From: Streptomyces spinosisporus
GTDB taxonomy: Bacteria; Actinomycetota; Actinomycetes; Streptomycetales; Streptomycetaceae
NCBI RefSeq assembly: GCF_022698145.1
Contig: NZ_JALDAX010000005.1
Location: forward strand, 496,001 to 560,000
DNA length: 64,000 nucleotides
Direction of reading: 5' to 3'
Below, piece by piece: positions 1-64,000 of this stretch. Each line of letters opens with the position of its first letter. The stretch's first letter is position 1. The position numbers were made by a program, and so were the translations under genes. The notes under the pieces are model-generated. The model was not told the origin of the DNA. It saw only the letters and a list, made by a program, of their open reading frames with translations, and made no database searches.

Positions 1-1
1 C

Positions 2-499
2 GTGGTCGCGGCCACCCTCTTCAACAACGGTGACACCGCGCAGACGCTGGACTCGGTCACTCTCGCGAACGTCGACCAGACCGCCCAGCTCAAGCCCGCC
101 AAGGGCAACGGCAAGGTCGTCGTCCCGGCGCACGGCTCCGTGGTGATCGGCGGCAAGGGCAACGCCACCGCCGTCCTGCCCAACGGGCGCGAGGCGGTTC
201 AGGACGGCAGCGTGCGCAAGGTGACCTTCACCTTCAGCTCCACCGGCGCCGTCAGCCTGCAGGCCTTCGTGGTTCCGGCCGACAGCTACTTCAGCAAGTG
301 GGGCCCGAGCGACATCCCGTCGGCCGGCGCGACGAACACGGCGTCCAAGACCCCCAAGCCGGGCAAGAGCGCCACGGGCACCGCCACGCCGACCGGCACG
401 GCCACGCCCACCGGCACGGCCTCCTCGGCGAACACCCCCGACTCCTCGGCCACCCCGACGGACGCGGCTTCCGCCAGCGTGTCGCCGTCCGGCCAGTAG
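2..499 (+). CDS. C-terminal part of a secreted protein or lipoprotein (DUF461-like), 5' end outside window
   Basis: The reading frame is open from the window edge and ends in TAG, giving at least 165 residues. The first ~105 residues are beta-rich (phrases such as TLFNNGDTAQTLDSV and VTFTFSSTGAVSLQAFVVP) and look like a small extracytoplasmic beta-sandwich. They resemble Streptomyces lipoproteins annotated as DUF461 or copper-chaperone-like, but I cannot confirm this without the N-terminus. The last ~55 residues are a low-complexity Thr/Ala/Ser/Pro tail containing TATPTG repeats, typical of a wall-spanning linker. The gene is convergent with phoP and shares its terminator. Export is inferred from composition, since the signal peptide would lie outside the window. 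Function unknown. Confidence 0.75.
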   Translation: MVAATLFNNGDTAQTLDSVTLANVDQTAQLKPAKGNGKVVVPAHGSVVIGGKGNATAVLPNGREAVQDGSVRKVTFTFSSTGAVSLQAFVVPADSYFSKWGPSDIPSAGATNTASKTPKPGKSATGTATPTGTATPTGTASSANTPDSSATPTDAASASVSPSGQ

Positions 500-546
500 G
501 CGGCCCTGCGGCGCCTGTACCGCCGTAGCGGAAAGCCGTAGCGGAA

Positions 547-581
547 AAAGGGCGGGACCTCTTCGTGAGGTCCCGCCCTTT
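547..581. terminator. Bidirectional intrinsic terminator between the DUF461-like gene and phoP
   Basis: A perfect 15-bp inverted repeat (547-561 with 567-581) encloses a 5-nt loop. It lies between two convergent stop codons (499 on plus, 623 on minus). The A/T pairs at the base of the stem supply a short U-run on either strand, so it can serve both genes. Confidence 0.9.
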
Positions 582-622
582 CCACTGTCCACTGCCGTGT
601 TGCGCCACGGCCCGCGGTCTTT

Positions 623-1303
623 CTACGGCTCGAACTTGTACCCGAGGCCGCGGACCGTGACCAGGTAGCGCGGGGCGCCCGGGTCCGGCTCGATCTTGGC
701 GCGCAGGCGCTTGACGTGGACGTCGAGGGTCTTGGTGTCGCCCACGTAGTCGGCGCCCCAGACCCGGTCGATGAGCTGCATACGGGTCAGGACGCGGCCG
801 GCGTTGCGCAGCAGCATCTCCAGCAGGTCGAACTCCTTGAGGGGCAGGTCGACCTTGGAGCCGGAGACCGTGACCACATGGCGGTCCACGTCCATGCGGA
901 CCGGACCGGCCTCCAGGGCGGCCGGGGTGACCTCCTCGGGCTCGCCGCGGCGGCGCAGGACGGCCCGGATGCGGGCGACCAGCTCACGCGACGAGAAGGG
1001 CTTGGTGACATAGTCGTCGGCTCCTATTTCGAGACCGACAACCTTGTCGATCTCGCTGTCCTTGGCCGTCACCATGATCACGGGGACGTTGGAGCGGCCG
1101 CGCAGCTGGCGGCACACCTCCGTGCCGGGCAGCCCCGGCAGCATCAGGTCGAGGAGGACGAGGTCGGCGCCGTTGCGCTCGAACTCGTCGAGTCCGTCGG
1201 GGCCCGTGGCCGCGATGGCGACCTCGAAGCCCTCCTTGCGGAGCATGTACGACAGGGCGTCGGAGAAGGACTCCTCGTCCTCGACGACAAGCACTCGGGT
1301 CAC
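623..1303 (-). CDS. phoP: Phosphate-responsive response regulator PhoP (OmpR family)
   Basis: A 226-residue OmpR/PhoB-type regulator. The receiver domain (about 1-115) has the acidic pocket VVEDEES and the phospho-acceptor in LLDLMLPG (about D52), with K in VTKPF. The winged-helix domain (about 130-224) contains PLKEFDLLEMLL and the recognition region ending DVHVKRLRAK. The GTG start at 1301-1303 was chosen because phoR's TGA overlaps it by 4 nt and a GGAGGT Shine-Dalgarno lies just upstream; the longer open frame upstream is only phoR antiframe. In Streptomyces PhoP activates phosphate-scavenging genes and represses antibiotic pathways and nitrogen genes by binding PHO boxes; one such box lies upstream of phoR. 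Identity is supported by PhoR and divergent PhoU. Confidence 0.97.
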   Translation of the reverse strand: MTRVLVVEDEESFSDALSYMLRKEGFEVAIAATGPDGLDEFERNGADLVLLDLMLPGLPGTEVCRQLRGRSNVPVIMVTAKDSEIDKVVGLEIGADDYVTKPFSSRELVARIRAVLRRRGEPEEVTPAALEAGPVRMDVDRHVVTVSGSKVDLPLKEFDLLEMLLRNAGRVLTRMQLIDRVWGADYVGDTKTLDVHVKRLRAKIEPDPGAPRYLVTVRGLGYKFEP

Positions 1304-2565
1304 GGAAGGACCTCCGGGGCGGGAAGCGATTCGTACGGGGATGACTGGGGGGTGGTGCGGTCGGCCTCGTCGTCGAGATCGTCCGGGTCGGGATGCTGGT
1401 GCGCGCGGTCGCGGGCGGCCCCCGCCTCCGGCAGCCTCAGGGTGAACGTGGAGCCCTGACCCTCCGAGCTCCACACCGTGACCTCCCCGCCGTGCGAGGC
1501 GGCCACGTGCTTGACGATCGCCAGCCCCAGGCCCGTACCACCGGTGGCCCGGGAACGAGCGGGGTCGACGCGGTAGAAGCGCTCGAAGACGCGCTCCTTG
1601 TCCTTCTCCGAGATGCCGATGCCCTGGTCGGTCACGGCGATCTCGATGTGCTCTCCGCCGGGGGCGGTCACCCGGCGGGCGGCTATGCCGACACGGGTGC
1701 GGGACGGGCTGTAGTTGACGGCGTTCTCCACCAGGTTGCCGAGGGCGGCGGCCAGCTGGCCCCTGTTCCCCCACACGTGCAGGTCGGCGGTGCCGCCGGC
1801 GGCCATCGTGATCTGCTTGGTGCCGGCCTGGTGGCGGCAGCGGTCGATCGCCTCCGCGACCAGTTCGTCCACGCGGACGGGCTCGGCGTCCTCCAGCGGG
1901 TCGTCGTTCTGCACCCGGGAGAGGTCGATCAGCTCCTGCACCAGGTTGGTGAGGCGTGTGGCCTCGATCTGCATACGGCCGGCGAAGCGCTCCACGGCCT
2001 CCGGGTCGTCGGAGGCGTCCATGACGGCCTCGGACAGCAGGGAGAGGGCGCCGACCGGAGTCTTCAGCTCATGGCTCACGTTCGCGACGAAGTCGCGCCT
2101 GACCGCCTCGATGCGGCGGGCCTCGGTCAGGTCCTCGACCAGCAGGAGCACCAGCCGGGAGCCGAGGGGGGCGACCCGCGCGGAGACGGCGAGTGCCTCG
2201 CCGCGCCCGGTCCCCCGCCGCGGCAGGTCCAGCTCCACCTGGCGTATCTCTCCGTCCCGCCGGGTGTCCCTGGCCATCTGCAGCATCGGCTCGACCGAGA
2301 GGCGGCCGCCGCGGACCAGTCCGAGGGCGTACGCCGCCGAGCTGGCCTTGACGACCGTGTCCGCCTCGTCGAGGACCACGGCCGAGGAGCGGAGCACGGA
2401 CAGGACGGTGTCCACACCCGGCGGAAGCACCGGGTCCGTGTGCAGGGAGGTACGAGTGGGGCGCTTCTGCTCCCGCTCGCTCCAGCGGAACGCCAGCATG
2501 GCGATCACGCCGGTGAGCACCCCGGCGATCGCTGCCGCTGCGGCGACCGCCGCGTTCACGTCCAT
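1300..2565 (-). CDS. phoR: Phosphate sensor histidine kinase PhoR
   Basis: A 421-residue membrane kinase with one N-terminal transmembrane helix (about residues 5-26), a short PAS-like region (about 55-150), a HisKA dimerisation helix with the phospho-accepting His in VSHELKTPVGAL, and a HATPase_c domain with N box (LVENAVNYSP), G1 (DQGIGI) and G2 (GGTGLGLAIVK). A single transmembrane helix without a large extracellular loop fits PhoR kinases that sense the Pst/PhoU state rather than phosphate directly. The ATG at 2563-2565 starts just before the helix. Its stop overlaps the phoP start by 4 nt, so the two are translationally coupled. The PHO box upstream implies autoregulation by PhoP. Confidence 0.97.
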   Translation of the reverse strand: MDVNAAVAAAAAIAGVLTGVIAMLAFRWSEREQKRPTRTSLHTDPVLPPGVDTVLSVLRSSAVVLDEADTVVKASSAAYALGLVRGGRLSVEPMLQMARDTRRDGEIRQVELDLPRRGTGRGEALAVSARVAPLGSRLVLLLVEDLTEARRIEAVRRDFVANVSHELKTPVGALSLLSEAVMDASDDPEAVERFAGRMQIEATRLTNLVQELIDLSRVQNDDPLEDAEPVRVDELVAEAIDRCRHQAGTKQITMAAGGTADLHVWGNRGQLAAALGNLVENAVNYSPSRTRVGIAARRVTAPGGEHIEIAVTDQGIGISEKDKERVFERFYRVDPARSRATGGTGLGLAIVKHVAASHGGEVTVWSSEGQGSTFTLRLPEAGAARDRAHQHPDPDDLDDEADRTTPQSSPYESLPAPEVLP

Positions 2566-2638
2566 GCGTCCAGGTTAGGCATGGCCTACGACATCCCCAC
2601 AGCCGTCGAGGTGCGACCTCGAACACTCGTCGCCCAGA

Positions 2639-2671
2639 GTTCACCTTGGAGCCAGTATTGGTTCATTTGGG
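2639..2671. promoter_or_regulatory. PHO box in the divergent phoRP / phoU promoter
   Basis: Three consecutive 11-nt direct-repeat units are visible: GTTCACCTTGG (2639-2649), a degenerate middle unit (2650-2660) and GTTCATTTGGG (2661-2671). The 5' cores GTTCAyy are exactly 22 nt apart, two units, as in Streptomyces PhoP operators. The position between phoR (start 2565) and phoU (start 2801) fits control of both directions. Confidence 0.88.
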
Positions 2672-2800
2672 GTGGCGGAAAACGACGCGTACAAGCCGGA
2701 ACGTGGGAGCGTTGGGTGCGAAGCGCCGGCTCTTGGACGACGACGGACGCAGGCTTCCTGCCCCGGCAGCCCCGAAGAACACGTAAGAGAGGGATCCCTG

Positions 2801-3502
2801 ATGCGGGACGCGTACCACGAGGAACTGGACTCGATCGGCGACGGTCTGGTGGACATGGCCCGGCTCGTCGGGTCGGCGATCGGGCGCGCCACGACCGCCA
2901 TCCTCGACTCCGATCTGAAGCTGGCCGAGAGTGTCATCGAGGCCGACAAGAAGGTCGACGAACTGCAGCACGACCTGGAGGCCCGGGCCATAGCCCTGCT
3001 GGCCCGCCAGCAGCCGGTGGCCACCGATCTCCGTATCGTCGTCACCTCGCTGCGGATGTCGGCCGACCTGGAGCGCTCGGGCGACCTGGCCCAGCACGTC
3101 GCCAAGCTCGCGCGGCTCCGCTTCCCGGAGCGCGCGATCCCGCACGACCTGCACGCCACCATCCTGGAGATGGGGCAGCTCGCGCAGCGTCTGATGGCGA
3201 AGGCGGCCGAGGTCATCGTCACCAAGGACGTCGACCTGGCCATGCAGCTGGAGCAGGACGACGACGAGATGGACCTGCTGCACCGCACCCTCTTCCAGCA
3301 TCTGCTGGACGACCGCTGGCAGCACGGCATCGAGACGGCGGTGGACGTCACCCTGATCGGCCGCTACTACGAGCGGTACGCCGACCACGCGGTGGCCGTC
3401 GCCAAGCGCGTGGTGTTCCTGGTGACGGGTGAGCACGCGGACGAGCTGCAGCCCGACATCCAGCCGGAGATCCAGGCGGTGGCCGGGGGCGAGGGGGCGT
3501 AA
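2801..3502 (+). CDS. phoU: Phosphate transport system regulator PhoU
   Basis: A 233-residue all-helical protein of normal PhoU length, made of two repeated PhoU domains. Acidic metal-cluster motifs of the family are visible: ExDxxxD-type segments around EADKKVDELQ (about 48-57) and EQDDDEMD (about 151-158). The ATG at 2801 follows the purine-rich AGAGAGGGA. PhoU links the Pst transporter to PhoR and dampens kinase activity when phosphate is plentiful; it acts at the cytoplasmic face of the membrane. It is divergent from phoRP, with the PHO box between them. Confidence 0.96.
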   Translation: MRDAYHEELDSIGDGLVDMARLVGSAIGRATTAILDSDLKLAESVIEADKKVDELQHDLEARAIALLARQQPVATDLRIVVTSLRMSADLERSGDLAQHVAKLARLRFPERAIPHDLHATILEMGQLAQRLMAKAAEVIVTKDVDLAMQLEQDDDEMDLLHRTLFQHLLDDRWQHGIETAVDVTLIGRYYERYADHAVAVAKRVVFLVTGEHADELQPDIQPEIQAVAGGEGA

Positions 3503-3577
3503 AGCCGGAGGGTGGGGCGTGTGGGCGCCACAATGCGCCGTTGATGCGCCCAGCGGAACGGGCATGCAATGGGCGAA

Positions 3578-3602
3578 GGCACCAGTCCCCAGGTCTGGTG
3601 CC
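3578..3602 (+). terminator. Hairpin between phoU and the metallothionein gene
   Basis: An 8-bp perfect inverted repeat (3578-3585 with 3595-3602, 9-nt loop) lies 76 nt after phoU and 25 nt before the next start codon. It may terminate phoU mRNA or be a leader structure for the metallothionein gene; no U-run follows, so the role is open. Confidence 0.4.
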
Positions 3603-3627
3603 AGCCTCTAGGTCTCCGGGAGGACCC

Positions 3628-3780
3628 ATGGCCGAAGCCCCCACCCCGCCCGACCCGACGCAGGAGCGCGAGACGGAACAGCCCGCCGAGATCAAGAGCC
3701 TCCCGCTCTTCGGCGCATGCGGCTGCGGCTCGGGCTGCGGCTGCGGCTGCCAGTCGGGCAATGCGTGCCAGTGCGGTTGA
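3628..3780 (+). CDS. mtpA: Small Cys/Gly-rich metallothionein
   Basis: A 50-residue protein. Residues 1-27 are acidic and Pro-rich, and the C-terminal ~20 residues hold nine cysteines in C-G-C, C-G-S-G-C and C-Q-C spacing, the pattern of a bacterial metal-thiolate protein. The ATG at 3628 follows a GGAGGA Shine-Dalgarno; upstream in-frame codons have none. A metallothionein-like gene (mtpA) is known next to phoU in Streptomyces and has been linked to PhoP control. Likely role is binding Cu or Zn ions in the cytoplasm. The hairpin just upstream is the only regulatory feature I can see. The symbol is given from position and composition. Confidence 0.75.
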   Translation: MAEAPTPPDPTQERETEQPAEIKSLPLFGACGCGSGCGCGCQSGNACQCG

Positions 3781-3853
3781 CCGAGGTCGGCCGGTTTGCG
3801 TGCTGAGGGGCTCCGGTGGTGGCATCGGGGCCCCTCCGTCATGTCCCGGAGAG

Positions 3854-4855
3854 TCATGTCCCGGCAGAGCCATGTCCCCCGGCGGCCTGCCGGGTTTCCC
3901 GTGCGGTCGGGCCGGGCGAGCTGGTCGAGCCTGTCCCGCCGGTCCAGCCGGTCCAGCCGGTCCCGCCGGTCCCGCCGGTCCAGCCGGTCCAGCCGGTCCA
4001 GCCAGCCAGAAGATCGAGTGCCTGGCGCTCGGGTGAGTCGGGCTCGGGAGAGTAGACGGTGATACGGAGGCCGGGGTCAGCGGGCAGATCGAGGGCCTCG
4101 TAGGGCAGGGCCAGGTCCCCGACGAGCGGGTGGTGGAGTCGCTTCACGCCGGAGCGGGAGAACTTCACGTCGTGCCTGGCCCAACGCCGGGCGAAGTCAT
4201 CACTCTTGGTGGAGAGCTCGCCGATCAGGCCCATCAGCCCCTTGTCCTGGGGCGAGCGGCCGGTCTCGGTGCGCAGGAAGGCGACCGAGTCGTTGGCGGC
4301 CTTCTCCCACTCGGGCCAGAAATCGGCGGAACCAGGATCGAGGAACAGGAACCGCGCGGTGTTGACCGGACCACGTTGCGCGAACAACGGGGAATCGTAG
4401 ACCGGGGCATACAGAGCCCGGCCGAGGGAGTTGGCGGCGACGATGTCGAACCGCGCGTTGCGGATGTAGGCCGGCAGGTCGGTCATCGCGTCGAGCACCC
4501 GCAGAACCACCGGTCGGATCCGCCCCGTCGCCGCAGGTGGCCGGCGCTCGGATCCCGTGGCCGCGCGGGCAAGGTCGTAGAGGTGGGCCCGCTCGGCGTC
4601 GTCGAGCTGGAGCGCGTCGGACAAGGAGTCCAGCACCGCGTCCGAGGCGCCCCTGAGGTTCCCGCGCTCCAGGCGGATGTAGTAGTCGACGCTCATCCCG
4701 GCCAGCAGGGCGACCTCCTCCCGGCGCAGCCCGGTCACACGTCGATTGCCACCGAACACGGGCAGCCCTGCCCGCTGGGGCGTCATGCGGGCGCGGCGGG
4801 TGGAGAGGAATTCCCGCACCTCGTCGGCCTGCCCATGCCTGTCGCTGTCGGTCAC
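3854..4855 (-). CDS. XRE-family regulator with MmyB-like ligand domain and a C-terminal Trp-Thr-Gly repeat tail
   Basis: A 333-residue regulator. An N-terminal XRE helix-turn-helix (about 25-95; LRREEVALLAGMSVDYYIRLERG) is followed by the MmyB-like domain (about 105-275; DLPAYIRNARFDIVAANSLGRALY and LHHPLVGDLALPYEALD). The family usually ends soon after a motif like ERQALDLLA. Here that motif runs into eight tripeptide units (WTG/GTG), encoded by a 9-bp tandem repeat, then ~30 residues of unrelated Ser/Gly/Thr-rich sequence. The tail is probably a repeat expansion that displaced the normal stop. The gene is divergent from an SDR gene (4986), the usual arrangement for this family, so it probably controls that gene. 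Confidence 0.88.
   Translation of the reverse strand: MTDSDRHGQADEVREFLSTRRARMTPQRAGLPVFGGNRRVTGLRREEVALLAGMSVDYYIRLERGNLRGASDAVLDSLSDALQLDDAERAHLYDLARAATGSERRPPAATGRIRPVVLRVLDAMTDLPAYIRNARFDIVAANSLGRALYAPVYDSPLFAQRGPVNTARFLFLDPGSADFWPEWEKAANDSVAFLRTETGRSPQDKGLMGLIGELSTKSDDFARRWARHDVKFSRSGVKRLHHPLVGDLALPYEALDLPADPGLRITVYSPEPDSPERQALDLLAGWTGWTGWTGGTGGTGWTGWTGGTGSTSSPGPTARETRQAAGGHGSAGT
3933..4004. repeat. 9-bp minisatellite, eight tandem units
   Basis: Eight head-to-tail copies of GTCC(A/C)GCCG, the last ending in A, run without interruption. They lie in the 3' coding end of the XRE regulator gene (minus strand), where each unit encodes Trp-Thr-Gly or Gly-Thr-Gly. Unit length is a multiple of three, so copy-number change would not shift the frame. 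Confidence 0.95.
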
Positions 4856-4985
4856 CTCATCACCGTAGGTCGTACGGCGGTGGGCCGGGAGGTACTGCCG
4901 TTACCCGGAAGAGCAGTGACTCCCGCCCGCATGCGCGTACGGGTTGCATGGCAGCCCCGCAGGACACCCAGAAAGGCGTCAAGTG

Positions 4986-5777
4986 ATGGACGACCGATTC
5001 ACGGCGCATGCAGAACTCTTCGATCTCAGCGGAAAGCGCGCGCTCGTCACCGGTGGCACCAGAGGTATCGGGATGATGATCGCGCGTGGCCTGCTCCAGG
5101 CGGGCGCCCGCGTGGTGATCAGCTCACGCAACGCGGAAGCGTGCGCTCAGGCGCAGGAACAGCTCTCCGCGTTCGGTGAGGTGCGGGCCATCCCCGCCGA
5201 CCTGTCCCGCCACGACGAGTGCCGTCGACTGTCCGGGCTCATCACGGCCGACTCGGAGCGTGTCGACATCCTCGTCAACAACGCGGGCGCCCTGTGGGAC
5301 GAGCCGCTGGAGACGTTCCCGGACGAGGCCTGGGACACGGTCGTCGACCTCAACCTGAAGGCGCCGTTCTGGCTGGTCCAGTCGTTGCTGCCGGCGCTTC
5401 GCAAGGCGGGCACCGCCGACGATCCCGCGCGGATCATCAACATCGGCAGCATCGCCGCCATCCACATTCCCCAGCGGCCCAACTACTCGTACTCCAGCAG
5501 CAAGGCGGCAGTGCACCAACTCACCAGAGTGCTCGCCAAGGAACTGGGACCGCAGCACATCACCGTGAACGCCGTGGCACCGGGACCGTTCCCGTCCACG
5601 ATGATGGCCGCCACCCTCGCCGAGCTGGGCGAGGCGATCGCAGCGTCGGCCCCACTACGCCGAATCGGCCGCGACGACGACATGGCGGGTGTCGCCGTAT
5701 TCCTCGCAAGCCGGGCCGGCGCATACCTGACGGGCACCGTGATCCCGGTCGACGGGGGCATCGCTACGACCGCCTAG
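4986..5777 (+). CDS. Short-chain dehydrogenase/reductase
   Basis: A 263-residue classical SDR. The cofactor motif TGGTRGIG lies near residues 22-29, NNAG near 97, a Ser in the NIGSIAAI segment, and the catalytic YxxxK as YSSSK near 170. The C-terminal GTVIPVDGG is typical. The ATG at 4986 has AAAGG 9 nt upstream; the earlier in-frame ATG lacks a ribosome site. It belongs to the group acting as NAD(P)-dependent alcohol or 3-oxoacyl reductases; the substrate cannot be read from sequence. Divergent pairing with the MmyB-like regulator suggests induction by the regulator's ligand. Confidence 0.9.
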   Translation: MDDRFTAHAELFDLSGKRALVTGGTRGIGMMIARGLLQAGARVVISSRNAEACAQAQEQLSAFGEVRAIPADLSRHDECRRLSGLITADSERVDILVNNAGALWDEPLETFPDEAWDTVVDLNLKAPFWLVQSLLPALRKAGTADDPARIINIGSIAAIHIPQRPNYSYSSSKAAVHQLTRVLAKELGPQHITVNAVAPGPFPSTMMAATLAELGEAIAASAPLRRIGRDDDMAGVAVFLASRAGAYLTGTVIPVDGGIATTA

Positions 5778-5819
5778 GCAATCCGGGTACGGGCTCATCC
5801 GGGCCCCAGTCGACGACAC

Positions 5820-5858
5820 AAGCCCCCTGCTCGCGGAGAACCCGCAGGCAGGGGGCTT
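5820..5858. terminator. Bidirectional terminator between the SDR gene and gpmA
   Basis: An 11-bp perfect inverted repeat, AAGCCCCCTGC (5820-5830) with its complement at 5848-5858, encloses a 17-nt loop and lies between two convergent genes. Confidence 0.85.
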
Positions 5859-5870
5859 GATCCGTACCGC

Positions 5871-6632
5871 TTACTTCTTCTTGCCTTGGTTCTTGACCGC
5901 CTCGATCGCTGCCGCTGCCGCCTCCGGGTCGAGGTAGGTGCCGCCCGGGGTGAGGGGGCGGAAGTCGGCGTCGAGTTCGTAGGAGAGGGGGATGCCCGTC
6001 GGGATGTTCAGGCCCGCGATGTCGGCGTCCGAGATGTTGTCCAGGTGCTTGACCAGGGCGCGGAGGCTGTTGCCGTGGGCGGCGACGAGGACCGTGCGGC
6101 CGGCCAGGAGGTCGGGGACGATGCCGTCGTACCAGTACGGGAGCATGCGGTGCACCACGTCCTTGAGGCACTCCGTGCGCGGGCGCAGCTCCGGCGGGAT
6201 GGAGGCGTAGCGCGGGTCGTCCGACTGGGAGAACTCCGTGCCGTCCTCGAGCGGGGGCGGCGGGGTGTCGTACGAGCGGCGCCACAGCATGAACTGCTCC
6301 TCGCCGAACTCCGCGAGGGTCTGCGCCTTGTCCTTGCCCTGGAGAGCGCCGTAGTGGCGCTCGTTCAGGCGCCACGAGCGGTGGACCGGGATCCAGTGGC
6401 GGTCCGCGGACTCCAGCGCCAGCTGGGCCGTGCGGATCGCGCGCTTCTGGAGGGACGTGTGGACCACGTCGGGGAGAAGATCGGCGTCCTTCAGGAGCTC
6501 GCCACCGCGGACCGCCTCCTTCTCGCCCTTCTCGTTGAGGTTCACGTCCACCCAGCCGGTGAACAGGTTCTTCGCGTTCCACTCGCTCTCGCCGTGGCGG
6601 AGGAGGATCAGCTTGTACGGTGCGTCGGCCAT
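5871..6632 (-). CDS. gpmA: 2,3-bisphosphoglycerate-dependent phosphoglycerate mutase
   Basis: A 253-residue cytoplasmic glycolytic enzyme interconverting 3- and 2-phosphoglycerate through a phosphohistidine. The LxRHGES motif carrying the phosphorylated His is near residue 13, [14 protein letters not shown] near 90, and the second active-site His in [14 protein letters not shown] near 186. Length is normal for dPGM. The C-terminus is Lys-rich (NQGKKK). The gene stands alone on the minus strand with a shared terminator downstream; its promoter region is divergent from the MFS gene. Confidence 0.97.
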
Positions 6633-6816
6633 GCCTCAGAGCGTAATCCACGCATTCGGCCCCACAGCAGGCCCGCCCATCAGCCGGACAGTTGACTGGA
6701 TCCGTTAATTGAGTGGCCGACGGCGGCGAAGGATTCGTAAGGTGTGCCTGCCCAGCGGGGCACTTACATGCACGCGTGCGTGCGTTCTTCGTCGTGGGGA
6801 AGCGTGGGGGAGACAG

Positions 6817-8088
6817 ATGGCCATCGCCGGTCTGAGACGTGCCATCCGGGAGAGCGTCTCGGGACTCCCCCGCGAGTTCTGGTGGCTGTGGACCAGCACC
6901 CTCGTCAACCGGCTCGGCGCCTTCGTCGCCACCTTCATGGCCCTGTATCTGACGGTCGACCGCGGATACTCCGCCTCCTACGCCGGTCTCGTCGCCTCCC
7001 TGCACGGCCTCGGCGGCGTCGTCTCCTCGCTGGGGGCGGGCGTGATGACCGACCGGCTCGGCAGGCGCCCCACCCTGCTGATCGCCCAGTCCTCCACCGC
7101 CGCCTCGGTCGCCCTGCTCGGCTTCATGCAGCACCCGGTCGCCATCGCCGCGGTCGCGTTCCTGGTGGGCATGGCGTCGAACGCCTCGCGGCCCGCCGTG
7201 CAGGCGATGATGGCCGACATCGTGCGGCCCGAGGACCGGGTGCGCGCCTTCTCCCTGAACTACTGGGCCATCAACCTCGGCTTCGCCGTCTCCTCCATGG
7301 CCGCCGGGTTCATCGCCGAGGTCAGCTATCTCGCCGGGTTCCTGATCGAGGCGGGCATGACGGCCGTCTGCGCCGTCGTGGTGTTCCTGAAGCTGCCCGA
7401 GTCCCGGCCGCAGCGCACGGCGAAGGACCTGGCGACCGGCGAGGCCGCGGACGAGGTCGGGCTCGGCACCGTGCTGCGCGACGGGCGCTACATGGGCGTC
7501 GTCGGCCTGTCCTTCCTCGTCGCCGTCGTCTTCCAGCAGGGCGCGGTCGGGCTGCCGGTCGCGATGGGCGAGGCCGGGTTCACCCCCGCCGACTACGGCA
7601 TGGCGATCGCCGTCAACGGCATCCTGATCGTGGCGCTGCAGATCCCCGTCACCCGGCTCATCGAGAGCCGGGACCCGCGGCGGCTGCTCGTCGTCTCGTC
7701 GCTCCTGGCCGGCTACGGCTTCGGGCTCACCGCCTTCGCCGGGTCGGTCGGCCTCTTCGCGCTCACCGTGTGCGTGTGGACGCTCGCCGAGATCGTCAAC
7801 GCACCGACGCAGACCAGCCTGGTCGTCCGCCTCTCCCCGGTGCACGGCCGCGGCCGCTACCAGGGCATGTACACCCTCTCCTGGTCCCTCGCCGCGCTCG
7901 TCGCTCCCCTGGTGTCCGGCCTGGTCATCGACCGCTTGGGGGCCGAGTGGCTGTGGGGGCTGTGCGCGGTCGTCGGCACGGTGGCGGCGGTCGGCTACGG
8001 CGTCCTGATGCGGCGCCTCCCGACGGCGACGACGGCCACCGCGGTGCCCGCCACCACCACCGGAGCGGCCGAGGTCTCCGCGAGCTGA
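6817..8088 (+). CDS. MFS multidrug-type efflux transporter
   Basis: A 423-residue polytopic membrane protein with about 12 hydrophobic segments. The motif A-like loop after TM2 reads MTDRLGRRP, and the N-terminus (REFWWLWTSTLVNRLGAF) resembles drug/H+ antiporters of the DHA1 type. The ATG at 6817 follows a GGGGGAGA site; the earlier in-frame ATGs are not supported. The central loop (about 200-225) is charged and links two six-helix halves. Substrate unknown. No linked regulator is clear: the downstream neighbour is convergent and gpmA is divergent. Confidence 0.88.
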   Translation: MAIAGLRRAIRESVSGLPREFWWLWTSTLVNRLGAFVATFMALYLTVDRGYSASYAGLVASLHGLGGVVSSLGAGVMTDRLGRRPTLLIAQSSTAASVALLGFMQHPVAIAAVAFLVGMASNASRPAVQAMMADIVRPEDRVRAFSLNYWAINLGFAVSSMAAGFIAEVSYLAGFLIEAGMTAVCAVVVFLKLPESRPQRTAKDLATGEAADEVGLGTVLRDGRYMGVVGLSFLVAVVFQQGAVGLPVAMGEAGFTPADYGMAIAVNGILIVALQIPVTRLIESRDPRRLLVVSSLLAGYGFGLTAFAGSVGLFALTVCVWTLAEIVNAPTQTSLVVRLSPVHGRGRYQGMYTLSWSLAALVAPLVSGLVIDRLGAEWLWGLCAVVGTVAAVGYGVLMRRLPTATTATAVPATTTGAAEVSAS

Positions 8089-8115
8089 AGCCCCACCAAG
8101 GCCCCCCGCAAAACC

Positions 8116-8544
8116 TCACGGATGCATCCGCGCCCCCTTGATCACCTTGTCCACCGCGTTCTTCGGTCCGTACACCGCCAGCCCCACCAGGTCCAGGTCG
8201 TCCGTGTGGACGGCCCGCACCGCCGCCCGGTTGTCGCGGTCGTTGCCCGTGGTGAACAGGTCGGAGGTGAAGAGTGAGCGCGGCAGGGCCCGGGACAGCG
8301 CCCGGCGGTGGGCCGCCGACAGGGTCTCCTTGGTGCCCTCGAAGACCAGCACGGGCTGGCGGAACATCGGCAGGTACTGCACGTCGTCCGCGTCCGCGTA
8401 GGGCTCGCCGATCACCTCGGGGATCTGGCTGCCGAGGCCGCTGACCAGGAACGCGGTGACGTTCAGGCGCTGCCAGGGCTCCAGGTCCTCGCGCAGCAGG
8501 ACGGCGATCTTGGTGTCGAAACGGATGGGTGCGTCGTCGCTCAT
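8116..8544 (-). CDS. DUF2000 family protein
   Basis: A 142-residue cytoplasmic protein of unknown function beginning DDAPIRFDTKIAVLLREDL, the usual start of the DUF2000 family. It is compact alpha/beta with a C-terminal VYGPKNAVDKVIKG segment. The ATG at 8542-8544 agrees with family length; the frame remains open upstream but only as antisense of the AraC gene. It is divergent from an AraC regulator (start 8594) with only 49 nt between, suggesting that regulator controls it. Confidence 0.8.
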   Translation of the reverse strand: MSDDAPIRFDTKIAVLLREDLEPWQRLNVTAFLVSGLGSQIPEVIGEPYADADDVQYLPMFRQPVLVFEGTKETLSAAHRRALSRALPRSLFTSDLFTTGNDRDNRAAVRAVHTDDLDLVGLAVYGPKNAVDKVIKGARMHP

Positions 8545-8593
8545 ACTCCGAGACTGCCGACCGGACCGCGCGCACGTCTTGTACGTTCTTTGC

Positions 8594-9439
8594 ATGGCCC
8601 CGCAGCACTCGGCCAAGCAGCCCTCGGCCAAGCAGCCCTCGGCCCCGCAGCCGGAAGTCTCCGCCTGGCGGCCCCGTGTATCCGGCGTCGTCGAGGTCTT
8701 CCACGCCCACTTCACCGAGTACGCCTACCCGATGCACGTCCACGAGGCATGGACGGTGCTGATCGTGGACGACGGCGCCGTACGGTACGACCTGGAGCGC
8801 CACCGGCACGGCACCCCCCTCGACACGGTCTCGCTGCTGCCGCCGCACGTCCCGCACAACGGCTCCCCCGCCACCCCGCGCGGGTTCCGCAAGCGTGTCC
8901 TGTATCTCGACGACACCCGTATCCCCGACGACCTCATCGGCGCCGCCGTGGACCACCCCGACCTGCGCGATCCCGTGCTGCGGACACGCGTCGGCCAGTT
9001 GCACGCGGCCCTGGCGCACGCCGGGGACGAGCTGGAGGCCGAGAGCCGGCTGACGCTGATCGAGGAGCGGCTGCGCGGCCATCTGCGGCCGCGCGACGTC
9101 GCCGACGTACCCCGCTCCGACCCCGCCCTCGCCCGCCGGCTGCGCGAACTACTCGACGAGCACGTCGTCGACGGCCTCACCCTGGACGAGGCAGCGGCCC
9201 TCGTCCACGCCCACCCCGCCCATCTGGTACGGGCGTTCAGCACCGCGTACGGCATCGCGCCGCACCAGTATCTGAACTCCCGGCGCGTCGACCGGGCCCG
9301 CCGTCTGCTGCTCGACGGCCGGCCCGCGGGCGAGGTCGCCTCCGCGACCGGGTTCTTCGACCAGTCCCATCTGACCCGGCACTTCCGGAAGTTGGTGGGG
9401 GTCACACCGGGCCACTACTCCCGCACCACGCGCGGCTGA
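8594..9439 (+). CDS. AraC-family transcriptional regulator
   Basis: A 281-residue regulator with an N-terminal cupin-type sensing domain (about 30-160; HAHFTEYAYPMHVHEAWTVL and DTVSLLPPHVPHNG) and a C-terminal double HTH (about 180-280) ending DQSHLTRHFRKLVGVTPGHY. The N-terminus begins with a 15-bp near-perfect triple repeat (8608-8652) encoding SAKQP units, poorly structured and probably dispensable. A TACGTT hexamer lies exactly 6 nt before the ATG and no Shine-Dalgarno is present, so translation may be leaderless. Probable target is the divergent DUF2000 gene. Confidence 0.88.
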   Translation: MAPQHSAKQPSAKQPSAPQPEVSAWRPRVSGVVEVFHAHFTEYAYPMHVHEAWTVLIVDDGAVRYDLERHRHGTPLDTVSLLPPHVPHNGSPATPRGFRKRVLYLDDTRIPDDLIGAAVDHPDLRDPVLRTRVGQLHAALAHAGDELEAESRLTLIEERLRGHLRPRDVADVPRSDPALARRLRELLDEHVVDGLTLDEAAALVHAHPAHLVRAFSTAYGIAPHQYLNSRRVDRARRLLLDGRPAGEVASATGFFDQSHLTRHFRKLVGVTPGHYSRTTRG

Positions 9440-9462
9440 CCCCCATCAGCACACCGGGCTGC

Positions 9463-11130
9463 CTACAACTCCCGCTGCGCCTCGTACAGGTTGCGCGGCC
9501 TGACCGCGTCCGTCGTGGGATACAGCTCCAGCCGTGCGTGCAGATCGCCCGTGAAGTCGGGGACGTCGATCTGGTCGAACTCCTTGACCTCGTCGACGCC
9601 GACGGTGGCGGAGTACGGGGCCAGGCCGTCGATCTTCACCAGGCCGGCCCTGCCGTTGGTCACGCGGATGTTCCAGTGGGTGAACCGGGCGCCGAAGAGC
9701 GGGCCGGCGCTCGCGTCGCCGCCGTGGCGGCCGTTGTTGTTCACCGTGATGTCGGTGCGGACGTTGGCGAAGGGCAGACCGCGGTGGCTGTCGAAGGTGC
9801 CCATCCGCATGTCGCCGCGGGACCAGACGTTGTGGGAGGACAGGCCCTCGACGTTGATGCCGTGCAGCTGGGTGTCGGCGGGGGCCGGGACGGTGCGCTC
9901 CTCGATGGTGAAGTCCTCGATCAGGTTGTCGTGCGAGCCCTCGCGGCAGAAGTAGGGGTGGTGCTCGCCGCGTCCTCCGACCCGGGTGCGGCGCAGCGTG
10001 CACGCGGACGCGGCCACCAGGCCGAAGCCGTTGTCCACGTCCCGGACGCTGACGTCGTCCACCCAGCAGTCGTACGCGCACTGCAGCACGACGCCGTTGT
10101 AGCCCTTGTCGAGCAGGTGCGGGGACTGCGGGGTCGGGATCGCCTGCAGCGTGAGGCCCTCGACGCCGGAACCCGTCAACTCACGTACGTGTGTGGTGAG
10201 TCGGGGGTCCCATTCGGGGCGCACATCCAGCGGGAGCGGGCGTTCCAGGGTGACGGTGCGGCCGTGGACGCGGGTGATGCGCACGGGCCACTCGTGGGGG
10301 ACGTAGCTCAGGAGCTTGGTCTTGTCGTCCCAGTAGTACGCCGCCGGGCCGGGGCCGCCGCCCGCCATGTGCTGCAGAAGCGTGTGGGTGGGGTCGTCGG
10401 TCAGGCGGAGCAGGACCAGGGCGCCGGGGCGCAGGCGGGAGGGGTCGGCGACCTTGATCGTCCAGGAGCCCTGGCGGGCCGGCTCGATCGCCGTGAGCGT
10501 CTCCCACTCGTCCCGCTTGTTGCCGGTCCAGCCCTCGAAGGGCCAGGCCTGCGCCTTGATGGCGGCGACCAGGGAGTCCCAACGGGCCTGTGGCGCCAGC
10601 CAGATGAGGCCGCCCGCCCAGGACCAGGACGACTTGGTGCCGCCGTAGCGGGAGCCGTAGGGGCCGATCAGTTCGGTGAGGTTCTTCGTGGCGTAGAGCG
10701 TCGTGCGGCCGCTTCCGGCGCCGCGCAGCACCACGTTGTCGTACCCGATCCGGATCAGGTCGTCGATGCGGAAGGTGCCGGGCGGGATGGTGACCGTGCC
10801 ACCGCCGGCCCTACCGGCGGCGGCGATGGCACGGTTGATCGCGGGGGCGGAGTCGGTGGTGCCGTCCGCCACGGCTCCGTAGTCGCGTACGTCCGCCACG
10901 ACGGGCCGCCGGGGGAAGCGCGTGGCCCCGCCGCGGAAGCCGACCCGCCCGACGTACGGGATCTGCGGGTGGGTGTACGGGGTGCGGGTGAACTCGCGCC
11001 AGAGGGTGGGGACTTGGCCGCCGCGCGTCGGGGCGGCGAGAGCGGGCGTGCCGGTCGCCGCGGCGGCGGCCACCGCGGTGGCCGTGACGAGAAGGCTGCG
11101 TCTGGTGATGCCGTGGTGCGCCGTGCTCAT
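9463..11130 (-). CDS. Tat-exported right-handed beta-helix protein (pectate lyase superfamily-like)
   Basis: A 555-residue protein with a twin-arginine signal (HHGITRRSLLVTATAV, cleavage after TPALA, about residue 32). The start of the mature part, VVADVRDYGAVADGTTDSAPAINRAI, is the classic opening of Pectate_lyase_3/GH28-like beta-helices. Repetitive beta-helix sequence continues (GVEGLTLQAI, CWVDDVSVRDVDNGFG, NLIEDFTIEERTV). It is probably a secreted polysaccharide lyase or hydrolase, but I see no motif that fixes the substrate. The ATG at 11130 is preceded by AAAGGG at suitable distance; the ATG 18 nt upstream has none. Monocistronic. Confidence 0.85.
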   Translation of the reverse strand: MSTAHHGITRRSLLVTATAVAAAAATGTPALAAPTRGGQVPTLWREFTRTPYTHPQIPYVGRVGFRGGATRFPRRPVVADVRDYGAVADGTTDSAPAINRAIAAAGRAGGGTVTIPPGTFRIDDLIRIGYDNVVLRGAGSGRTTLYATKNLTELIGPYGSRYGGTKSSWSWAGGLIWLAPQARWDSLVAAIKAQAWPFEGWTGNKRDEWETLTAIEPARQGSWTIKVADPSRLRPGALVLLRLTDDPTHTLLQHMAGGGPGPAAYYWDDKTKLLSYVPHEWPVRITRVHGRTVTLERPLPLDVRPEWDPRLTTHVRELTGSGVEGLTLQAIPTPQSPHLLDKGYNGVVLQCAYDCWVDDVSVRDVDNGFGLVAASACTLRRTRVGGRGEHHPYFCREGSHDNLIEDFTIEERTVPAPADTQLHGINVEGLSSHNVWSRGDMRMGTFDSHRGLPFANVRTDITVNNNGRHGGDASAGPLFGARFTHWNIRVTNGRAGLVKIDGLAPYSATVGVDEVKEFDQIDVPDFTGDLHARLELYPTTDAVRPRNLYEAQREL

Positions 11131-11285
11131 TCCGTACGCCCTTTCCATGCGGCTGCGGGTGCGGCTTTGGGTGCGGCATTTCATGGATGTGAACGGTGTT
11201 CATGTGTGCGTTGGGCGTGAGCATGGCATGCAGCCCCCGGGGCAGGGAAGAGTCCTGCAGGGGTTGATCGAGCGCGACAGTCGCG

Positions 11286-11786
11286 CTAGTCAGCCGGGCG
11301 CTGGGTCAGGTGCGTGAACGCGTCCAGGTTGCGGGTCGATTCGCCGCGCGACACCCGCCACTCGTACTCCTTGCGGATCGCGGACGCGAAGCCGAGTTCC
11401 AGGAGGGTGTTGAAGCTGCCGTCCGCCGCTTCGAGGACCTGGCCGAGGAGGCGGTCGAGCTCGTCGGCGGTGATGGCGGCCAGCGGGAGCTTGCCGGTGA
11501 CGTAGATGTCGCCGAGCCGGTCGACGGCGTAACTCACGCCGTACAGCTTGAGGTTGCGCTCCAGGAGCCAGCGGTGGACGCCGGGTTCGTTCTCGTCGGG
11601 GTGGCGGATGACAAAGGCGTTCAGGGAGAGGGAGTGGCGGCCGACGAGGAGCGAGACGGTCGTCTTCAGCTTCCGGGTGCCCGGGAGCTGCACGACGTAG
11701 TTGCCCTCCGCGGGGCTCTCCCATTCGAGTTCCGCGTCCTTGAGGACGCCCTCGATCACCTGGGCCGCGTTCTGTGCATCAGCCAT
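11286..11786 (-). CDS. YbjN domain-containing protein
   Basis: A 166-residue cytoplasmic protein of the YbjN/DUF1790 family, related to type III secretion chaperone-like folds; role in actinomycetes unknown. The N-terminal helix (QNAAQVIEGVLKDAEL) is followed by a beta-sheet core with LPGTRKLKTTVSLLVG and the conserved VHRWLLERNLKLYGV. The ATG at 11784-11786 overlaps the end of mshA by 8 nt, so it is co-transcribed and probably translationally coupled. The pairing with mshA is common in streptomycetes, although no role for YbjN in mycothiol synthesis is known. Confidence 0.88.
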   Translation of the reverse strand: MADAQNAAQVIEGVLKDAELEWESPAEGNYVVQLPGTRKLKTTVSLLVGRHSLSLNAFVIRHPDENEPGVHRWLLERNLKLYGVSYAVDRLGDIYVTGKLPLAAITADELDRLLGQVLEAADGSFNTLLELGFASAIRKEYEWRVSRGESTRNLDAFTHLTQRPAD

Positions 11787-13116
11787 GGTGGGAGCGTACG
11801 CGACGGCGGTGCGCCTGCATCGCGGCCGTGTAGACGTCCGCCGTCGCGGCGGCCGCGGTGTCCCAGCCGAAGCACTGCGCATGCCGAGCGGCCTGCCCGC
11901 CCATGCGGGTCAGCAGGGCCGGGTCGCCGGCGAAGCCGGCCAGTGCGCGCGCGTAGTCGGCGGGGTTGTGGCCGCGTACGAGGACACCGGTCCGTCCGTC
12001 CTGGACGGCCACCGGGAGTCCGCCGACGGATGCCGCCAGTACGGGGGTGCCGGCGGCCTGCGCCTCGATCGCCACCAGGCCGAAGGACTCGCTGTACGAC
12101 GGCATGACCAGGACGGAGGCCGCCCGGAACCAGTCCGCCAGCTGTTCCTGGTTCACGGGCGGACGGAAGCGTACGACGTCGGCGATGCCGAGGCGGGCGG
12201 CGAGTTTCTGCAGGCCCTCGGGCTTGGCGAGGCCACTGCCGCTGGGGCCGCCGACGATCGGGACCACGATGCGCGAGCGCAGCTCGGGGCGCTCGTCGAG
12301 GAGCGTCGCCACGGCGCGCAGGAGGATGTCGGGGGCCTTGAGGGGCTGGATACGGCCCGCGAAGAGGGGGATGAGGGCGTCCTGCGGGAGGTCGAGGCGG
12401 GCGCGGGCCGCCGCGCGGCCGTCGGCGGGGCGGAAGCGGTCGAGGTTCACGCCGGGGTGGACGACGGCGACCTTGGCGGGGTCGGCGCTGTAGTGGCGTA
12501 CGAGTTCGTCGGCCTCTTCGGCGGTGTTGGCGATGAGGCGGTCGGCCGCGTCCACGATCTGGGTCTCGCCGATGACGCGGGCTGCGGGTTCGGGGGTGTC
12601 GCCGTCGGCGAGGTTGGCGTTCTTGACCTTGGCCATGGTGTGCATGGCGTGCACGAGGGGGGCGCCCCAGCGTTGGGCGGCGAGCCAGCCGACGTGGCCG
12701 GAGAGCCAGTAGTGGGAGTGGACGAGGTCGTAGTAGCCGGGGCGGTGGCCTGCCCAGGCCTGCATCACGCCGTGGGTGAAGGCGCAGAGCTGGGCCGGGA
12801 GCTCCTCCTTGGCGAGGCCTTCATAGGGGCCCGCGTCGATGTGGCGGACGAGGACGCCGGGGGCGAGGTCCACGGTCGGGGGGAGGGCGGCGGCGGTGGA
12901 GCGGGTGAAGATCTCCACCTCGATGTTGATGGCGGCGAGGCGCTGCGCTAGCTCGACGATGTAGACGTTCATGCCGCCGGCGTCGCCGGTGCCGGGCTGG
13001 TGCAGGGGGGAGGTGTGCACGGAGAGCATGGCTACGCGGCGGGGGCGGCGGTGGAGCCTGAGCCGTGGGGGCGTTGACTGGGAGCGACGCCCGAGCCTGC
13101 TGACGTACTGGCTCAC
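11779..13116 (-). CDS. mshA: D-inositol-3-phosphate glycosyltransferase MshA (mycothiol biosynthesis)
   Basis: A 445-residue GT-B, family GT4 enzyme that transfers GlcNAc from UDP-GlcNAc to inositol-3-phosphate, the first step of mycothiol synthesis. The N-terminal acceptor domain contains HTSPLHQPGTGDAGGMNVY; the donor domain has LFAGRIQPLKAP and the family motif SESFGLVAIEAQAAGTPV. The GTG at 13114-13116 was chosen: it has an ideal AAGGAGGA site and begins VSQYVSRLG like other Streptomyces MshA proteins, while the longer frame to 13197 has no site. It heads a two-gene operon with YbjN. Confidence 0.95.
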   Translation of the reverse strand: MSQYVSRLGRRSQSTPPRLRLHRRPRRVAMLSVHTSPLHQPGTGDAGGMNVYIVELAQRLAAINIEVEIFTRSTAAALPPTVDLAPGVLVRHIDAGPYEGLAKEELPAQLCAFTHGVMQAWAGHRPGYYDLVHSHYWLSGHVGWLAAQRWGAPLVHAMHTMAKVKNANLADGDTPEPAARVIGETQIVDAADRLIANTAEEADELVRHYSADPAKVAVVHPGVNLDRFRPADGRAAARARLDLPQDALIPLFAGRIQPLKAPDILLRAVATLLDERPELRSRIVVPIVGGPSGSGLAKPEGLQKLAARLGIADVVRFRPPVNQEQLADWFRAASVLVMPSYSESFGLVAIEAQAAGTPVLAASVGGLPVAVQDGRTGVLVRGHNPADYARALAGFAGDPALLTRMGGQAARHAQCFGWDTAAAATADVYTAAMQAHRRRVRSHHG

Positions 13117-13506
13117 GTGTCCTCCTTGTGCGGGCATGCCGGGGGGAGGGTGTGGGGTGCCCTCCGTGGGAGCAACGGTGGAGGGGCGGGTTCCCATTCC
13201 GGGCGGGGTTAATTTTGCCTAGGCATTACTGGGGGTCGCTCAACTGTTCGGGGGGTGGGTGCGTTGCCGGTTGTTTGGGGGTTGTTTTTGGGGTGCCTGC
13301 GGCGGCCCGTGCGGATTGTGGGGGTGCGCGTTGCGTCGGCTCTTTCGTCGTGGGTCGGGGCCGCACCGGGGGGTATCCGTCCCCGGTCGGGCGGTGCTGT
13401 CTGTTTGTGCGGTGCCGTTGGCGGACGCCCGCCGCTGCGGGCGGACACCCCCCGGTACGTCCCCTGCTCGCCGTTGCGCAGGCGAGGGGCCCGTCCGGTG
13501 GCCGCA
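13117..13506. other. Intergenic region between mshA and the methyltransferase gene, short palindromes only
   Basis: No convincing coding sequence. The plus strand is markedly G/T rich. It holds the divergent promoter region of mshA and a perfect 7-bp stem with a 4-nt loop (CGCCCGC, 13426-13432, with 13437-13443). A second short stem-loop lies near 13469-13490. These look like small dispersed Streptomyces palindromes rather than a gene terminator; I could not match them to another copy in this window. Confidence 0.5.
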
Positions 13507-13519
13507 TATCCTCGTGCGC

Positions 13520-14326
13520 ATGACCACCTCCCGTGCCGCTCGTCCCGTGGGTGCGGTTACTCGTGGGACCACCAATCCGAATCGGTTGCGGCGGATGGAT
13601 CGGTGGATTGTGGCTTCGCATGGCGGTGCTTTGCGGCGGGCCGGCTCTGCTGTGGCTGTTGATCTTGGGTATGGGGCTGCGCCCTGGACTGCTGTGGAGT
13701 TGTTGGGGCGGCTTCGGCGCGTTGCGCCTCGGGTGCGGGTGGTGGGGGTGGAGATCGAGCCCGAGCGGGTGGCTGCCGCCAAGGTTTTTGAGCAGGAAGG
13801 GCTTTCGTTTGTCCACGGGGGGTTTGAGCTGCCTGTGGGTGAGGCTCCGATGCTTGTGCGGGCCGCCAATGTGCTTCGGCAGTACGACGAGCGTGAGGTT
13901 GTTGGGGTTTGGGAGCGGCTGTGTGCGCGGCTTGCGCCTGGGGGGATGGTCGTCGAGGGGACCTGTGATGAGGTGGGGCGGCGGCATGTGTGGGTTGCTC
14001 TCGGGGCGGAGGGGCCGCGGACCGTTACGTTCGCGGCGCGGCTGGGGTCGCTCGAGCGGCCGTCCGACCTTGCGGAGCGGCTGCCCAAGGCGTTGATCCA
14101 TCGCAATGTGCCCGGGGAAGCGGTGCATGCGTTTCTACGGGACTTCGATCGGGCGTGGGCCGCGGCCGCGCCCTATGCCTCGTACGGGGTTCGGCAGCGG
14201 TGGGTTCGGGCCGTGGGGGATCTGGCGGGCGATTGGCCGGTGGTCGGTGGGGCGGGGCGGTGGCGGCAAGGGGAAGTGACCGTGGAGTGGGGGGCGTTGG
14301 CGCCTCGGGGGTGGGTGGGCCGTTGA
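13520..14326 (+). CDS. Class I SAM-dependent methyltransferase-like protein
   Basis: A 268-residue protein with a Rossmann methyltransferase core: motif I is AVDLGYGAAPWTAVELL (near 50), the acidic end of beta-2 is VVGVEIEPERVAAAK (near 80), and LVRAANVLRQYDE corresponds to motif IV. Substrate unknown; the C-terminal ~100 residues show no clear catalytic motif. TATCCT lies 7 nt before the ATG and there is no Shine-Dalgarno, consistent with a leaderless mRNA. Codon choice is G/T-shifted on the coding strand, as is the upstream spacer. It is divergent from mshA but separated by about 400 nt. Confidence 0.8.
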   Translation: MTTSRAARPVGAVTRGTTNPNRLRRMDRWIVASHGGALRRAGSAVAVDLGYGAAPWTAVELLGRLRRVAPRVRVVGVEIEPERVAAAKVFEQEGLSFVHGGFELPVGEAPMLVRAANVLRQYDEREVVGVWERLCARLAPGGMVVEGTCDEVGRRHVWVALGAEGPRTVTFAARLGSLERPSDLAERLPKALIHRNVPGEAVHAFLRDFDRAWAAAAPYASYGVRQRWVRAVGDLAGDWPVVGGAGRWRQGEVTVEWGALAPRGWVGR

Positions 14327-14424
14327 CCTGCGGGGAACGAAGTCGATGAGCCGTTCGTCACAGGGGTGGGGAGATCGTCATGGTGGGGGAAATCCGGCTT
14401 TGACGCGCTCTGTCGTTTTGAGCG

Positions 14425-14453
14425 TTGCCGTGGCACGATCCCCACCGTAAGTT
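14425..14453 (+). promoter_or_regulatory. Candidate sigma-70-type promoter of the NlpC/P60 gene
   Basis: TTGCCG (14425-14430) and TAAGTT (14448-14453) are separated by 17 nt, 31 nt before the ATG at 14485. The match is moderate. Confidence 0.4.
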
Positions 14454-14484
14454 ACTGACGGTAAATCAGGTTGGGGGAAGCGGT

Positions 14485-15552
14485 ATGGGTACGGGCAAGC
14501 GCGGCCTGATCGCGACAGCCGTGACCGTGGTCTGCGCGGTCACCGTGCTGGCGGCTCCGGGCACGGCGTTCGCGAGCCCCGAGCCGTCCCCTTCGGCTAC
14601 GGCAGCTCCCGTGCCGGACAAGGACCTTGAAGCCGTACGGAAGAAGCTGGACACGCTCTACCACGACGCCGCCGTCGCCACGGATTCGTACAACGCGGCG
14701 GAGGAGAAGGCCCAGAAGCAGTCCGCGGCGATCGTCGAGTTGGCGAAGAAGATCGTCAAGGGGCAGAAGAAGCTGGACGAGCTGAAGAAGCGGGCCGGAT
14801 CCGCGGCCGCCGCGCAGTACCGGACGGGCGGGATGCCCGACGAGGCCCAACTGCTGCTGAGCGACAATCCGCAGGAGTTCCTCGACGGCGCCGGCCGGAC
14901 CCTGCAGGGCGAGCGGGCCATGAAGGGGCTGATCGGTGAAATGACCCGCACCCAGCAGGACTTGAAGCAGTACGCCAAGGACGCCTCGGCCCAGTGGAAG
15001 CAGCTGGACGCCAACCGCAAGGCCAAGGACACCGCCCGCAAGAAGATCAAGAAGCAGATCGCGGCCGCCGAGAAGCTGCAGGACCGGCTGGAGAAGAAGG
15101 AGAAGGAGCGCCTCGCCGCGCTGGAGGAGGCGGCGGCTCTCAAGGCCCAGACCGCGTGGCTGGATTCCGGGGTCCTCGACGAGATCAAGGGGAAGGCCTC
15201 CGCGCAGGGCAAGAAGGCCGTCGCGTACGCCACCGGCCAGATCGGCAAGCCGTACGAGTGGGGCGCGGAGGGACCGAAGACGTACGACTGCTCGGGGCTC
15301 ACCTCACAGGCCTGGGCCGACGCCGGACATCCCATTCCGCGGACCTCGCAGGAGCAGTGGAAGCAGCTCAAGCACGTGGACGTGAAGGACATGCGGCCCG
15401 GCGATCTGATCATTTACTTTCATGACGCCACCCATGTCGGGATGTACATCGGCGACGGTGCGATCGTGCACGCCCCGCGGCCCGGACGGAACGTGACCAT
15501 CACCGGCGCCGGGTCGATGCCGATCCTCGGAGTGGTGCGCCCCGACGCCTGA
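14485..15552 (+). CDS. Secreted NlpC/P60 peptidoglycan endopeptidase with coiled-coil domain
   Basis: A 355-residue exported protein with a Sec signal peptide (about 1-32, cleaved near GTAFA). A long Lys/Glu-rich coiled coil (about 45-240) is followed by an NlpC/P60 domain (about 245-355) with catalytic Cys in TYDCSGLTSQAW, His in ATHVGMYIGDG and the third polar residue in IVHAPRPG. Such RipA-like enzymes cut the D-Glu to meso-DAP bond of stem peptides; the coiled coil usually autoinhibits or localises the enzyme. The ATG follows GGGGGAAG. No ydaO-type c-di-AMP riboswitch, seen before some relatives, is recognisable in the short leader. Confidence 0.92.
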   Translation: MGTGKRGLIATAVTVVCAVTVLAAPGTAFASPEPSPSATAAPVPDKDLEAVRKKLDTLYHDAAVATDSYNAAEEKAQKQSAAIVELAKKIVKGQKKLDELKKRAGSAAAAQYRTGGMPDEAQLLLSDNPQEFLDGAGRTLQGERAMKGLIGEMTRTQQDLKQYAKDASAQWKQLDANRKAKDTARKKIKKQIAAAEKLQDRLEKKEKERLAALEEAAALKAQTAWLDSGVLDEIKGKASAQGKKAVAYATGQIGKPYEWGAEGPKTYDCSGLTSQAWADAGHPIPRTSQEQWKQLKHVDVKDMRPGDLIIYFHDATHVGMYIGDGAIVHAPRPGRNVTITGAGSMPILGVVRPDA

Positions 15553-15554
15553 GA

Positions 15555-15574
15555 GCCAGGTCACGTGACCTGGC
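15555..15574. promoter_or_regulatory. 20-bp perfect palindrome after the NlpC/P60 gene
   Basis: GCCAGGTCAC and its exact reverse complement abut with a CACGTG core, 3 nt after the NlpC/P60 stop. It could fold as an 8-bp stem with a 4-nt loop (terminator-like, but no U-run) or be an operator for the PP2C phosphatase gene 230 nt downstream. Confidence 0.55.
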
Positions 15575-15803
15575 GCACGCCGAACACCCCGGTAAACACA
15601 CGGCGGACGTGACCTTCGTCATCCTCACCATCGGCTCCTGGTGTCCAACTGCGGTACGGATCGCGGCATATGACTCCGGCGCCTCTCCAAGCGGCGTGTC
15701 TCACACCATTCCTTTACTGCACCGCCACCGGCTATGGTCCCCGTCGGTGGATCGAGATCTCTCGTCCGCCATGCCCTCGGGGGGAGGGAAGGAACTCAAC
15801 ACG

Positions 15804-17117
15804 ATGCCCGCACCCATACCGCGGCAGAGAGCGATCCCGGCCGCGGAAAGTGGTCAGGCGCCGGCCGCGCACACCAGCGGCACCTCCAGGAACGACACCC
15901 CGCGCAAGGAAGCAAAGGTCGACAACAACGCCGCCAACCCCACTCTGACGCTGCTGCTGATCGAGGACGATCCCGGCGGCTCAGCGGTCGTACCCGAGCT
16001 GCGGGACGCGGCCGGGCGGCCGATCCGCGTCCGCACCGCCCGCAACCTCACCGAGGCCGAGCGGCTGCTGACCGACGACGTCCACTGCATCCTGCTGGAC
16101 CTCGCGCTGCCGGCGCCGGGCCGCGGCGGTGACGAGGACGAGCTCGCCGTGCTCCGGCATGTGCTGGAGCTCGCGCCCCGGCACGCCGTGCTCGCGCTCA
16201 CCGCGTCCGGCGATGCGGAGCGCGGCGCCGAGGCGGTACGGGTCGGCGCCCAGGACTACCTCCTCCGGGACGAACTGGACGCCCGGCTGCTGAGCCGTGC
16301 CATCCGCTACGCCGTGGAGAGGAAACGTTCCGACTCGGCCGAGCGGCGGCTCGCCGAGGGCCGGGTTCGCGCCCAGGAGAACCGCCGTCTGGAGCGCGGA
16401 CTGCTGCCGACACCGCTGCTGGAGGGCTCGTCCCTGCGGTTCGCCGCCAAATACCGCCCCGGCCGCTCGCGCGCACTGCTCGGCGGGGACTTCTACGACG
16501 TCGTACGCACCCCCGACGGCACCGTCCACGCCATGATCGGCGATGTCTCCGGGCACGGCCCCGACGAGGCGGCGCTCGGCGTGGAGCTGCGCATCGCCTG
16601 GCGCGCACTGACGCTGGCGGGCCTGTGCGGCGACCAGCTGCTGGGCACGCTGCAGCAGGTGCTGGAACACGAGCGCTCCGACGACGAGATCTTCGCGACC
16701 CTGTGCACGGTGGACATCTCCCCCGACGGGCGCCGCGCGGGCCTCTGCCTTGCCGGGCACCCCTCCCCCCTGATCGCGGGACCGGGCCGACCCGCCCAGC
16801 TGCTGCCGTACGACAACAACGGCCCCGCGCTCGGCATGCTGCCGGGCGCCCGCTGGCCGCGGATGCAGGTGGAACTGGGCCGCGCGTGGAGCCTGATGCT
16901 GTACACCGACGGTCTCATCGAAGGCCGCATCGGCCCGGGCAAGGAGCGGCTCGGTCAGGACGGCATGGTGGAGATGGTGCGACGCCAGCTGGCCGCCGGT
17001 CTGAGCGGGGAAGGGCTGCTGCGGGAGGCCGTGAACGAGGTGCGTGAGCTCAATGGGGGTGAGCTGGCGGATGATGTGGCGGTGTTGATGTTGGATCGCG
17101 GTTCCGAGACCGGGTGA
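15804..17117 (+). CDS. Receiver-domain PP2C/SpoIIE-type serine phosphatase
   Basis: A 437-residue protein. After a poorly conserved N-terminus (1-45), a response-regulator receiver domain (about 50-165) has LLLIEDDPGG, phospho-acceptor Asp in CILLDLALP, and QDYLLRDE where K is normally found. A linker helix leads to a SpoIIE/PP2C domain (about 215-435) with metal-binding motifs LGGDFYDVV, IGDVSGHGPDEAAL, LYTDGLIEGR and DDVAVLML. Output is probably dephosphorylation of an anti-anti-sigma factor, switched by phosphorylation of the receiver. No partner kinase or STAS protein is adjacent. The ATG at 15804 has GGAAGGA 10 nt upstream; an earlier ATG (15771) is less well placed. Confidence 0.9.
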   Translation: MPAPIPRQRAIPAAESGQAPAAHTSGTSRNDTPRKEAKVDNNAANPTLTLLLIEDDPGGSAVVPELRDAAGRPIRVRTARNLTEAERLLTDDVHCILLDLALPAPGRGGDEDELAVLRHVLELAPRHAVLALTASGDAERGAEAVRVGAQDYLLRDELDARLLSRAIRYAVERKRSDSAERRLAEGRVRAQENRRLERGLLPTPLLEGSSLRFAAKYRPGRSRALLGGDFYDVVRTPDGTVHAMIGDVSGHGPDEAALGVELRIAWRALTLAGLCGDQLLGTLQQVLEHERSDDEIFATLCTVDISPDGRRAGLCLAGHPSPLIAGPGRPAQLLPYDNNGPALGMLPGARWPRMQVELGRAWSLMLYTDGLIEGRIGPGKERLGQDGMVEMVRRQLAAGLSGEGLLREAVNEVRELNGGELADDVAVLMLDRGSETG

Positions 17118-17147
17118 GGGCCCCGTAGGTGCTTGCTTCGGGGCCCT
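17117..17147. terminator. Terminator between the PP2C gene and the DUF2516 gene
   Basis: A 9-bp perfect inverted repeat (17117-17125 with 17139-17147; AGGGCCCCG arm), overlapping the TGA of the plus gene and facing the convergent DUF2516 gene. Confidence 0.75.
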
Positions 17148-17184
17148 TCGCGGCTGTGCTGCCGGGTCTTCTTGCGCCTCTGCC

Positions 17185-17535
17185 TCAGCGGCCGCCGTTG
17201 TACGGGCCGTACGGGCCGTCGCTGCTGGAGCCGCGGCGGCTGCGGCCGCCGCCCGGGAGGCTGCGCAGGGCGGGGCGGACGTCGACCATGTACACGATGG
17301 TGGCGATGAGGCCTATGACCGGCAAGAACGACAGAATGTTGAATATCAGGTTCACCACGAAGGCGAGCCCGAGGATGATCAGCCAGAACGGCTTGGTCTT
17401 CTTGTCGGCCGCGCGATAGGCGTCCTCGCGGCGCGTGGCGGCGTCGATCAGCGCGAAGCCGCTGAAAAGGATCAGGGCCATGCTCAGCAGCCACATGAAG
17501 CCTGCGAACCCCTGCATCAGCACTACGTCCACCAC
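17185..17535 (-). CDS. DUF2516 family small membrane protein
   Basis: A 116-residue protein with two or three hydrophobic segments (about 10-30, 48-66 and 70-85) and a Gly/Arg/Ser-rich cytoplasmic tail. The motif FALIDAATRREDAYRAADKKTKPFWL is characteristic of the actinobacterial DUF2516 family, whose mycobacterial member lies directly after hbhA. Function unknown. Start is uncertain: GTG at 17533-17535, the next GTG or the ATG six codons in are possible; none has a strong ribosome site. It lies 113 nt after the HBHA-like gene on the same strand, with a terminator-like hairpin between. Confidence 0.8.
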   Translation of the reverse strand: MVDVVLMQGFAGFMWLLSMALILFSGFALIDAATRREDAYRAADKKTKPFWLIILGLAFVVNLIFNILSFLPVIGLIATIVYMVDVRPALRSLPGGGRSRRGSSSDGPYGPYNGGR

Positions 17536-17595
17536 CAGACTCGGCTTGTTCCTACGCGGTCACCGTACCCGTTCCCACGACGGCGTTACACGGAG

Positions 17596-17630
17596 AACGG
17601 GCCGGGCTCCCCTAGAGTGCCCGACCCGTT
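17596..17630 (-). terminator. Terminator-like hairpin after the HBHA-like gene
   Basis: Twelve-nt arms (17596-17607 and 17619-17630) pair with one mismatch around an 11-nt loop, directly after the stop of the 17649-18311 gene on the minus strand. It may partly separate it from the DUF2516 gene. Confidence 0.6.
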
Positions 17631-17648
17631 ACCGATCACCCGTTCGTG

Positions 17649-18311
17649 TTACTTCGCGGGCGGCGTGGTCTTCTTCGCGGTGGTGGTCTTGCGGGCCGGC
17701 GCCTTCTTGGCGGCGGGCTTCTTCGCCGGAGCCGGCTCGGCCTTGGCCTCGGCGGGCTTGGGCGCGGCGGGCTTGGCCGCCTCCTTGACCTGGACCGGCT
17801 CGGCCTTGGGCTCGACCGCGACCGCGATGTCCTCGATCTCCTCGGCGGCCTCGCCGCGCCAGGTCCGTACGGCCTGCTCGCCGTGCTCGGCGACCTTCTC
17901 GTAGGTCTCACGGGCCTTGACGGCGTACTCGGCGGCGACGCCGACACCGCGCAGCGCGAAGTCCTGGGCCGACTCGCCGAACTTCTTCAGGTCGGCGTCG
18001 ATGGTGGAGCCGAGCTTCTTGATGTCGCCGTCGAGGGTGGCGAGGAACTCGGTGACCTTGGCCTGCAGGGTCTCCTGCGTCTCCTTGACACGTGCCTGCG
18101 TCTCCTTGACGCGGGCCTGGGCCTTCTCCTGGACGGCCTTCGTGTCGGTGTTGCGAACGGCCTCGAAACGGGCCGGGGCCTCGGCGCGCAGCTGCTCCAC
18201 GAGGCCGGGCACCTTCTTGGCCTGCTGGAAGGCCAGGTCGGCGGTGCCGGCGGCGAAGTAGAGCGGCGTCGGGTCGCTGAGGGTCTTGCGGAGGTCGTCG
18301 GTGATGGCCAT
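17649..18311 (-). CDS. HBHA-like helical protein with Lys/Ala/Pro-rich tail
   Basis: A 220-residue protein of almost wholly helical sequence. Residues 1-150 form long amphipathic helices, including tandem heptad-like copies of RVKETQA (about 66-82). The C-terminal ~60 residues are rich in Lys, Ala and Pro (KPAAKKAPARKTTTAKK), like histone H1 or mycobacterial heparin-binding haemagglutinin. The order XRE regulator - HBHA-like - DUF2516 matches the mycobacterial locus, which supports the relationship. In Streptomyces a role in adhesion is not established; binding to nucleic acid, lipid or membranes is equally possible. The ATG at 18311 follows GGGAGG. Confidence 0.82.
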   Translation of the reverse strand: MAITDDLRKTLSDPTPLYFAAGTADLAFQQAKKVPGLVEQLRAEAPARFEAVRNTDTKAVQEKAQARVKETQARVKETQETLQAKVTEFLATLDGDIKKLGSTIDADLKKFGESAQDFALRGVGVAAEYAVKARETYEKVAEHGEQAVRTWRGEAAEEIEDIAVAVEPKAEPVQVKEAAKPAAPKPAEAKAEPAPAKKPAAKKAPARKTTTAKKTTPPAK

Positions 18312-18378
18312 GGTGATGGTCCTCCCGGTTGCTTTCAGCTGAGGGTTTTGGGTTCCGCGGGCGGTCCGGCCGGCCTGC

Positions 18379-19029
18379 TCAGCCGGTGGGCTGCTGCGGG
18401 TCGTGCGGTGCGGCATCGTCGCCGTCGGACGTACGGGTGCGGCGCGTGGCGGACTTGCGTCCGCCGGCCGTGCGGGTCCTGCGGGTGCGGCGCTCGCCGG
18501 TTTCCTCGCCGGCGCCCTTGCGGGTGCGGCGTATGGCGATGTCGTCGTCCTCGGTGTCACCGGTGCTTGCGGTGTCCTTGGCGCTCTGAGCCGCGGAGGG
18601 ATGTGGGCCGGGCTCGGCGGCCGGCACCACCGCGCCGGCCTCCGGGGCCTGATCGGTCGCCTCGTCCTGCGTGCCGCTCCCGAATCCGTTCTCCTTGCGG
18701 AAGGACTCGTAGATCTGGAGCAGCACCTGCTTCTGCCGCTCGTTCAGCGTGGGGTCGGCGAGGATGACGGCGCGCGTCTCGACCTCGTCCCGGTCCCGCT
18801 CGGCGTCGAGGATGCCGGCGCGCACATACAGCGTCTCGGCGGAGATCCGCAGCGCCTTGGCGACCTGCTGCAGCACCTCCGCGCTCGGCTTGCGCAGCCC
18901 GCGCTCGATCTGGCTCAGATACGGATTGGACACCCCGGCGGCATCGGCGAGCTGCCTGAGCGACAGCTGCGCGGTGCGCCGCTGCTCGCGCAGGTATTCA
19001 CCGAGATTGCCGACGTTGAGCGATGCCAT
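18379..19029 (-). CDS. XRE-family HTH regulator upstream of the HBHA-like gene
   Basis: A 216-residue regulator. The N-terminal HTH (about 8-65; LREQRRTAQLSLRQLADAAGVSNPYLSQIERG) is strongly conserved with the mycobacterial protein encoded before hbhA. The middle section (VETRAVILADPTLNERQKQVLLQIYESF) is helical, and the C-terminal ~100 residues are disordered and charged with RRTR repeats that may add nonspecific DNA affinity. The ATG at 19029 is the start giving the family N-terminus. A TTGCAAG palindrome 31 nt upstream of the start is a likely autoregulatory operator. Same strand as the HBHA-like gene, 67 nt apart. Confidence 0.88.
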   Translation of the reverse strand: MASLNVGNLGEYLREQRRTAQLSLRQLADAAGVSNPYLSQIERGLRKPSAEVLQQVAKALRISAETLYVRAGILDAERDRDEVETRAVILADPTLNERQKQVLLQIYESFRKENGFGSGTQDEATDQAPEAGAVVPAAEPGPHPSAAQSAKDTASTGDTEDDDIAIRRTRKGAGEETGERRTRRTRTAGGRKSATRRTRTSDGDDAAPHDPQQPTG

Positions 19030-19059
19030 GCCCCCACCATGCACCACCTTCGCTAACTA

Positions 19060-19079
19060 TTGCAAGCACCCGCTTGCAA
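19060..19079. promoter_or_regulatory. Palindromic operator candidate TTGCAAG-N6-CTTGCAA
   Basis: Perfect 7-bp arms (19060-19066 and 19073-19079) with a 6-nt spacer, in an A/T-rich patch upstream of the XRE gene start at 19029. Position and symmetry fit autoregulation by that XRE protein. Confidence 0.6.
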
Positions 19080-19143
19080 AAGTGCGGCACGCCACTCTTG
19101 CGGGTATGGGTGATCGAGCGCCCCTCCCCACCGGCGCGCAGGC

Positions 19144-20088
19144 CTACGCCGTCGCGTGCAGCCGCCTGCGGTAGTGCAGCGGCGACTCGCCCACCTCTCG
19201 TTTGAACGCCGTACTGAAAGCACTCTCCGACCCGTATCCGAGTTCGGCGGCGAGCGAGCCCACGCGGATGTCCGGGTCACGCAGGGCGCGCTGGGCGAGC
19301 AGCATGCGCCAGCGCGACAGGTAGGCGAGGGGTGGGGTTCCGGCGGTCGCGCGGAAGCGTTCGGCGAAGCTGGTGCGGGACATTCCGGCGGCGCGGGCCA
19401 GTTCCAGCAGGCCCCAGGGGCGGCCGGGCTGATCGTGGATCAGCCGCAGGGCCGGGCGGAGCGGTTCGTCGGCGAGCAGGCGCAGCCAGCCGACCGGTGC
19501 TTCCTCCTGTTCCAGGTACGAACGGAGCATTTCGAGCAGGAGGAGTTGGCCGTTCTGGCGGATGGCGAATTGTGACCCCAGGCGTCCGCTCGACGCCTCG
19601 TCGAAGAGTCGCTCGACGATGCCGCCGAGGCGGGAGGCTGCGGAGGTCGCCGCCTTCACGTGGACCAGGCCGGGCAACGCCGCGCTCAGCAGCGTGAGGC
19701 CCGCCGGGCTCACCTGGATCCAGCCGCCTACGAGTACGTCGTCGGTGGTCCGGTCGGCCGCCGCCAGCGCCATGGCGTCGAAGTCGGTCCCGGGAATCAG
19801 CTCTGCCGGCGCTCCGTCGCCGTGTCCACCGTGTATGTCCAGGCGGGTGCGATGGTTGAGGAGGGCGACATCGCCGGGAGCCAGCTCTACGGGGCCGTCC
19901 GGGCCGCCCGGTCCGTCGACGCTGACCCGGGCGGATCCGGCGACCAGCGCGATCAGCTTGAGCGGCTTGGAGACCGCGCCGGAGGACACCCACGGTCCGC
20001 GCACCGCGAACCCGCCCGTCATCATCCCCTGCACCTCCACCAGGTCGAGGACGTCGGACAGCACATCGGTGGCAGCCTGATCGGACAT
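19144..20088 (-). CDS. AraC-family regulator with cupin sensing domain
   Basis: A 314-residue regulator. The N-terminal AraC_binding_2/cupin_6-type domain (about 1-190) includes LAPGDVALLNHRTRLDIHG and DDVLVGGWIQ; the C-terminal tandem HTH (about 210-312) includes PWGLLELARAAGMSRTSFAERFRATAGTPPLAYL and ends ESPLHYRRRL. The ATG at 20088 has only a weak GAGAG upstream. It is divergent from an SDR gene (start 20162); a GGACGC-N11-GCGTCC palindrome lies between, so this regulator probably controls the SDR gene. Confidence 0.9.
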   Translation of the reverse strand: MSDQAATDVLSDVLDLVEVQGMMTGGFAVRGPWVSSGAVSKPLKLIALVAGSARVSVDGPGGPDGPVELAPGDVALLNHRTRLDIHGGHGDGAPAELIPGTDFDAMALAAADRTTDDVLVGGWIQVSPAGLTLLSAALPGLVHVKAATSAASRLGGIVERLFDEASSGRLGSQFAIRQNGQLLLLEMLRSYLEQEEAPVGWLRLLADEPLRPALRLIHDQPGRPWGLLELARAAGMSRTSFAERFRATAGTPPLAYLSRWRMLLAQRALRDPDIRVGSLAAELGYGSESAFSTAFKREVGESPLHYRRRLHATA

Positions 20089-20113
20089 CTTCGTACTCTC
20101 GCGCAAAAAATTA

Positions 20114-20136
20114 GGACGCGCAATCATTCAGCGTCC
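20114..20136. promoter_or_regulatory. Inverted repeat in the divergent AraC / SDR promoter
   Basis: GGACGC (20114-20119) and GCGTCC (20131-20136) flank an 11-nt A/T-rich spacer, 25 nt before the AraC start and 26 nt before the SDR start. Candidate AraC operator. Confidence 0.4.
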
Positions 20137-20161
20137 GGTGGCTGCGGCCGAGACTGGAGGC

Positions 20162-21145
20162 ATGACAGCGCAGCAGACCCCCTTGGGAACCCCGTTCACC
20201 GCCTCCTCCACCGCCGCCGACATCCTGTCCGGTCTCGATCTGACCGGGCGCGAAGTCGTCGTCACCGGAGGGCATGGCCGGCTCGGCCGCGAGGTCACCC
20301 GCACGCTCACTGACGCCGGCGCCCGTGTGACCGTCGCGGCGCGCGACCCCGAGCGGGCCGCCGCGGCGCTGGACGGGATCAAGGACGTCCAGGTCGAGCG
20401 GCTCGACCTCACCGACCCCGGCTCCGTCGATTCCTTCGCGCGGCGGTGGCTCGCCTCCGGCCGGCCGCTGCACACCCTCGTCAACAACGCCGCCGTGTTG
20501 TTCTCGCCCGAGATCGTGCGCGACGCCCGCGGTCATGAGCTGCAGTTCTCGACCTCGCACCTCGGCCACTTCCAGCTCACCCGGGCGCTCCTGCCGGCCC
20601 TGCGGGCCGCCGACGGTGCCCGCGTGGTCACGGTGACCTCGGGCGCGGCACGCTTCGGTGAGATCCGCTGGAACGACCTGGACTTCACGAGCGGGTACGA
20701 CCCCGCCACGGCATACGGCCAGTCCAAGCGGGCCAACGTCCTGTTCACCGTCGAGCTGGACCGCCGGTACGCCGATCAGGGCATCCGCGCCTTCGCCGCG
20801 CACCCCGGGGTCATCATCGGGCCGGGCCCGTTCACGCCGGAGCAGGTGGAGTCGTACCGCGCGCAGGGCCTGATCGACGACACCGGCTCCACCGTCATCG
20901 ACCCCGAGGGAGGCAAGAAGACGATCGAGCAGGGCGCCGCCACCCTCGTCTTCGGCGCCGCCAGCCCGTTGCTGGACGGCCACGGCGGGGTCTACCTCAA
21001 GGACAGCGACATCGCCGTACTCGACGACGAACAGCGCCCGTTGACCGCCGACTCCATCCCGTCGGACGCCAACTCGGCGATGCTCGACCCCGACGACGCG
21101 CGCAGGCTGTGGGAGGTGAGCGAGCAGCTGCTCGCTCGTGCGTGA
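20162..21145 (+). CDS. Short-chain dehydrogenase/reductase (retinol dehydrogenase-like)
   Basis: A 327-residue extended SDR. The dinucleotide motif is TGGHGRLG (near 40-47), slightly off the usual TGxxxGxG. NNAAV (near 110), the TSGA segment and the catalytic YGQSK (near 185-189) are present. The motif FSTSHLGHFQLTRALLPAL resembles WW-domain oxidoreductase and retinol dehydrogenase-type proteins. The ATG at 20162 follows GGAGG. Substrate unknown. Divergent from the AraC regulator; no co-transcribed partner is evident downstream. Confidence 0.9.
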   Translation: MTAQQTPLGTPFTASSTAADILSGLDLTGREVVVTGGHGRLGREVTRTLTDAGARVTVAARDPERAAAALDGIKDVQVERLDLTDPGSVDSFARRWLASGRPLHTLVNNAAVLFSPEIVRDARGHELQFSTSHLGHFQLTRALLPALRAADGARVVTVTSGAARFGEIRWNDLDFTSGYDPATAYGQSKRANVLFTVELDRRYADQGIRAFAAHPGVIIGPGPFTPEQVESYRAQGLIDDTGSTVIDPEGGKKTIEQGAATLVFGAASPLLDGHGGVYLKDSDIAVLDDEQRPLTADSIPSDANSAMLDPDDARRLWEVSEQLLARA

Positions 21146-21327
21146 TGCGTGGGTGGGCGGGTGGTGACACCGGCTGTGGGGCCGTGACGACAGGGTCCTC
21201 GGCGTGCTGGAACTGCGCCGCGGTGGCGATCACGACGGCTAGGGGAGCGAGGTCTGGTCCAGTCGGCTCGGCGTGGGTCGGCTCGCCCGCGTCGTGATCC
21301 GCTGCTTCGACGAGGTCGCCTAGACCT

Positions 21328-21924
21328 GTGACCGTTGCCGCTCAACTGGCAGGACAGATGCAGGCGTTGGCGGACGACCTGGTCGAGGACTACGTCGAGC
21401 ACTGCCGGATGCACGGCAACTCGTGGACCGACATCGGCGCCGCCCTGGGGGTGTCCCGGCAGGCGGTCCAGCAGCGCTTTCACGCCCCGCACAAGCGCTA
21501 CGGCCCCGACTCGATGACCGACGACCTCCGCCAGGCGATGGTCCACGTCAAGCAGGCTGCGGTGCACCACCGCAACAACTACATCGGCACCGAGCACCTG
21601 CTCTGGGGACTGACCGCGGAGGACAACGGCGCAACCCGGCTCCTGCAGGCCACCGGGCTCTCACCGGAGGCGGTCCACCGGTCCGTCGGAACCCGGCTGA
21701 GCATGGGCGCCTCCCAAGCGGCCGAGCGCATCGCCTGGACGCCGTACTCCCGCAAGGCCATCGCCCTCGCCGAAGCACGCTCCGAGCAGAGCGGCTCCGC
21801 ACGCATCGACTGCGACGACCTGCTGATCGGCCTCGCCGGGGTCGGCCGCGGGGTCGCCGCCGATGTCCTGGCCGAGGCCGGCTTCGATGCGGACGCCGTC
21901 GACCCCTCACCTGCCGACGCCTGA
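21328..21924 (+). CDS. HTH plus Clp N-terminal repeat protein, possibly 5'-truncated
   Basis: A 198-residue protein. Residues about 10-50 form an HTH (SWTDIGAALGVSRQAVQQRF) and residues about 60-190 a Clp_N (double ClpA/C N-terminal repeat) domain with HHRNNYIGTEHLLWGL and RIDCDDLLIGLAGV. There is no AAA+ ATPase module, so it is not a Clp unfoldase; it may be a regulator that uses the Clp_N fold to sense unfolded or tagged proteins. Relatives known to me carry about 40 more residues before the HTH. Here the frame opens at a GTG with poor ribosome site, and upstream DNA is non-coding in this frame, suggesting 5' erosion. Confidence 0.7.
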   Translation: MTVAAQLAGQMQALADDLVEDYVEHCRMHGNSWTDIGAALGVSRQAVQQRFHAPHKRYGPDSMTDDLRQAMVHVKQAAVHHRNNYIGTEHLLWGLTAEDNGATRLLQATGLSPEAVHRSVGTRLSMGASQAAERIAWTPYSRKAIALAEARSEQSGSARIDCDDLLIGLAGVGRGVAADVLAEAGFDADAVDPSPADA

Positions 21925-22048
21925 AGCCGCGGCGATGAGTTTCGGGTGAATCCGTGGTCGTTACGGCTGGACACACCGACTGCACCGACAGCGACGGGCC
22001 CGCGCTTGGAGCGGTCGGTCCGGTGCGGAAGGGCTCGTGGAGGCAGTG

Positions 22049-23307
22049 ATGAGCGTCGAGGGCTTCGAGCAGGAGCGCAGCGTCCGGAGTGGCGAGCGGA
22101 GGGCGGGGGCGAGCGGGCCCCGGGTGTTGGTGGCGGGCGCGAGTGTCGCGGGGCCCGCGCTGGCCCACTGGCTGCGTCGGTGGGGGGCCGAGGTGACCGT
22201 GGTGGAGCGGGCCCCGAGCTTCGTCCCGGTGGGCAGGCGGTGGATGCGCGCGGGGTGGCCAAGGAGGTCATCGCGCGCATGGGGCTGGACGCGGCGGTGC
22301 GCGCGGCGTGCACCGACACCGCCGGCGCACACACCGTGGACGCGGACGGCCGGGTGCTGGAGACGTTCCGTGCCGACGACGACGCCGGCGACGGGTTCAT
22401 CGCGGATATCGAGATCCTGCGCGGGGATCTGGCCCGGGTGCTCTACGACCACACCCGCGACGGCGTCGAGTACGTCTTCGGCGACCGGATCGCCGAACTC
22501 ACCCAGGACGCGGACGGGGTCGACGTGACCTTCGAGAGCGGCGACCGGCGGCGCTTCGACCTGGTGGTCGGGGCCGACGGACTGCACTCGGAGCTGCGGG
22601 CGATGGTCTTCGGGCCGCCCGAGCGGTTCCTGCGCCACCTCGGGCACGTGCTGGCCTTCTACAGCGTGCCCAACGTGTTCGGGCTGGACCGCTGGCTGCT
22701 CGAGTACCAGGACCAGGACTCCGGCCGCTCGGTCCTGCTGCGCCCCATCCAGGACGCCACCCGGGCGATGGCCATGTTCTACCTCGCCTCGGCCGACTTC
22801 GACGTCGACCATCGTGACGTAGCGGCCCAGAAGGTTCTGCTGCGTGAACGGATGGCCGGCCTGGGCTGGTTGACCCGGGACATCCTCGCGCACCTGGACG
22901 ACACCCCGGACTTCTATCTCGACCAGGTCGCCCAGGTGGTGATGGACCGCTGGTCGAGCGGACGGGTGGGGCTGCTCGGGGACGCGGCGTTCAGCTCCTC
23001 GCCGATGTCCGGGCAGGGCACCGGTCTTGCTCTGGTCGGCGCCTACGTGCTGGCCGGTGAACTGGCCGCCGCCGGCTGGGACCCCGGCACCGGGTTCGCC
23101 CGCTACGAGGCGCGGATGCGCTCGTTCGTCGAGGCCAATCAGGAGATCGGCCGGTTGAACGCCCGGAGCCGCGATGTTCCCGGGCCGGACGCCGAGCCGC
23201 GCCCCGATTTCGCCGGCGATTGGTTCACCGAGCTGGTCGGGCGCGCGATCAACGGCGTCGAGCTGCCCGACTACGCGGGGGCGCCGGACTCGGCGGCATC
23301 TCGTTGA
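22049..23307 (+). pseudogene. FAD-dependent monooxygenase, interrupted by a -1 frameshift near 22216
   Basis: Two overlapping frames together encode a ~420-residue PheA/TetX-type flavoprotein. The first frame (ATG 22049, GGAGG upstream) carries the FAD Rossmann motif VLVAGASVAGPALAHWL and continues to VVERAP. The protein then resumes in the next frame with ELRPGGQAVDARGVAKEV and runs to 23307 with LVVGADGLHSELR and the second FAD motif GLLGDAAFSSSPMSGQGTGLAL. One missing G after the CCCC at 22212-22215 would restore a single frame. It is either a sequencing error at a homopolymer or a recent inactivation. If intact it would hydroxylate an aromatic or polyketide-like substrate using NAD(P)H and O2. 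Confidence 0.85.
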
Positions 23308-23336
23308 GGTCCCTCGGTTCGTTGAGGTCCCTCGGT
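23301..23336. repeat. Two perfect tandem copies of an 18-bp unit
   Basis: TCGTTGAGGTCCCTCGGT occurs at 23301-23318 and again at 23319-23336, spanning the stop codon of the monooxygenase and abutting the stop of the convergent ABC permease gene. A simple local duplication. Confidence 0.9.
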
Positions 23337-24172
23337 CACCGGCGGTTGGCGCCCTTGTCGAACCCCTTGTCGAACAGTGACTTGGACCAGAAGTAGCCGA
23401 GTGCGGCCAGGGCCAGGGACCAGGTGACGGCGAGCCAGCCGTTGTGGCCGATCTCGGTGCCGAGGAGGAGGCCGCGGAGGGTTTCGATGGCCGGGGTGAA
23501 GGGCTGGTACTCGGCGATGGGCTGGAACCACCCCGGCATCGCGTCGACCGGTACGAAGGCGCTGGAGATGAGGGGCAGGAAGATCAGCGGCATCGCGGAG
23601 TTGCTGGCGGCCTCGGCGTTGGGGCTGGACAGGCCCATGCCGACCGCGATCCAGGTCAGCGCGGTGGCGACGAGCACGAGCAGCCCGAACGCCGCCAGCC
23701 ACTCCAGAGCCGTGGCGTCCGCGGACCGGAAACCGATGGCCACGGCCACGGCTCCGACCAGGATCACGCTCATCACGCACTGCAGCACACTGCCGACGAC
23801 ATGCCCGATGAGCACCGACCCGCGGTGGATCGCCATCGTACGGAAGCGGGCGATGATCCCCTCGGTCATGTCCGTGGCGACGGAGACCGCGCTGCCGATC
23901 GTGGTGCTGCCGATGGTCATCAGCAGCAGACCCGGGACGAGATAGGCGACGTACGCCGACCGGTCGGCACCGCCGCCCATGCCCGCGCTCATGGTGTCGC
24001 CGAAGATGTAGACGAAGAGCAGCAACAGCATGACCGGCGTGAGCAGCAGGTTCAGCGTCATGGACGGGTAGCGCCGGGCGTGCAGCAGGTTGCGGCGCAG
24101 CATCGTCGTCGAGTCGCGTACGGCGAGGGAGAGGCCGGTGGCCGGGCGGGCGGGGGCGAGTTGCGTGCTCAT
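23336..24172 (-). CDS. ABC-2 type transporter permease (DrrB-like)
   Basis: A 278-residue integral membrane protein with about six hydrophobic helices and the ABC-2 signature region around LMTIGSTTIGSAVSVATDMTEGIIARFRTM, as in daunorubicin-type exporter permeases. The C-terminus is basic (FDKGFDKGANRR). Its ATG overlaps the stop of the ATPase gene by 4 nt, so the two subunits are translationally coupled. It forms an exporter with the upstream-encoded ATPase; substrate unknown. It is the last gene of a four-gene operon (RHH, DUF4097, ATPase, permease). Confidence 0.92.
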   Translation of the reverse strand: MSTQLAPARPATGLSLAVRDSTTMLRRNLLHARRYPSMTLNLLLTPVMLLLLFVYIFGDTMSAGMGGGADRSAYVAYLVPGLLLMTIGSTTIGSAVSVATDMTEGIIARFRTMAIHRGSVLIGHVVGSVLQCVMSVILVGAVAVAIGFRSADATALEWLAAFGLLVLVATALTWIAVGMGLSSPNAEAASNSAMPLIFLPLISSAFVPVDAMPGWFQPIAEYQPFTPAIETLRGLLLGTEIGHNGWLAVTWSLALAALGYFWSKSLFDKGFDKGANRR

Positions 24173-25191
24173 CGGGCGTTCTCCTTGGGCTGGTTGGGCT
24201 GGTTGGGCTGGTTGGCGCTGGTGCCGGCGCTGCTGGTGAGGGCGAAGAAGACGTCGTCGAGGTCGGGGGTGTGCACGGTCAGTTCGTCGGCCTCGATGCC
24301 CGCCGCCTCCAACCAGTCGAGGATCGAACGCAGTTCGCGCTGGCTGCCGTCGCTGGGAATGTGCAGGGCGAGGGCCTCGTCGTCGCGGGTGGCCTCGGTC
24401 AGTTCGGTGGCGGCGCGCTGGTGGGCGGCCGGGTCGGTGAAGCGGAGCCGGATGTGTCCGCCGGGGATGAGCCGCTTGAGCTCCTCGGCGCTGCCTTCGG
24501 CGGCGATCCTCCCGTCGTGCAACACCGCGATACGGTCGGCGAGTTCGTCCGCCTCCTCCAGGTACTGGGTGGTCAGGAAGACGGTGACGCCGCCGGTGAC
24601 GAGGTCGCGGATGATCTGCCACATGGTGTGCCGGGCCCGCGGGTCCAGACCGGTGGTCGGCTCGTCCAGGAAGATGATCCGCGGGCTGCCGACCAGGGTC
24701 ATCGCGATGTCCAGGCGGCGCTTCATGCCGCCGGAGTAGGTGGAGGCGGGCTTCCTCGCGGCCTCGGTGAGGTCGAAGCGCTCCAGGAGTTCGGCGGTGA
24801 CCTGGCGTCCTTCGCGCTTGGGCAGGTGGTGCAGGTCGGCCATCAGGAGCATGTTCTCCTCACCGGTGATCAGGCCGTCCACGGCGGAGAACTGCCCCGT
24901 GACACCGATCGCGGCACGCACCGCCTGCGGATCGGCGGACAGATCGTGGCCCGCGACCTGGGCCTGCCCGCTGTCGGCGGAGATGAGCGTGGAAAGGATC
25001 TGCACGGTGGTGGTCTTGCCGGCGCCGTTCGGGCCGAGCAGCGCGAACACGGACCCGGCGGGGATACGCAGATCGATCCCGTCGAGCACGGTCTTGTCGC
25101 CGTAGGACTTGCGCAGTCCGGCTGCGGAGACGGCGGCGGGCGGCTGCAAGCCGCCACCTCGACTGGTCGTGGGCATGACAGAGACAGGCAT
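24169..25191 (-). CDS. ABC transporter ATP-binding protein (DrrA-like)
   Basis: A 340-residue ATPase. Walker A is GPNGAGKTTT (near 54), the Q-loop follows in VTGQFSAVD, the signature is the variant YSGGMKRRLD, Walker B is IIFLDEPTTGLD, and the H-loop lies after VFLTTQYLEEADELADR. The C-terminal ~100 residues match the DrrA extension (ADELTVHTPDLDDVFFALTS). The protein ends in a short Asn-Gln-Pro triple repeat from a 9-bp DNA repeat. The ATG at 25191 follows GGAGGG. It energises export through the coupled permease. Confidence 0.94.
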   Translation of the reverse strand: MPVSVMPTTSRGGGLQPPAAVSAAGLRKSYGDKTVLDGIDLRIPAGSVFALLGPNGAGKTTTVQILSTLISADSGQAQVAGHDLSADPQAVRAAIGVTGQFSAVDGLITGEENMLLMADLHHLPKREGRQVTAELLERFDLTEAARKPASTYSGGMKRRLDIAMTLVGSPRIIFLDEPTTGLDPRARHTMWQIIRDLVTGGVTVFLTTQYLEEADELADRIAVLHDGRIAAEGSAEELKRLIPGGHIRLRFTDPAAHQRAATELTEATRDDEALALHIPSDGSQRELRSILDWLEAAGIEADELTVHTPDLDDVFFALTSSAGTSANQPNQPNQPKENAR

Positions 25192-25276
25192 GGTGCCCTC
25201 CCGTTCGAAGGCTGATGTGGCTGGGAAGTCGGGTATTGGGGGCAGTGGAGTTGGGGGAAGTGGAGGGGGTGCCGGC

Positions 25277-26119
25277 TCAACCCCGCGCGTGCCGTACGTC
25301 GATGTTGCCCCAGCGGGTGCGGGCGTGGATCTTGACGGTGTCCTCCGTCTCCTCCGGGGCGTCGGAGGCGGCGAGTGTGTTGCGTACCTGCCCGTGTTCG
25401 GAGCCGGCGTCGAGCCAGGCGGCGGTGCCCTCGCGGATGCCGACCTCGATGGCGCCGTAGGAGGTCTCCAACTGCACGTTGCCGCGCGCGACTTCGGCGA
25501 CCCGTAGGGTGCCGTGCGCCGTGGTGGCGACGACCGTGCCCTCGGCGCGTGTGATGTCGATGTCGCCGTTGGCCCCGCTGACCCGCAGGTCGCCGATCGC
25601 GGCGCCGACGGTCGTGCTGCCGTGCGAGTTCTTCAGTACGGCCGGACCGTCGACGGTGCCGACGCGCAGGCTGCCGGAGCTGGTGGTGATCTCGGCCTTG
25701 CCCTCGACCCGGTCGACGGTGATCGAGCCGTGGGAGGCGGTCAGTTGGAGCGGCCCGGTCGCATCGAGGCGAACGTCGCCGCCCGAGGTCTTCACCCGGG
25801 TCTCGCCGAGCCGTCCCTCGCCGAGCACATGGGTCCAGGAGCCGGTCACGTCGACGCGCGAGCCCGCGGGCAGTTCGATCGTCACGTCGACGGCGCCGGT
25901 CGGTCCGATCAGGCGGCGTTCCTTCGTCCTGACGGTCAGAACACCGCTCACGTACGAGACTTCGGTCTGCTCGGCGGCCCGTACGTCCTTGTCCCGCTTC
26001 GGGCCGGCTGGCCGTACGTCGACGACGGTGTCGAGGCGGTCGCTCGCGGTCAACCGGAGGGAACCGGCGCCCACATGGGCGGTGACCGAAATCGGTTCGG
26101 GAGTGTCGTAAGAAGGCAT
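25277..26119 (-). CDS. DUF4097 beta-repeat protein
   Basis: A 280-residue protein composed largely of short parallel beta-strand repeats (TTSSGSLRVGTVDG, LKNSHGSTTVGAAIG, GANGDIDITRAEG), the DUF4097/adhesin-like solenoid often found with ABC-2 exporters and PspC-type regulators. No signal peptide or membrane helix is seen, so it is predicted cytoplasmic here. Function unknown; envelope-stress association is known only for distant relatives. It lies 104 nt after the RHH gene and 85 nt before the ATPase gene on the same strand, indicating an operon. Confidence 0.88.
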   Translation of the reverse strand: MPSYDTPEPISVTAHVGAGSLRLTASDRLDTVVDVRPAGPKRDKDVRAAEQTEVSYVSGVLTVRTKERRLIGPTGAVDVTIELPAGSRVDVTGSWTHVLGEGRLGETRVKTSGGDVRLDATGPLQLTASHGSITVDRVEGKAEITTSSGSLRVGTVDGPAVLKNSHGSTTVGAAIGDLRVSGANGDIDITRAEGTVVATTAHGTLRVAEVARGNVQLETSYGAIEVGIREGTAAWLDAGSEHGQVRNTLAASDAPEETEDTVKIHARTRWGNIDVRHARG

Positions 26120-26223
26120 GGCTGTACCGTCCTCATGGGTCCTTGGGGCGTCCCCGCTGGTGGGACGTGGTGTGGGTGGGAAGTGGTGTGGGTGGAGTGC
26201 CTTGCGGCGAGGAGCGGGTGCGG

Positions 26224-26739
26224 TCAGCGCACCCAGCCCGTGAAGCTCTGTCCGACGTTGCGGGCCCTCTCCGTCGTACGCGACCGACCGCCGCCGTCGA
26301 CCGCCGCCGAAACCGCCCGTACGAGCCAGGCGTTGACCGACAGGCCCTCGCGGCTCGCCGCCTCCTCGGCGCGCGCCTTGAGCTGGGCCGGCAGACGCAG
26401 ATTGACGCGGGCGGTGCCGCCCTCGTCGCCGTCGGCGGGCAGCTGCGCCCTGAACGGTTCGCCGGTCGGAACGGCCGCTTCCACGGCGCCGCCGCCGGGC
26501 GGCAGCGTCACCACGAAGTCGGGGTCGAGGCCGCGCAGCCGCACGTCGACCGAGCCGGGGGCGAGTTCGCGGGTGATCTCGTCCATCGCCGCGGAGAGCA
26601 CGTTGAGCATGGTCAGCCGGGTCGCCGACTCCAGCGGAGCGGTGAGCCGCTCGGCCAGCTCGCGAGCGTCTTCCCCGCCGGCTTCGGCGGCCACCGCGAG
26701 TTCACGGCGGAGGTTGTCGACATACGGGGTGAGGTCCAT
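26224..26739 (-). CDS. Ribbon-helix-helix (HicB/Arc-like) DNA-binding protein
   Basis: A 171-residue protein. The N-terminal ~100 residues are helical and acidic with no recognised domain; residues about 110-150 form an RHH motif (ARVNLRLPAQLKARAEEAASREGLSVNAWLVRAVSAAV). Homologues are often annotated as HicB antitoxins, but no toxin gene is adjacent: downstream come DUF4097 and an ABC exporter. It is better read as the operon's own regulator. Several copies of a TGGCRCCA motif lie just upstream of its start and are its most likely operators. Confidence 0.82.
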   Translation of the reverse strand: MDLTPYVDNLRRELAVAAEAGGEDARELAERLTAPLESATRLTMLNVLSAAMDEITRELAPGSVDVRLRGLDPDFVVTLPPGGGAVEAAVPTGEPFRAQLPADGDEGGTARVNLRLPAQLKARAEEAASREGLSVNAWLVRAVSAAVDGGGRSRTTERARNVGQSFTGWVR

Positions 26740-26749
26740 GACGTCACCA

Positions 26750-26928
26750 TGGCACCACTATGGCGCCACATGCAATCGCCAATGGTGCCGCACATGACGC
26801 CAGACGCGCCATCATGGCTTTGACCTGCACATACACACTCCCCACAAAGGGCGCTCCTACGCCGCCACGCCCACCCACCGGCCCGCACAGGCGCCAAATG
26901 ACACCCGCGTGGCACCTAAATGGCACCA
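26750..26928. promoter_or_regulatory. Cluster of TGGCRCCA motifs between the RHH gene and the ECF sigma gene
   Basis: TGGCACCA (26750), palindromic TGGCGCCA (26761), TGGTGCC (26783), GGCGCCA (26890), TGGCACC (26910) and TGGCACCA (26921). The first pair and the last pair are both 11 bp apart, one helical turn. The first group covers the RHH gene promoter; the second lies past the stop of the ECF gene (26989), where no gene starts. Confidence 0.55.
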
Positions 26929-26988
26929 CCCGACGCCAAACGCACGGCCCACGACACCCCCGCTACCTCACCTCGCTGCCTCACCTCG

Positions 26989-27840
26989 CTACCTCGCGAG
27001 CTCCGTCGGCTCCGTCAGCCGCGTCAGCTTCTGCGGGTTCGCCACCGCGTGGATCCTGGTGACTTTGCCGTCCTCCACGACGAGGCTGACCGCGGACAGC
27101 CGGCCGTCGATCTCGACCCGGCCCGCGGGTGCGCCGTTGAGCCACACCACCGACACCGTCCGGCCCGGGCGGGCGAGCAGCCGCGCCACCGGTTCGGCCC
27201 CGTGGACCGGGGTGGGCGCGGCGGCCGCGAAGCCGCCGCCGTCGGCGATCAGGACCACGTCCGGTGCCATGACGTCGAGCAGTTCCTGCAGCCGCCCGGT
27301 GCGCAGTGCGGACAGGAACCGCTCCACCACCACCTGCTGTTCCGACCGGCTCACCTGCATCCGCGGCCGCCGGGCCGCCACATGCTCGCGTGCCCGCCGC
27401 GCGATCTGCCGTACCGCGGTCGCGGTCTTCCCGACGGCCTCGGCGATCTCGCCGTACGGCATCTCGAAGACCTCGTGGAGCACGAACACCGCTCGCTCCG
27501 TCGGTCCGAGTGTCTCCAGGACGGTCAGCATCGCGATCGAGACGTTCTCCGCGAACTCGATGTCCTCGGCCACGTCGGGGCTGGTCAGCAGGGGTTCGGG
27601 CAGCCATTCACCGACGTAGTCCTCGCGGCTGCGCGACCTCGTCCGCAGCCGGTTGAGCGCCTGGCGGGTGACGGTACGGACGAGGTAGGCGCGCGGGTCG
27701 CGCACCTGAGCCCGGTCGACGTCGGCCCACCGCAGCCACGAGTCCTGCAGTACGTCCTCGGCGTCGGCGGCGGAGCCGAGCATCTCGTAGGCGACGGTGA
27801 ACAGCAGGCTGCGGTGGGCGACGAACGGGTCCTCGGTCAT
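26989..27840 (-). CDS. ECF41-family (SigJ-like) RNA polymerase sigma factor with SnoaL-like C-terminus
   Basis: A 283-residue sigma factor. Region 2 (HRSLLFTVAYEMLGSAADAEDVLQDSWLRW) and region 4 (PTERAVFVLHEVFEMPYGEIAEAVGKTATAVRQI) are followed by a ~110-residue SnoaL/NTF2-like domain. The linker motif WLPEP and a DGGG motif in the C-terminal domain are signatures of group ECF41, whose C-terminal domain acts as a built-in anti-sigma module in place of a separate protein. The ATG at 27840 overlaps the stop of the upstream carboxymuconolactone decarboxylase gene by 4 nt. ECF41 factors typically control exactly such a neighbour. Confidence 0.94.
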   Translation of the reverse strand: MTEDPFVAHRSLLFTVAYEMLGSAADAEDVLQDSWLRWADVDRAQVRDPRAYLVRTVTRQALNRLRTRSRSREDYVGEWLPEPLLTSPDVAEDIEFAENVSIAMLTVLETLGPTERAVFVLHEVFEMPYGEIAEAVGKTATAVRQIARRAREHVAARRPRMQVSRSEQQVVVERFLSALRTGRLQELLDVMAPDVVLIADGGGFAAAAPTPVHGAEPVARLLARPGRTVSVVWLNGAPAGRVEIDGRLSAVSLVVEDGKVTRIHAVANPQKLTRLTEPTELAR

Positions 27841-28415
27841 GCCGCGGGGGCCGCGCCGGTGACCGCGGGACGGGCAGCGGGCGGAATGTCGCAGGAGTCG
27901 GAGTAGCCCTGCGAGGTGATCCCGTGGGCCGTGTTGCAGCGGGCGGCCATGTTGGCGTAGCCGATGTACGCGTTGAGCTCGACCAGCCCGGGCGCGCCGA
28001 GCTGTTCCAGCAGCCGGGCGGCCAGTTCGTCCGTGACGGTCGTCGGGGTGTTCGTCATGGCCTCGGCGTACTCGAGGACGTCCCGCTCCAGCGGCGTGAA
28101 CAGGTCCGACTCCCGCCAGCGCGGCACCTGGCCGGCCTTGGCCGGGTCCAGCTTCTGGTTGATGGCGAGGAAGTAGTTGATGTCGAGGCACCAGCTGCAG
28201 CCGATCTGTGCCGCCACGGCCATGTGCGCGAAGCTCTTGAGGCTCGCGTCGACCTCGTCCCACCGCGCCACCTGGGCCGAGTGGTACTGGCTCGCCTCCG
28301 CGATCCCCGGGTTGTTCCACAACACCTCCACGGGCTCGGGCACGGCCCCCAGCTGCTCGGTCAGAGCCGCACGAAGCTCGGCAGGGATCTCGGCCTTCGG
28401 AACACGTAGCGTCAT
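27837..28415 (-). CDS. Carboxymuconolactone decarboxylase / AhpD-like protein linked to ECF41
   Basis: A 192-residue helical protein of the CMD/AhpD family. The redox pair CSWC followed by LDINYF near residues 73-82, together with the upstream histidine-containing helix, is the AhpD-like peroxidase active site, suggesting thiol-dependent reduction rather than decarboxylation. The ATG at 28415 follows GGGAG. It is the first gene of an operon with the ECF41 sigma factor and probably that sigma factor's main target. TTGCGCATGC direct repeats lie upstream. Confidence 0.9.
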   Translation of the reverse strand: MTLRVPKAEIPAELRAALTEQLGAVPEPVEVLWNNPGIAEASQYHSAQVARWDEVDASLKSFAHMAVAAQIGCSWCLDINYFLAINQKLDPAKAGQVPRWRESDLFTPLERDVLEYAEAMTNTPTTVTDELAARLLEQLGAPGLVELNAYIGYANMAARCNTAHGITSQGYSDSCDIPPAARPAVTGAAPAA

Positions 28416-28470
28416 GATGGTCTCCCGGTACGTCAGCGGGTGCGCGCGTGGCGCGTGCCTGGCGCGCGCC

Positions 28471-28491
28471 TTGCGCATGCGTTGCGCATGC
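28471..28491. repeat. Two TTGCGCATGC direct repeats upstream of the CMD gene
   Basis: Perfect 10-bp copies at 28471-28480 and 28482-28491 (11-bp period), 56 nt before the CMD start codon on the minus strand. They could be an activator site or chance in this simple-sequence patch. Confidence 0.4.
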
Positions 28492-28552
28492 CTTGTCGGC
28501 ATGAAGACACCGCCCGCCGCCCCGAACGTGACATCCGACGGCCGCAAACTCC

Positions 28553-29047
28553 TCACCGCCCGTCCCGACGGGTTCCGAGCCACTCCTCCACCGCTGCGAG
28601 ATCCCGCTCGGTGAGCCCGCGGCGGTGGTCGACGCGATGCAGCAGCGCGGGCGCCGGATGGTGCGCGGCGACCCAGTCGCGGTCGGCGCCGGTGATCTCG
28701 TCGTCGACCCATACGAAGGGGCGGCCGTCCGCCCAGTCCACCAGGGGCCGGGTCTTCCAGTGCAACGGCGCCGGCAACTCGTTCTCGTCGGGCCAGTCCA
28801 CCAGCGGCAGCGGGGGCAGGCCGAGCCAGGGCGCCAGGCATACGTTCGCGTCGTCCATCCAGGTCGTCGCCCACACCAACTCGCAGCCCAGCGCCGCGAG
28901 CCGCGCGCCGAGCGCCGGATCGACGCGGTTGAGCAGCGGATGGCCGACGGCCGCCGCCGGCAGGTCGAAGCGGGCGTCGTACGTCGGGTACGGCCCCGCG
29001 GCCCCGAACGGAAGCAGCGTGCCGTCGACATCCAGGAAGAGAAGCAT
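28553..29047 (-). CDS. HAD-like domain protein
   Basis: A 164-residue small protein with HAD motif I LLFLDVDGTLLPFG at the N-terminus, motif II in VWATTWMDDAN and a later acidic motif FVWVDDEITGADRDW. It resembles the HAD_2-like and SWI/SNF-like protein groups annotated in actinomycetes. There is no cap domain, so it could act on large or macromolecular phosphates. The ATG at 29047 has GGAG close upstream. Same strand as the CMD/ECF41 genes but 137 nt upstream of them, so probably a separate unit. Confidence 0.78.
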   Translation of the reverse strand: MLLFLDVDGTLLPFGAAGPYPTYDARFDLPAAAVGHPLLNRVDPALGARLAALGCELVWATTWMDDANVCLAPWLGLPPLPLVDWPDENELPAPLHWKTRPLVDWADGRPFVWVDDEITGADRDWVAAHHPAPALLHRVDHRRGLTERDLAAVEEWLGTRRDGR

Positions 29048-29269
29048 CGGCTCCGGGTTCGGCGAGGGTGGGCGTGGGCGAGGAACTCGCTGGCGTCGAG
29101 CGTGACCCGAACGCTACCGTCCCTTTCATGACTGCCGGGTCGGCCTTGTGCCGTGAGCGAGTTGGGTGCCCGGCCTCTGAGTGAGGCCGGGGAGGGCCAG
29201 GAGCCCACCCCTTTTCTCTGCGTTGCCTTCGAGAACTTCTCAGGACCTCAGCGACAGAGAAAGAAGAGA

Positions 29270-30112
29270 ATGCCCAACGATTTCAATCAATCCGTCATCG
29301 ACGAGTTCCGGTCCGCCAAGGGCCACCTGACCGGCTATTTCGCGGACGCCCGGCTGCTCCTGCTGACCACCACGGGCGCCCGCACCGGCACCCGCCACAC
29401 CACCCCCGTCGGCTATCTCCCCGACGGCGGCGAGCGCGTCCTGGTCATCGCCTCGGCAGGGGGCTCCCCCAAGCACCCCGACTGGTACCGCAACCTCCTC
29501 GCCGACCCCCACGCCACTGTGGAGTGCGGCGCGTTCACCTACGAGGCGCGGGCCGTCGTCCTGGAGGGCGAGGAGCGCGAACAGGCCTGGAAACGGGCCG
29601 TGGAGGCCGACCCGGGCTGGGCGGCGTACCAGAAGAAGACCACACGCGTCATCCCGGTGGTCGCCCTGTACGAGATCGCCCAGGGCGGCCCCCCGAACGT
29701 CAACGCCGCCTCCCCGGGCGAGGCGATCAAGGTGGTGCACGACGCCTTCCGCCGCGAACTCGCCCTGATCCGCAAGGAGATGGCGAACGGCAACGGCACC
29801 CTCGGCGCCCAGCTGCGCGTCAACTGCCTCACCTTCTGCCAGGGGCTGCACAACCACCACACCGGCGAGGACATGGCCCTGTTCCCCTTCGTCGAGGCCC
29901 ACCACCCGTCGGCGGCCCCCGCGCTCGTCCGCCTGCGCGAGGAACACGAGCGGATCGCCGAACTCGTGGCGGAGCTGCGGCGCGCGGTGGCGGCCGAGGG
30001 CGCGGATCCGGCGGCGGCGCGTGCGGAGGTCGAGCGTCTGACGCTCGACCTTGAGGCACATCTGGCCTACGAGGAGCAGGAGTTGATACCGCTCCTGGAC
30101 CCCGCCGGCTGA
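29270..30112 (+). CDS. Deazaflavin (F420)-dependent reductase-like protein fused to a hemerythrin domain
   Basis: A 280-residue fusion. Residues about 1-135 match the Ddn-type nitroreductase family (LLLTTTGARTGTRHTTPVGYLPDGGERVLVIASAGG, KHPDWYRNLLADP). Residues about 150-280 are a hemerythrin HHE domain with metal-ligand candidates in VHDAFRREL, GLHNHHTGEDMALFP, EEHERIAEL and LEAHLAYEEQELIPLL. Ddn-like proteins use reduced F420 to reduce quinones or nitro compounds; the di-iron domain could sense or scavenge O2 or NO. The ATG at 29270 has only an A-rich AAGAAGAG site. Stands alone. Confidence 0.88.
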   Translation: MPNDFNQSVIDEFRSAKGHLTGYFADARLLLLTTTGARTGTRHTTPVGYLPDGGERVLVIASAGGSPKHPDWYRNLLADPHATVECGAFTYEARAVVLEGEEREQAWKRAVEADPGWAAYQKKTTRVIPVVALYEIAQGGPPNVNAASPGEAIKVVHDAFRRELALIRKEMANGNGTLGAQLRVNCLTFCQGLHNHHTGEDMALFPFVEAHHPSAAPALVRLREEHERIAELVAELRRAVAAEGADPAAARAEVERLTLDLEAHLAYEEQELIPLLDPAG

Positions 30113-30156
30113 CGTACCCACCACGGGCGGCCGACGCCACCTGGAGCCAAACTCCC

Positions 30157-32262
30157 TCAGAACGGCAACGGCCGCCCGTGCACCACCTCCAGCCGCGACA
30201 CCGCCCGGGTCAGCACCACGTACAGCCGGTGCAGCCCCCGCGGCTCGGCCTCCGCGATCGCCGCGGGCTCGACGGCGACGACATTGTCGTACTCAAGTCC
30301 CTTGACCAGCGTGGCCGGGACCACGGTAACGCGGGCGCGCAGGTCGTCCGGGCCCGCGGTCGCGATCCCGGCCGCGCCGAGCGCCTCGGCCACCCGCCCC
30401 ACCTGGGCGTCGGCGGCGACGACACCGACCGACCCCTCCCGACCGAGCGCATCTCGTACGGCGTCCACGACGGCGCCCGGCACAGCGCCCACCGGCACTT
30501 CCCGCACCCTCAACTCCCCGTCCCCGCGCAGGGAACGGCCGGCCGGTACATCCACGTCGAGACGCCGTAGCAGCCGGTTCGCGAGCGTGACGACGGCCTC
30601 CGGCACACGGAATCCGGTCGTGAGCGGCACGACGGTCGCGTCCGGTTTCCCCAGGTGCCCGAGGGCCGTTTCCCACGACCGTGCCGCCCAGGGCGTGGTC
30701 CCCTGCGCCAGGTCGCCGAGGACGGTGAGCGATCCGAAGGGCGCCCGGCGTGCGATGGCCCTGCACTCCATCGGGGACAGGTCCTGCGCCTCGTCGACGA
30801 CGACGTGACCGTACCCCTCGGGATGCTCGATCAGCCCGGCGACCTCGTCGAGCAGCACGAGGTCCGCGGCCGACCAACGCGCCGACTTCCAGGACCGCGG
30901 CGGCCTCGCCCACAACAGCGCCTTCTGCTCCTCGGCGTCCAGCACACCATCGGCCGCAGCCTCCAACACGGCGCTGTCGCCCAGCAGTTCAGCCACGACC
31001 TCCTCGGGTCGCACCCGAGGCCACACGGCGTCCACGTACGCCGTAACGGCCCGCGCCCGCGAAATCCTCTGCACCCAGGCGGCGTTCTGCGGCCCGGCCC
31101 GCCGCTCGGCCTGCAGCTGCATCGCCCGCACGACCCGCGTCCGCACCCGCTCGCGGCCGATGGCGTACGGCGGTTGCTCGGCCAGCACGTCCTCCACGAT
31201 CCGCACCAGCTCATCGGCCCGCACCCGCCAGTGATACGAACCGTCCTTGACCGCAAGGGAGTTGACCCCCTCGACGGAGACCCGGGCGTAGAGCGCACGG
31301 CGCAGCACCTCGGCCGTCCGGGCGTCATGCTTGACGACGGCGGCCCGCTCACCGTCGCTGCCCGTGACCGGGTGCCGGGCGATCTCCTCCTGCAGCGTGG
31401 ACTGACGTACACCGGTCTCACCGAGCGCGGGCAGCACCTCCGAGATGTACGACAGGAAGGTGCGGTTGGGACCGAGGATGAGCAGTCCGCCGCGCCGGAT
31501 GCGCTGCGGGTGGGTGTAGAGGAGATAGGCGGCCCGGTGCAGCCCGACAGCGGTCTTGCCGGTGCCGGGCGCACCCTGAACACAGAGCGAGACCCCGATG
31601 TCCCCGCGTACGAGATCGTCCTGATCGGGCTGGATGGTGGCCGCGATGTCCCGCATGGGGCCGACGCGGGGGCGCTCTATCTCGCGGGTGACGAGGGTGC
31701 TGACGGGCGATTGCCCCTGGGGGCGGTACTCGTCGTCGTAGTGCCCGCTGTCGAGGTACTCGTCCTCAAGGCCGGTGAGGTCGGTGGAGTCGCCGAGGCT
31801 CCCGGGCGCCCAGCCGAACCGTCGCCGTACGGCGACGCCCTGCGGATCGCGGGCACTCGCCTGGTAGAAGGCGCGGGAGACGGGGGCGCGCCAGTCGACG
31901 ACGAGCGGCGGGACGGTGGGCGCCTCACTGATCCGCAGCCGGCCGATGTGGTAGCTCTGCCCGGAGTGATGGCCCGCACCCTCGGTGCAGTCATCACTGA
32001 AGTCCAACCGCCCGAAGAACAAAGGCCCTTGGGGCAACTCCCCCATCGCCTTGGCCCGACTGCGCAACTCGTACCCGAGCACCTCGGCATCGGCCCCGGA
32101 GGCGGAGACGTTCTCACCCGTGACGACATGCTCCCGCGCTCCGTCGACCATGGCGGCGAGGGCTGTCCGGCAGCGGTCGTGGTGGGCGCGTTCGCGGAGG
32201 AGGGAGTCTTGGAGGAGGGCGGCGGGCGTGGTGTCGGGGCCAGGGTCAGGGTCGACTGTCAT
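30157..32262 (-). CDS. HelD-like superfamily 1 helicase / RNA polymerase recycling factor
   Basis: A 701-residue UvrD/Rep-like ATPase. An N-terminal coiled-coil region (about 10-140) precedes the split helicase domain: Walker A in GAPGTGKTAVGLHRAAYLLY (near 235), motif II in VVVDEAQDLSPMECR (near 500), and a C-terminal 1A/2A part ending RLYVVLTRAVSRLEVVHG. This layout matches actinobacterial class II HelD, which binds RNA polymerase, opens the clamp and removes bound DNA and sometimes rifampicin. TATCCT sits 6 nt before the ATG without a Shine-Dalgarno, pointing to a leaderless mRNA. Confidence 0.9.
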   Translation of the reverse strand: MTVDPDPGPDTTPAALLQDSLLRERAHHDRCRTALAAMVDGAREHVVTGENVSASGADAEVLGYELRSRAKAMGELPQGPLFFGRLDFSDDCTEGAGHHSGQSYHIGRLRISEAPTVPPLVVDWRAPVSRAFYQASARDPQGVAVRRRFGWAPGSLGDSTDLTGLEDEYLDSGHYDDEYRPQGQSPVSTLVTREIERPRVGPMRDIAATIQPDQDDLVRGDIGVSLCVQGAPGTGKTAVGLHRAAYLLYTHPQRIRRGGLLILGPNRTFLSYISEVLPALGETGVRQSTLQEEIARHPVTGSDGERAAVVKHDARTAEVLRRALYARVSVEGVNSLAVKDGSYHWRVRADELVRIVEDVLAEQPPYAIGRERVRTRVVRAMQLQAERRAGPQNAAWVQRISRARAVTAYVDAVWPRVRPEEVVAELLGDSAVLEAAADGVLDAEEQKALLWARPPRSWKSARWSAADLVLLDEVAGLIEHPEGYGHVVVDEAQDLSPMECRAIARRAPFGSLTVLGDLAQGTTPWAARSWETALGHLGKPDATVVPLTTGFRVPEAVVTLANRLLRRLDVDVPAGRSLRGDGELRVREVPVGAVPGAVVDAVRDALGREGSVGVVAADAQVGRVAEALGAAGIATAGPDDLRARVTVVPATLVKGLEYDNVVAVEPAAIAEAEPRGLHRLYVVLTRAVSRLEVVHGRPLPF

Positions 32263-32268
32263 CCGAAG

Positions 32269-32274
32269 AGGATA
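32269..32274 (-). promoter_or_regulatory. -10 element of a probable leaderless promoter for the HelD gene
   Basis: On the minus strand TATCCT is followed by exactly 6 nt and the ATG, within an A/T-rich patch (32270-32310). The -35 candidate TTTAAC is 17 nt upstream but weak. Confidence 0.45.
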
Positions 32275-32314
32275 AAGGAAAAAGCAACCGAGTTAAATTT
32301 ATTACCCGGTATCG

Positions 32315-32935
32315 CTATGCGAGCTCGGGCAACCCGGCAGCAAGCCGCGCGAACGCCCGCTCGGCGGCGGCCACAGCCTCCGGCTTCACCTCCGCCACCG
32401 ACTCCCCCGCGGAGATCCGCCGCCAGTTCTCCATGGCCAGAATCCGCTGCACAGCAAGGATCTGCCCAGCAGCGAGCCGCCCATCCAGCCCCCCACCGAG
32501 CGCCTCCGCAAGGGCGACCTCGGACCGCTCGACATGGGCCTGGGCCCGGGCGACAAGGGAAGGAGACCCATAGAGCAACCGATGAAAAGCAAGCACCTCG
32601 GGATGATCACTCAGCCCGGTAACGGGATCCCCCTTCTCCACCCCCTCAAGAAAGTGCCGCCGCAGAGCAGCAATGGGATGCGCCTCCCCGGCAACCACCC
32701 GCGCCGCCTCCCCCTCATGATCGGCAATCCGATACAACACAAGGTCTTCCTTGGCCGGAAAGTACCGAAAAAGGGTGGGCTTGGAGATCTCCGCAGCCGC
32801 AGCAACCTCAGCAACAGAGACGGCGTCGAACCCCTTCTCCAGGAAGAGCCGAATAGCAACCTCGGACACCCGCTCATACGTCTGCCGCTTCTTACGCTCA
32901 CGCAGACCGATCACGGGGGCGTCCGACTCACTCAT
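32315..32935 (-). CDS. TetR-family transcriptional regulator
   Basis: A 206-residue regulator. The HTH (about 15-60) reads RVSEVAIRLFLEKGFDAVSVAEVAAAAEISKPTLFRYFPAKEDLV; the C-terminal domain resembles TetR_C_17 with the LRRHFLEGVEKGDPVTGL segment. The ATG at 32933-32935 gives the common family length; the open frame upstream is antisense. The ligand is unknown and no obvious palindrome is visible at its promoter. It lies 53 nt before the HelD start on the same strand, so co-transcription with HelD is possible. Confidence 0.88.
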   Translation of the reverse strand: MSESDAPVIGLRERKKRQTYERVSEVAIRLFLEKGFDAVSVAEVAAAAEISKPTLFRYFPAKEDLVLYRIADHEGEAARVVAGEAHPIAALRRHFLEGVEKGDPVTGLSDHPEVLAFHRLLYGSPSLVARAQAHVERSEVALAEALGGGLDGRLAAGQILAVQRILAMENWRRISAGESVAEVKPEAVAAAERAFARLAAGLPELA

Positions 32936-32976
32936 GACGCCGAGCCTACGCAGTCTCAGACCGCCGAAAGTGCGAG

Positions 32977-34224
32977 CTAGGCCAAGGCCCGGGCAAGGTA
33001 GGGGTTCGCTGCGGGGCGGACGCGCAGTCCGAGGGAGGCGGTGGCTGCGGCCAGGGTCATCGCGTACGAGTCGACGGCGCGCCGCACGTTCGGGGCGTCG
33101 AGGCCTGCTCCCGTCACCAGACGGTCGAGGTCGACGTAGGCGGACCGCACGATCTCGATCCACCGGTAGACACGCCAGTCCCGTAGCCAGTCCTTCGTGT
33201 ACTGGGCTGGAAGCAGCCTCTCCCAACGACGGAACATGCGGTCCCGGATCTCCGGCCGCGTGGGCGTCAGATGCATGTGCCGGACCAGGTCGTAGAGAGG
33301 GTCACCGACAAGGGCCATCTCCCAGTCGATGATCGTCAGGGCCAGGGCGTCGTCGCGGCGGACGAGGTTCCACGGGTTGAGGTCGCCGTGCAGCAGGGCC
33401 GGCGCCCGGTGGCTGACCGTGTGCCGTCTCAGGATCTGCGCCAGCCAGTCTGCGTCGGGCAGTCCCAGAACACGCGCCAGTTGCTGCGACTCCTTCGGCA
33501 ACCCCCGTACGAGTTCCACCAATTGATCGCTCAGCCAGCCGTAGAAGCGCCCCTGGCCGGCGAGCGGGTCGACCTGGAGGTAGTCGACTTTCGTCAGGGC
33601 ACAGAGCTGGTCGACCAGCTTGTCGGCCTCACGTGGCAGCAGGCCGTTCACCGGATGGTCGGGCGACTGGTGGTCACGATCGGGCCCGGCGTAGGTGTGG
33701 ATCGCGAAGCGTGAGCCTTCGTGGCTCCAGCCCAGCGCCAGGATCCTCGGAGCCGCCACCTCGACGTTCGACTTCTCGATGGCGCCCAGCACCGCATGCT
33801 CGGAGAGGAAGCCGCGCTCACGCCGCCGCACACCGGGCACCACACGCCTCACCACCACGCAGGAGTCATGGTCCGGCACCCTCACCACCGTGTTGACGTG
33901 GGCGGTCCCCTTGAACACGCGGCTGGCCGGTGCCGCGGCCTCGGCCCGAAGGGCATCGCTGACGGCCTGCTGGGGGAAGTCCGGGCGCTCGAGAACCCGC
34001 TCGTCACGCTGCCAGTCGGAGCCCAGGGTGTACAGGTTGAGCCCGCTGCCCGTACGGGAGGCCCGCCACCGGAAGAGGATCTGCTCGATCGCGCCCTCGC
34101 TCGGCACCTTCGCCAGCCGAAGCGGCTCCGCCGCGGCCTCCAGGGCACGCAGCACCGCCTGCGTCGCCGCGTCCAGGCCCTTCTGGTCGATCGGCCCCTC
34201 GAGGGTCTGGGCCGCGCGCATCAC
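32977..34224 (-). CDS. APH-fold phosphotransferase, first of three in tandem (long form)
   Basis: A 415-residue kinase-like protein. The N-terminal ~95 residues (GLDAATQAVLRALEAAAEPLRL) are extra relative to its neighbours. The kinase core has the catalytic loop LLHGDLNPWNLVRRDD and the metal-binding DWE motif IIDWEMALVGDPLYDLVRHM. APH/ChoK-like enzymes phosphorylate small molecules; substrate unknown, and nothing here specifically indicates an antibiotic. Its start is 6 nt after the stop of the next APH gene, forming an operon. Start is ATG 34222-34224 or the following ATG. Confidence 0.85.
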   Translation of the reverse strand: MMRAAQTLEGPIDQKGLDAATQAVLRALEAAAEPLRLAKVPSEGAIEQILFRWRASRTGSGLNLYTLGSDWQRDERVLERPDFPQQAVSDALRAEAAAPASRVFKGTAHVNTVVRVPDHDSCVVVRRVVPGVRRRERGFLSEHAVLGAIEKSNVEVAAPRILALGWSHEGSRFAIHTYAGPDRDHQSPDHPVNGLLPREADKLVDQLCALTKVDYLQVDPLAGQGRFYGWLSDQLVELVRGLPKESQQLARVLGLPDADWLAQILRRHTVSHRAPALLHGDLNPWNLVRRDDALALTIIDWEMALVGDPLYDLVRHMHLTPTRPEIRDRMFRRWERLLPAQYTKDWLRDWRVYRWIEIVRSAYVDLDRLVTGAGLDAPNVRRAVDSYAMTLAAATASLGLRVRPAANPYLARALA

Positions 34225-34230
34225 GTCGGG

Positions 34231-35067
34231 TTAGACGGACTGGGCTCGTTCGAAGGCGACGTAATGGCGCAGGTCCTTGGTCGCACCGTTCACGGCTGCC
34301 GGCCGGACCCTCTCCATGGCATCGGCCCACGCGGACACCACCTCGTCCCACTGGTGGTCGGGATACTGCATCCGGACCAGGTGAGTGGCCAGATCGTGCA
34401 GAGGGTCGCCGTAGGTGGCCAGCTCCCAGTCCACGCAGATGAGGGGCGAATCACCGCCGTACGACATGATCAGGTTGTCGCGGTGCAGGTCGGCGTGGAG
34501 CAGGCTGTAGGGACGCGCCGCCATGGCCGGTACCCGCTCGGCCAGCCGGCTCAACGCGTCCTCCGGGATGCCGAGCGCCGCGAACAGACTCTTGAAGGCC
34601 GGCCAGTTGGGCTTTCTGATGTGCGAGTCCGCCCGCATCGCGAACGTCCGCAGGAAACCCTGACTGTCCGTGTGGTCGCTGGGCCAGCCGGGCGGCAGTG
34701 GCGGCAGCTTCTTCACGGGCACCTGCGTCATTGCCGCGAGGAGGTCGGCCAGTGCCTTCATGAGCAGGGTGTCGACGGGCTTGCCGTTCCCGCAGACACT
34801 CGAAAGGGGTACGCCCTCCACGTAGCTGTGGATGGCGAATCCTCGCCCTTGGAACAGACATTCCGGCACGTGGGGGAGGACACCCTTGACGGCCCGAAGG
34901 ATCTCCGCCTCGTCCTCCCAGGTCCTGATCACCACAGGGAGAGCCTCAGTGCGCCGAATACGCACAGTGACAGAAGTGCCTAGATCACGATTTAACAACC
35001 GTGCCATGGGAACGGTCAGCGGCAGCACGTAGTTCTGGTTGTGAAAGCCATTGCTCGCCTGCCCCAT
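34231..35067 (-). CDS. APH-fold phosphotransferase, second in tandem; N-terminus probably frameshifted
   Basis: A 278-residue kinase-like protein from the ATG at 35065-35067. The core has LLHADLHRDNLIMS and CVDWELATYGDPLHDLATHL. The N-terminus starts abruptly at MGQASNGFHNQNYVL. In the adjacent frame an open segment beginning at ATG 35144-35146 reads MYGANPAPVSAVPSEVV and ends FAARRENG exactly at the GGGG run (complement of 35062-35065). Removing one G would join it to QASNGFHNQNYVL, giving ~304 residues. That hidden start also has TACGAT 6 nt upstream. The ATG used here has an AGGGA only 4 nt away. Paralogous to both flanking APH genes. Confidence 0.75.
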   Translation of the reverse strand: MGQASNGFHNQNYVLPLTVPMARLLNRDLGTSVTVRIRRTEALPVVIRTWEDEAEILRAVKGVLPHVPECLFQGRGFAIHSYVEGVPLSSVCGNGKPVDTLLMKALADLLAAMTQVPVKKLPPLPPGWPSDHTDSQGFLRTFAMRADSHIRKPNWPAFKSLFAALGIPEDALSRLAERVPAMAARPYSLLHADLHRDNLIMSYGGDSPLICVDWELATYGDPLHDLATHLVRMQYPDHQWDEVVSAWADAMERVRPAAVNGATKDLRHYVAFERAQSV

Positions 35068-35362
35068 TTTCCCTGCGCGCCGCGAAGACCTGATAGACGA
35101 CCTCAGACGGCACCGCGCTGACGGGCGCAGGGTTCGCGCCGTACATGCACCAATCGTAGGCCTCGTTAGAACAATAAATATGAACACCCTCCCTGGCCAA
35201 GGAAGAGCGAGCAAAAGGTGCACCCACAGGCCACTCCGGGTGTGCTCGAGCTGTCGGCAGAGCCAGGATCCAAGCATACGAACATACGACCAAGTCGCAC
35301 ATGTGATGCCTGTGGTCTCAGTGGTGGTCTCAGCGGTATTGGTGACTTGGTGTCAAAAGTTG

Positions 35363-36481
35363 TCAGAAGCGGTCAGGTTCAGGCGCGCTAGACACTCTTT
35401 CCGCCATTGGCTGGTCTTGTGTCCGTAGCCAGCGAGTGAGCGCACTCGTGATCTCTGAATGACTCCGCGTCCTGTCGAGGCCGAGCGGCTCGGCCGCATT
35501 CTCCAGAATCTTCTGGAGTCTCCAGGCCTCCCACGGGAGGCGGCGCACCCGGTTGAAGCTCGTTTCCTCATGAAGAGACAACGCGATACGAATGACATCC
35601 GTGAATACCGACTGCGCCCGCTTGAAGTCGAGGATCAGCGGCAGATCATTTTCCCAACCGTATGAGCTTCCGGACCGGATGCCTTCGACGACTCTGCACC
35701 ATTCCTGAGTCATCCGGTTCTTCTGATCCTCCGGGTAGCGCATCAGGTAGAGATGGGTTGCCAGATCGTAGAGAGGATCACCCAACATCGCCAACTCCCA
35801 GTCGATAGCCCAGAGAAGGCCTTGAGAATCGACGACCATGTTCTTGCGATGCAAATCCGCATGGAGAAGACAGAAAGGACGCCTCCGCAACCCGCTCACG
35901 CTCTTTCTGAGCCGAGCGAAGGACTCCCTGTACTCGATTCCCAGCTCCCCGAACAGACCGGCGAACCGAGCACTGTTCTTCGTGTAGACGTTGTCTTCGA
36001 TGAAGACGATCAGCCGTTCCAGGAAGCCGTCTGTGTCGCCGTCATCGGGGCGATCCTTCTCCTCGCAGCGGCGCTCCACGCTGAGCATGTCCGGGGTGAT
36101 CCGCACCATCTCCCGGAAGAGGTCCAGGATCTGGTCGAACACCGCGTCGGTGACGCGTCGGCCGGCCCAGCGACGAGACCTGAGCGTCCGCCCCTCGATG
36201 AACCCCTGCATGCTCATGCCCGCCACGTCGAGGATGTCGGGAATGCGCGTGACATGACCCTTTAGAGCACGAAGGAGTTGCTCCTCCGACCTGAAGCACC
36301 GCCGGTCGTACCAAAGGATCTCGGCGCGCGGCTCCCGGAACTTGACGGTCCGTGATCCGTCCGGGAGAGCCAGCACATAGGTCTCGTGGTGGTACCCCTT
36401 GAGGGGGCCCTTCAGCACGCTCGCGTCACGGCTCACCTGCTCGGCTCGCTGCCGAGTGCCGGAGACCAGTTGGGGAGTCAT
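35363..36481 (-). CDS. APH-fold phosphotransferase, third in tandem
   Basis: A 372-residue kinase-like protein. An ATP-lid segment near LPDGSRTVKFREPRAEILWY is followed by the catalytic loop LLHADLHRKNMVVD and AIDWELAMLGDPLYDLATHLYLMRYP, nearly the same phrases as in its downstream neighbour, so the pair arose by duplication. The C-terminal ~100 residues (HEETSFNRVRRLPWEAWRLQKIL) are unique. Base composition is visibly more A/T rich than the window average. The ATG at 36479-36481 was chosen over a TTG ten codons upstream; neither has a good ribosome site. It is divergent from a HAD phosphatase gene, a possible kinase/phosphatase pair. Confidence 0.82.
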   Translation of the reverse strand: MTPQLVSGTRQRAEQVSRDASVLKGPLKGYHHETYVLALPDGSRTVKFREPRAEILWYDRRCFRSEEQLLRALKGHVTRIPDILDVAGMSMQGFIEGRTLRSRRWAGRRVTDAVFDQILDLFREMVRITPDMLSVERRCEEKDRPDDGDTDGFLERLIVFIEDNVYTKNSARFAGLFGELGIEYRESFARLRKSVSGLRRRPFCLLHADLHRKNMVVDSQGLLWAIDWELAMLGDPLYDLATHLYLMRYPEDQKNRMTQEWCRVVEGIRSGSSYGWENDLPLILDFKRAQSVFTDVIRIALSLHEETSFNRVRRLPWEAWRLQKILENAAEPLGLDRTRSHSEITSALTRWLRTQDQPMAERVSSAPEPDRF

Positions 36482-36724
36482 TCTCAGAGTGCAACCGTTC
36501 CGAGGAACCAACGGGGTAAGGGGTGACGCACATTACTCCTGTGACGTCAAGTAGCGACGAAGAACCCCTGCATTGGGCAGTCCCATCGCCGTGACGGGCG
36601 ATCCTGCGCAAGGGCGACCGAGTCCCGCAAGGGGTGAACATACGTTCAGGCCCAGTCCTGACCTGTGGCGTTGGTAACGCAGAACACTTTTGGGACAGAC
36701 TGTCGCCTCGACCGAGGAGGCCTG

Positions 36725-37486
36725 TTGGCAGACGTGACCGAAGACCAGGATGCGGTGGTGGACCTACTTGGTTCCACGCGGGCCGTCCTCTTCGACTTCG
36801 ACGGCCCGATCTGCGATCTCTTCGGGGCCGCATCCACTGCCCACGTTGCTGACAGGGTCAAGCAGGAGGCCCGTCGGGAGTGGAAGGGGCTCGACCCCAG
36901 CGTCGAAACCTGCGACGACTCGCACGGCATCCTGCGCGTTCTTCGGGAGATGTACGACGGGTGCAGCCCAGCACCCACCGACCTTCCACTCAGACTGGCA
37001 GAGAAAATCGTCGCAGAATTCGAGTCCCTGGCGGGTGTGACCGCGAAGAAGGCGCCACACGTCGTCCCCCTCGTGGACCTGCTCCTCGAACTAGGCATCC
37101 GTCTGGTGATCGTGAGCAACAATGCGGAGAGCCCGATTCAGGAGTACCTCGAAGAGCACGGCATGAAGAGCAAGTTCGAGATGATTTCCGGCCGGGATCC
37201 GTACAACGCGAACCTGATGAAACCGCATCCCCATTGCGTGGAGCGTGCTCTCGATCACCTTTCACTGCCACCTTCTTCCTGCCTCCTGATCGGAGATCAG
37301 CTCACCGACCTCACAGCGGCGCAGAAAGCTGGAACGCTATTCCTCGGGTACACCCAGAACGAGGTCCGGGCCAAGGAGATGAAACACAACGGTGCGAATG
37401 CCGTGGTCTCCTCGCACCTTGCTCTCATTACGGCTGCTCGAGAACTTCTCGCTCGCCGGAGAGCGTCGGCTGCGCCGGCTCGGTGA
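36725..37486 (+). CDS. HAD-family hydrolase, DevB paralogue
   Basis: A ~253-residue HAD phosphatase with motif I VLFDFDGPICDLFG, motif II IVSNNAESP, the Lys in NLMKPHPHC and motif IV LIGDQLTDLTAAQKAG; a helical cap lies between motifs I and II. Motif I and the C-terminal half closely match the DevB-like HAD encoded at 39561-40301. Start is uncertain: a GAGGAGG site (36714-36720) precedes TTG at 36725 (4 nt) and GTG at 36734 (13 nt). The last 59 nt overlap the convergent GntR gene. Likely acts on a small phosphorylated metabolite. Confidence 0.85.
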   Translation: MADVTEDQDAVVDLLGSTRAVLFDFDGPICDLFGAASTAHVADRVKQEARREWKGLDPSVETCDDSHGILRVLREMYDGCSPAPTDLPLRLAEKIVAEFESLAGVTAKKAPHVVPLVDLLLELGIRLVIVSNNAESPIQEYLEEHGMKSKFEMISGRDPYNANLMKPHPHCVERALDHLSLPPSSCLLIGDQLTDLTAAQKAGTLFLGYTQNEVRAKEMKHNGANAVVSSHLALITAARELLARRRASAAPAR

Positions 37487-38348
37487 GGAGATCCCAGGCG
37501 GAGTCGAACCAGTCCTGCCAGCTGTTCACGAACACCGTTCCCTGAGAATTTGAATTATCGTCCTTCACGTGGTGTGTGAGTCCGGCAGCTGGACCGACCA
37601 CGTCGAGAGCGTCCTCGATCTCCCCGCCCTCTTCCAGCACTATGGTTCGCTTCTTGGCCTTGTAGGGGCCGAGCACTGCCTCAGTTCCGTTGAGGAGATA
37701 GAGCTTGAACGGCGGTATCAACTGCACCCTACGGATTTCCAGGCCAGCAGAGGACACCAGTTCTTCCGCTTCTAGACTGCGCAGCACGGAGCGTACGGAG
37801 GTGGTGTACCTCCTCAAGAGCCCTAAATACCGCTCTCTCAAAACGTCATCCTGGCGGCCATCTTCGGTGCGCCAATAGGGAAGCCAGAGTGATTCAGAAG
37901 GCAGCAGCATGCGCAGGGCGATGCGCTTGGGGGCGATCTGCCCGCCCCGTATCCGCTCCGCCTGCAGACGAAGGTGCGCCTCCAGCGACTCGGAGGTCAG
38001 CGTGAAGACGTCCATGGTCACCGTGGACCGTTCAAATGCGTGCTCGATGATCGGCCGCAAGCTGACCATTCCGTCGGCACTCTTGCTGCTCGTCGGGGAG
38101 TGGACCTGCTGCACCCAGACGACCTTGGAACCCTGCCCCTGACGGGTCTTGATCCAGCCGTCGTTCATCAGCTCCCTGAGCACGCGCTGCACCGTATCGC
38201 GGGAGACGTTGAACTCCTTGGCCAGCTCACGCTGCGCAGGCAGGAACGACTCGAGGGGATAGGTTCCGTCGGCCATACGCGCCCGCAGCGCACCCGCGAC
38301 GCGCTCGAATTCCCTGCCGCCGCCATCGCCGATACTGCCCTCGCTCAC
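37428..38348 (-). CDS. DevA-like GntR regulator (copy 1), divergent from a small membrane gene
   Basis: A 306-residue regulator with N-terminal GntR winged helix (about 15-80; FLPAQRELAKEFNVSRDTVQRVLRELMNDGWIKTRQGQGSKVV) and a ~210-residue C-terminal domain shared with the other three GntR proteins here: DVFTLTSESLEAHLRLQAERI, IALRMLLPSES, FKLYLLNGTEAVLGPY and WQDWFDSAWDLL. The GTG at 38346-38348 was chosen because TACTGT lies exactly 6 nt upstream, as in the other two divergent paralogues, suggesting a leaderless mRNA; an in-frame TTG at 38396 overlaps the upstream palindrome. Two palindromes lie between it and the small membrane gene at 38519. Confidence 0.85.
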   Translation of the reverse strand: MSEGSIGDGGGREFERVAGALRARMADGTYPLESFLPAQRELAKEFNVSRDTVQRVLRELMNDGWIKTRQGQGSKVVWVQQVHSPTSSKSADGMVSLRPIIEHAFERSTVTMDVFTLTSESLEAHLRLQAERIRGGQIAPKRIALRMLLPSESLWLPYWRTEDGRQDDVLRERYLGLLRRYTTSVRSVLRSLEAEELVSSAGLEIRRVQLIPPFKLYLLNGTEAVLGPYKAKKRTIVLEEGGEIEDALDVVGPAAGLTHHVKDDNSNSQGTVFVNSWQDWFDSAWDLLTEPAQPTLSGEREVLEQP

Positions 38349-38389
38349 ACGGCGACAGTACCCCTCCTCGGCCTCTGGCGAACCATTTT

Positions 38390-38417
38390 CAGTCAAGTCG
38401 GCAGCCCAACTTGACTG
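38390..38417. promoter_or_regulatory. Palindromic operator, 9-bp arms with 10-bp spacer
   Basis: CAGTCAAGT (38390-38398) and its exact complement ACTTGACTG (38409-38417), upstream of the -10 of GntR copy 1. Candidate autoregulatory operator. Confidence 0.65.
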
Positions 38418-38462
38418 CTGGTTAAGGGATCAACAAGCCGGGAAGAACCAGATTACGTCAAG

Positions 38463-38478
38463 CAGTCCAATTGGACTG
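38463..38478. promoter_or_regulatory. 16-bp perfect palindrome CAGTCCAATTGGACTG
   Basis: Perfect, without spacer, and flanked by TCAAG (38458-38462) and CTTGA (38482-38486), so the symmetry extends over 29 bp. It lies 41 nt before the small membrane gene start at 38519 and shares the CAGTC arm with the palindrome at 38390. Confidence 0.7.
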
Positions 38479-38518
38479 GAACTTGATCGCTTCTCAGGAA
38501 GTGTTCGCTGGGGGTGTC

Positions 38519-38701
38519 ATGATCGCCTTGCAACTGCTGTGCACCGTCTTCCTCATGGGGCTGGACCAGTTGTTTCAGTCCCGGTTCGGCGCACTCGGCA
38601 TCCTGTGCCTGTTCCTCCTCGGAGTCGGAGTCCGGGCGCGGAACACGGCATGCCTTTCTGTCGGCGCCGTGGTCTTCGTCCTGCTGATGACACAGGCCTA
38701 G
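38519..38701 (+). CDS. Small membrane protein paired with GntR copy 1
   Basis: A 60-residue protein with two or three hydrophobic stretches: MIALQLLCTVFLMG, LGILCLFLLGVGV and VGAVVFVLLM. It shares with the 41383 and 42713 products the layout G(L/F)(D/E)Q at residue ~15, a charged/aromatic loop, LxVGxxAxN and GAVxxxLL. Family and function unknown. The ATG at 38519 follows GGGGG. Its TAG overlaps the stop of the convergent GntR copy 2 by three bases. Palindromes upstream imply control by GntR copy 1. Confidence 0.72.
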   Translation: MIALQLLCTVFLMGLDQLFQSRFGALGILCLFLLGVGVRARNTACLSVGAVVFVLLMTQA

Positions 38702-39564
38702 CCGGCCAGCCGATCCCACACCGAGTCGAACCAGCTCTGCATGCTGTCGACGAACACCGAGCCGGGAGAGTCGGGGTCGGTGTCCTGCACGTGATGAGTG
38801 AGCGTGGCCCCCAGCCCCAGGACGTCAAGAGCTGCCACCACCTCGCCGGGCTCGAACTCGATCTGACGCTCAATCACCTCGTACATGCCGTGCAGCGCTT
38901 CGACGCCGTTGAGCAGATACAGCTTGAACGTCGGGATCAGCGGCGCGTAGCGGATCTCGAGGTCGACTTCGTCGACCAGCTTCTCCGTCGTCAGATCCTG
39001 CAGCAGGCCGCGCAGAGAGTCCGTGTGCCGCTGCGTGATGGCGTTCAAGCGCTGCCGTGGACGCGGGTCGTCCTTGTCGTCGCTGAGCCGCGGATAGGGC
39101 AGGGGCAGCTCGGTGTCGGGCAGCACCATGCGCAGAGTGATGCGCTGCGGTTTGATCACGCGGCCGTGAATGCGCTCGGCCTGCAGACGGATATGCGCAT
39201 CCAGGGACTCCGAGGTCAACGTGAAGACGTCCAGGCTGACTTCGGGCTGCTCGAAGGCCTCGCTGATGAGCGGCCCCAGCGTTATGCCACGCCGCGTCCT
39301 GCTGGCTTTGGGAGTCGACGACTGGATGCGCTGGATCTTGACCACTCGTGACCCACTGCCCTGCCGCGACTCGATCCAGCCTTCGTTGGCCAACTCCCGC
39401 AGTGCGCGCTGAACCGTGTCCCGGGAGACTCCGAACTCCTCGGCCAGATCACGCTGCGAGGGCAGAAAGTGTCCCAACGCGTATGTGTTGTCGGTCATCC
39501 GGGCGCGGAGCTCGTCGGACACCCGCTGGAACTCCCTGCCCTCTTTCCGCGGTTCCGCGTTCAC
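38698..39564 (-). CDS. DevA-like GntR regulator (copy 2), co-transcribed with devB
   Basis: A 288-residue GntR regulator with winged helix (FLPSQRDLAEEFGVSRDTVQRALRELANEGWIESRQGSGSRVV) and the same C-terminal sensor domain as copy 1 (DVFTLTSESLDAHIRLQAERI, FKLYLLNGVEALHGMY, MQSWFDSVWDRL); copies 1 and 2 form one subgroup and DevA/DevE another. The GTG at 39562-39564 overlaps the devB stop by 3 nt (GTGA), the best evidence for the start; another GTG lies five codons upstream. It is the third gene of the operon devA-devB-copy 2 and has no small membrane gene of its own. Confidence 0.85.
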   Translation of the reverse strand: MNAEPRKEGREFQRVSDELRARMTDNTYALGHFLPSQRDLAEEFGVSRDTVQRALRELANEGWIESRQGSGSRVVKIQRIQSSTPKASRTRRGITLGPLISEAFEQPEVSLDVFTLTSESLDAHIRLQAERIHGRVIKPQRITLRMVLPDTELPLPYPRLSDDKDDPRPRQRLNAITQRHTDSLRGLLQDLTTEKLVDEVDLEIRYAPLIPTFKLYLLNGVEALHGMYEVIERQIEFEPGEVVAALDVLGLGATLTHHVQDTDPDSPGSVFVDSMQSWFDSVWDRLAG

Positions 39565-40301
39565 GAGACGTGATCCCACAGCACCCGCAACACCGGCAGC
39601 AACGACCCGACGATATGGCGAGCGCCCTCGACCTTCAACTGCTGTGCCTTGTGGGCGTTACGCGCGTAGCCCAGAAACGGCACCCCGGCCTCCTTCGCCG
39701 CCCTCAGGTCGGTCGGAGAGTCGCCAATCATCAATGCGGCGTCAGGAGCGGCCCCCATCGCGTTCAGGGCTCGATTGAGGCAGTGCGGGTTCGGCTTCAG
39801 GAGATCAAGGTCGTTGGTACGGCCGTAGACATGTGGGGAGAAGCAGTCGGACAGGCCACGGCCGGAGAGGTAGTCGGAGACTGTGCGGGGGGAGTTGTTG
39901 GTGGCCACTGCAAGCCGACTACCGACGGCGGACCAGGTGCGTATCAGGGGATCGGCGTATTCCGTCGGCATCGCCGAGGTGATCGCCTTGAGCTCCTGCT
40001 GAGTGAGTCTCTCCTCGAGCTCGGCCACCAGATCGCTGTGTGGATGGCGCCGGTTGACGGCGTACAGCACGGCCATTGGGTCCGGATGGCTCCGTTCCTC
40101 CTCGGTCAGCAGCTCGCGCAGCCCCTGTCGCTCCAGCCAGGCGACGAGATCTTTCGCCACCTCTTCCGCCGTGTGCCCTGCGAACAATCGACAGATCGGG
40201 CCATCGAAGTCGAACAGGACAAAACGGGCTCTGGTGACCAGTTCTCGCAGGTTGCCTGCCTCTACTGCCACCGGTTCAGTCTGCTTCGCATCAGGTGTCA
40301 C
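39561..40301 (-). CDS. devB: HAD-family phosphatase DevB
   Basis: A 246-residue HAD hydrolase with motif I FVLFDFDGPICRLFAG, motif II AVATNNSPR, Lys in LLKPNPHC and motif IV LMIGDSPTDLRAAKEAG. In S. coelicolor the gene directly downstream of devA encodes such a putative hydrolase (devB) and is needed for normal development; the position here is identical. Its GTG at 40299-40301 shares one base with the devA stop, indicating translational coupling. Substrate unknown. The paralogue at 36725 suggests family expansion. Confidence 0.82.
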   Translation of the reverse strand: MTPDAKQTEPVAVEAGNLRELVTRARFVLFDFDGPICRLFAGHTAEEVAKDLVAWLERQGLRELLTEEERSHPDPMAVLYAVNRRHPHSDLVAELEERLTQQELKAITSAMPTEYADPLIRTWSAVGSRLAVATNNSPRTVSDYLSGRGLSDCFSPHVYGRTNDLDLLKPNPHCLNRALNAMGAAPDAALMIGDSPTDLRAAKEAGVPFLGYARNAHKAQQLKVEGARHIVGSLLPVLRVLWDHVS

Positions 40302-41173
40302 TAGGAGAGTGTCAGGTCCGTCGTGATGGTTTCCCAGAGGGCGTCGAACCACTTCTGGGATTCCTCCACAAACGCCTCGTCGCGCTGGCCTGCCCGCTTC
40401 TCGAAGGAGAAGAGGAGCGACTCGGTGCCGAGGACGTCGTACATGTCCATCGTGCCGGAGTCCGTGGGCTCCTCCCGGCGCGTGATCATGTAGTACGCGA
40501 CCAGCGCCTCCGCGCCGTTGAGCAGGTACAGCTTCACGGGTGGGGTGAAGGGCAGGGCGCGGAATCTCACGTTGACGTCGACGTTGTGGGAGAAGCGCAG
40601 GGAGCGGAGGTTGTGGCGCAGCACGTGGCCCTGTGAGTTGCGCTGGGCGAGCCATCGCTCATGGACCGCGTCGTCGTCGGAGCGCCCCTCGACCGGGACG
40701 GGAAAGGCGAGGGAGATGTCGCGTGAGGGCAGCAGGATGCGGACGTCGATCGACTTCGGGCGGATGCGGCCCTCGTGGATCAAGCGAATCGGTTCCCCCA
40801 TGGCCAGCATCAGGGTCTCGGCGGTGAGGCATGCGGCGTCGACCCGTACGTTCTGTGCCGTGAACGCCTCCGTGAGTCGCGGAGCCAGCCCGACCATCGT
40901 CGGTTGCGGCTCGCCGACCTGCGCCGGCGGCTCCGCGATCCGTGGTGGGCTTCCCTTGCTCACATTGCTCAGCAACCCGTCTTCCTGGAGGGCGCGCAGG
41001 GCCTGGCGGACGGTGCCTCGTTCGACTCCGAACTCGTCGGCCAGTTCGGCCTGGGTGGGCAGGCGGTCTCCTGCCTTGAGGTCTCCGGCGCGGATACGTT
41101 CCCGCAGGATGTCGGCGATCTCCTGGGGCGAGAGTCTTCTGCTGCCGTTCACTGCCACGTTCTCCTGGGTCAC
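40301..41173 (-). CDS. devA: Developmental GntR-family regulator DevA
   Basis: A 290-residue regulator. The GntR winged helix (about 12-80) has LPTQAELADEFGVERGTVRQALRALQEDGLLSNVSKG; the sensor domain has LTAETLMLAMGEPIRLIHEGRIRPKSIDVRILLPSRDI, VKLYLLNGAEALVAYY and SQKWFDALWETI. It matches the DevA group, GntR proteins required for aerial hyphae and sporulation in S. coelicolor, and it has devB downstream as there. The GTG at 41171-41173 is preceded by TAGCGT and exactly 6 nt with no ribosome site, suggesting a leaderless mRNA. A GAGTTG half-site abuts that -10, fitting autoregulation. A later GTG (41152) with AGGAG is the alternative start. Confidence 0.85.
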   Translation of the reverse strand: MTQENVAVNGSRRLSPQEIADILRERIRAGDLKAGDRLPTQAELADEFGVERGTVRQALRALQEDGLLSNVSKGSPPRIAEPPAQVGEPQPTMVGLAPRLTEAFTAQNVRVDAACLTAETLMLAMGEPIRLIHEGRIRPKSIDVRILLPSRDISLAFPVPVEGRSDDDAVHERWLAQRNSQGHVLRHNLRSLRFSHNVDVNVRFRALPFTPPVKLYLLNGAEALVAYYMITRREEPTDSGTMDMYDVLGTESLLFSFEKRAGQRDEAFVEESQKWFDALWETITTDLTLS

Positions 41174-41259
41174 AACCAAACGCTACAACTCAGATCCATC
41201 TACAGGGAGTTGTTGGTGACTTGTTTATGAGTAGGCGCCAAGTGGGGACAACTAAAACA

Positions 41260-41276
41260 GAGTTGGTTGCCAACTC
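41260..41276. promoter_or_regulatory. Palindrome GAGTTGG-TTG-CCAACTC upstream of the small membrane gene
   Basis: Perfect 7-bp arms with a 3-nt spacer, immediately after a possible -10 (TAAAAC, 41253-41258). A further GAGTTGG half-site lies at 41281-41287, GAGTTG at 41207-41212, and CAACTC at 41186-41191 next to the devA -10. Most likely the DevA operator. Confidence 0.7.
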
Positions 41277-41382
41277 ACAAGAGTTGGCGGAAGGTTTGCT
41301 TCCTGTCCCAGTCCGCCTCCGCTCCCCTCGCACAACCCCCCACCGCACCGTCCCGCCCGCGCCGCCCGAAGGGGGAACCACC

Positions 41383-41571
41383 GTGCCTGCTCTCGCCCTC
41401 CTCTCCGCAGTCTTCGTCTTCGGCTTCGAGCAGATCGTCAGCTGGAAGTACGGCACCACCGGCATCATCGGCCTGCTGCTGCTCGCCGTAGGCATCAAGG
41501 CCAAGAACCCGGCGGTCAGCTCCATGGGGGCCGTAGTGCTCGCCCTGCTGGTCGCGGGGCCCGCTCTATGA
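41383..41571 (+). CDS. Small membrane protein paired with DevA
   Basis: A 62-residue protein with hydrophobic segments LALLSAVFVFGF, GIIGLLLLAVGI and GAVVLALLVAG and the shared motif FEQIVSWKYGTTGIIG. About half of its residues match the 42713 product. The GTG at 41383 follows GGGGGAACCACC; the frame extends upstream through the operator but without a ribosome site. It is divergent from devA with the GAGTTGG palindrome between, so it is probably a DevA target. Function unknown; there is no signal peptide or cysteine, and the charged loop (SWKYG) is the most conserved feature. Confidence 0.8.
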   Translation: MPALALLSAVFVFGFEQIVSWKYGTTGIIGLLLLAVGIKAKNPAVSSMGAVVLALLVAGPAL

Positions 41572-41616
41572 GCAGGGAAACGGCCTGGTCAGTCACTGTG
41601 GGAGACCGGGAGACCG

Positions 41617-42534
41617 TCAGCTCGTGAGCACCAGCTCCGAACTGATCGTCTCCCACAGTGCGTTGAACCACAGGTGCGACTGCTCCACGAACGTGGTGTC
41701 CCGCAGCCCGGCACCCTGCGCGAAGGCGAACAGCATCGACTGGGTGCCCTCCGCGTCGTACATCTCCAGCGGCTCGTGGTCGACCTCCTCCTCGCGTCGC
41801 GTGAGGGTGTAGTACGCGAAGAGCGCCTCCATGCCGTTGAGCAGGTAGAGCTTCACGGGGGGTGTGAAGGGCAGTGCGCGGAAGGCGACGTTCACCTCGA
41901 TGCCGTGCGTGGCCCGCAAAGCCAGCAGGTTGTGCCTGAGCACCTGGCCCTGGGCGTTGCGCTGGGCCAGCCAGCGGCGCTGCAGCCGGCCGTCCGCGGT
42001 CAGGTCCACCGGCGTCGGGAACGCGAGGTCGATGTCCCGGCTGGGCAGCAGGACCCGCACGTCGACCTTGGCCGGTTTTAGTCGCCCCTCGTGGATCCGG
42101 CGCAGCGGTTCCCCGATGGCGAGGGTGAGCGAGACCGAGGTCAGACACAGGGCGTCTATCTCGACGTGCGTGGCCGCGAAGGCGTCCTCTATGCGCGGCG
42201 CCAGGGCCACCATCGTCGGCAGCGGCGGAGCCCCGGGACCGGCCAGCGCCTTGCCGAGGCCCAGGTCAGGGGCGACGGTCGCGGGACTGCCCTTGGATAC
42301 GTTGGTCAGCAGGTGTTCCGACTGCAGAATGCGCAGCGCCTGGCGGACGGCGCCGCGCTCGACGCCGAACTCGTCGGCCAGGGTGGCCTGCGTGGGCATG
42401 CGTTGCCCCGGTCGCAGCTCGCCGGACCTGATACGCGCGCGCAGCTCGTCGGCCACGTCCTGGTGTGACGCCAGTGACGTCCGTGGCCGCTGTGACCTCT
42501 TCCGTCCATTGACGGAGGCGTGTTTCGGGTCCAC
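41617..42534 (-). CDS. devE: Developmental GntR-family regulator DevE (DevA paralogue)
   Basis: A 305-residue regulator very similar to DevA: winged helix MPTQATLADEFGVERGAVRQALRILQSEHLLTNVSKG, then LAIGEPLRRIHEGRLKPAKVDVRVLLPSRDI, VKLYLLNGMEALFAYY and SHLWFNALWETI. It has a longer linker after the wing. S. coelicolor encodes a DevA paralogue, DevE, two genes from devA; the spacing here is the same. The GTG at 42532-42534 is preceded by TAGTGT and 6 nt, the same leaderless layout as devA, with GAAGTTG directly upstream of the -10. Divergent from its own small membrane gene. Confidence 0.82.
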   Translation of the reverse strand: MDPKHASVNGRKRSQRPRTSLASHQDVADELRARIRSGELRPGQRMPTQATLADEFGVERGAVRQALRILQSEHLLTNVSKGSPATVAPDLGLGKALAGPGAPPLPTMVALAPRIEDAFAATHVEIDALCLTSVSLTLAIGEPLRRIHEGRLKPAKVDVRVLLPSRDIDLAFPTPVDLTADGRLQRRWLAQRNAQGQVLRHNLLALRATHGIEVNVAFRALPFTPPVKLYLLNGMEALFAYYTLTRREEEVDHEPLEMYDAEGTQSMLFAFAQGAGLRDTTFVEQSHLWFNALWETISSELVLTS

Positions 42535-42619
42535 GACCAAACACTACAACTTCCCGCCATCTTTGGGCAGTTCTCGGGAAGGTGGTTATAAGCCTCTTCC
42601 AAGAGGAGATAAGTACAGT

Positions 42620-42638
42620 GAAGTTGGTCACCAACTTC
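42620..42638. promoter_or_regulatory. 19-bp palindrome GAAGTTGGT-C-ACCAACTTC upstream of the small membrane gene
   Basis: Perfect 9-bp arms around one base, overlapping by one base the end of a possible -10 (TACAGT, 42615-42620). AACTTC half-sites recur at 42652 and at 42548-42553 next to the devE -10. Most likely the DevE operator; each arm has one more A than the DevA site. Confidence 0.72.
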
Positions 42639-42712
42639 AGCAACATGGTCAAACTTCAGGATGGTTGGCCGCAACCACGGGTCCGCCTCCCCGTCCCGAA
42701 GGAGGGACCGCC

Positions 42713-42898
42713 ATGCCGCTCATCGCCCTCGTTGTCGCCGCCCTCGCCATCGGATTCGAGCAGCTCGTCCAGTGGAAGTACGGACCTCTCGGCATCATCG
42801 CCTTCGTCGCGCTCACCGTGGGACTCAAGGCCAGGAACACCGCGATCAGCGGCTTCGGCGCGGTCATCCTCGTCATGCTGCTCGCCCAGTCCGGCTGA
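42713..42898 (+). CDS. Small membrane protein paired with DevE
   Basis: A 61-residue protein with hydrophobic segments LIALVVAALAIGF, GIIAFVALTVGL and GAVILVMLLAQ and the shared FEQLVQWKYGPLGIIA and VGLKARN motifs. The ATG at 42713 follows AGGAGGGA. The leader between palindrome and start resembles that of the 41383 gene (both contain GTCCGCCTCC), so gene, leader and operator were duplicated together with the regulator. A strong terminator follows 30 nt after the stop. Function unknown. Confidence 0.82.
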   Translation: MPLIALVVAALAIGFEQLVQWKYGPLGIIAFVALTVGLKARNTAISGFGAVILVMLLAQSG

Positions 42899-42928
42899 GC
42901 CAGAGCCGCTCGCCGGCCCAGGATCCGG

Positions 42929-42971
42929 CTGGCCGGGCTCCCTTCCGGAGGGGAGCCGGGAGCCCGGCCAG
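42929..42971 (+). terminator. Strong terminator after the DevE-linked small membrane gene
   Basis: Perfect 14-bp arms (CTGGCCGGGCTCCC, 42929-42942, with 42958-42971) around a 15-nt loop, 30 nt after the stop codon. Confidence 0.85.
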
Positions 42972-43001
42972 TCAGCACCAGCACAGCCACAACCGAACAC
43001 C

Positions 43002-43037
43002 GACAACTGAACAGAGAAAGACAACTGAACAGAGAAA
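43002..43037. repeat. Two perfect tandem copies of an 18-bp A-rich unit, with degenerate copies around
   Basis: GACAACTGAACAGAGAAA at 43002-43019 is repeated at 43020-43037. Degenerate ACAACTGAA-containing copies flank it from about 42988 to 43105. The low GC contrasts with both neighbours. The spacer lies between the small membrane gene terminator and the convergent acetyltransferase stop; no gene is seen in 42972-43158. Confidence 0.85.
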
Positions 43038-43158
43038 TCTGAACAGCGACAACTGAAGAGCTCCATCGGCACAGTCACAACTGAACAGCACAGCCACAAC
43101 TCAATACGCACCACAGCACAGCTACGGATGACCCATCAGCCGTCTAGCGAGAGGAGCC

Positions 43159-44415
43159 TCAGAACATGTCCGGGCACCAAGGCCGCCTGGACGTACGCAG
43201 CAGGGCGTCGGCCGACAGGGCGGCGCCCGCTCGTTCTTCCTGGACCCGGCCGAGCGCCGCCAGCCGCACGACCGACTCGTCGCCCAGCCACAGCCGCGCC
43301 AAGTCGGCGACGTCGAGGGTGAGTTCGGCGGACTCGGTGGTCGGCGTGCAGGACGCGCCCTGCGCCGACGTCTCCAGCCGGAAGCGGCCGCCCGTCAGTC
43401 CGGCCCGGTCGGCGACCTCGAGGACCAGGGAGCCCGTCCCCTCGTACGTCCGCGACTCCAGCGCGCGTACGACATCCAGGATCCGCACCCACAGCCAGTC
43501 CACGGCCGAGGTGACACGAGCGGCCCGGGCGTCCGGCAGCAGCAGCGGGAGCAGGTCGTCGGGGGCCCGCGAGCCGCTCTTGATCCCGGTGACCCAGTCG
43601 ATGGAGCAGAGGAAGCTCCACAGGGCGCGCTCGGCGGCCGGCGTCGCGGCGATCAGGTCCCGTACGGTCGCCGTGTCCTGCGGCTGCTTGGCGTCGCCCC
43701 ACTTGTCGTCGACCTCGTAGACGACCAGGCCCTCGACCTCGCCGTCCGCCCCGCGGTAGAGGGCGTAGAACGGCTCCTTCCACTTCGGTTCGACCCGTAC
43801 GGCGCCCGTGTTCAGCCGCCACCACCAGTCGTCGCGGTCGATCACGCCGGGGATGAGACGGCGGACGCGCTCGTGCAGTTCGGGTCCGAACTTGCGTACG
43901 TCCTCGGCGTCCACGATGTCGATACGGCCGCCGTCGCCCGGACCGGACCAGCGGGGGTCCAGGCCCGCGCGCGGGATGTCGACGGTCCACTCGACGCTTT
44001 GGGTCGCGGGGCCGAAGCCGTAGCGGCCGTAGATCGGGTACTCGGCGGCGATCAGCGTGGCCACGGTGTCGCCGCGCTCCTTGGCGGCCGCGAGATCCTG
44101 GTTCATCATCCGGGTCAGCAGGCCGCGGCGGCGGTGGGTCGCGGTGACCGTGACGCTGGATATGGCGTCGGCGGAGATGAGACCGCCGCCGACCGCGGTG
44201 ACCTCCTGGTCGAACGAACGGAAGGTCGCCACGCAGCGGTCCCCGTCGAACGCCCCGAGATAGCGGCAGACCTCGAAGCGTTCGCTCCGGGCGGCGAGTT
44301 CCTCCTCGCTGATGACCGGGTTCTGCAGGAACCCGGTCTTCACGGCGCGGAGCCACTCGGGGTGCTCGGCCTGGGTGATCGGTCGGATGTCGATGTCGAA
44401 GCGCGCGCTGGTCAT
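43159..44415 (-). CDS. Eis-like GNAT family N-acetyltransferase
   Basis: A 418-residue protein with the three-part Eis architecture: an N-terminal GNAT domain with the acetyl-CoA loop [17 protein letters not shown] (about 90-106), a second degenerate GNAT-like region, and a C-terminal SCP2-like domain (about 310-400). The YGRYGF segment supplies the likely general-acid Tyr, and the protein ends in Phe, whose terminal carboxylate is the base in Eis. Mycobacterial Eis acetylates aminoglycosides and protein lysines; the natural substrate here is unknown. The ATG at 44415 gives full family length. Confidence 0.9.
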
Positions 44416-44548
44416 GGGATCACGGTAGGTCTACGCGGGTGGGGTGTCGCCCGGATTTCCCGCGCCCCCGCCCACGCCCCGCCCGCGCCCCGCGCGCCCC
44501 CCTCACCGACATCCAGCTGACCTGCCCTGACCGGGCGGCCGCCCTCCG

Positions 44549-45169
44549 TCACGTCAGCAGGTCGTCGACCTGCGCCTCCCCTTCGCGGTACCGGCGGGCG
44601 ATCTCCGCGCTGCAGTCGTCCGCCGTGCGCTGCAGGTGGTGGCGCCGCTGGGAGACCTGCTGTTCGTAGCGGACGAGGCGGGCCATCGCCGTGGTCAGTT
44701 CCAGGTCGGTGCGGGCGGCGAGGTCCGAGAGCTCGACCTCGGCGAGCATGTCGGCGGCCAGGCGGCGGTATTCCTCGCTGTGCGGGGTGCCCAGGGTGAC
44801 ATGGCGGGCGGAGGAGCGCTGGCGGGCCGGCGCGTCCGTGAGGATCTCGGGGAGGCGGTCGACCACCGAGCCCGCGCCCGCCGGTGACCGGCGTGCCTGC
44901 TCCGCCCGCAGGATGTCGATACGGCCCTGCAGCAGCCGCCGTACATAGCTGAGATCGGCCTCGTCGCGCTGGGCGTCCCGGCGCAGGGTGCGCAGCTCGG
45001 GCAGGCTCAGCGTGGTCAGGTCGTGCTCGGGCAAAGCCGCGGGCAGCTGTGGGCCCGGACTGTCCGCCGGGCTGTCGGTGCGTTGCACGGGCGGCCGCAC
45101 GGCCATCCGCTCCCCCGTTCTGATCAACGAGAAAACCCCGGGCTGCTGCCCGGTACTCGGTGTGCTCAT
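44549..45169 (-). CDS. rsiG: Anti-sigma factor RsiG (c-di-GMP-dependent partner of WhiG)
   Basis: A 206-residue protein with a disordered N-terminus and an antiparallel coiled coil. Both copies of the c-di-GMP signature E(X)3S(X)2R(X)3Q(X)3D are present: E70-S74-R77-Q81-D85 in the first helix and E169-S173-R176-Q180-D184 in the second. RsiG bound to a c-di-GMP dimer sequesters the sporulation sigma factor WhiG and so delays differentiation. Generic pipelines often mislabel it as a substrate-binding protein. The ATG at 45169 follows GAGGCAC. It stands alone between the acetyltransferase and the divergent dtd gene; whiG is not in the window. Confidence 0.95.
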
Positions 45170-45326
45170 GTGCCTCTACCGTCCCCTCGACCGGCGTGTG
45201 GAAGCATCGTGCCACCCCAAGTGGCCGCTATGTGACCGAGTGCCCCCGATCGGCCCCAGATGGGGGGTTAAGGAGCAAAAAGAATGCCGGTGTGGTCTCC
45301 CTCGAACGGACCGGCATGATGGTCGT

Positions 45327-45752
45327 ATGCGTGCAGTGGTGCAGAGGGTGGACGGCGCGAGCGTCGTCGTGGACGGCGAGACGGTCGGCGAGATCACCGG
45401 AGAGGGACTGTGCGTCCTGGTCGGGGTGACGCACGAGGACACCAAGGAGAAGGCGGCCCAACTGGCCCGCAAACTCTGGTCGATCCGCATGCTGCAGGAC
45501 GAGAGGTCGTGCAGCGACATCGACGCCCCGCTGCTCGTCATCAGCCAGTTCACGCTCTACGGCGACGCCCGCAAGGGCCGCCGGCCCACCTGGAACGCGG
45601 CCGCCCCGGGCGATGTCGCCGAGCCCCTCGTCGAGGAGGTCGTGGCGCAGCTGCGGGCGCTGGGCGCGACCGTGGCGACGGGCCGGTTCGGCGCGCAGAT
45701 GCGCGTCTCGCTGACGAACGACGGCCCGTTCACGGTGCTCCTGGAGATGTAG
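45327..45752 (+). CDS. dtd: D-aminoacyl-tRNA deacylase
   Basis: A 141-residue enzyme of standard Dtd length that hydrolyses D-aminoacyl-tRNA (and Gly-tRNA-Ala) for translation quality control. The N-terminus [17 protein letters not shown], the [15 protein letters not shown] motif and the C-terminal [16 protein letters not shown] (Gly-cisPro-type pocket region NDGPFT) are diagnostic. The ATG at 45327 gives the canonical N-terminus; CATGAT lies 6 nt upstream and there is no Shine-Dalgarno, so it may be leaderless. Convergent with ygfZ. Confidence 0.96.
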
Positions 45753-45770
45753 CGGGCGCAGAAGCCGGGG

Positions 45771-46736
45771 CTACGGCTCCACGACCGCTTCCTGCGCCGC
45801 CGCCGTCTCCCCGGCCAGCAGCCGCGCGTCGACCGGTACGTTCCGCTTCACCAGGGCCAGCGCGACCGGACCCAGCTCGTGGTGGCGTACGGACGTCGTG
45901 ATGAAGCCGATCTTGCGGCCGTCGGGCTCGTCGTCGGCGAGGCGGATCTCGGTGCCGGGCGCGGGCAGATGGACCTCGCTGCCGTCCAGGTGCAGAAAGA
46001 CCAGGCGGCGGGGCGGCTTGCCCAGGTTCTGGACGCGGGCGACCGTCTCCTGGCCGCGGTAGCAGCCCTTCTGCAGATGGACCGCGCTGCCGATCCAGCC
46101 CAGCTCGTGCGGGATGGTGCGGTGGTCGGTCTCGAAGCCGAGGCGCGGGCGGTGCTGCTCGACGCGCAGCGCCTCGTGCGCCAGGATCCCGGCCGGCGGC
46201 CCGGCCTTCTCGGCGTAGGACTCCAGGTCGGCGCGCGGCAGGAAGAGATCGCGGCCGTACGGCGTCTCCCGTACGGCGATCCCGTCCGGGACCTCGGCGA
46301 TCGAACCGGCGGGCAGGTGCACCACCGCGAACTCGGCGGTGCGGTCGGCGACTTCGACGCGGTAGAAGAACTTCATCGACTCCAGGTACGCGATGAGCGC
46401 GTCCTGGGTGCCGGGTTCGACATGGGCCCAGACCGTCTCGCCGTCGTCGACCAGGTAGAGCGCGTGCTCGATGTGGCCGTGCGCGGAGAGGATCAGCGCC
46501 TCGGTGGCCTGGCCGGCCGGCAGATCGCTGACGTGCTGGGTGAGCAGCAGGTGCAGCCAGCTCAGCCGGTCCTCGCCGGTCACGGTGACGACGCCCCGGT
46601 GGGAGAGGTCGACGAAGCCGGTGCCGTCGGCGAGGGCGCGCTGCTCACGGAACAGATCGCCGTAGTGGGCGGCTACGCCTTCGTCCACGCCCTCGGCGGG
46701 GACGGCGCCGGGATGGGACAGCAGGGGGCTCTTCAT
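45771..46736 (-). CDS. ygfZ: Folate-binding protein YgfZ (Fe-S cluster maintenance)
   Basis: A 321-residue GcvT-like protein. The conserved motif KGCYRGQETVAR (about 215-226), containing the functional Cys, and GEDRLSWLHLLLTQ near residue 55 identify the YgfZ/IBA57 family, which uses tetrahydrofolate to support repair or assembly of certain Fe-S clusters. The ATG at 46734-46736 and a GTG two codons upstream are both possible starts. It follows nur by 10 nt on the same strand (nur stop at 46747), so they are probably co-transcribed. Confidence 0.92.
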   Translation of the reverse strand: MKSPLLSHPGAVPAEGVDEGVAAHYGDLFREQRALADGTGFVDLSHRGVVTVTGEDRLSWLHLLLTQHVSDLPAGQATEALILSAHGHIEHALYLVDDGETVWAHVEPGTQDALIAYLESMKFFYRVEVADRTAEFAVVHLPAGSIAEVPDGIAVRETPYGRDLFLPRADLESYAEKAGPPAGILAHEALRVEQHRPRLGFETDHRTIPHELGWIGSAVHLQKGCYRGQETVARVQNLGKPPRRLVFLHLDGSEVHLPAPGTEIRLADDEPDGRKIGFITTSVRHHELGPVALALVKRNVPVDARLLAGETAAAQEAVVEP

Positions 46737-46746
46737 GGGCACAAGC

Positions 46747-47184
46747 CTACGACTCGGTAGTTGAACCCTGCAGGGAACAGTCCCGGCACCTGCCGAAGAT
46801 CGCGAAGTGCTTCATGTCCGTCTCGAAGCCGAACTCCCGGCGCAGCTTCGCGGTGAACTCCGCGGCCACCGACACATCGGCCTCGATCACGTTCTGGCAG
46901 TCCCTGCAGACCAGGTGGATGTGGTGGTGGCGGTCCGCGAGGTGGTACGTCGGCGCGCCGTGGCCCAGGTGGGCGTGGCTGACCAGGTCGAGCTCCTCCA
47001 GGAGCTCCAGGGTGCGGTACACGGTGGAAATGTTGACCCCCGACGCCGTCTTCCTCACTTCCACGAGGATGTCGTCGGGGGTCGCGTGCTCAAGGGTGTC
47101 CACGGCTTCGAGGACAAGCTGACGCTGCGGCGTCAGCCGGTAGCCGCGCTGCCTGAGGTCGCTCTTCCAGTCGGTGCTCACCAC
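46747..47184 (-). CDS. nur: Nickel-responsive Fur-family regulator Nur
   Basis: A 145-residue Fur-type regulator. The winged helix (about 10-80; YRLTPQRQLVLEAVDTLEHATPDDI and NISTVYRTLELLEELDLV) is followed by a dimerisation domain with the His cluster YHLADRHHHIHLVC and two CRDC pairs. Sequence and position (between ygfZ and the nitrobindin-like gene) match S. coelicolor Nur, which represses nickel uptake and the Fe superoxide dismutase gene when Ni is bound. Other Streptomyces Fur proteins (Zur, FurA, CatR) are encoded elsewhere. The GTG or ATG start near 47184 gives the canonical N-terminus. Confidence 0.88.
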   Translation of the reverse strand: MVSTDWKSDLRQRGYRLTPQRQLVLEAVDTLEHATPDDILVEVRKTASGVNISTVYRTLELLEELDLVSHAHLGHGAPTYHLADRHHHIHLVCRDCQNVIEADVSVAAEFTAKLRREFGFETDMKHFAIFGRCRDCSLQGSTTES

Positions 47185-47240
47185 ACCGACGAGTCTAGAG
47201 CCACTTGAAGAAGGCGCTCCGGGCTACGCGAGGAACCCGG

Positions 47241-47816
47241 TCACTTGAAGAAGGCGATCCCGTCGTCGGGCATGTCGTCGGGGAGGGCCTTGGCCCAGCG
47301 CTCGACGTCCTCGGGGGTGACGACCTTCTTCAGGTGCGCCGACATGTAGGGGCGCAGCTCGACCTCGGGGGTCTGCTTCTCGCCGACCCACATCAGGTCG
47401 CTCTTGACGTAGCCGTACAGACGCTTGCCGCCAGTGTACGGGGCGGAGGCGGCCGTGCGGGCCACCGCGTCCGTGACCAGGTCGATCTGGGGCTTCTGGT
47501 GGGCCAGTTCGCCGTACCAGATCTCGATGACGCCGTCGTCGCGGGTCATCGTCACCTCGACCTTGCGGTCGGCGTCGATGCGCCAGAAGCCGGACTCGGA
47601 CTCCAGGGGCCGCACCTTGTTGCCGTCGCCGTCCAGGACCCAGGTGTGGGAGTGGTACTCCAGGAAGTCCCGGCCGTCGTGGGAGAAGGTGACCTCCTGC
47701 CCGAAGTTGCACTTCTCGGCGCCGGGGAAGTCGTGCACGCCGGCGCCGGCCCAGCTGCCGAGCAGGAAGGCGAGCGGGACGAGGTCCTTGTGGAGGTCGG
47801 ACGGGATCTCGATCAT
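47241..47816 (-). CDS. Nitrobindin-like heme-binding beta-barrel protein (FABP/DUF1794)
   Basis: A 191-residue protein with the family opening LAFLLGSWAGAGVHDFP and barrel strands VTFSHDGRDFLEYHSHTW and SESGFWRI. A C-terminal YMSAHLKKV segment carries the His expected to ligate heme. Nitrobindins bind ferric heme in a 10-stranded barrel and react with NO or peroxynitrite. Cytoplasmic. Start at ATG 47816. It sits 57 nt upstream of nur on the same strand, and a tiny membrane peptide gene lies just upstream of it. Confidence 0.88.
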   Translation of the reverse strand: MIEIPSDLHKDLVPLAFLLGSWAGAGVHDFPGAEKCNFGQEVTFSHDGRDFLEYHSHTWVLDGDGNKVRPLESESGFWRIDADRKVEVTMTRDDGVIEIWYGELAHQKPQIDLVTDAVARTAASAPYTGGKRLYGYVKSDLMWVGEKQTPEVELRPYMSAHLKKVVTPEDVERWAKALPDDMPDDGIAFFK

Positions 47817-47841
47817 GGGGTCGGCAGTTCCTTGATGGGGG

Positions 47842-47943
47842 TCAGCGCTGGCCCTGGTACAGCTTCTTCACGGTCAGACCGGCGAAGGCGAGGACGCCGA
47901 CGCAGACCAGGACCAGCAGGGCTTCGAAGAATGCCTCAAGCAC
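47842..47943 (-). CDS. 33-residue single-pass membrane peptide
   Basis: A short frame with GTG start and an excellent GAGGAGC site 5 nt upstream encodes a hydrophobic helix (FFEALLVLVCVGVLAFAGLTV) followed by a basic KKLYQGQR tail, so N-out/C-in topology is likely. It is 25 nt upstream of the nitrobindin-like gene on the same strand. Function unknown. Support is the strong ribosome site, the clean transmembrane profile and the lack of any other gene in the spacer. Confidence 0.7.
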   Translation of the reverse strand: MLEAFFEALLVLVCVGVLAFAGLTVKKLYQGQR

Positions 47944-48042
47944 GGGGTGCTCCTCGGATGAGCGTTATGAGCGGTACACGGGCCGACCCCAGCTTACGCG
48001 GCCGGGGGCGGCCCCACGGTGCCAGGTGCGCCCGCGCAGGAG

Positions 48043-48825
48043 TCAGCCGAGCAGCTCGCTCTGCAGGGCCACCGTCTGCCGGAAGGGGACGGTCTTCGCG
48101 CCGCCCTTCCTGGACTGCACGATCACGGCGAGGACGTCACCGGCGGACAGGTAGCCCTGCCGGACCTGCTCGGCGCCGTACGGCTCGGACTCGACGTACA
48201 CGGTGCACAGCATGTCGGGGTCGTGGGCCCGGATCGGGTGGTCCACGTCGAAGACGGACGTGCCGGCGCCGCGCAGCTGCTCGCGGGGGCCGGAGGCCGG
48301 GGCCAGGTCCTTTCCGAACAGCTCGTCCGTGACGGCCGCCGTGCCGAACTGGAGCAGGTAGACGCGGGTGTGCGTGCCGTCAGGGGTGGTCCAGCCGCGG
48401 GCCGCGACATGCCGCAGACCGTTGTCGACGAAGGTCTGGTGGAGTTCGTGCCGGGCGTCCTTGTCCGCGTACTCGGCCAGGAAGCCCTCGGTCTTCAGCC
48501 AGCCGTCCCTGCCGCGCAGCTTCTTGTCCTCGACCGCGCCGCCGGGCGCGGGCAGGACGAGCTCGCGCAGGTCGGCGTAGTGGGCACCGGCCGTGTTGCG
48601 CTCGTCGAAGGGGGCCGGGCTGCCGGACGGCAGGGGCGGCTTCACGAGCGTCGGGTAGTCCCAGCGCCCGTCCGAGTGCGTCGCCAGTCCCGGTACGTCG
48701 GTCCGGTCCATCCTCGTGATGCCGTACGCCGTTCCCGCACCGACCGCGGCGAACACGACGACGGCCGCGGTCCAGCGCAGGGCGGCGCGCAGGAGGCGGC
48801 GTGGCTGTGCTGTCTGCTCGGTCAT
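48043..48825 (-). CDS. Membrane-anchored secreted protein, third gene of a three-gene operon
   Basis: A 260-residue protein with a short cytoplasmic N-terminus (RRLLRAALRW), one transmembrane helix (about 18-38) and an extracytoplasmic domain with ELHQTFVDNGLRHVAARGW and RVYLLQFGTAAVTDELF. No family recognised. The two genes upstream encode proteins with the same plan (short basic N-terminus, single helix, ~200-residue exterior), and all end with a domain segment about polar CxGYRGD/ACTG-like sequence and cell-exterior beta strands, suggesting distant duplication. The ATG at 48825 overlaps the previous stop by 4 nt. Confidence 0.78.
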   Translation of the reverse strand: MTEQTAQPRRLLRAALRWTAAVVVFAAVGAGTAYGITRMDRTDVPGLATHSDGRWDYPTLVKPPLPSGSPAPFDERNTAGAHYADLRELVLPAPGGAVEDKKLRGRDGWLKTEGFLAEYADKDARHELHQTFVDNGLRHVAARGWTTPDGTHTRVYLLQFGTAAVTDELFGKDLAPASGPREQLRGAGTSVFDVDHPIRAHDPDMLCTVYVESEPYGAEQVRQGYLSAGDVLAVIVQSRKGGAKTVPFRQTVALQSELLG

Positions 48826-49646
48826 ACGGCCTCTCCCGGCTCGGCGATTCGGTCGAGCTGGTCCTTCAGCAGCTCCGCGACCGACTGGGCGTTGAACGGC
48901 TTGATGCCGTACGCGGCGAGGGAGACCAGGACGTCTCCCCGGTAGCCGGAGCAGAGCATCGACTCGAGATCCTCGCCGGAGTCCTTGGGCGGGAGGAAGC
49001 ACTCGGCGTCCTTGTGGCCCTCGATCTTCGGGCCCTTGCGGAAGATGTCGAGCCCGCTCAGGAACGCGTTCTGGGACGTCGAGATGTTGCGGACGGCGGC
49101 CCGGTTCTTCATCCGGGACAGCTCGATGTCCACGGCCACGGCGTTGTCCGTGACGAAAGAGCCGCCGGTCTCCTTGACGTAGCTGCGCATCGCCATGCCC
49201 TCGATGCGCTGCTTGTCGATCAGCTTCTCCAGCTGTCTGCGCTCGCTGCGCGGCAGGTTCCGTATCGCCTCCTTGCGCATGGCGGTGGCCTGGGCGCCGC
49301 TGAGCTCGGTGTCGGCGGCGAACTGACCGAGGTCGGGGCCGCGCTTCCAGCCGTCGCCGTACGCCAGGAGCATCCCGCGGAGGCTGCCCGCGGAGGCCGC
49401 CTTCTCGGCGGCGGCAGCGCTCTCCTTCTTCGGGAACTTCCAGACGGCCGCACCCGCGTCGCGGTCGGCGCCGTGCACGGTGACGACGGTCCAGCCGACG
49501 CCGGCGACCACGGCCGCGGCGAGCAGGGCGGATCCCGCGATCGCGGCGATACGGCCGCTACGGCGGGGCTTGGGGGCGGGGGGCTCAACGGGGGCGGCGG
49601 GCTCGACGGGCGGCTCGGCGGGCGGCTCGCTCAGGTTCTCGGTCAC
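48822..49646 (-). CDS. Membrane-anchored secreted protein, second gene of the operon
   Basis: A 274-residue protein. The N-terminus is Pro/Glu-rich (PPAEPPVEPAAPVEPPAPKP), then RRSGR and one transmembrane helix (about 32-54), then an exterior domain with LPRSERRQLEKLIDKQR and a C-terminal CFLPPKD...MLCSGYRGDVLVSLAAYG section with two cysteines that could form a disulphide. The ending KPFNAQSVAELLKDQLDRI resembles the ending of the upstream product (KPITKARIMDLAERQMERL). Function unknown. Coupled by 4-nt overlaps on both sides. Confidence 0.78.
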   Translation of the reverse strand: MTENLSEPPAEPPVEPAAPVEPPAPKPRRSGRIAAIAGSALLAAAVVAGVGWTVVTVHGADRDAGAAVWKFPKKESAAAAEKAASAGSLRGMLLAYGDGWKRGPDLGQFAADTELSGAQATAMRKEAIRNLPRSERRQLEKLIDKQRIEGMAMRSYVKETGGSFVTDNAVAVDIELSRMKNRAAVRNISTSQNAFLSGLDIFRKGPKIEGHKDAECFLPPKDSGEDLESMLCSGYRGDVLVSLAAYGIKPFNAQSVAELLKDQLDRIAEPGEAV

Positions 49647-50416
49647 AGCCGCTCCATCTGCCGCTCGGCCAGGTCCATGATCCGGGCCTTGGTGATCGGC
49701 TTGCTGTCGTAGATCCAGATCTCCATGGCGATGTCACCGCGGTAGGCGTGTGCCTCGGCGGCGTAGAGCGGCAGATAGCCGGGGTCGGAATCCGGTCGAT
49801 GATGGACGTACGCCATTCCGTTTCCCGTGCCGGGGACGGACCAGCTGTCGGTCTCGGGCTCCCGGTCCGCCCAGTACTGGTCGCTGTCGGTGGAGTCGGC
49901 GGCCTCCAGGGACTCCTGCTGGCGGAACTGGATCAGCCGGACCTCCACGGTCTGGCCGCCGTCCTCCCAGCCGGTGACGGCGGCACGGCGGAACTCGTCC
50001 GCGATGAGGCGGCCGAACATGTTGCGCGGCTCCTCGTAGGTCTCGGCGTATGCGTCCAGGTCCATCCAGCCGTCGCCGGGCGTCCAGTCCGCCGGCTTCG
50101 CGCCGCGCGGCTTCTTCAGCAGCAGCTTGCGCAGGTCACCGTCGGTTCTCACCTGACGGTCCCGGGCGGCGGACAGCGGTTCGGGAGCCTTGCCCTTCGC
50201 CTGCGCCAGCTGGGGCTGGGACAGCGGGGGCAGCGCCGTCGGGCGGCGGTCGGCCTGGATCAGATAGCCGGTGCAGGCGCCGGCGACCAGGCCGAGCAGT
50301 GCGGCGCCGCCGATGAGCAGAGCGGTGCGGCCGCGGCGGCGTACGGGCGCGGCGGGCTCTTCCCGCGCGACCTCTACGACCGGGGCGTCAGCCGCATTCT
50401 CGGGAACTTCCAACAT
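49643..50416 (-). CDS. Membrane-anchored secreted protein, first gene of the operon
   Basis: A 257-residue protein with acidic N-terminus (1-28), RRRGR, a transmembrane helix (about 36-58) and an exterior domain containing FGRLIADEFRRAAVTGWEDGGQTVEVRLIQFRQ, then AYRGDIAMEIWIYDSKPITKARIMDLAERQ. The GDIAMEIWIYDSKP/GDVLVSLAAYGIKP similarity with the next gene marks them as paralogues. The ATG at 50416 has GGGGGAC upstream; a longer frame to 50443 is less likely. Function unknown; co-transcription of three such proteins suggests a surface complex. Confidence 0.78.
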   Translation of the reverse strand: MLEVPENAADAPVVEVAREEPAAPVRRRGRTALLIGGAALLGLVAGACTGYLIQADRRPTALPPLSQPQLAQAKGKAPEPLSAARDRQVRTDGDLRKLLLKKPRGAKPADWTPGDGWMDLDAYAETYEEPRNMFGRLIADEFRRAAVTGWEDGGQTVEVRLIQFRQQESLEAADSTDSDQYWADREPETDSWSVPGTGNGMAYVHHRPDSDPGYLPLYAAEAHAYRGDIAMEIWIYDSKPITKARIMDLAERQMERL

Positions 50417-50514
50417 GTCCCCCCACGAACATGAAGCGTGCATGCCGTATGCGCGCTCACAGGAGACTCATGGCTGAGGGACAGAGTTGTAGGGGCGTTG
50501 ATTACGATTCGGGC

Positions 50515-50877
50515 ATGGCGAAGAAGCTCGTGATCAAGGTGACGGCGGGGGCCGATGCGCCCGAGCGGTGCTCACAGGCGTTCACGGTGGCGGCGGTGGC
50601 CGTGGCCAGTGGGGTCGAGGTCTCGCTGTGGCTGACCGGCGAGTCCGCGTGGTTCGCGCTGCCGGGGCGGGCGGCCGAGTTCGAGCTGCCGCATGCCGCT
50701 CCGCTGCCGGACCTGCTGGACTCCGTCCTCGCGGCCGGGCACGTCACCCTGTGCACGCAGTGCGCGGCGCGGCGGGACATCACGGAGAAGGACGTCATCG
50801 AGGGCGTACGGATCGCGGGGGCGCAGGTGTTCGTGCAGGAGGCGCTGGGCGAGGAGACGCAGGCGCTCGTCTACTGA
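50515..50877 (+). CDS. DsrE-like small protein
   Basis: A 120-residue alpha/beta protein of the DsrE/DsrF-like fold (AKKLVIKVTAGADAPERCSQAFTVAAVAVASGVEVSLWLTG). One conserved cysteine pair lies in VTLCTQCAARR; such Cys residues carry persulphide in sulphur-relay members. The adjacent rhodanese-type sulfurtransferase cluster supports a sulphur role, but this is inference. TACGAT sits 6 nt before the ATG with no Shine-Dalgarno, suggesting a leaderless mRNA. Confidence 0.8.
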   Translation: MAKKLVIKVTAGADAPERCSQAFTVAAVAVASGVEVSLWLTGESAWFALPGRAAEFELPHAAPLPDLLDSVLAAGHVTLCTQCAARRDITEKDVIEGVRIAGAQVFVQEALGEETQALVY

Positions 50878-50899
50878 GGACGGTCTCCGGGTTCCGGGG

Positions 50900-51160
50900 C
50901 TACTGGCGGCGTTTCTTGCCGTCCAGCTCGTCCCACCAGTCGTCGGACTGCGGATCCCCGGACGGGTCGTCCCACCAGCGGTCGTCGGGGCCGCGCCGGT
51001 TGGCGACCATGGCGGCGACCGGCGGGATCAGCATCGCCACGACACACATCCCGACCGCGGCCGGGATCGACCAGATCCGTACGACCCCCCACGCCAGGAC
51101 GAACAGCCCGATACAGGTGCCCATCATGGCGAAGTACAAGCGCCGTCGCCGTGCGTACAT
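50900..51160 (-). CDS. DUF3099 small membrane protein
   Basis: An 86-residue protein: basic MYARRRR start, two transmembrane helices (about 10-28 and 31-50) and a hydrophilic tail rich in Trp/Asp (DDRWWDDPSGDPQSDDWWDEL). This matches the actinobacterial DUF3099 family, function unknown. It is convergent with the DsrE-like gene. Confidence 0.82.
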   Translation of the reverse strand: MYARRRRLYFAMMGTCIGLFVLAWGVVRIWSIPAAVGMCVVAMLIPPVAAMVANRRGPDDRWWDDPSGDPQSDDWWDELDGKKRRQ

Positions 51161-51261
51161 GCCTCCAGGGTAGGCCCGCGCGGGACGGACAGCCGTGCCG
51201 GGAAGTCACGCGTAGGGGCCGCACCCGGCAGGTGCGGCCCCTTTACGCTCCGTCGGACGGC

Positions 51262-51549
51262 TCAGACCGCGATCGCGACCTCTGCCAGGCCGCCCTGCTG
51301 GGCGACGACCGTGCGGTCGGCTGTGGCGCCGGGGACCAGGGCTCGGAGGGTCCAGGTGCCCTCGGCGGCGTAGAAGCGGAACTGGCCCGTGGCGGAGGTG
51401 GGGACCTCCGCGGTGAACTCGCCGGTCGAGTCCAGGAGGCGGACGTAGCCCGTCACCGGCTCGCCGTCCTTCGTCACCTGGCCCTGGATCGTGGTCTCAC
51501 CGGGCTTGATCGTCGAGGCGTCCGGGCCGCCGGCCTTCGCTCCACACAT
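51262..51549 (-). CDS. DUF1416 protein linked to thiosulfate sulfurtransferase
   Basis: A 95-residue protein starting MCGAKAGGPD with a Cys at position 2, then a transthyretin-like beta-sandwich (ETTIQGQVTKDGEPVTGYVRLLDSTGEFTAEVPTSATGQFRFYAAEGTWTLRALV). In actinobacteria DUF1416 genes directly follow cysA-type sulfurtransferase genes, as here (gap 65 nt). The N-terminal Cys may accept sulphur, which is inference. The ATG at 51549 follows GGAGAAAG. Confidence 0.88.
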   Translation of the reverse strand: MCGAKAGGPDASTIKPGETTIQGQVTKDGEPVTGYVRLLDSTGEFTAEVPTSATGQFRFYAAEGTWTLRALVPGATADRTVVAQQGGLAEVAIAV

Positions 51550-51614
51550 GTCTTTCTCCAAGAAGGGGTCTGACCGGAGGGAAGGCCGGTCGGGGTACGC
51601 GGATGGTGGTCGGG

Positions 51615-52454
51615 TTACTTCGCGGCGCCGAGCTCGATCGGGACGCCGACGAGGCTGCCGTACTCGGTCCAGGAGCCGTCGTAGTTCTTGACGTTCTCGA
51701 CACCGAGCAGCTCGTGCAGCACGAACCAGGTCAGCGCGGAGCGCTCACCGATGCGGCAGTAGGCGATGGTGTCCTTGGCCAGGTCGACCTGCTCGTCGGC
51801 GTAGAGCTCCTTGAGCTCCTCGTCCGACTTGAACGTGCCGTCGTCGTTGGCGTTCTTCGACCACGGGATGTTGCGGGCGGTCGGGACGTGTCCAGGACGC
51901 TGCGACTGCTCCTGCGGCAGGTGCGCGGGAGCGAGCAGCTTGCCCGAGAACTCGTCGGGGGACCGCACGTCGACCAGGTTCTGCGAACCGATGGCGGCCA
52001 CGACGTCGTCGCGGAAGGCGCGGATGGCGGTGTTCTGCGGCTTGGCCTTGTAGTTCGTGGCGGCCCGCTCCGGGACCTCCTCGACCAGCTCGCGGGCGTC
52101 CAGCTCCCACTTCTTGCGGCCACCGTCGAGCAGCTTGACGTTCTCGTGGCCGTAGAGCTTGAAGTACCAGTAGGCGTAGGACGCGAACCAGTTGTTGTTG
52201 CCGCCGTAGAGGATCACCAGCGTGTCGTTGGCGATGCCCTTCTCCGACAGGAGCTTCTCGAAGCCCTCCTGGTCGATGAAGTCGCGGCGGACCGGGTCCT
52301 GCAGGTCCTTGGTCCAGTCGATGCGGATCGCGTTCTTGATGTGGTTCTTCTCGTAGGCGGACGTGTCTTCGTCCACCTCCACGATCGCGATGCTGGGGTT
52401 GTCCAGGTTCTCCTGGACCCAGTCGGCATCGACGAGGACGTCGCTGCGGCTCAT
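51615..52454 (-). CDS. Thiosulfate sulfurtransferase (CysA/SseA-type rhodanese)
   Basis: A 279-residue two-domain rhodanese transferring sulphur from thiosulfate to cyanide or thiols. The N-terminal domain is inactive-like; the C-terminal domain carries the active Cys in AYCRIGERSALTWFVL (near 233). VDVRSPDEFSGK is the usual rhodanese strand, and the loop GGNNNWFASYAYWYFKLYG is typical of actinobacterial CysA. The ATG at 52454 has a strong GGAGGAGAGA site. It forms a unit with the leader peptide upstream and DUF1416 downstream. Confidence 0.94.
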   Translation of the reverse strand: MSRSDVLVDADWVQENLDNPSIAIVEVDEDTSAYEKNHIKNAIRIDWTKDLQDPVRRDFIDQEGFEKLLSEKGIANDTLVILYGGNNNWFASYAYWYFKLYGHENVKLLDGGRKKWELDARELVEEVPERAATNYKAKPQNTAIRAFRDDVVAAIGSQNLVDVRSPDEFSGKLLAPAHLPQEQSQRPGHVPTARNIPWSKNANDDGTFKSDEELKELYADEQVDLAKDTIAYCRIGERSALTWFVLHELLGVENVKNYDGSWTEYGSLVGVPIELGAAK

Positions 52455-52577
52455 GCTCTTCTCTCCTCCGGGGCAGTTGCGGCGGGGCGTGCGAGTGCGA
52501 GGCCCTGCGCGCGCAGGCGGCGGCGCGCAGAGATGCCCTGGTCAGGGCGGCGGGGATGCGGAAGTCGAGGCTTCCGC

Positions 52578-52658
52578 TCAGAAGGTGCGACAGAGCATGG
52601 CGGCGACGCGGCACAGGTCGACTGCCCGCCGCTTCGTGAGATCCGCCTGTCGCTTCAT
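52578..52658 (-). CDS. 26-residue putative cysteine-responsive leader peptide upstream of the sulfurtransferase
   Basis: The frame encodes a basic peptide whose second half reads RRAVDLCRVAAMLCRTF, with two Cys codons near the end. It is preceded by GAGG and ends 123 nt before the sulfurtransferase start on the same strand. Such conserved leader peptides occur before sulphur-assimilation genes in Streptomyces. Ribosome pausing at Cys codons under cysteine limitation could alter the downstream mRNA structure (attenuation); this mechanism is inferred. Confidence 0.8.
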   Translation of the reverse strand: MKRQADLTKRRAVDLCRVAAMLCRTF

Positions 52659-52892
52659 GGCCTCGATCGTAGGGACGGACAGCCGGGCATGTCACCGGTG
52701 TGTCGAATAGTGAGACACGATGGTCCGCGATGCGGGAAGCGATCTCCGCCCGGCCCGCCCGCGCACGGCTTCCGGGTGGATGTATCGGTCATCACATCTA
52801 CGGTACGGACGCGGGCGTCTCACCCTCCGGACAGCGCCTGGCCGGCCGCCGGTCCGGCGTACCGGAGTACCGGCGTGCCGCCCGGCCTCGTA

Positions 52893-53633
52893 CTACCCCG
52901 CCAGCCTGACGTTCGAACCCTTCACCGTGATCTCCACACCGTTCTTCGCGGCCTGCACACTGTCCAGCTTCACGCCGCCCGGCAGTTCGTCGATCGTCTG
53001 CTGGAAGTCGGTGATCGAGCGGATGCGGGACTCGGCGAGGTCGACGACCAGCTTGGGCAGGTTGTCGGCGTGCACCTTCACGTCGTCGCCCTCGACGGTG
53101 ACCGTGCTGAGCACGGGATACGTCTGCGAGTGGCCCGCCACCGAGATCTTGACGTCGGACCTGATCTTGCCGTTGCCGCCGTCGGAGAGGCCGACGACCT
53201 GGGCGGTGACACCCGTGATGACCTGCGTCGGCTGCGACTTGGCCGCCTTGAGCAGCTCGTCGTAGGCGATGGTCGCGGTGCCGGTGGCGTTGTCCGCGGT
53301 GGCGGAGCTGTAGTCGCCGGAGAAGGTGACGCCCTTCATGTGCGCCTTCAGGTCGTCGATGCGGATCGTCGACGGTCCGCTGCCACCGCTGTTGCCGGTG
53401 TCCGCCTCGTAGTCCTTGATGCCGACCTCGACGTCGTCCAGCTCGCCGGAGGCGACCTGGGTGAGGAAGGGGAAGCCCTTGATGGACACGTCCGGGGTGC
53501 TCGCGAGGTTCTCGGTGGTCTTCAGCTTGGAGGCGGCCTCGTCCTCGGCGAAGTAGACCGCGACCCGGTCCGCCACCACGAACAGGCCGCCGAGGATCAC
53601 GACGACGATCAGGAGTATTCGCAGCGCGCGCAT
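52893..53633 (-). CDS. DUF2993 lipid-binding-like secreted protein (LmeA family)
   Basis: A 246-residue protein with an N-terminal transmembrane or signal helix (ILLIVVVILGGLFVVA, about 5-22) and an exported domain with VSIKGFPFLTQVASGELDDVEVGI, the DUF2993 signature. The mycobacterial relative LmeA is a periplasmic phospholipid-binding protein needed for lipomannan elongation. The ATG at 53633 has GGGGGAAG upstream. It stands alone; 52659-52892 contains only the leader peptide promoter and no other gene. Confidence 0.87.
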   Translation of the reverse strand: MRALRILLIVVVILGGLFVVADRVAVYFAEDEAASKLKTTENLASTPDVSIKGFPFLTQVASGELDDVEVGIKDYEADTGNSGGSGPSTIRIDDLKAHMKGVTFSGDYSSATADNATGTATIAYDELLKAAKSQPTQVITGVTAQVVGLSDGGNGKIRSDVKISVAGHSQTYPVLSTVTVEGDDVKVHADNLPKLVVDLAESRIRSITDFQQTIDELPGGVKLDSVQAAKNGVEITVKGSNVRLAG

Positions 53634-53789
53634 CGGGTCTTCCCCCACCTGGCCGGACAATGACGACAGTTGCCGACGACCGGGTGGCCGTCCAGCGTGA
53701 GCGTAACCCTGGGCCGGACCCCGGCCGGGAAATTGTCGATCATCTGTGACAGGAACCGCCGTTCCTTGTCCGGCTCTTACCCGGGCGTC

Positions 53790-54929
53790 CTACCCGAGCG
53801 CCCGCCCCAGCACGTACACCACCGGTGCCGCGACCGTCAGCGGCAGGGCGACGCCCGCCGTGAAGTGCACGAACCTCGACGGGTAGTCGTAGCTCGCCAC
53901 CCGGTGCCCGATCAGCGCGCACACCGCAGCGCCCGCGCCCAGCAGCGCGCCCTTCGCGCCGAAGTCGGTCATCGAGCCGGCCGCGATACCCGCGCCCGCC
54001 GCGGCGAGCAGCGAGACGACGACCGACGCCGGGGTGGGCAGCGGCAGGGCACGGGCCAGTACGGCGACGGCCACCGCGACGGCGCCGACGGTCGCCGCGT
54101 CGGCCAAGGCCGCGAGGTATCCGGCCGCGACGATGGCCAGTGCCGCCGAGGCGACGCTCGCCATCAGGCCGTACATCCGCTCGTCCGGGTCCGCGTGCGA
54201 GCGCAGCTGGAGGACGAGCGAGAGCAGGACCCAGACGCCGAGGGTGCCCAGGATCGCGGCCGGGCCGTTCTCCCGGCCCGCGGCCAGCAGCGCGGCGTCC
54301 GCGGCCAGCGCGCCGAGGAACGCGAGCGCGATGCCCTGGCGGGCCGGCCACATGCCGTTGAGCCGGAACCAGCCCGCCGCGGTGACGGCCTGCAGCACCA
54401 CGAGCGGGACGAGCAGGGCGTACGAGCCGATCGCCGCCGCGCCCGCCAGCAGCAGCCCGAGCAGGGCCGTGAGCGCGGCCGGCTGCATGCCCGGCTCGAT
54501 GATCGGGGACCGGCCCTCCAGACGGGCCCGCTGGGCGTCCGTCACACGGGAGTTGCCGGCGAGGGTGGCGGGGCCGTAGCCCGGGTCCGGTGCCTCACCC
54601 GCGACGGCGGCCGGCGCGAAGGCCTGCGGCTGCTGCCACTGCTGCGCCGCCGGCTGAGCAGCCTGCGGATGAGCAGCCTGCGGATGGGGAGCCTGCGCCT
54701 GCAGATACGCCGTCTCCGCCGTCGACATGGGCGTCGGCCCCTGCGGCTGGGCCTGCGCCTCCCAGGTCTGTCCCTTCCACTGCTGGGTGTACTGCTGGGC
54801 GGCGTAAGGGTCGTCGTACCCCTCGTACCCGTCGTAGCCCTGGTGTGGCTGCTGGGCGGGGTGGGGCTGCTGCCCGGGCCACCCCTGCTGCTGCGGCTGC
54901 TGGTACGGGTCGTACGGCTGATCGGTCAT
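53790..54929 (-). CDS. Polytopic membrane protein with Gln/Pro-rich cytoplasmic N-terminus
   Basis: A 379-residue protein. Residues 1-115 are low-complexity (PYQQPQQQGWPGQQPHPAQQP and HPQAAHPQAAQPAAQQ); a short conserved TLAGNSRVTDAQRARLEGRSPIIEPG motif leads into about eight hydrophobic helices (about 150-378). No transporter or enzyme motif seen. The ATG at 54929 follows GGAGGG and sits 3 nt from the MoaD-like stop (54932), so the two are co-transcribed. Function unknown. Confidence 0.85.
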   Translation of the reverse strand: MTDQPYDPYQQPQQQGWPGQQPHPAQQPHQGYDGYEGYDDPYAAQQYTQQWKGQTWEAQAQPQGPTPMSTAETAYLQAQAPHPQAAHPQAAQPAAQQWQQPQAFAPAAVAGEAPDPGYGPATLAGNSRVTDAQRARLEGRSPIIEPGMQPAALTALLGLLLAGAAAIGSYALLVPLVVLQAVTAAGWFRLNGMWPARQGIALAFLGALAADAALLAAGRENGPAAILGTLGVWVLLSLVLQLRSHADPDERMYGLMASVASAALAIVAAGYLAALADAATVGAVAVAVAVLARALPLPTPASVVVSLLAAAGAGIAAGSMTDFGAKGALLGAGAAVCALIGHRVASYDYPSRFVHFTAGVALPLTVAAPVVYVLGRALG

Positions 54930-54931
54930 CC

Positions 54932-55186
54932 TCACCCTCCTGCGAACGGCGGGAGCACCTCGACCGTGCCGCCGTCGGCCAGCCGTACCGTCTCATGTCC
55001 GCGCGTGCCCACGGGGTCACCGTCGACGAGGAACGAGCATCGCTGCAGGACGCGCGTCAGTTCACCGGGGTGTCGCACCCGCACGGCGTCGAGCGCCTCG
55101 GCGAGGCTGTCCGCGTCGAACGGCTCCTCGGCGACCCCGGCCGCGGCCTTCGCGGCGGCCCAGTAGCGCACCGTGACCTTTGGCAT
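54932..55186 (-). CDS. MoaD/ThiS family sulphur-carrier protein
   Basis: An 84-residue beta-grasp protein (PKVTVRYWAAAKAAAGV) ending in PPFAGG. The terminal Gly-Gly is the site of adenylation and thiocarboxylation in MoaD/ThiS carriers. It is not next to a recognisable moaE or thiG, so which pathway it serves (molybdopterin, thiamine or another sulphur transfer) is open; the rhodanese cluster 2.5 kb away is suggestive only. The ATG at 55186 follows GAGGAACC. Confidence 0.9.
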   Translation of the reverse strand: MPKVTVRYWAAAKAAAGVAEEPFDADSLAEALDAVRVRHPGELTRVLQRCSFLVDGDPVGTRGHETVRLADGGTVEVLPPFAGG

Positions 55187-55241
55187 CCGGTTCCTCAATC
55201 AACGGTCGATGGGCGGTCGGTCGGCTGTGTACCTCGTTAGG

Positions 55242-56114
55242 CTAGCCCGCCCGCGCGACCACCCAGCGACCGATGCGGGCCAGCAGCTCGTCCGTGGCCG
55301 CGTGTTCGGCGTGCCCCATGCCGCCCTCGATCCACAGTTCGCCCTGCTCCCCGGCGGCTGCGGCCAGCATGCGGGGGTGGTCGAGGGGGAAGTAGCCGTC
55401 GCGGTCGCCGTGCACGATGAGCAGGGGTGTGGGGGCGATCTGCGGGACGGCCTCCACGGGCGACAGCGGTACCGGGTCCCACTCCCTGTGGTGGATGCGC
55501 GTATGGAAGCCGTAGCGGCCCACCAGTCGTCCCTCGGGGCGGGTTACCAGCCAGTGCAGCTTCCGCATAGGGGCGGTGCCGCGGTAGTACCAGCGGGCCG
55601 GTGCACTCACCGAAACCACCGCGTCCGTGGACGCTTCCGTGCGCCCCTCGCGCCCCGGGCCGCCCGGACCGTGGAGCGCCGCGTGCCGCAGCACCACCGA
55701 GCCGCCCATGGAGAAGCCGACGGTCGCCACGCATCCGTGCCCGAACCCTCGCGCCCACTCCACCGCGGCCGCCAGATCGAGCACCTCCCGGTCGCCGACC
55801 GTGGAGTGCCCGCCGGAGGCGCCGTGGCCCCGGAAGGAGAACGTGACCACGGCCCCGTACTGCGTGAACGCCTCGACCACGCGGCGCACGTGCGGCTTGT
55901 CCGCGTCGCCCGTGAAGCCGTGCGCGATCACGAACACCAGGTCGAGGGAGGGTGGCGCGGAGGCGTCGTACACAACGGCCGGCGGGTCGTATACGGCATC
56001 GATCGAGACGCCGTCCCGTGTGGTCAGGAAGGTCCGGGAAGGGGCGCGGCGGAGCGTCTCGGAGTGTGGACGGCTCGTGGAACGTGCCACATGACCTGCC
56101 GGAGTGCTGCTCAT
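55242..56114 (-). CDS. Alpha/beta hydrolase
   Basis: A 290-residue cytoplasmic hydrolase. The oxyanion strand is [15 protein letters not shown], the nucleophile elbow GFSMGGSVV (Ser near 144), the acid in [13 protein letters not shown] and the His in [10 protein letters not shown]. It resembles bacterial monoglyceride lipase or peptidase-like hydrolases; substrate unknown. The ATG at 56112-56114 was chosen for family length; the frame stays open upstream only as antisense of the glnR leader. Divergent from glnR. Confidence 0.88.
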
Positions 56115-56305
56115 GTGGGCTATTCTGCTGGGCAGAGGACTCGGGCAGCGACGCCCCCGGGTCCTTTTGTGCTTTCGGAAGCGTTGTATACGAAGCGGGA
56201 ACCGCCGGGAAACTCCAGGTGGCCGCGGGTGTACGGGGCCCCGGGATCGCAGAGCAGGTGACCTACCGCACACGTCCTCGCAGGGACCGAGGAGGAACCA
56301 GACGT

Positions 56306-57085
56306 ATGAGCTCTCTGCTGCTCCTGACCAATGCCCTCCAGCCGTCGACGGAGGTGCTTCCGGCTCTCGGCCTGCTGCTGCACAACGTGCGCGTGGCGCC
56401 CGCGGAAGGACCCGCACTCGTCGACACCCCCGGCGCCGACGTCATCCTCGTCGACGGCCGCCGCGATCTTCCGCAGGTCCGCAGCCTGTGCCAGCTGCTG
56501 CGCTCCACCGGCCCCGGCTGTCCGCTCGTCCTGGTGGTCACGGAGGGCGGTCTCGCCGCCGTCACCGCCGACTGGGGCATCGACGACGTGCTGCTCGACA
56601 CGGCGGGGCCCGCGGAGGTGGAGGCCCGGCTGCGGCTCTCCATGGGCCGCCAGCAGATCGCGGGCGACGACTCCCCGATGGAGATCCGCAACGGCGACCT
56701 GTCGGTGGACGAGGCGACGTACTCCGCCAAGCTCAAGGGCCGGGTCCTGGACCTGACCTTCAAGGAGTTCGAGCTGCTGAAGTACCTCGCGCAGCACCCG
56801 GGCCGCGTCTTCACGCGCGCGCAGCTGCTGCAGGAGGTCTGGGGCTACGACTACTTCGGCGGCACCCGCACGGTCGACGTCCATGTACGGCGGCTGCGCG
56901 CCAAGCTCGGGCCCGAGCACGAGTCGCTGATCGGAACCGTCCGCAACGTCGGTTATCGATTCGTTACGCCCGAGAAGGGCGAACGTTCCTCCGACGACCC
57001 CAAGGCCAAGGCGGACCGGGCAAAGCCGGACAGTGCGGACGCGGGGGCCGCCCGGGACGGTGCCGAGGTGACCACGGAGGCATAG
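56306..57085 (+). CDS. glnR: Global nitrogen regulator GlnR (OmpR-type, atypical receiver)
   Basis: A 259-residue regulator. The receiver-like domain (about 1-115; [24 protein letters not shown] and [13 protein letters not shown]) lacks the normal acidic phosphorylation pocket, as known for GlnR, which is an orphan without a kinase. The winged-helix domain (about 130-225) has [26 protein letters not shown] and ends [10 protein letters not shown]; a charged tail follows. It controls glutamine synthetase, ammonium and nitrate genes and cross-talks with PhoP. The ATG at 56306 follows GAGGAGGAACC. Confidence 0.96.
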
Positions 57086-57168
57086 CGGGCCGCGAACGGG
57101 GCATTGCTTGGGCACGGGCAGTCCCGCGAGAAGCAGCTTTCGCCCTGCCCGGGGCCGGTATATCCGCG

Positions 57169-57180
57169 TAGACTCCGCGC
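57169..57180 (+). promoter_or_regulatory. -10 element of a probable leaderless promoter for the LacI gene
   Basis: TAGACT (57169-57174) followed by 6 nt and the GTG start at 57181, with no Shine-Dalgarno. Confidence 0.55.
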
Positions 57181-58206
57181 GTGGCCAAGGTGACTCGGGA
57201 TGATGTGGCGCGGCTGGCGGGTACCTCCACCGCCGTTGTCAGCTATGTCATCAACAACGGACCCCGGCCGGTCGCCCCGGCCACGCGCGAGCGTGTCCTC
57301 GCCGCCATCAAGGAGCTGGGGTACCGGCCCGACCGGGTCGCCCAGGCGATGGCATCCCGGCGCACCGACCTCATAGGCCTGATCATCCCGGACGCACGCC
57401 AGCCCTTCTTCGGTGAGATGGCGCACGCGGTCGAACAGGCCGCCTCCGAGCGCGGCAAGATGGTGCTCGTCGGCAACACCGACTACGTGGCCGAGCGCGA
57501 GGTCCACTATCTGCGCGCCTTCCTGGGGATGCGGGTGTCCGGGCTGATCCTCGTCAGCCACGCCCTGAACGACCTGGCCGCCGCCGAGATCGACGCCTGG
57601 GACGCCCGGGTGGTCCTGCTGCACGAGCGGCCCGAGGCGATCGACGACGTCGCCGTGGTCATCGACGACCTCGACGGCGCCCGGCAGGCCGTCAGCCATC
57701 TGCTCGGGCACGGCTACGAGTACGTCGCCTGCATGGGCGGCACCGCCGAGACCCCCGTCGTCGGCGACCCGGTCTCCGACCACGTCGAGGGCTGGCGGCG
57801 CGCGATGGAGGAGGCCGGCATCCCGACCGAGGGCCGGCTCTTCGAGGCGCCGTACAACCGCTACGACGCGTACCGCATAGGGCTGGAGATCCTCTCCGGG
57901 CCGCGGCGGCCGCCCGCGATCTTCTGCTCCACCGACGACCAGGCCATCGGCGTCCTGCGGGCCGCGCGCGAGCTGCGCATCGACGTGCCGGGCGAGCTCG
58001 GGGTGGCCGGCTTCGACGACATCAAGGAGGCGGGGCTCACCGACCCGCCGCTGACCACGGTCGCCTCCGACCGCTCCGCGATGGCCCGCTCCGCCGTCGA
58101 CCTCGTGCTCGACGACGGACTGCGGGTGGCGGGCTCCCGCCGCGAGCGGCTGAAGGTCTTCCCGTCGCATCTGGTGGTACGGCGGTCCTGCGGCTGCGAG
58201 GGCTGA
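57181..58206 (+). CDS. LacI-family transcriptional regulator
   Basis: A 341-residue regulator. The N-terminal HTH ([45 protein letters not shown]) is followed by a periplasmic-binding-protein-like sensor (about 65-335) with [21 protein letters not shown] and [23 protein letters not shown]. It ends in RRSCGC, a common LacI-type tail. The effector, presumably a sugar, is unknown and no sugar gene adjoins. The GTG start is positioned for a leaderless transcript. It lies 95 nt after glnR. Confidence 0.92.
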
Positions 58207-58254
58207 GCAGCACCGCCGTACACCCTCAGAAGGATTCGTACGGGTTCGGACTGC

Positions 58255-60003
58255 TCAGAACAGCAGGTTGTACTGGTTGAACCCGGTCCCCAGCTTGATG
58301 CGCGAGCCGAACAGGCTGCTCGACGCCTTGTTGGTGCCGGGGTAGAGCCACAGCGTGCCGCCCGAGTCGCGGGCCATCACGTCGGCGACGCCGTCGCCGG
58401 TCACGTCGCCGCCTGCCACGTAGGACGTGAAGTTCCAGCCGGTACGGGCCTGGATGCGGGCCGACCAGGGCGTGTGCTCCTGCTGGGTGCCGCGGTACAG
58501 GTAGAGCACGCCGGAGCCGTTGCGGACCAGCAGGTCGGCCTTGCCGTCGCCGGACAGGTCGCCGTGGCCGAAGATCTTCACGCCCTTCCAGGACTTGTCG
58601 ACGACCTTGACGCGGCCGAAGAACTCGCCGGTGCCCTTGCCCGGGTAGAGGTAGACCGAGCCGTCGGCGTCCACCGCGACCAGGTCGGGGCGGGCGTCAC
58701 CGGTCATGTCGCCGGGGATGGCGTAGGACGTGTAGCCGCCCCAGACCGAGGTGATCTGCATCCAGGTGAACGCGCCCGAGGCGTGGTCGAAGTAGCTGCG
58801 GTACAGCTTGCCGTCGTTCTTGTCGCGGACGATCAGGTCCTGGTAGAAGTCCCGGTCCAGGTCGGCCTGCAGGCCCCAGCTGATGTACTCCCAGCCGTTG
58901 CCGGTGTAGGCCCGCTGGGCGAGGGACGTGCCCCTGCTGTCCTGCTCGAAGAGGTTGCCGGAGGGGGCGCGGGCCAGCAGGTCGGCCCGGCCGTCGTAGG
59001 ACAGGTCGGTGTCGTCGATGCGCGGCTGGGCGGCCCAGGTGTACGACTTCACCTTGGTGAAGACGGGGTAGGCGCCCTGCGCGGTGCAGCCCTGGACACC
59101 CCAGGACACGATGCCGATGATCTTGCCGCCGGAGACCAGTGGGCCGCCGGAGTCGCCGTTGCAGGGCGTGGTGGTGCCGGCGTCGCCGCCGGTGGCCGGG
59201 GTGCCCGCGCAGAGCATCGAGCCCTCGGCGAAGTCGTCCTCCCCGAGGACGCTCTGCATGGCGCTGTTGCAGGTCGCGTCGGCGACCAGCGGCAGCTGCG
59301 CGGTCTTCAGCTTCACCGACAGGTCCGCGCCGTCGGCGCCGGAGGTCAGGCCCCAGCCGTAGACCACGGAGTCGCGGCCCGCGGTGTAGAGCGCGTCGTC
59401 GTTCGAGGCGGCCAGCCGCAGCGTCGGGATGTCCAGCGGGCGGTCCAGGGTGAGGACCGCGACGTCGTTCTGGATGGCGGCGGCGTTGTACTTGGGGTGG
59501 TTCCACTGGCGCCAGACACCGGCCACGGTGCCGTTCGCCGAGTCGTACAGGTCACTCGCCCCGGCGAGGACGGCGCCGTTCTTCGTCCAGTCCAGGCCCG
59601 CGACGCAGTGGGCGGCGGTGAGGACCTTGTTCGGGGCGACGAGGGTGCCGCCGCAGAAGTAGCCGTCGCCGGTGACGTCGTCGTAGTAGGCGAGCTGGAC
59701 CATCCACGGCGCACTGGAGATCGTGGTCTCGCTGCCGCCGATGATGAACGGGGTCGCCTTGGCCGTCCTCGGGGTGGCCGCCTTCTGCGCGGCCTTGAGC
59801 ACGCGGGAGTGCAGCACCTTGTCCGTGGCGGTGGGCTTCGGGGCGGTCTGCTGCTGGGCCTTCACTCCAGGGTCGGGCAGTCCGTCCGCCGCGCTCGCCG
59901 GCTGGGCGGCGAACAGGCCGGCGCAGCTGAGGGCGAGCGCGAGGGCGGCCGCGGGAAACGCCGTGACGGGGCGTCTGAGGCGGCCGCGCAGGGCACGTAT
60001 CAC
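58255..60003 (-). CDS. Secreted trypsin-like serine protease with FG-GAP/VCBS repeats
   Basis: A 582-residue protein with a signal peptide (1-38, cleaved after QPASA) and a short propeptide. The trypsin domain (about 85-330) starts at IIGGSETTISSAPWMVQL, with catalytic His in LTAAHCVAG, Asp in NDVAVLTLD and Ser in CNGDSGGPLV. The C-terminal ~250 residues hold FG-GAP-like repeats (DMTGDARPDLVAVDADGSVYLYPG, DLSGDGKADLLVRNGSG, DVTGDGVADVMARDSGG) with Ca-binding DxDxDG-type loops, forming a partial beta-propeller for substrate or cell-wall binding. The GTG at 60003 follows AGGAGACC. Divergent from the HtrA-like gene. Confidence 0.93.
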   Translation of the reverse strand: MIRALRGRLRRPVTAFPAAALALALSCAGLFAAQPASAADGLPDPGVKAQQQTAPKPTATDKVLHSRVLKAAQKAATPRTAKATPFIIGGSETTISSAPWMVQLAYYDDVTGDGYFCGGTLVAPNKVLTAAHCVAGLDWTKNGAVLAGASDLYDSANGTVAGVWRQWNHPKYNAAAIQNDVAVLTLDRPLDIPTLRLAASNDDALYTAGRDSVVYGWGLTSGADGADLSVKLKTAQLPLVADATCNSAMQSVLGEDDFAEGSMLCAGTPATGGDAGTTTPCNGDSGGPLVSGGKIIGIVSWGVQGCTAQGAYPVFTKVKSYTWAAQPRIDDTDLSYDGRADLLARAPSGNLFEQDSRGTSLAQRAYTGNGWEYISWGLQADLDRDFYQDLIVRDKNDGKLYRSYFDHASGAFTWMQITSVWGGYTSYAIPGDMTGDARPDLVAVDADGSVYLYPGKGTGEFFGRVKVVDKSWKGVKIFGHGDLSGDGKADLLVRNGSGVLYLYRGTQQEHTPWSARIQARTGWNFTSYVAGGDVTGDGVADVMARDSGGTLWLYPGTNKASSSLFGSRIKLGTGFNQYNLLF

Positions 60004-60224
60004 CTAGGTCTCCTGTGGTGGTTGATGAGTCAACGAGCGATGTTCGAAGAACGTGAACCCACCAAGATTGCGCCCCGGCGATCACCCTTCACACGGGTCT
60101 CACATAAACCGGAAAAGTGTTCGTCCGCGGCCCGCCGTGATCTCACCCCACGGCCACGTGCTGTTTCCCTTCGGCCCGGGCCCGCCGCGTCTTTATATCG
60201 GGCAAACAAGGTTCTGCCGGGCTT

Positions 60225-60249
60225 CTCAGCAAGCACTCAGCCGCCTCTC
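60225..60249 (+). promoter_or_regulatory. CTCAGC direct repeats upstream of the HtrA-like gene (MprA-box-like)
   Basis: CTCAGC at 60225-60230 and 60236-60241 (11-bp period) followed by CTCTCA at 60244-60249, 26-50 nt before the ATG at 60275. Mycobacterial MprA binds tandem TCTCAG-type repeats before its protease gene; an MprA-like regulator is encoded downstream at 61713. Confidence 0.5.
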
Positions 60250-60274
60250 ATGGTCGCGCGACAAGCTCATTGAC

Positions 60275-61333
60275 ATGACCGAGAGCTTCCGCCGCAGCGG
60301 CGAGTACGAGAGTTACGAGAACCCGTACCAGGGCGCTCAGCAGCATGCCTCCGCCCCGGTGAACCCCGAGTGGCCACCCCCGCCGGTGCAGCCGCCGGCG
60401 CAGCAGGCCGCTCCGGCGCAGCCGGTCGATCCGGTAGGACCGGTCGCTCCGGCGCCGAGGAAGCGGACCCGGGGCCCCGTCGCCCTGCTGGCCGCCGTGG
60501 CGATCGTCGCCGCGGCCGTCGGCGGCGGCACCGCGTACGCCTTCCAGCAGCTGACCGGCAGCGACACTGTCGCCTCCAGCAGCACCAGCACGAGCGTGGT
60601 GCCCTCCAGCAAGAAGGGCGACGTCGCCACCATCGCCGCGGCCGTGAGCCCCAGCGTGGTCGAGATCAACGCCACCTCGAACGTCGGCGAGTCCACCGGC
60701 TCCGGCGTGATCATCACCAGCGACGGCGAGATCGTCACCAACAACCACGTCGTCTCCGGCGCCTCGTCGATCAAGGTGACGACCAACAGCGGCAAGAGCT
60801 ACACCGCGCAGGTCGTCGGCACCGACAGCAAGAAGGACCTCGCCCTGATCAAGCTGGAGGGCGCCTCCGGCCTCAAGGCGGCCACCCTCGGCAACTCCGA
60901 CGGGGTCCAGGTGGGCGACACGGTCGTGGCCATCGGCTCCCCCGAGGGCCTGAGCGGCACCGTCACCAGCGGCATCGTCTCCTCGCTCAACCGTGACGTG
61001 ACCGTCTCCACCGACGAGGGCCAGCAGCAGGGCGGCGGCAACGGCCAGTGGCCGTTCTCCTTCGGCGGCCGGCAGTTCAACGGCGACACCGGCTCCTCAA
61101 CGACGACGTACAAGGCGATCCAGACCGACGCCTCGCTCAACCCGGGCAACTCCGGCGGTGCGCTGATCGATGCCGCGGGCAACATCATCGGCATCAACTC
61201 CGCGATGTACAGCGCCGGTTCACAGTCCTCCGGCTCCTCCGACGCCGGCAGCGTCGGCCTCGGCTTCGCCATCCCGATCAACACCGTCAAGTCCGACCTG
61301 GCCAACCTCCGGGCGGGCGGCAGCGACAGCTGA
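60275..61333 (+). CDS. HtrA/DegP-like membrane-anchored serine protease without PDZ domain
   Basis: A 352-residue protein with a Pro/Gln-rich cytoplasmic N-terminus (about 1-65), one transmembrane helix (about 70-92) and a trypsin-like protease domain (about 110-345). The catalytic triad is His in VTNNHVVSG, Asp in KKDLALIKL and Ser in [11 protein letters not shown]. Chain ends with [16 protein letters not shown], where HtrA homologues usually continue into a PDZ domain; none is present. The ATG at 60275 lacks a clear Shine-Dalgarno. Candidate MprA-like repeats upstream and the MprAB-like system downstream suggest envelope-stress control. Confidence 0.93.
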
Positions 61334-61365
61334 ACCCTCACCGCACCAGCAGCAGGGAGTACGTC

Positions 61366-61572
61366 ATGATCAAGCAGGTTTCCCACACGGTCGCCGACAC
61401 CGGTCCGGCCGCACTCGCCCTCGCTCTGGAGGTGGCGCAGGAACTGCACGCGCCGGTGACCCGGGCGCCCGAGGTGGTACCGGTCCCGCAGCTGATGGGT
61501 CTGCACACCTCCACCGCCCGCCCGCACCGCCGCAAGGTGCCGCTGAACCGGCTGGCGGCGCTGCGCGGCTGA
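61366..61572 (+). CDS. 68-residue hypothetical protein between htrA-like and response-regulator genes
   Basis: A small frame with ATG at 61366 and an AGGGAG site, 32 nt after the protease gene. The sequence is Ala/Pro/Val-rich ([23 protein letters not shown]) and ends basic ([18 protein letters not shown]). No family or signal peptide recognised. Same strand and tight spacing suggest co-transcription with the protease. Confidence 0.6.
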
Positions 61573-61712
61573 CCGCCCCGGCCCTTCACGCCGTACGCGT
61601 CCGCAGGGAAACATGCGAGGCTGAAGACATCCCGAAGGTTCAAACAGCTGCAAGCAGGTTCGAGCACTGTCAGCCCCTTGTCGTCCCACCGCACCCGAGG
61701 AACCAAGAGCCC

Positions 61713-62450
61713 ATGAGCCCCGCCGATGGCGACCGTGACCCCCAGCGCATCCTGATCGTCGACGACGAGCCGGCGGTGCGTGAAGCACTCCAGCGCAGCC
61801 TCGCCTTCGAGGGGTACGACACCGAGGTCGCCGCGGACGGCGTGGATGCGCTGGAGAAGGCCACCGCGTACCAGCCCGACCTGGTCGTGCTCGACATCCA
61901 GATGCCGCGCATGGACGGGCTGACCGCCGCGCGCCGGATGCGCGGGGCGGGCACGACCACGCCGATCCTGATGCTGACGGCCCGGGACACGGTCGGGGAC
62001 CGGGTCACCGGGCTGGACGCCGGCGCCGACGACTACCTGGTCAAGCCCTTCGAACTGGACGAGCTCTTCGCCCGCGTCCGCGCTCTGCTGCGGCGCAGCT
62101 CCTACGCCGCCGCTGCCGTCGCCGGCACGGACCAGGAGAACGAGGCGCTGGCCTTCGCGGACCTGACGATGGATCTGGCGACCCGGGAGGTGACGCGGGG
62201 CGGGCGCCCGGTGGAGCTTACGCGCACCGAGTTCACGCTCCTGGAGATGTTCATGGCGCACCCGCGCCAGGTCCTCACCCGTGAGCAGATCCTGAAGGCG
62301 GTCTGGGGCTTCGACTTCGAGCCGTCGTCGAACTCGCTGGACGTGTACGTGATGTACCTGCGCCGCAAGACCGAGGCCGGTGGCGAGCCGCGCCTGGTGC
62401 ACACGGTGCGCGGGGTCGGGTACGTCCTGCGCCAGGGCGGCGCCGAGTGA
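61713..62450 (+). CDS. OmpR-family response regulator (MprA-like)
   Basis: A 245-residue regulator. The receiver domain (about 10-125) has [10 protein letters not shown], phospho-acceptor Asp in [13 protein letters not shown] and Lys in [11 protein letters not shown]. The winged helix (about 145-240) has [33 protein letters not shown] and ends [10 protein letters not shown]. The ATG at 61713 has CGAGGAACC upstream. Its stop overlaps the kinase start by 4 nt. Similarity and HtrA linkage resemble mycobacterial MprAB with pepD. Confidence 0.93.
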
Positions 62451-63877
62451 GCAAGGTCCTACGGCGCTTCCAGACGCTGCCGATCCGGTCGCGGCTGGCG
62501 ATGCTGGTCGCTGCCGCTGTGGCCTTCGCGGTGGCGGCGGTGTCGGTGACGTGCTGGTTCATCGTGCAGGGCAAGCTGTACGACCAGGTCGACGACGACC
62601 TGAAGGACATGGCTCGGCGGCCCGGTACGGTCGGGGTGATGCTGCAGCGGTGCACGCAGACCCCGGAGCAGAACACCCAGCCGTTCCACGGCCGGGACGA
62701 GTACGTCCAGGCGATCAAGGAGCGGGGCGCGCCGTGCGTCGACCCGACGTCCCCCAGCACCGTCAAGGTCACCGGCGCCGACCGGCAGGTCATCAAGGAC
62801 GCGAAGCCCAGTGAGGGGCTGTTCCGTGACGGCACGGACGCCGACGGCAACCCCGTACGGGTGCTGACCCTGTACCTGGGTGTCGACCGGAACTCGCAGG
62901 GCGTCGCCGTGGTCCTCGCGACCCCCCTCAAGAGCACCCGGTCCACCCTCAACGAACTCGCCCTGATCCTCCTCATCGTCAGCGGCATCGGCGTGCTCGG
63001 CGCAGGCGCGGCGGGACTCGCTGTCGCACGGGCGGGGCTGCGTCCCGTCGACCGGCTCACCGGGGCCGTCGAACACGTCGCCCGTACCGAGGATCTGAGC
63101 ATCCGCATCCCCGTGGAGGACGACGCCGAGGACGAGGTGGCGCGGCTGTCGCGGTCGTTCAACTCGATGACGTCCGCGCTGGCCAGCTCCCGTGAGCTGC
63201 AGCAGCAGCTGATCGCGGACGCCGGGCACGAGCTGCGTACGCCGCTGACCTCCCTGCGCACGAACATCGAACTGCTCACCCGCAGCGAGGAGACGGGCCG
63301 TCCGATCCCCCCGGCCGACCGCAAGGCGCTCCTCGCGTCCGTGAAGGCGCAGATGACCGAGCTGGCCGCGCTGATCGGCGACCTTCAGGAGCTGTCGCGC
63401 TCCGAGGGGCAGCGGGGTGAGCGCGTGCAGGTCGTCTCGCTGGAGGACACCGTCGAGGCGGCGCTGCGCCGCGCACGGCTGCGCGGGCCGGAGCTGACGA
63501 TCACCGCGGACCTGCAGCCCTGGTACGTACGGGCGGAGCCGTCCGCCCTGGAGCGGGCGTTCGTCAACATCCTCGACAACGCGGTGAAGTTCAGCCCGGA
63601 GCACGGCACGATCGAGGTGCAGCTCGGCAGCGGCATCCTGACCGTCCGCGACCACGGCCCCGGCATCGACGCCGACGAACTCCCGCACGTCTTCGACCGC
63701 TTCTGGCGCTCCCCCAGCGCCCGCGCCCTGCCCGGCTCGGGCCTCGGCCTGTCCATAGTGGCCCGCACGATCCAGCAGGCGGGCGGCGAGATCACCCTGG
63801 AGCCGGCGGAGGGCGGCGGGACGGTCGCGACCGTACGGCTGCCGGGTGCGCCCACGCCGCCGCCGGAGGTGCCGTAG
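62447..63877 (+). CDS. Sensor histidine kinase (MprB-like)
   Basis: A 476-residue membrane kinase. TM1 (about 18-40), an extracytoplasmic sensor (about 41-160) with two Cys residues (LQRCTQTP and GAPCVDP), TM2 (about 165-188), a HAMP domain ([21 protein letters not shown]), a HisKA domain with His in [14 protein letters not shown], and HATPase_c with [34 protein letters not shown] and [13 protein letters not shown]. The GTG start at 62447 overlaps the regulator's stop. It probably senses envelope stress. Confidence 0.94.
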
Positions 63878-63883
63878 CGGCGG

Positions 63884-64000
63884 TCACGGCCTGAAGCACT
63901 CCCAGCCGTCGCTCCCGGCGAGCTCGGCGCACGCCTTGACCGCCTTGGTGTTCCCGGCGCGCACCGCGACCATCGGCGAGGAGCGCAGGATGCCGGTGGC
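63884..64000 (-). CDS. C-terminal fragment of an unidentified protein, continues past window end
   Basis: The last 38 codons of a minus-strand gene are present, ending ACAELAGSDGWECFRP before TGA (63884-63886). Two Cys residues flank the final helix-like segment and could form a disulphide in a secreted protein. No family can be assigned. It is convergent with the kinase gene, 6 nt apart. Confidence 0.6.
   Translation of the reverse strand, partial: ATGILRSSPMVAVRAGNTKAVKACAELAGSDGWECFRP

What the first reader, a model, noticed from the sequence alone, without database searches (positions are those of the whole stretch)
32977..42898. Expanded DevA-type island: four GntR regulators, three small membrane proteins, two HAD phosphatases and three APH kinases
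The window directly shows four regulators sharing one unusual C-terminal domain, three ~60-residue membrane paralogues, two HAD enzymes with the same DFDGPIC motif, and three tandem APH-fold kinases. DevA, DevB and DevE are known developmental genes in S. coelicolor, but the small membrane proteins and the kinase/phosphatase additions are, to my knowledge, uncharacterised. A regulator plus membrane peptide plus phosphatase module copied several times suggests a signalling system tied to development, with a small phosphorylated ligand possibly made by the APH and removed by the HAD enzymes.
Basis: partly seen in the sequence, partly recalled or inferred. Interest (0 to 1): 0.78.

Follow-up and report, generated by a model that had tools for sequence, protein, structure and literature searches.

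The report
Streptomyces DevA-type regulator–phosphatase–kinase module cluster
This is an expanded copy of the known Streptomyces sporulation locus devA/devB/devC/devE, and comparison across genomes shows that a repressor, a phosphatase, a kinase and a tiny membrane protein travel together as one self-regulating unit, with the repressor's sensor domain predicted to be a dead phospholipase-D-like fold that could read a phosphorylated molecule.

Summary
The genes are real and sit at the stated coordinates. The locus is the known devE–devC–devA–devB region; a four-regulator version was already reported in S. sviceus (DevF/DevG), and devB and devC were already named. The three kinases are really one single kinase plus a double kinase split by an in-frame TAA (34231-34233).

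New here:
In 32 whole genomes all 47 hits of the small-protein family and all 46 hits of the kinase family lie beside DevA-type regulators. Regulator plus HAD (plus an unrelated APH kinase in Micromonosporaceae) recurs on putative conjugative elements in other genera.
(2) The minimal unit is devC | regulator–HAD–kinase.
(3) Most regulator–devC gaps carry a palindrome: AGTTGG-N3-CCAACT for DevA/DevE, GTCCAATTGGAC for the other two. Exact copies occur nowhere else in this genome.
(4) The effector domain is predicted to be a catalytically dead PLD fold (HxK…D changed to xxK…N), not UTRA.
(5) Many islands carry a membrane-anchored protein with the same domain.

Best model: a local negative-feedback switch in which kinase and phosphatase set the level of a phosphate-bearing ligand read by the PLD-like domain, controlling devC. 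The ligand, DNA binding and DevC's action are inferred.

The parts
32977..34224 (-). APH1: second half of a double APH-fold kinase (begins with the C-terminal end of the first kinase domain)
   Evidence: PF01636 E=5.6e-25; same frame as APH2, separated by TAA; one long open frame in relatives
34231..34233 (-). in-frame TAA stop that splits the double kinase
   Evidence: sequence reads AQSV-TAA-PDVMRAA where relatives read FKRAQSVxTDVxRxA
34231..35277 (-). APH2: first half of the double APH-fold kinase (start uncertain)
   Evidence: PF01636 E=9.1e-25
35363..36511 (-). APH3: single APH-fold kinase, the type found in one-copy modules of other species (start uncertain)
   Evidence: PF01636 E=8.5e-18; catalytic residues invariant in family
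36665..37486 (+). HAD2 phosphatase-like protein (start uncertain; domain from about 36743)
   Evidence: PF13419 E=3.6e-19; DFDGPIC; catalytic residues invariant in family
37428..38396 (-). GntR4: DevA-type regulator (probably the DevF/DevG kind)
   Evidence: PF00392; 56% to GntR3
38463..38478 (.). predicted operator CAGTCCAATTGGACTG; the 12-mer core is unique in the genome
38519..38701 (+). devC-like small membrane protein, divergent from GntR4
38698..39579 (-). GntR3: DevA-type regulator, overlaps the 3' end of devB, probably same operon as devA-devB
   Evidence: PF00392
39561..40301 (-). devB: HAD phosphatase-like protein, translationally coupled to devA (TAGTG)
   Evidence: PF00702 E=3.9e-18; sequence
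40301..41179 (-). devA: GntR regulator with PLD-like effector domain
   Evidence: PF00392; AF2 model pLDDT 92.8; Foldseek
41261..41275 (.). predicted DevA operator AGTTGGTTGCCAACT, followed by an overlapping second repeat to 41288
41383..41571 (+). devC: small membrane protein, divergent from devA
41617..42540 (-). devE: GntR regulator, 61% identical to DevA
42622..42636 (.). predicted DevE operator AGTTGGTCACCAACT
42713..42898 (+). devC-like small membrane protein, divergent from devE

Best explanation
The locus is a cluster of diverged copies of one autoregulated module. Minimal form: devC (small membrane protein) divergent from an operon of a DevA-type GntR repressor, a HAD phosphatase and an APH-fold kinase. 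Shown: linkage, conservation, pairing of each regulator class with its own devC lineage, intact catalytic residues, a palindrome in most gaps between such pairs, and no exact copy of that palindrome elsewhere in the genome. Predicted: the regulator's C-terminal domain is a dead PLD fold that keeps the phosphate-site Lys and has Asn in place of Asp, so the dimer could bind a phosphate-bearing small molecule. Inferred: the kinase makes and the HAD removes that molecule (or the reverse); binding changes repression at the single operator, resetting regulator, HAD and kinase levels and gating DevC, which acts at the membrane during aerial growth and septation. The developmental effect would pass through devB/devC and local feedback rather than a large regulon. 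The extra copies (DevE, GntR3, GntR4) fall into two operator classes, so they can respond separately.
For: Linkage in 32 genomes: 47/47 devC and 46/46 kinase hits near DevA-type regulators, 32/33 top HAD hits. 67 orthologous loci: HAD 67, devC 66, APH 65; 14 of 16 one-regulator loci hold devC, regulator, HAD and APH. Operators: 71/86 exact DevA/E sites, 20/30 exact GntR3/4 sites, none exact in 6,800 shuffles; only two and one exact genome copies. DevC tree follows partner class: 5 changes against 67 shuffled. Fold: AF2 pLDDT 92.8/94.6, Foldseek to PLD-fold proteins; K(x4)N in 203/223. Independent regulator-HAD operons in 70/71 loci, plus a different APH kinase in 9 Micromonosporaceae loci. Known biology: DevA represses its own operon; devA, devB and devE mutants have developmental defects (PMC3187754).
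Against: No ligand, enzyme activity or DNA binding is shown. The PLD assignment rests on predicted structures with modest TM-scores (about 0.3-0.46 on the query) and about 10-14% identity; no sequence-level PDB match. The element-borne operons lack devC, and in Streptomyces lack the kinase, so kinase and devC are not needed by every such system. The double kinase is interrupted here. HAD and APH could act on different substrates. About one in five to one in three gaps lack an exact palindrome.
Confidence: 0.45

Rival explanations
1. Membrane-coupled model: DevC binds the PLD-like domain and holds the regulator at the membrane, or the PLD-like domain reads a phospholipid head group; kinase and HAD tune the lipid or protein state rather than a soluble messenger.
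For: A membrane-anchored protein (two TM segments plus the same PLD-like domain) sits in many of the same islands; nearest folds include PssA, the PLD relative F13 and the MITD1 PLD-like domain; devC is strictly paired with its regulator.
Against: DevC shows no detectable homology to the TM part of that anchored protein; the anchored protein is absent in the window and in many islands; element-borne regulators have no devC.
Confidence: 0.2
2. Domesticated mobile-element control: the locus derives from a kil-kor-like regulator-HAD pair of actinomycete integrative conjugative elements, and devC replaces a transfer or spread membrane gene.
For: Relatives of the regulator-HAD pair lie beside FtsK/TraB-type genes in several genera; island GC is low here.
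Against: Direction of transfer is not established; the known element repressor KorSA/SCO3932 has a UTRA domain, not this one; the dev locus is syntenic across 67 loci. This describes origin, not present function, and can be true together with the best explanation.
Confidence: 0.25
3. Resistance or detoxification: APH kinases inactivate an antibiotic-like metabolite, the regulator senses it, HAD is accessory.
For: APH fold; weak NCBIfam similarity to drug kinases.
Against: Scores far below every curated cut-off; conserved chromosomal locus without transporter or biosynthetic genes; sporulation phenotypes of devA, devB and devE mutants.
Confidence: 0.08
4. Conflict or defence system in which the PLD-like domain is a sensor of invaders.
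For: In the window's own genome a protein with another helix-turn-helix and this domain lies just upstream of pglY/brxC and pglZ; elsewhere the domain or the HAD is fused to or near SAV_2336-like/VMAP-C/caspase genes.
Against: No effector or nuclease in the dev locus; developmental phenotypes of the known genes.
Confidence: 0.05

Closest known systems
devA-devB-devC / devE locus of Streptomyces coelicolor (Clark & Hoskisson 2011, PMC3187754)
   Same: Same regulator subfamily, devA-devB operon, divergent small devC, adjacent devE.
   Different: The parts of the paper read here do not describe the kinases, the operators, the effector fold, the membrane-anchored relative or the strict devC pairing.
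S. sviceus four-copy devA locus (DevF SSEG00372, DevG SSEG00373; PMC3187754)
   Same: Four devA-like genes with two distant copies, as in the window.
   Different: Only the regulators were reported; whether the window is this species could not be determined.
HutC-type GntR regulators (YvoA, PhnF, KorSA/SCO3932)
   Same: GntR winged helix and local autoregulation.
   Different: They carry a UTRA domain; none is detected here.
TrmB/TrmBL2 archaeal regulators
   Same: Winged helix plus a PLD-like non-catalytic domain (Foldseek match to TrmBL2; that its domain is PLD-like is from my own knowledge).
   Different: Different HTH family, no sequence similarity found in the sensor domain, no HAD/APH partners known to me.
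CcrZ cell-cycle kinase (PMC9135335)
   Same: APH/choline-kinase fold protein tied to a cell-cycle decision, with a proposed small-molecule product.
   Different: Not known to be paired with a GntR regulator, HAD or small membrane protein; similarity here far below its family cut-off.

Membership tests
DevA subfamily of GntR regulators | GntR-type winged helix at the N terminus | tested here: met
   PF00392 above cut-off in all four
DevA subfamily of GntR regulators | C-terminal domain shared with DevA/DevE | tested here: met
   Aligned over full length, 30-61% identity to DevA
DevA subfamily of GntR regulators | Gene context devA-devB operon with divergent devC | tested here: met
   met for devA; devE and GntR4 have devC only; GntR3 has no devC of its own
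DevA subfamily of GntR regulators | Negative autoregulation | not testable with these tools
   Operators at conserved positions are consistent
HutC/UTRA GntR regulators | UTRA effector domain | tested here: not met
   No Pfam UTRA hit; the domain model alone matches PLD folds
PLD superfamily (as effector fold) | PLD fold | tested here: met
   Confident model (pLDDT 94.6, pTM 0.90) with Foldseek E down to 5e-5 against PLD-fold structures; TM-scores modest
PLD superfamily (as enzyme) | HxK(x)4D catalytic motif | tested here: not met
   xxK(x)4N in 203 of 223 domains, no His at the motif
HAD phosphatases | DxD, motif II, Lys, GD...D catalytic residues | tested here: met
   D16, D18, K154, G178, D179, D183 invariant in 26 rows
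APH-fold kinases | HxDxxxxN and D-W-E catalytic motifs | tested here: met
   H206, D208, N213, D226 invariant in 14 rows; the double kinase is split by a stop
kil-kor control of conjugative elements | Regulator next to transfer genes | tested here: not met
   Genes around the window's dev locus are chromosomal neighbours conserved in synteny, none identified as FtsK/TraB or integrase; transfer genes seen only by the element-borne relatives

The most novel reading that the evidence does not exclude
A previously undescribed actinobacterial second-messenger circuit: an APH-fold kinase writes and a HAD phosphatase erases a phosphorylated small molecule that is read by dead PLD-like domains in two formats, a DNA-binding repressor and a membrane-anchored receptor, with a dedicated small membrane protein as output, gating sporulation.
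Probability: 0.3. Interest if true: 0.88.

Novelty: new variant of a known kind. Interest (0 to 1): 0.62.

Why it matters
The metabolite sensed by DevA/DevE and the way devB affects development were stated as unknown in 2011. A predicted phosphate-site effector fold, a kinase that nearly always accompanies the locus, genome-unique operators and a strictly paired small protein turn that open question into a few direct tests: which substrate, which product, and does it lift DevA from one 15-bp site.

Tried and rejected
Homology of DevC to the TM part of the membrane-anchored PLD-like protein: hhalign probability 0.1, rejected. Sequence search of the effector domain in the PDB: no relative. A wide regulon for DevA/DevE: sites with up to one mismatch equal the reversed-pattern control (13 against 12), so there is no evidence for one. 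tRNA-anchored insertion of the island: no tRNA in the window. Identity of the element repressors with KorSA: rejected, KorSA-type proteins carry UTRA. A 2026 synteny paper on Streptomyces orphans does not mention devA.

Full report
OBSERVATION. ORF calling with codon-position GC, Pfam and alignments confirm the four GntR genes, three small hydrophobic paralogues, two HAD genes and three APH ORFs at the stated coordinates. devA's stop and devB's start overlap (TAGTG) and GntR3's start overlaps the end of devB, so devA-devB-gntR3 is probably one operon. devC copies lie divergent from GntR4, DevA and DevE. The two APH ORFs 32977-34224 and 34231-35277 are in one frame and split by TAA at 34231-34233 within a motif that is continuous in relatives; relatives hold two kinase domains in one open frame of about 750-800 codons. 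The region has 62-65% GC in an otherwise ~71% GC window.

WHAT IS ALREADY KNOWN. Clark & Hoskisson 2011 (PMC3187754) describe devA, devB (phosphatase-like; mutant conditionally bald), devC (small divergent ORF) and devE, negative autoregulation of devA, distinct sporulation phenotypes, and four devA-like genes in S. sviceus (DevF, DevG). The parts of the text I read do not mention the kinases. So the island, the HAD and the small protein are not new discoveries; the window is an expanded member of this known locus.

LINKAGE TEST. Of 200 genomes of the window's genus, 133 have a DevA-type hit at E<=1e-20. I fetched about 80 loci and annotated them with window proteins. Among 67 loci with the conserved GNAT and YgfZ neighbours, HAD is present in 67, devC in 66, APH in 65; regulator copies number 1 (16 loci), 2 (11), 3 (34) or 4 (6). 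In 14 of the 16 one-copy loci the content is devC divergent from a regulator with HAD and APH, which I take as the minimal module. Because those loci were chosen by the regulator, I also searched 32 whole genomes for each family on its own: all 47 devC hits and all 46 kinase hits lie within 5 kb of a DevA-type regulator; 32 of the 33 best HAD hits do too, the exception being one genome without a detected regulator. Genomes without the dev locus had neither devC nor kinase (0 of 7; Fisher p 2e-6 and 3e-7, not corrected for relatedness).

INDEPENDENT CONTEXTS. A second branch of the regulator sits on what look like integrative conjugative elements (FtsK/TraB-type neighbours). Scanning named genomes gave 71 such loci in Streptomyces, Kitasatospora, Streptacidiphilus, Actinoplanes, Dactylosporangium, Actinokineospora and others; 70 have the HAD gene directly downstream, the one exception being cut by a contig end. 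In nine Micromonosporaceae loci a third gene follows, an APH-fold kinase (PF01636 in the two tested) that is not detected by the dev-locus kinase model. Regulator-HAD thus looks like the older pair; the kinase association arose at least twice by this reading; devC is specific to the dev locus in the genomes searched.

OPERATORS. In 136 regulator-devC gaps, DevA/DevE gaps carry AGTTGG-N3-CCAACT (71 of 86 exact, 6 with one mismatch) and GntR3/4 gaps carry GTCCAATTGGAC (20 of 30 exact, 6 with one mismatch); neither class carries the other's site and none of 6,800 shuffles gave an exact match. In the window's own 9.4-Mb genome the exact DevA/DevE site occurs only at 41261-41275 and 42622-42636 and the other core only at 38465-38476. 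Near-matches equal the reversed control, so I see no sign of a larger regulon. Binding is not shown. A tree of 128 DevC proteins needs 5 changes of partner class against 67 in shuffles (61 columns, many forks unresolved): each devC lineage stays with its own regulator lineage.

EFFECTOR DOMAIN. Pfam and NCBIfam recognise only the winged helix. AlphaFold2 on 93 relatives gives pLDDT 92.8 and 94.6 for the domain alone. Foldseek finds PLD-superfamily structures: F13, PssA, PLD, SauUSI, Zucchini, the MITD1 domain, and TrmBL2 for the full protein. TM-scores are modest and identity about 10%. The sequence has xxK(x4)N(x6)G where PLDs have HxK(x4)D(x6)G: the catalytic His is gone, Lys and an Asn remain in 203 of 223 domains (the register of the motif against PLD is from my own knowledge of the family, not a structural superposition). 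This predicts a non-catalytic pocket able to hold phosphate. HAD and APH catalytic residues are invariant.

MEMBRANE-ANCHORED RELATIVE. Nearly twenty fetched loci, most of them dev islands with the gene between the double kinase and the TetR gene, encode two TM segments followed by the same PLD-like domain. It is missing from the window. The TM part is not detectably related to DevC.

MECHANISM. Shown: linkage, pairing, conserved sites, intact active-site residues. Inferred: repression at those sites, a phosphate-bearing ligand controlled by kinase and HAD, DevC as membrane output. CcrZ (PMC9135335) is a precedent for an APH-fold kinase acting in a cell-cycle decision through a proposed small-molecule product. 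Rivals are listed separately; the mobile-element origin is compatible with the mechanism.

LIMITS.

Noticed in passing
L009:9662-10594 (own genome, contig C1), with L009:10819-17666: A protein with a different helix-turn-helix N terminus and the same PLD-like C-terminal domain lies immediately upstream of pglY/brxC and pglZ genes (PADLOC BrxC E=0, PglZ 2e-274), suggesting the domain also regulates a BREX/Pgl-type defence locus.
   Followed up: partly
L010:6082-7002, L021:12950-13873, L033:6254-7144 and others: Two TM segments fused to the PLD-like domain, in many dev islands but not in the window; no Pfam family.
   Followed up: partly
window 34231-34233: In-frame TAA splits a double kinase that is intact in relatives: recent mutation, sequencing error or re-initiated pair.
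   Followed up: partly
L169:4556-7837 and L075:10433-14763: DevB-like HAD domain at the end of a 1093-aa protein beside a MoxR-like ATPase gene, and a PLD-like domain at the end of a SAV_2336-like protein beside a caspase/VMAP-C protein: the same modules reused in putative conflict systems.
   Followed up: no
L098-L168, upstream of the regulator: Element-borne regulators have their own conserved palindromes (ACCTGCTTAAGCAGGT; TGGCTAGCCA), unlike those of the dev locus.
   Followed up: partly
window 42980-43115: Repeated ACAACTGAACAG-like motifs downstream of the last devC gene; unexplained.
   Followed up: no
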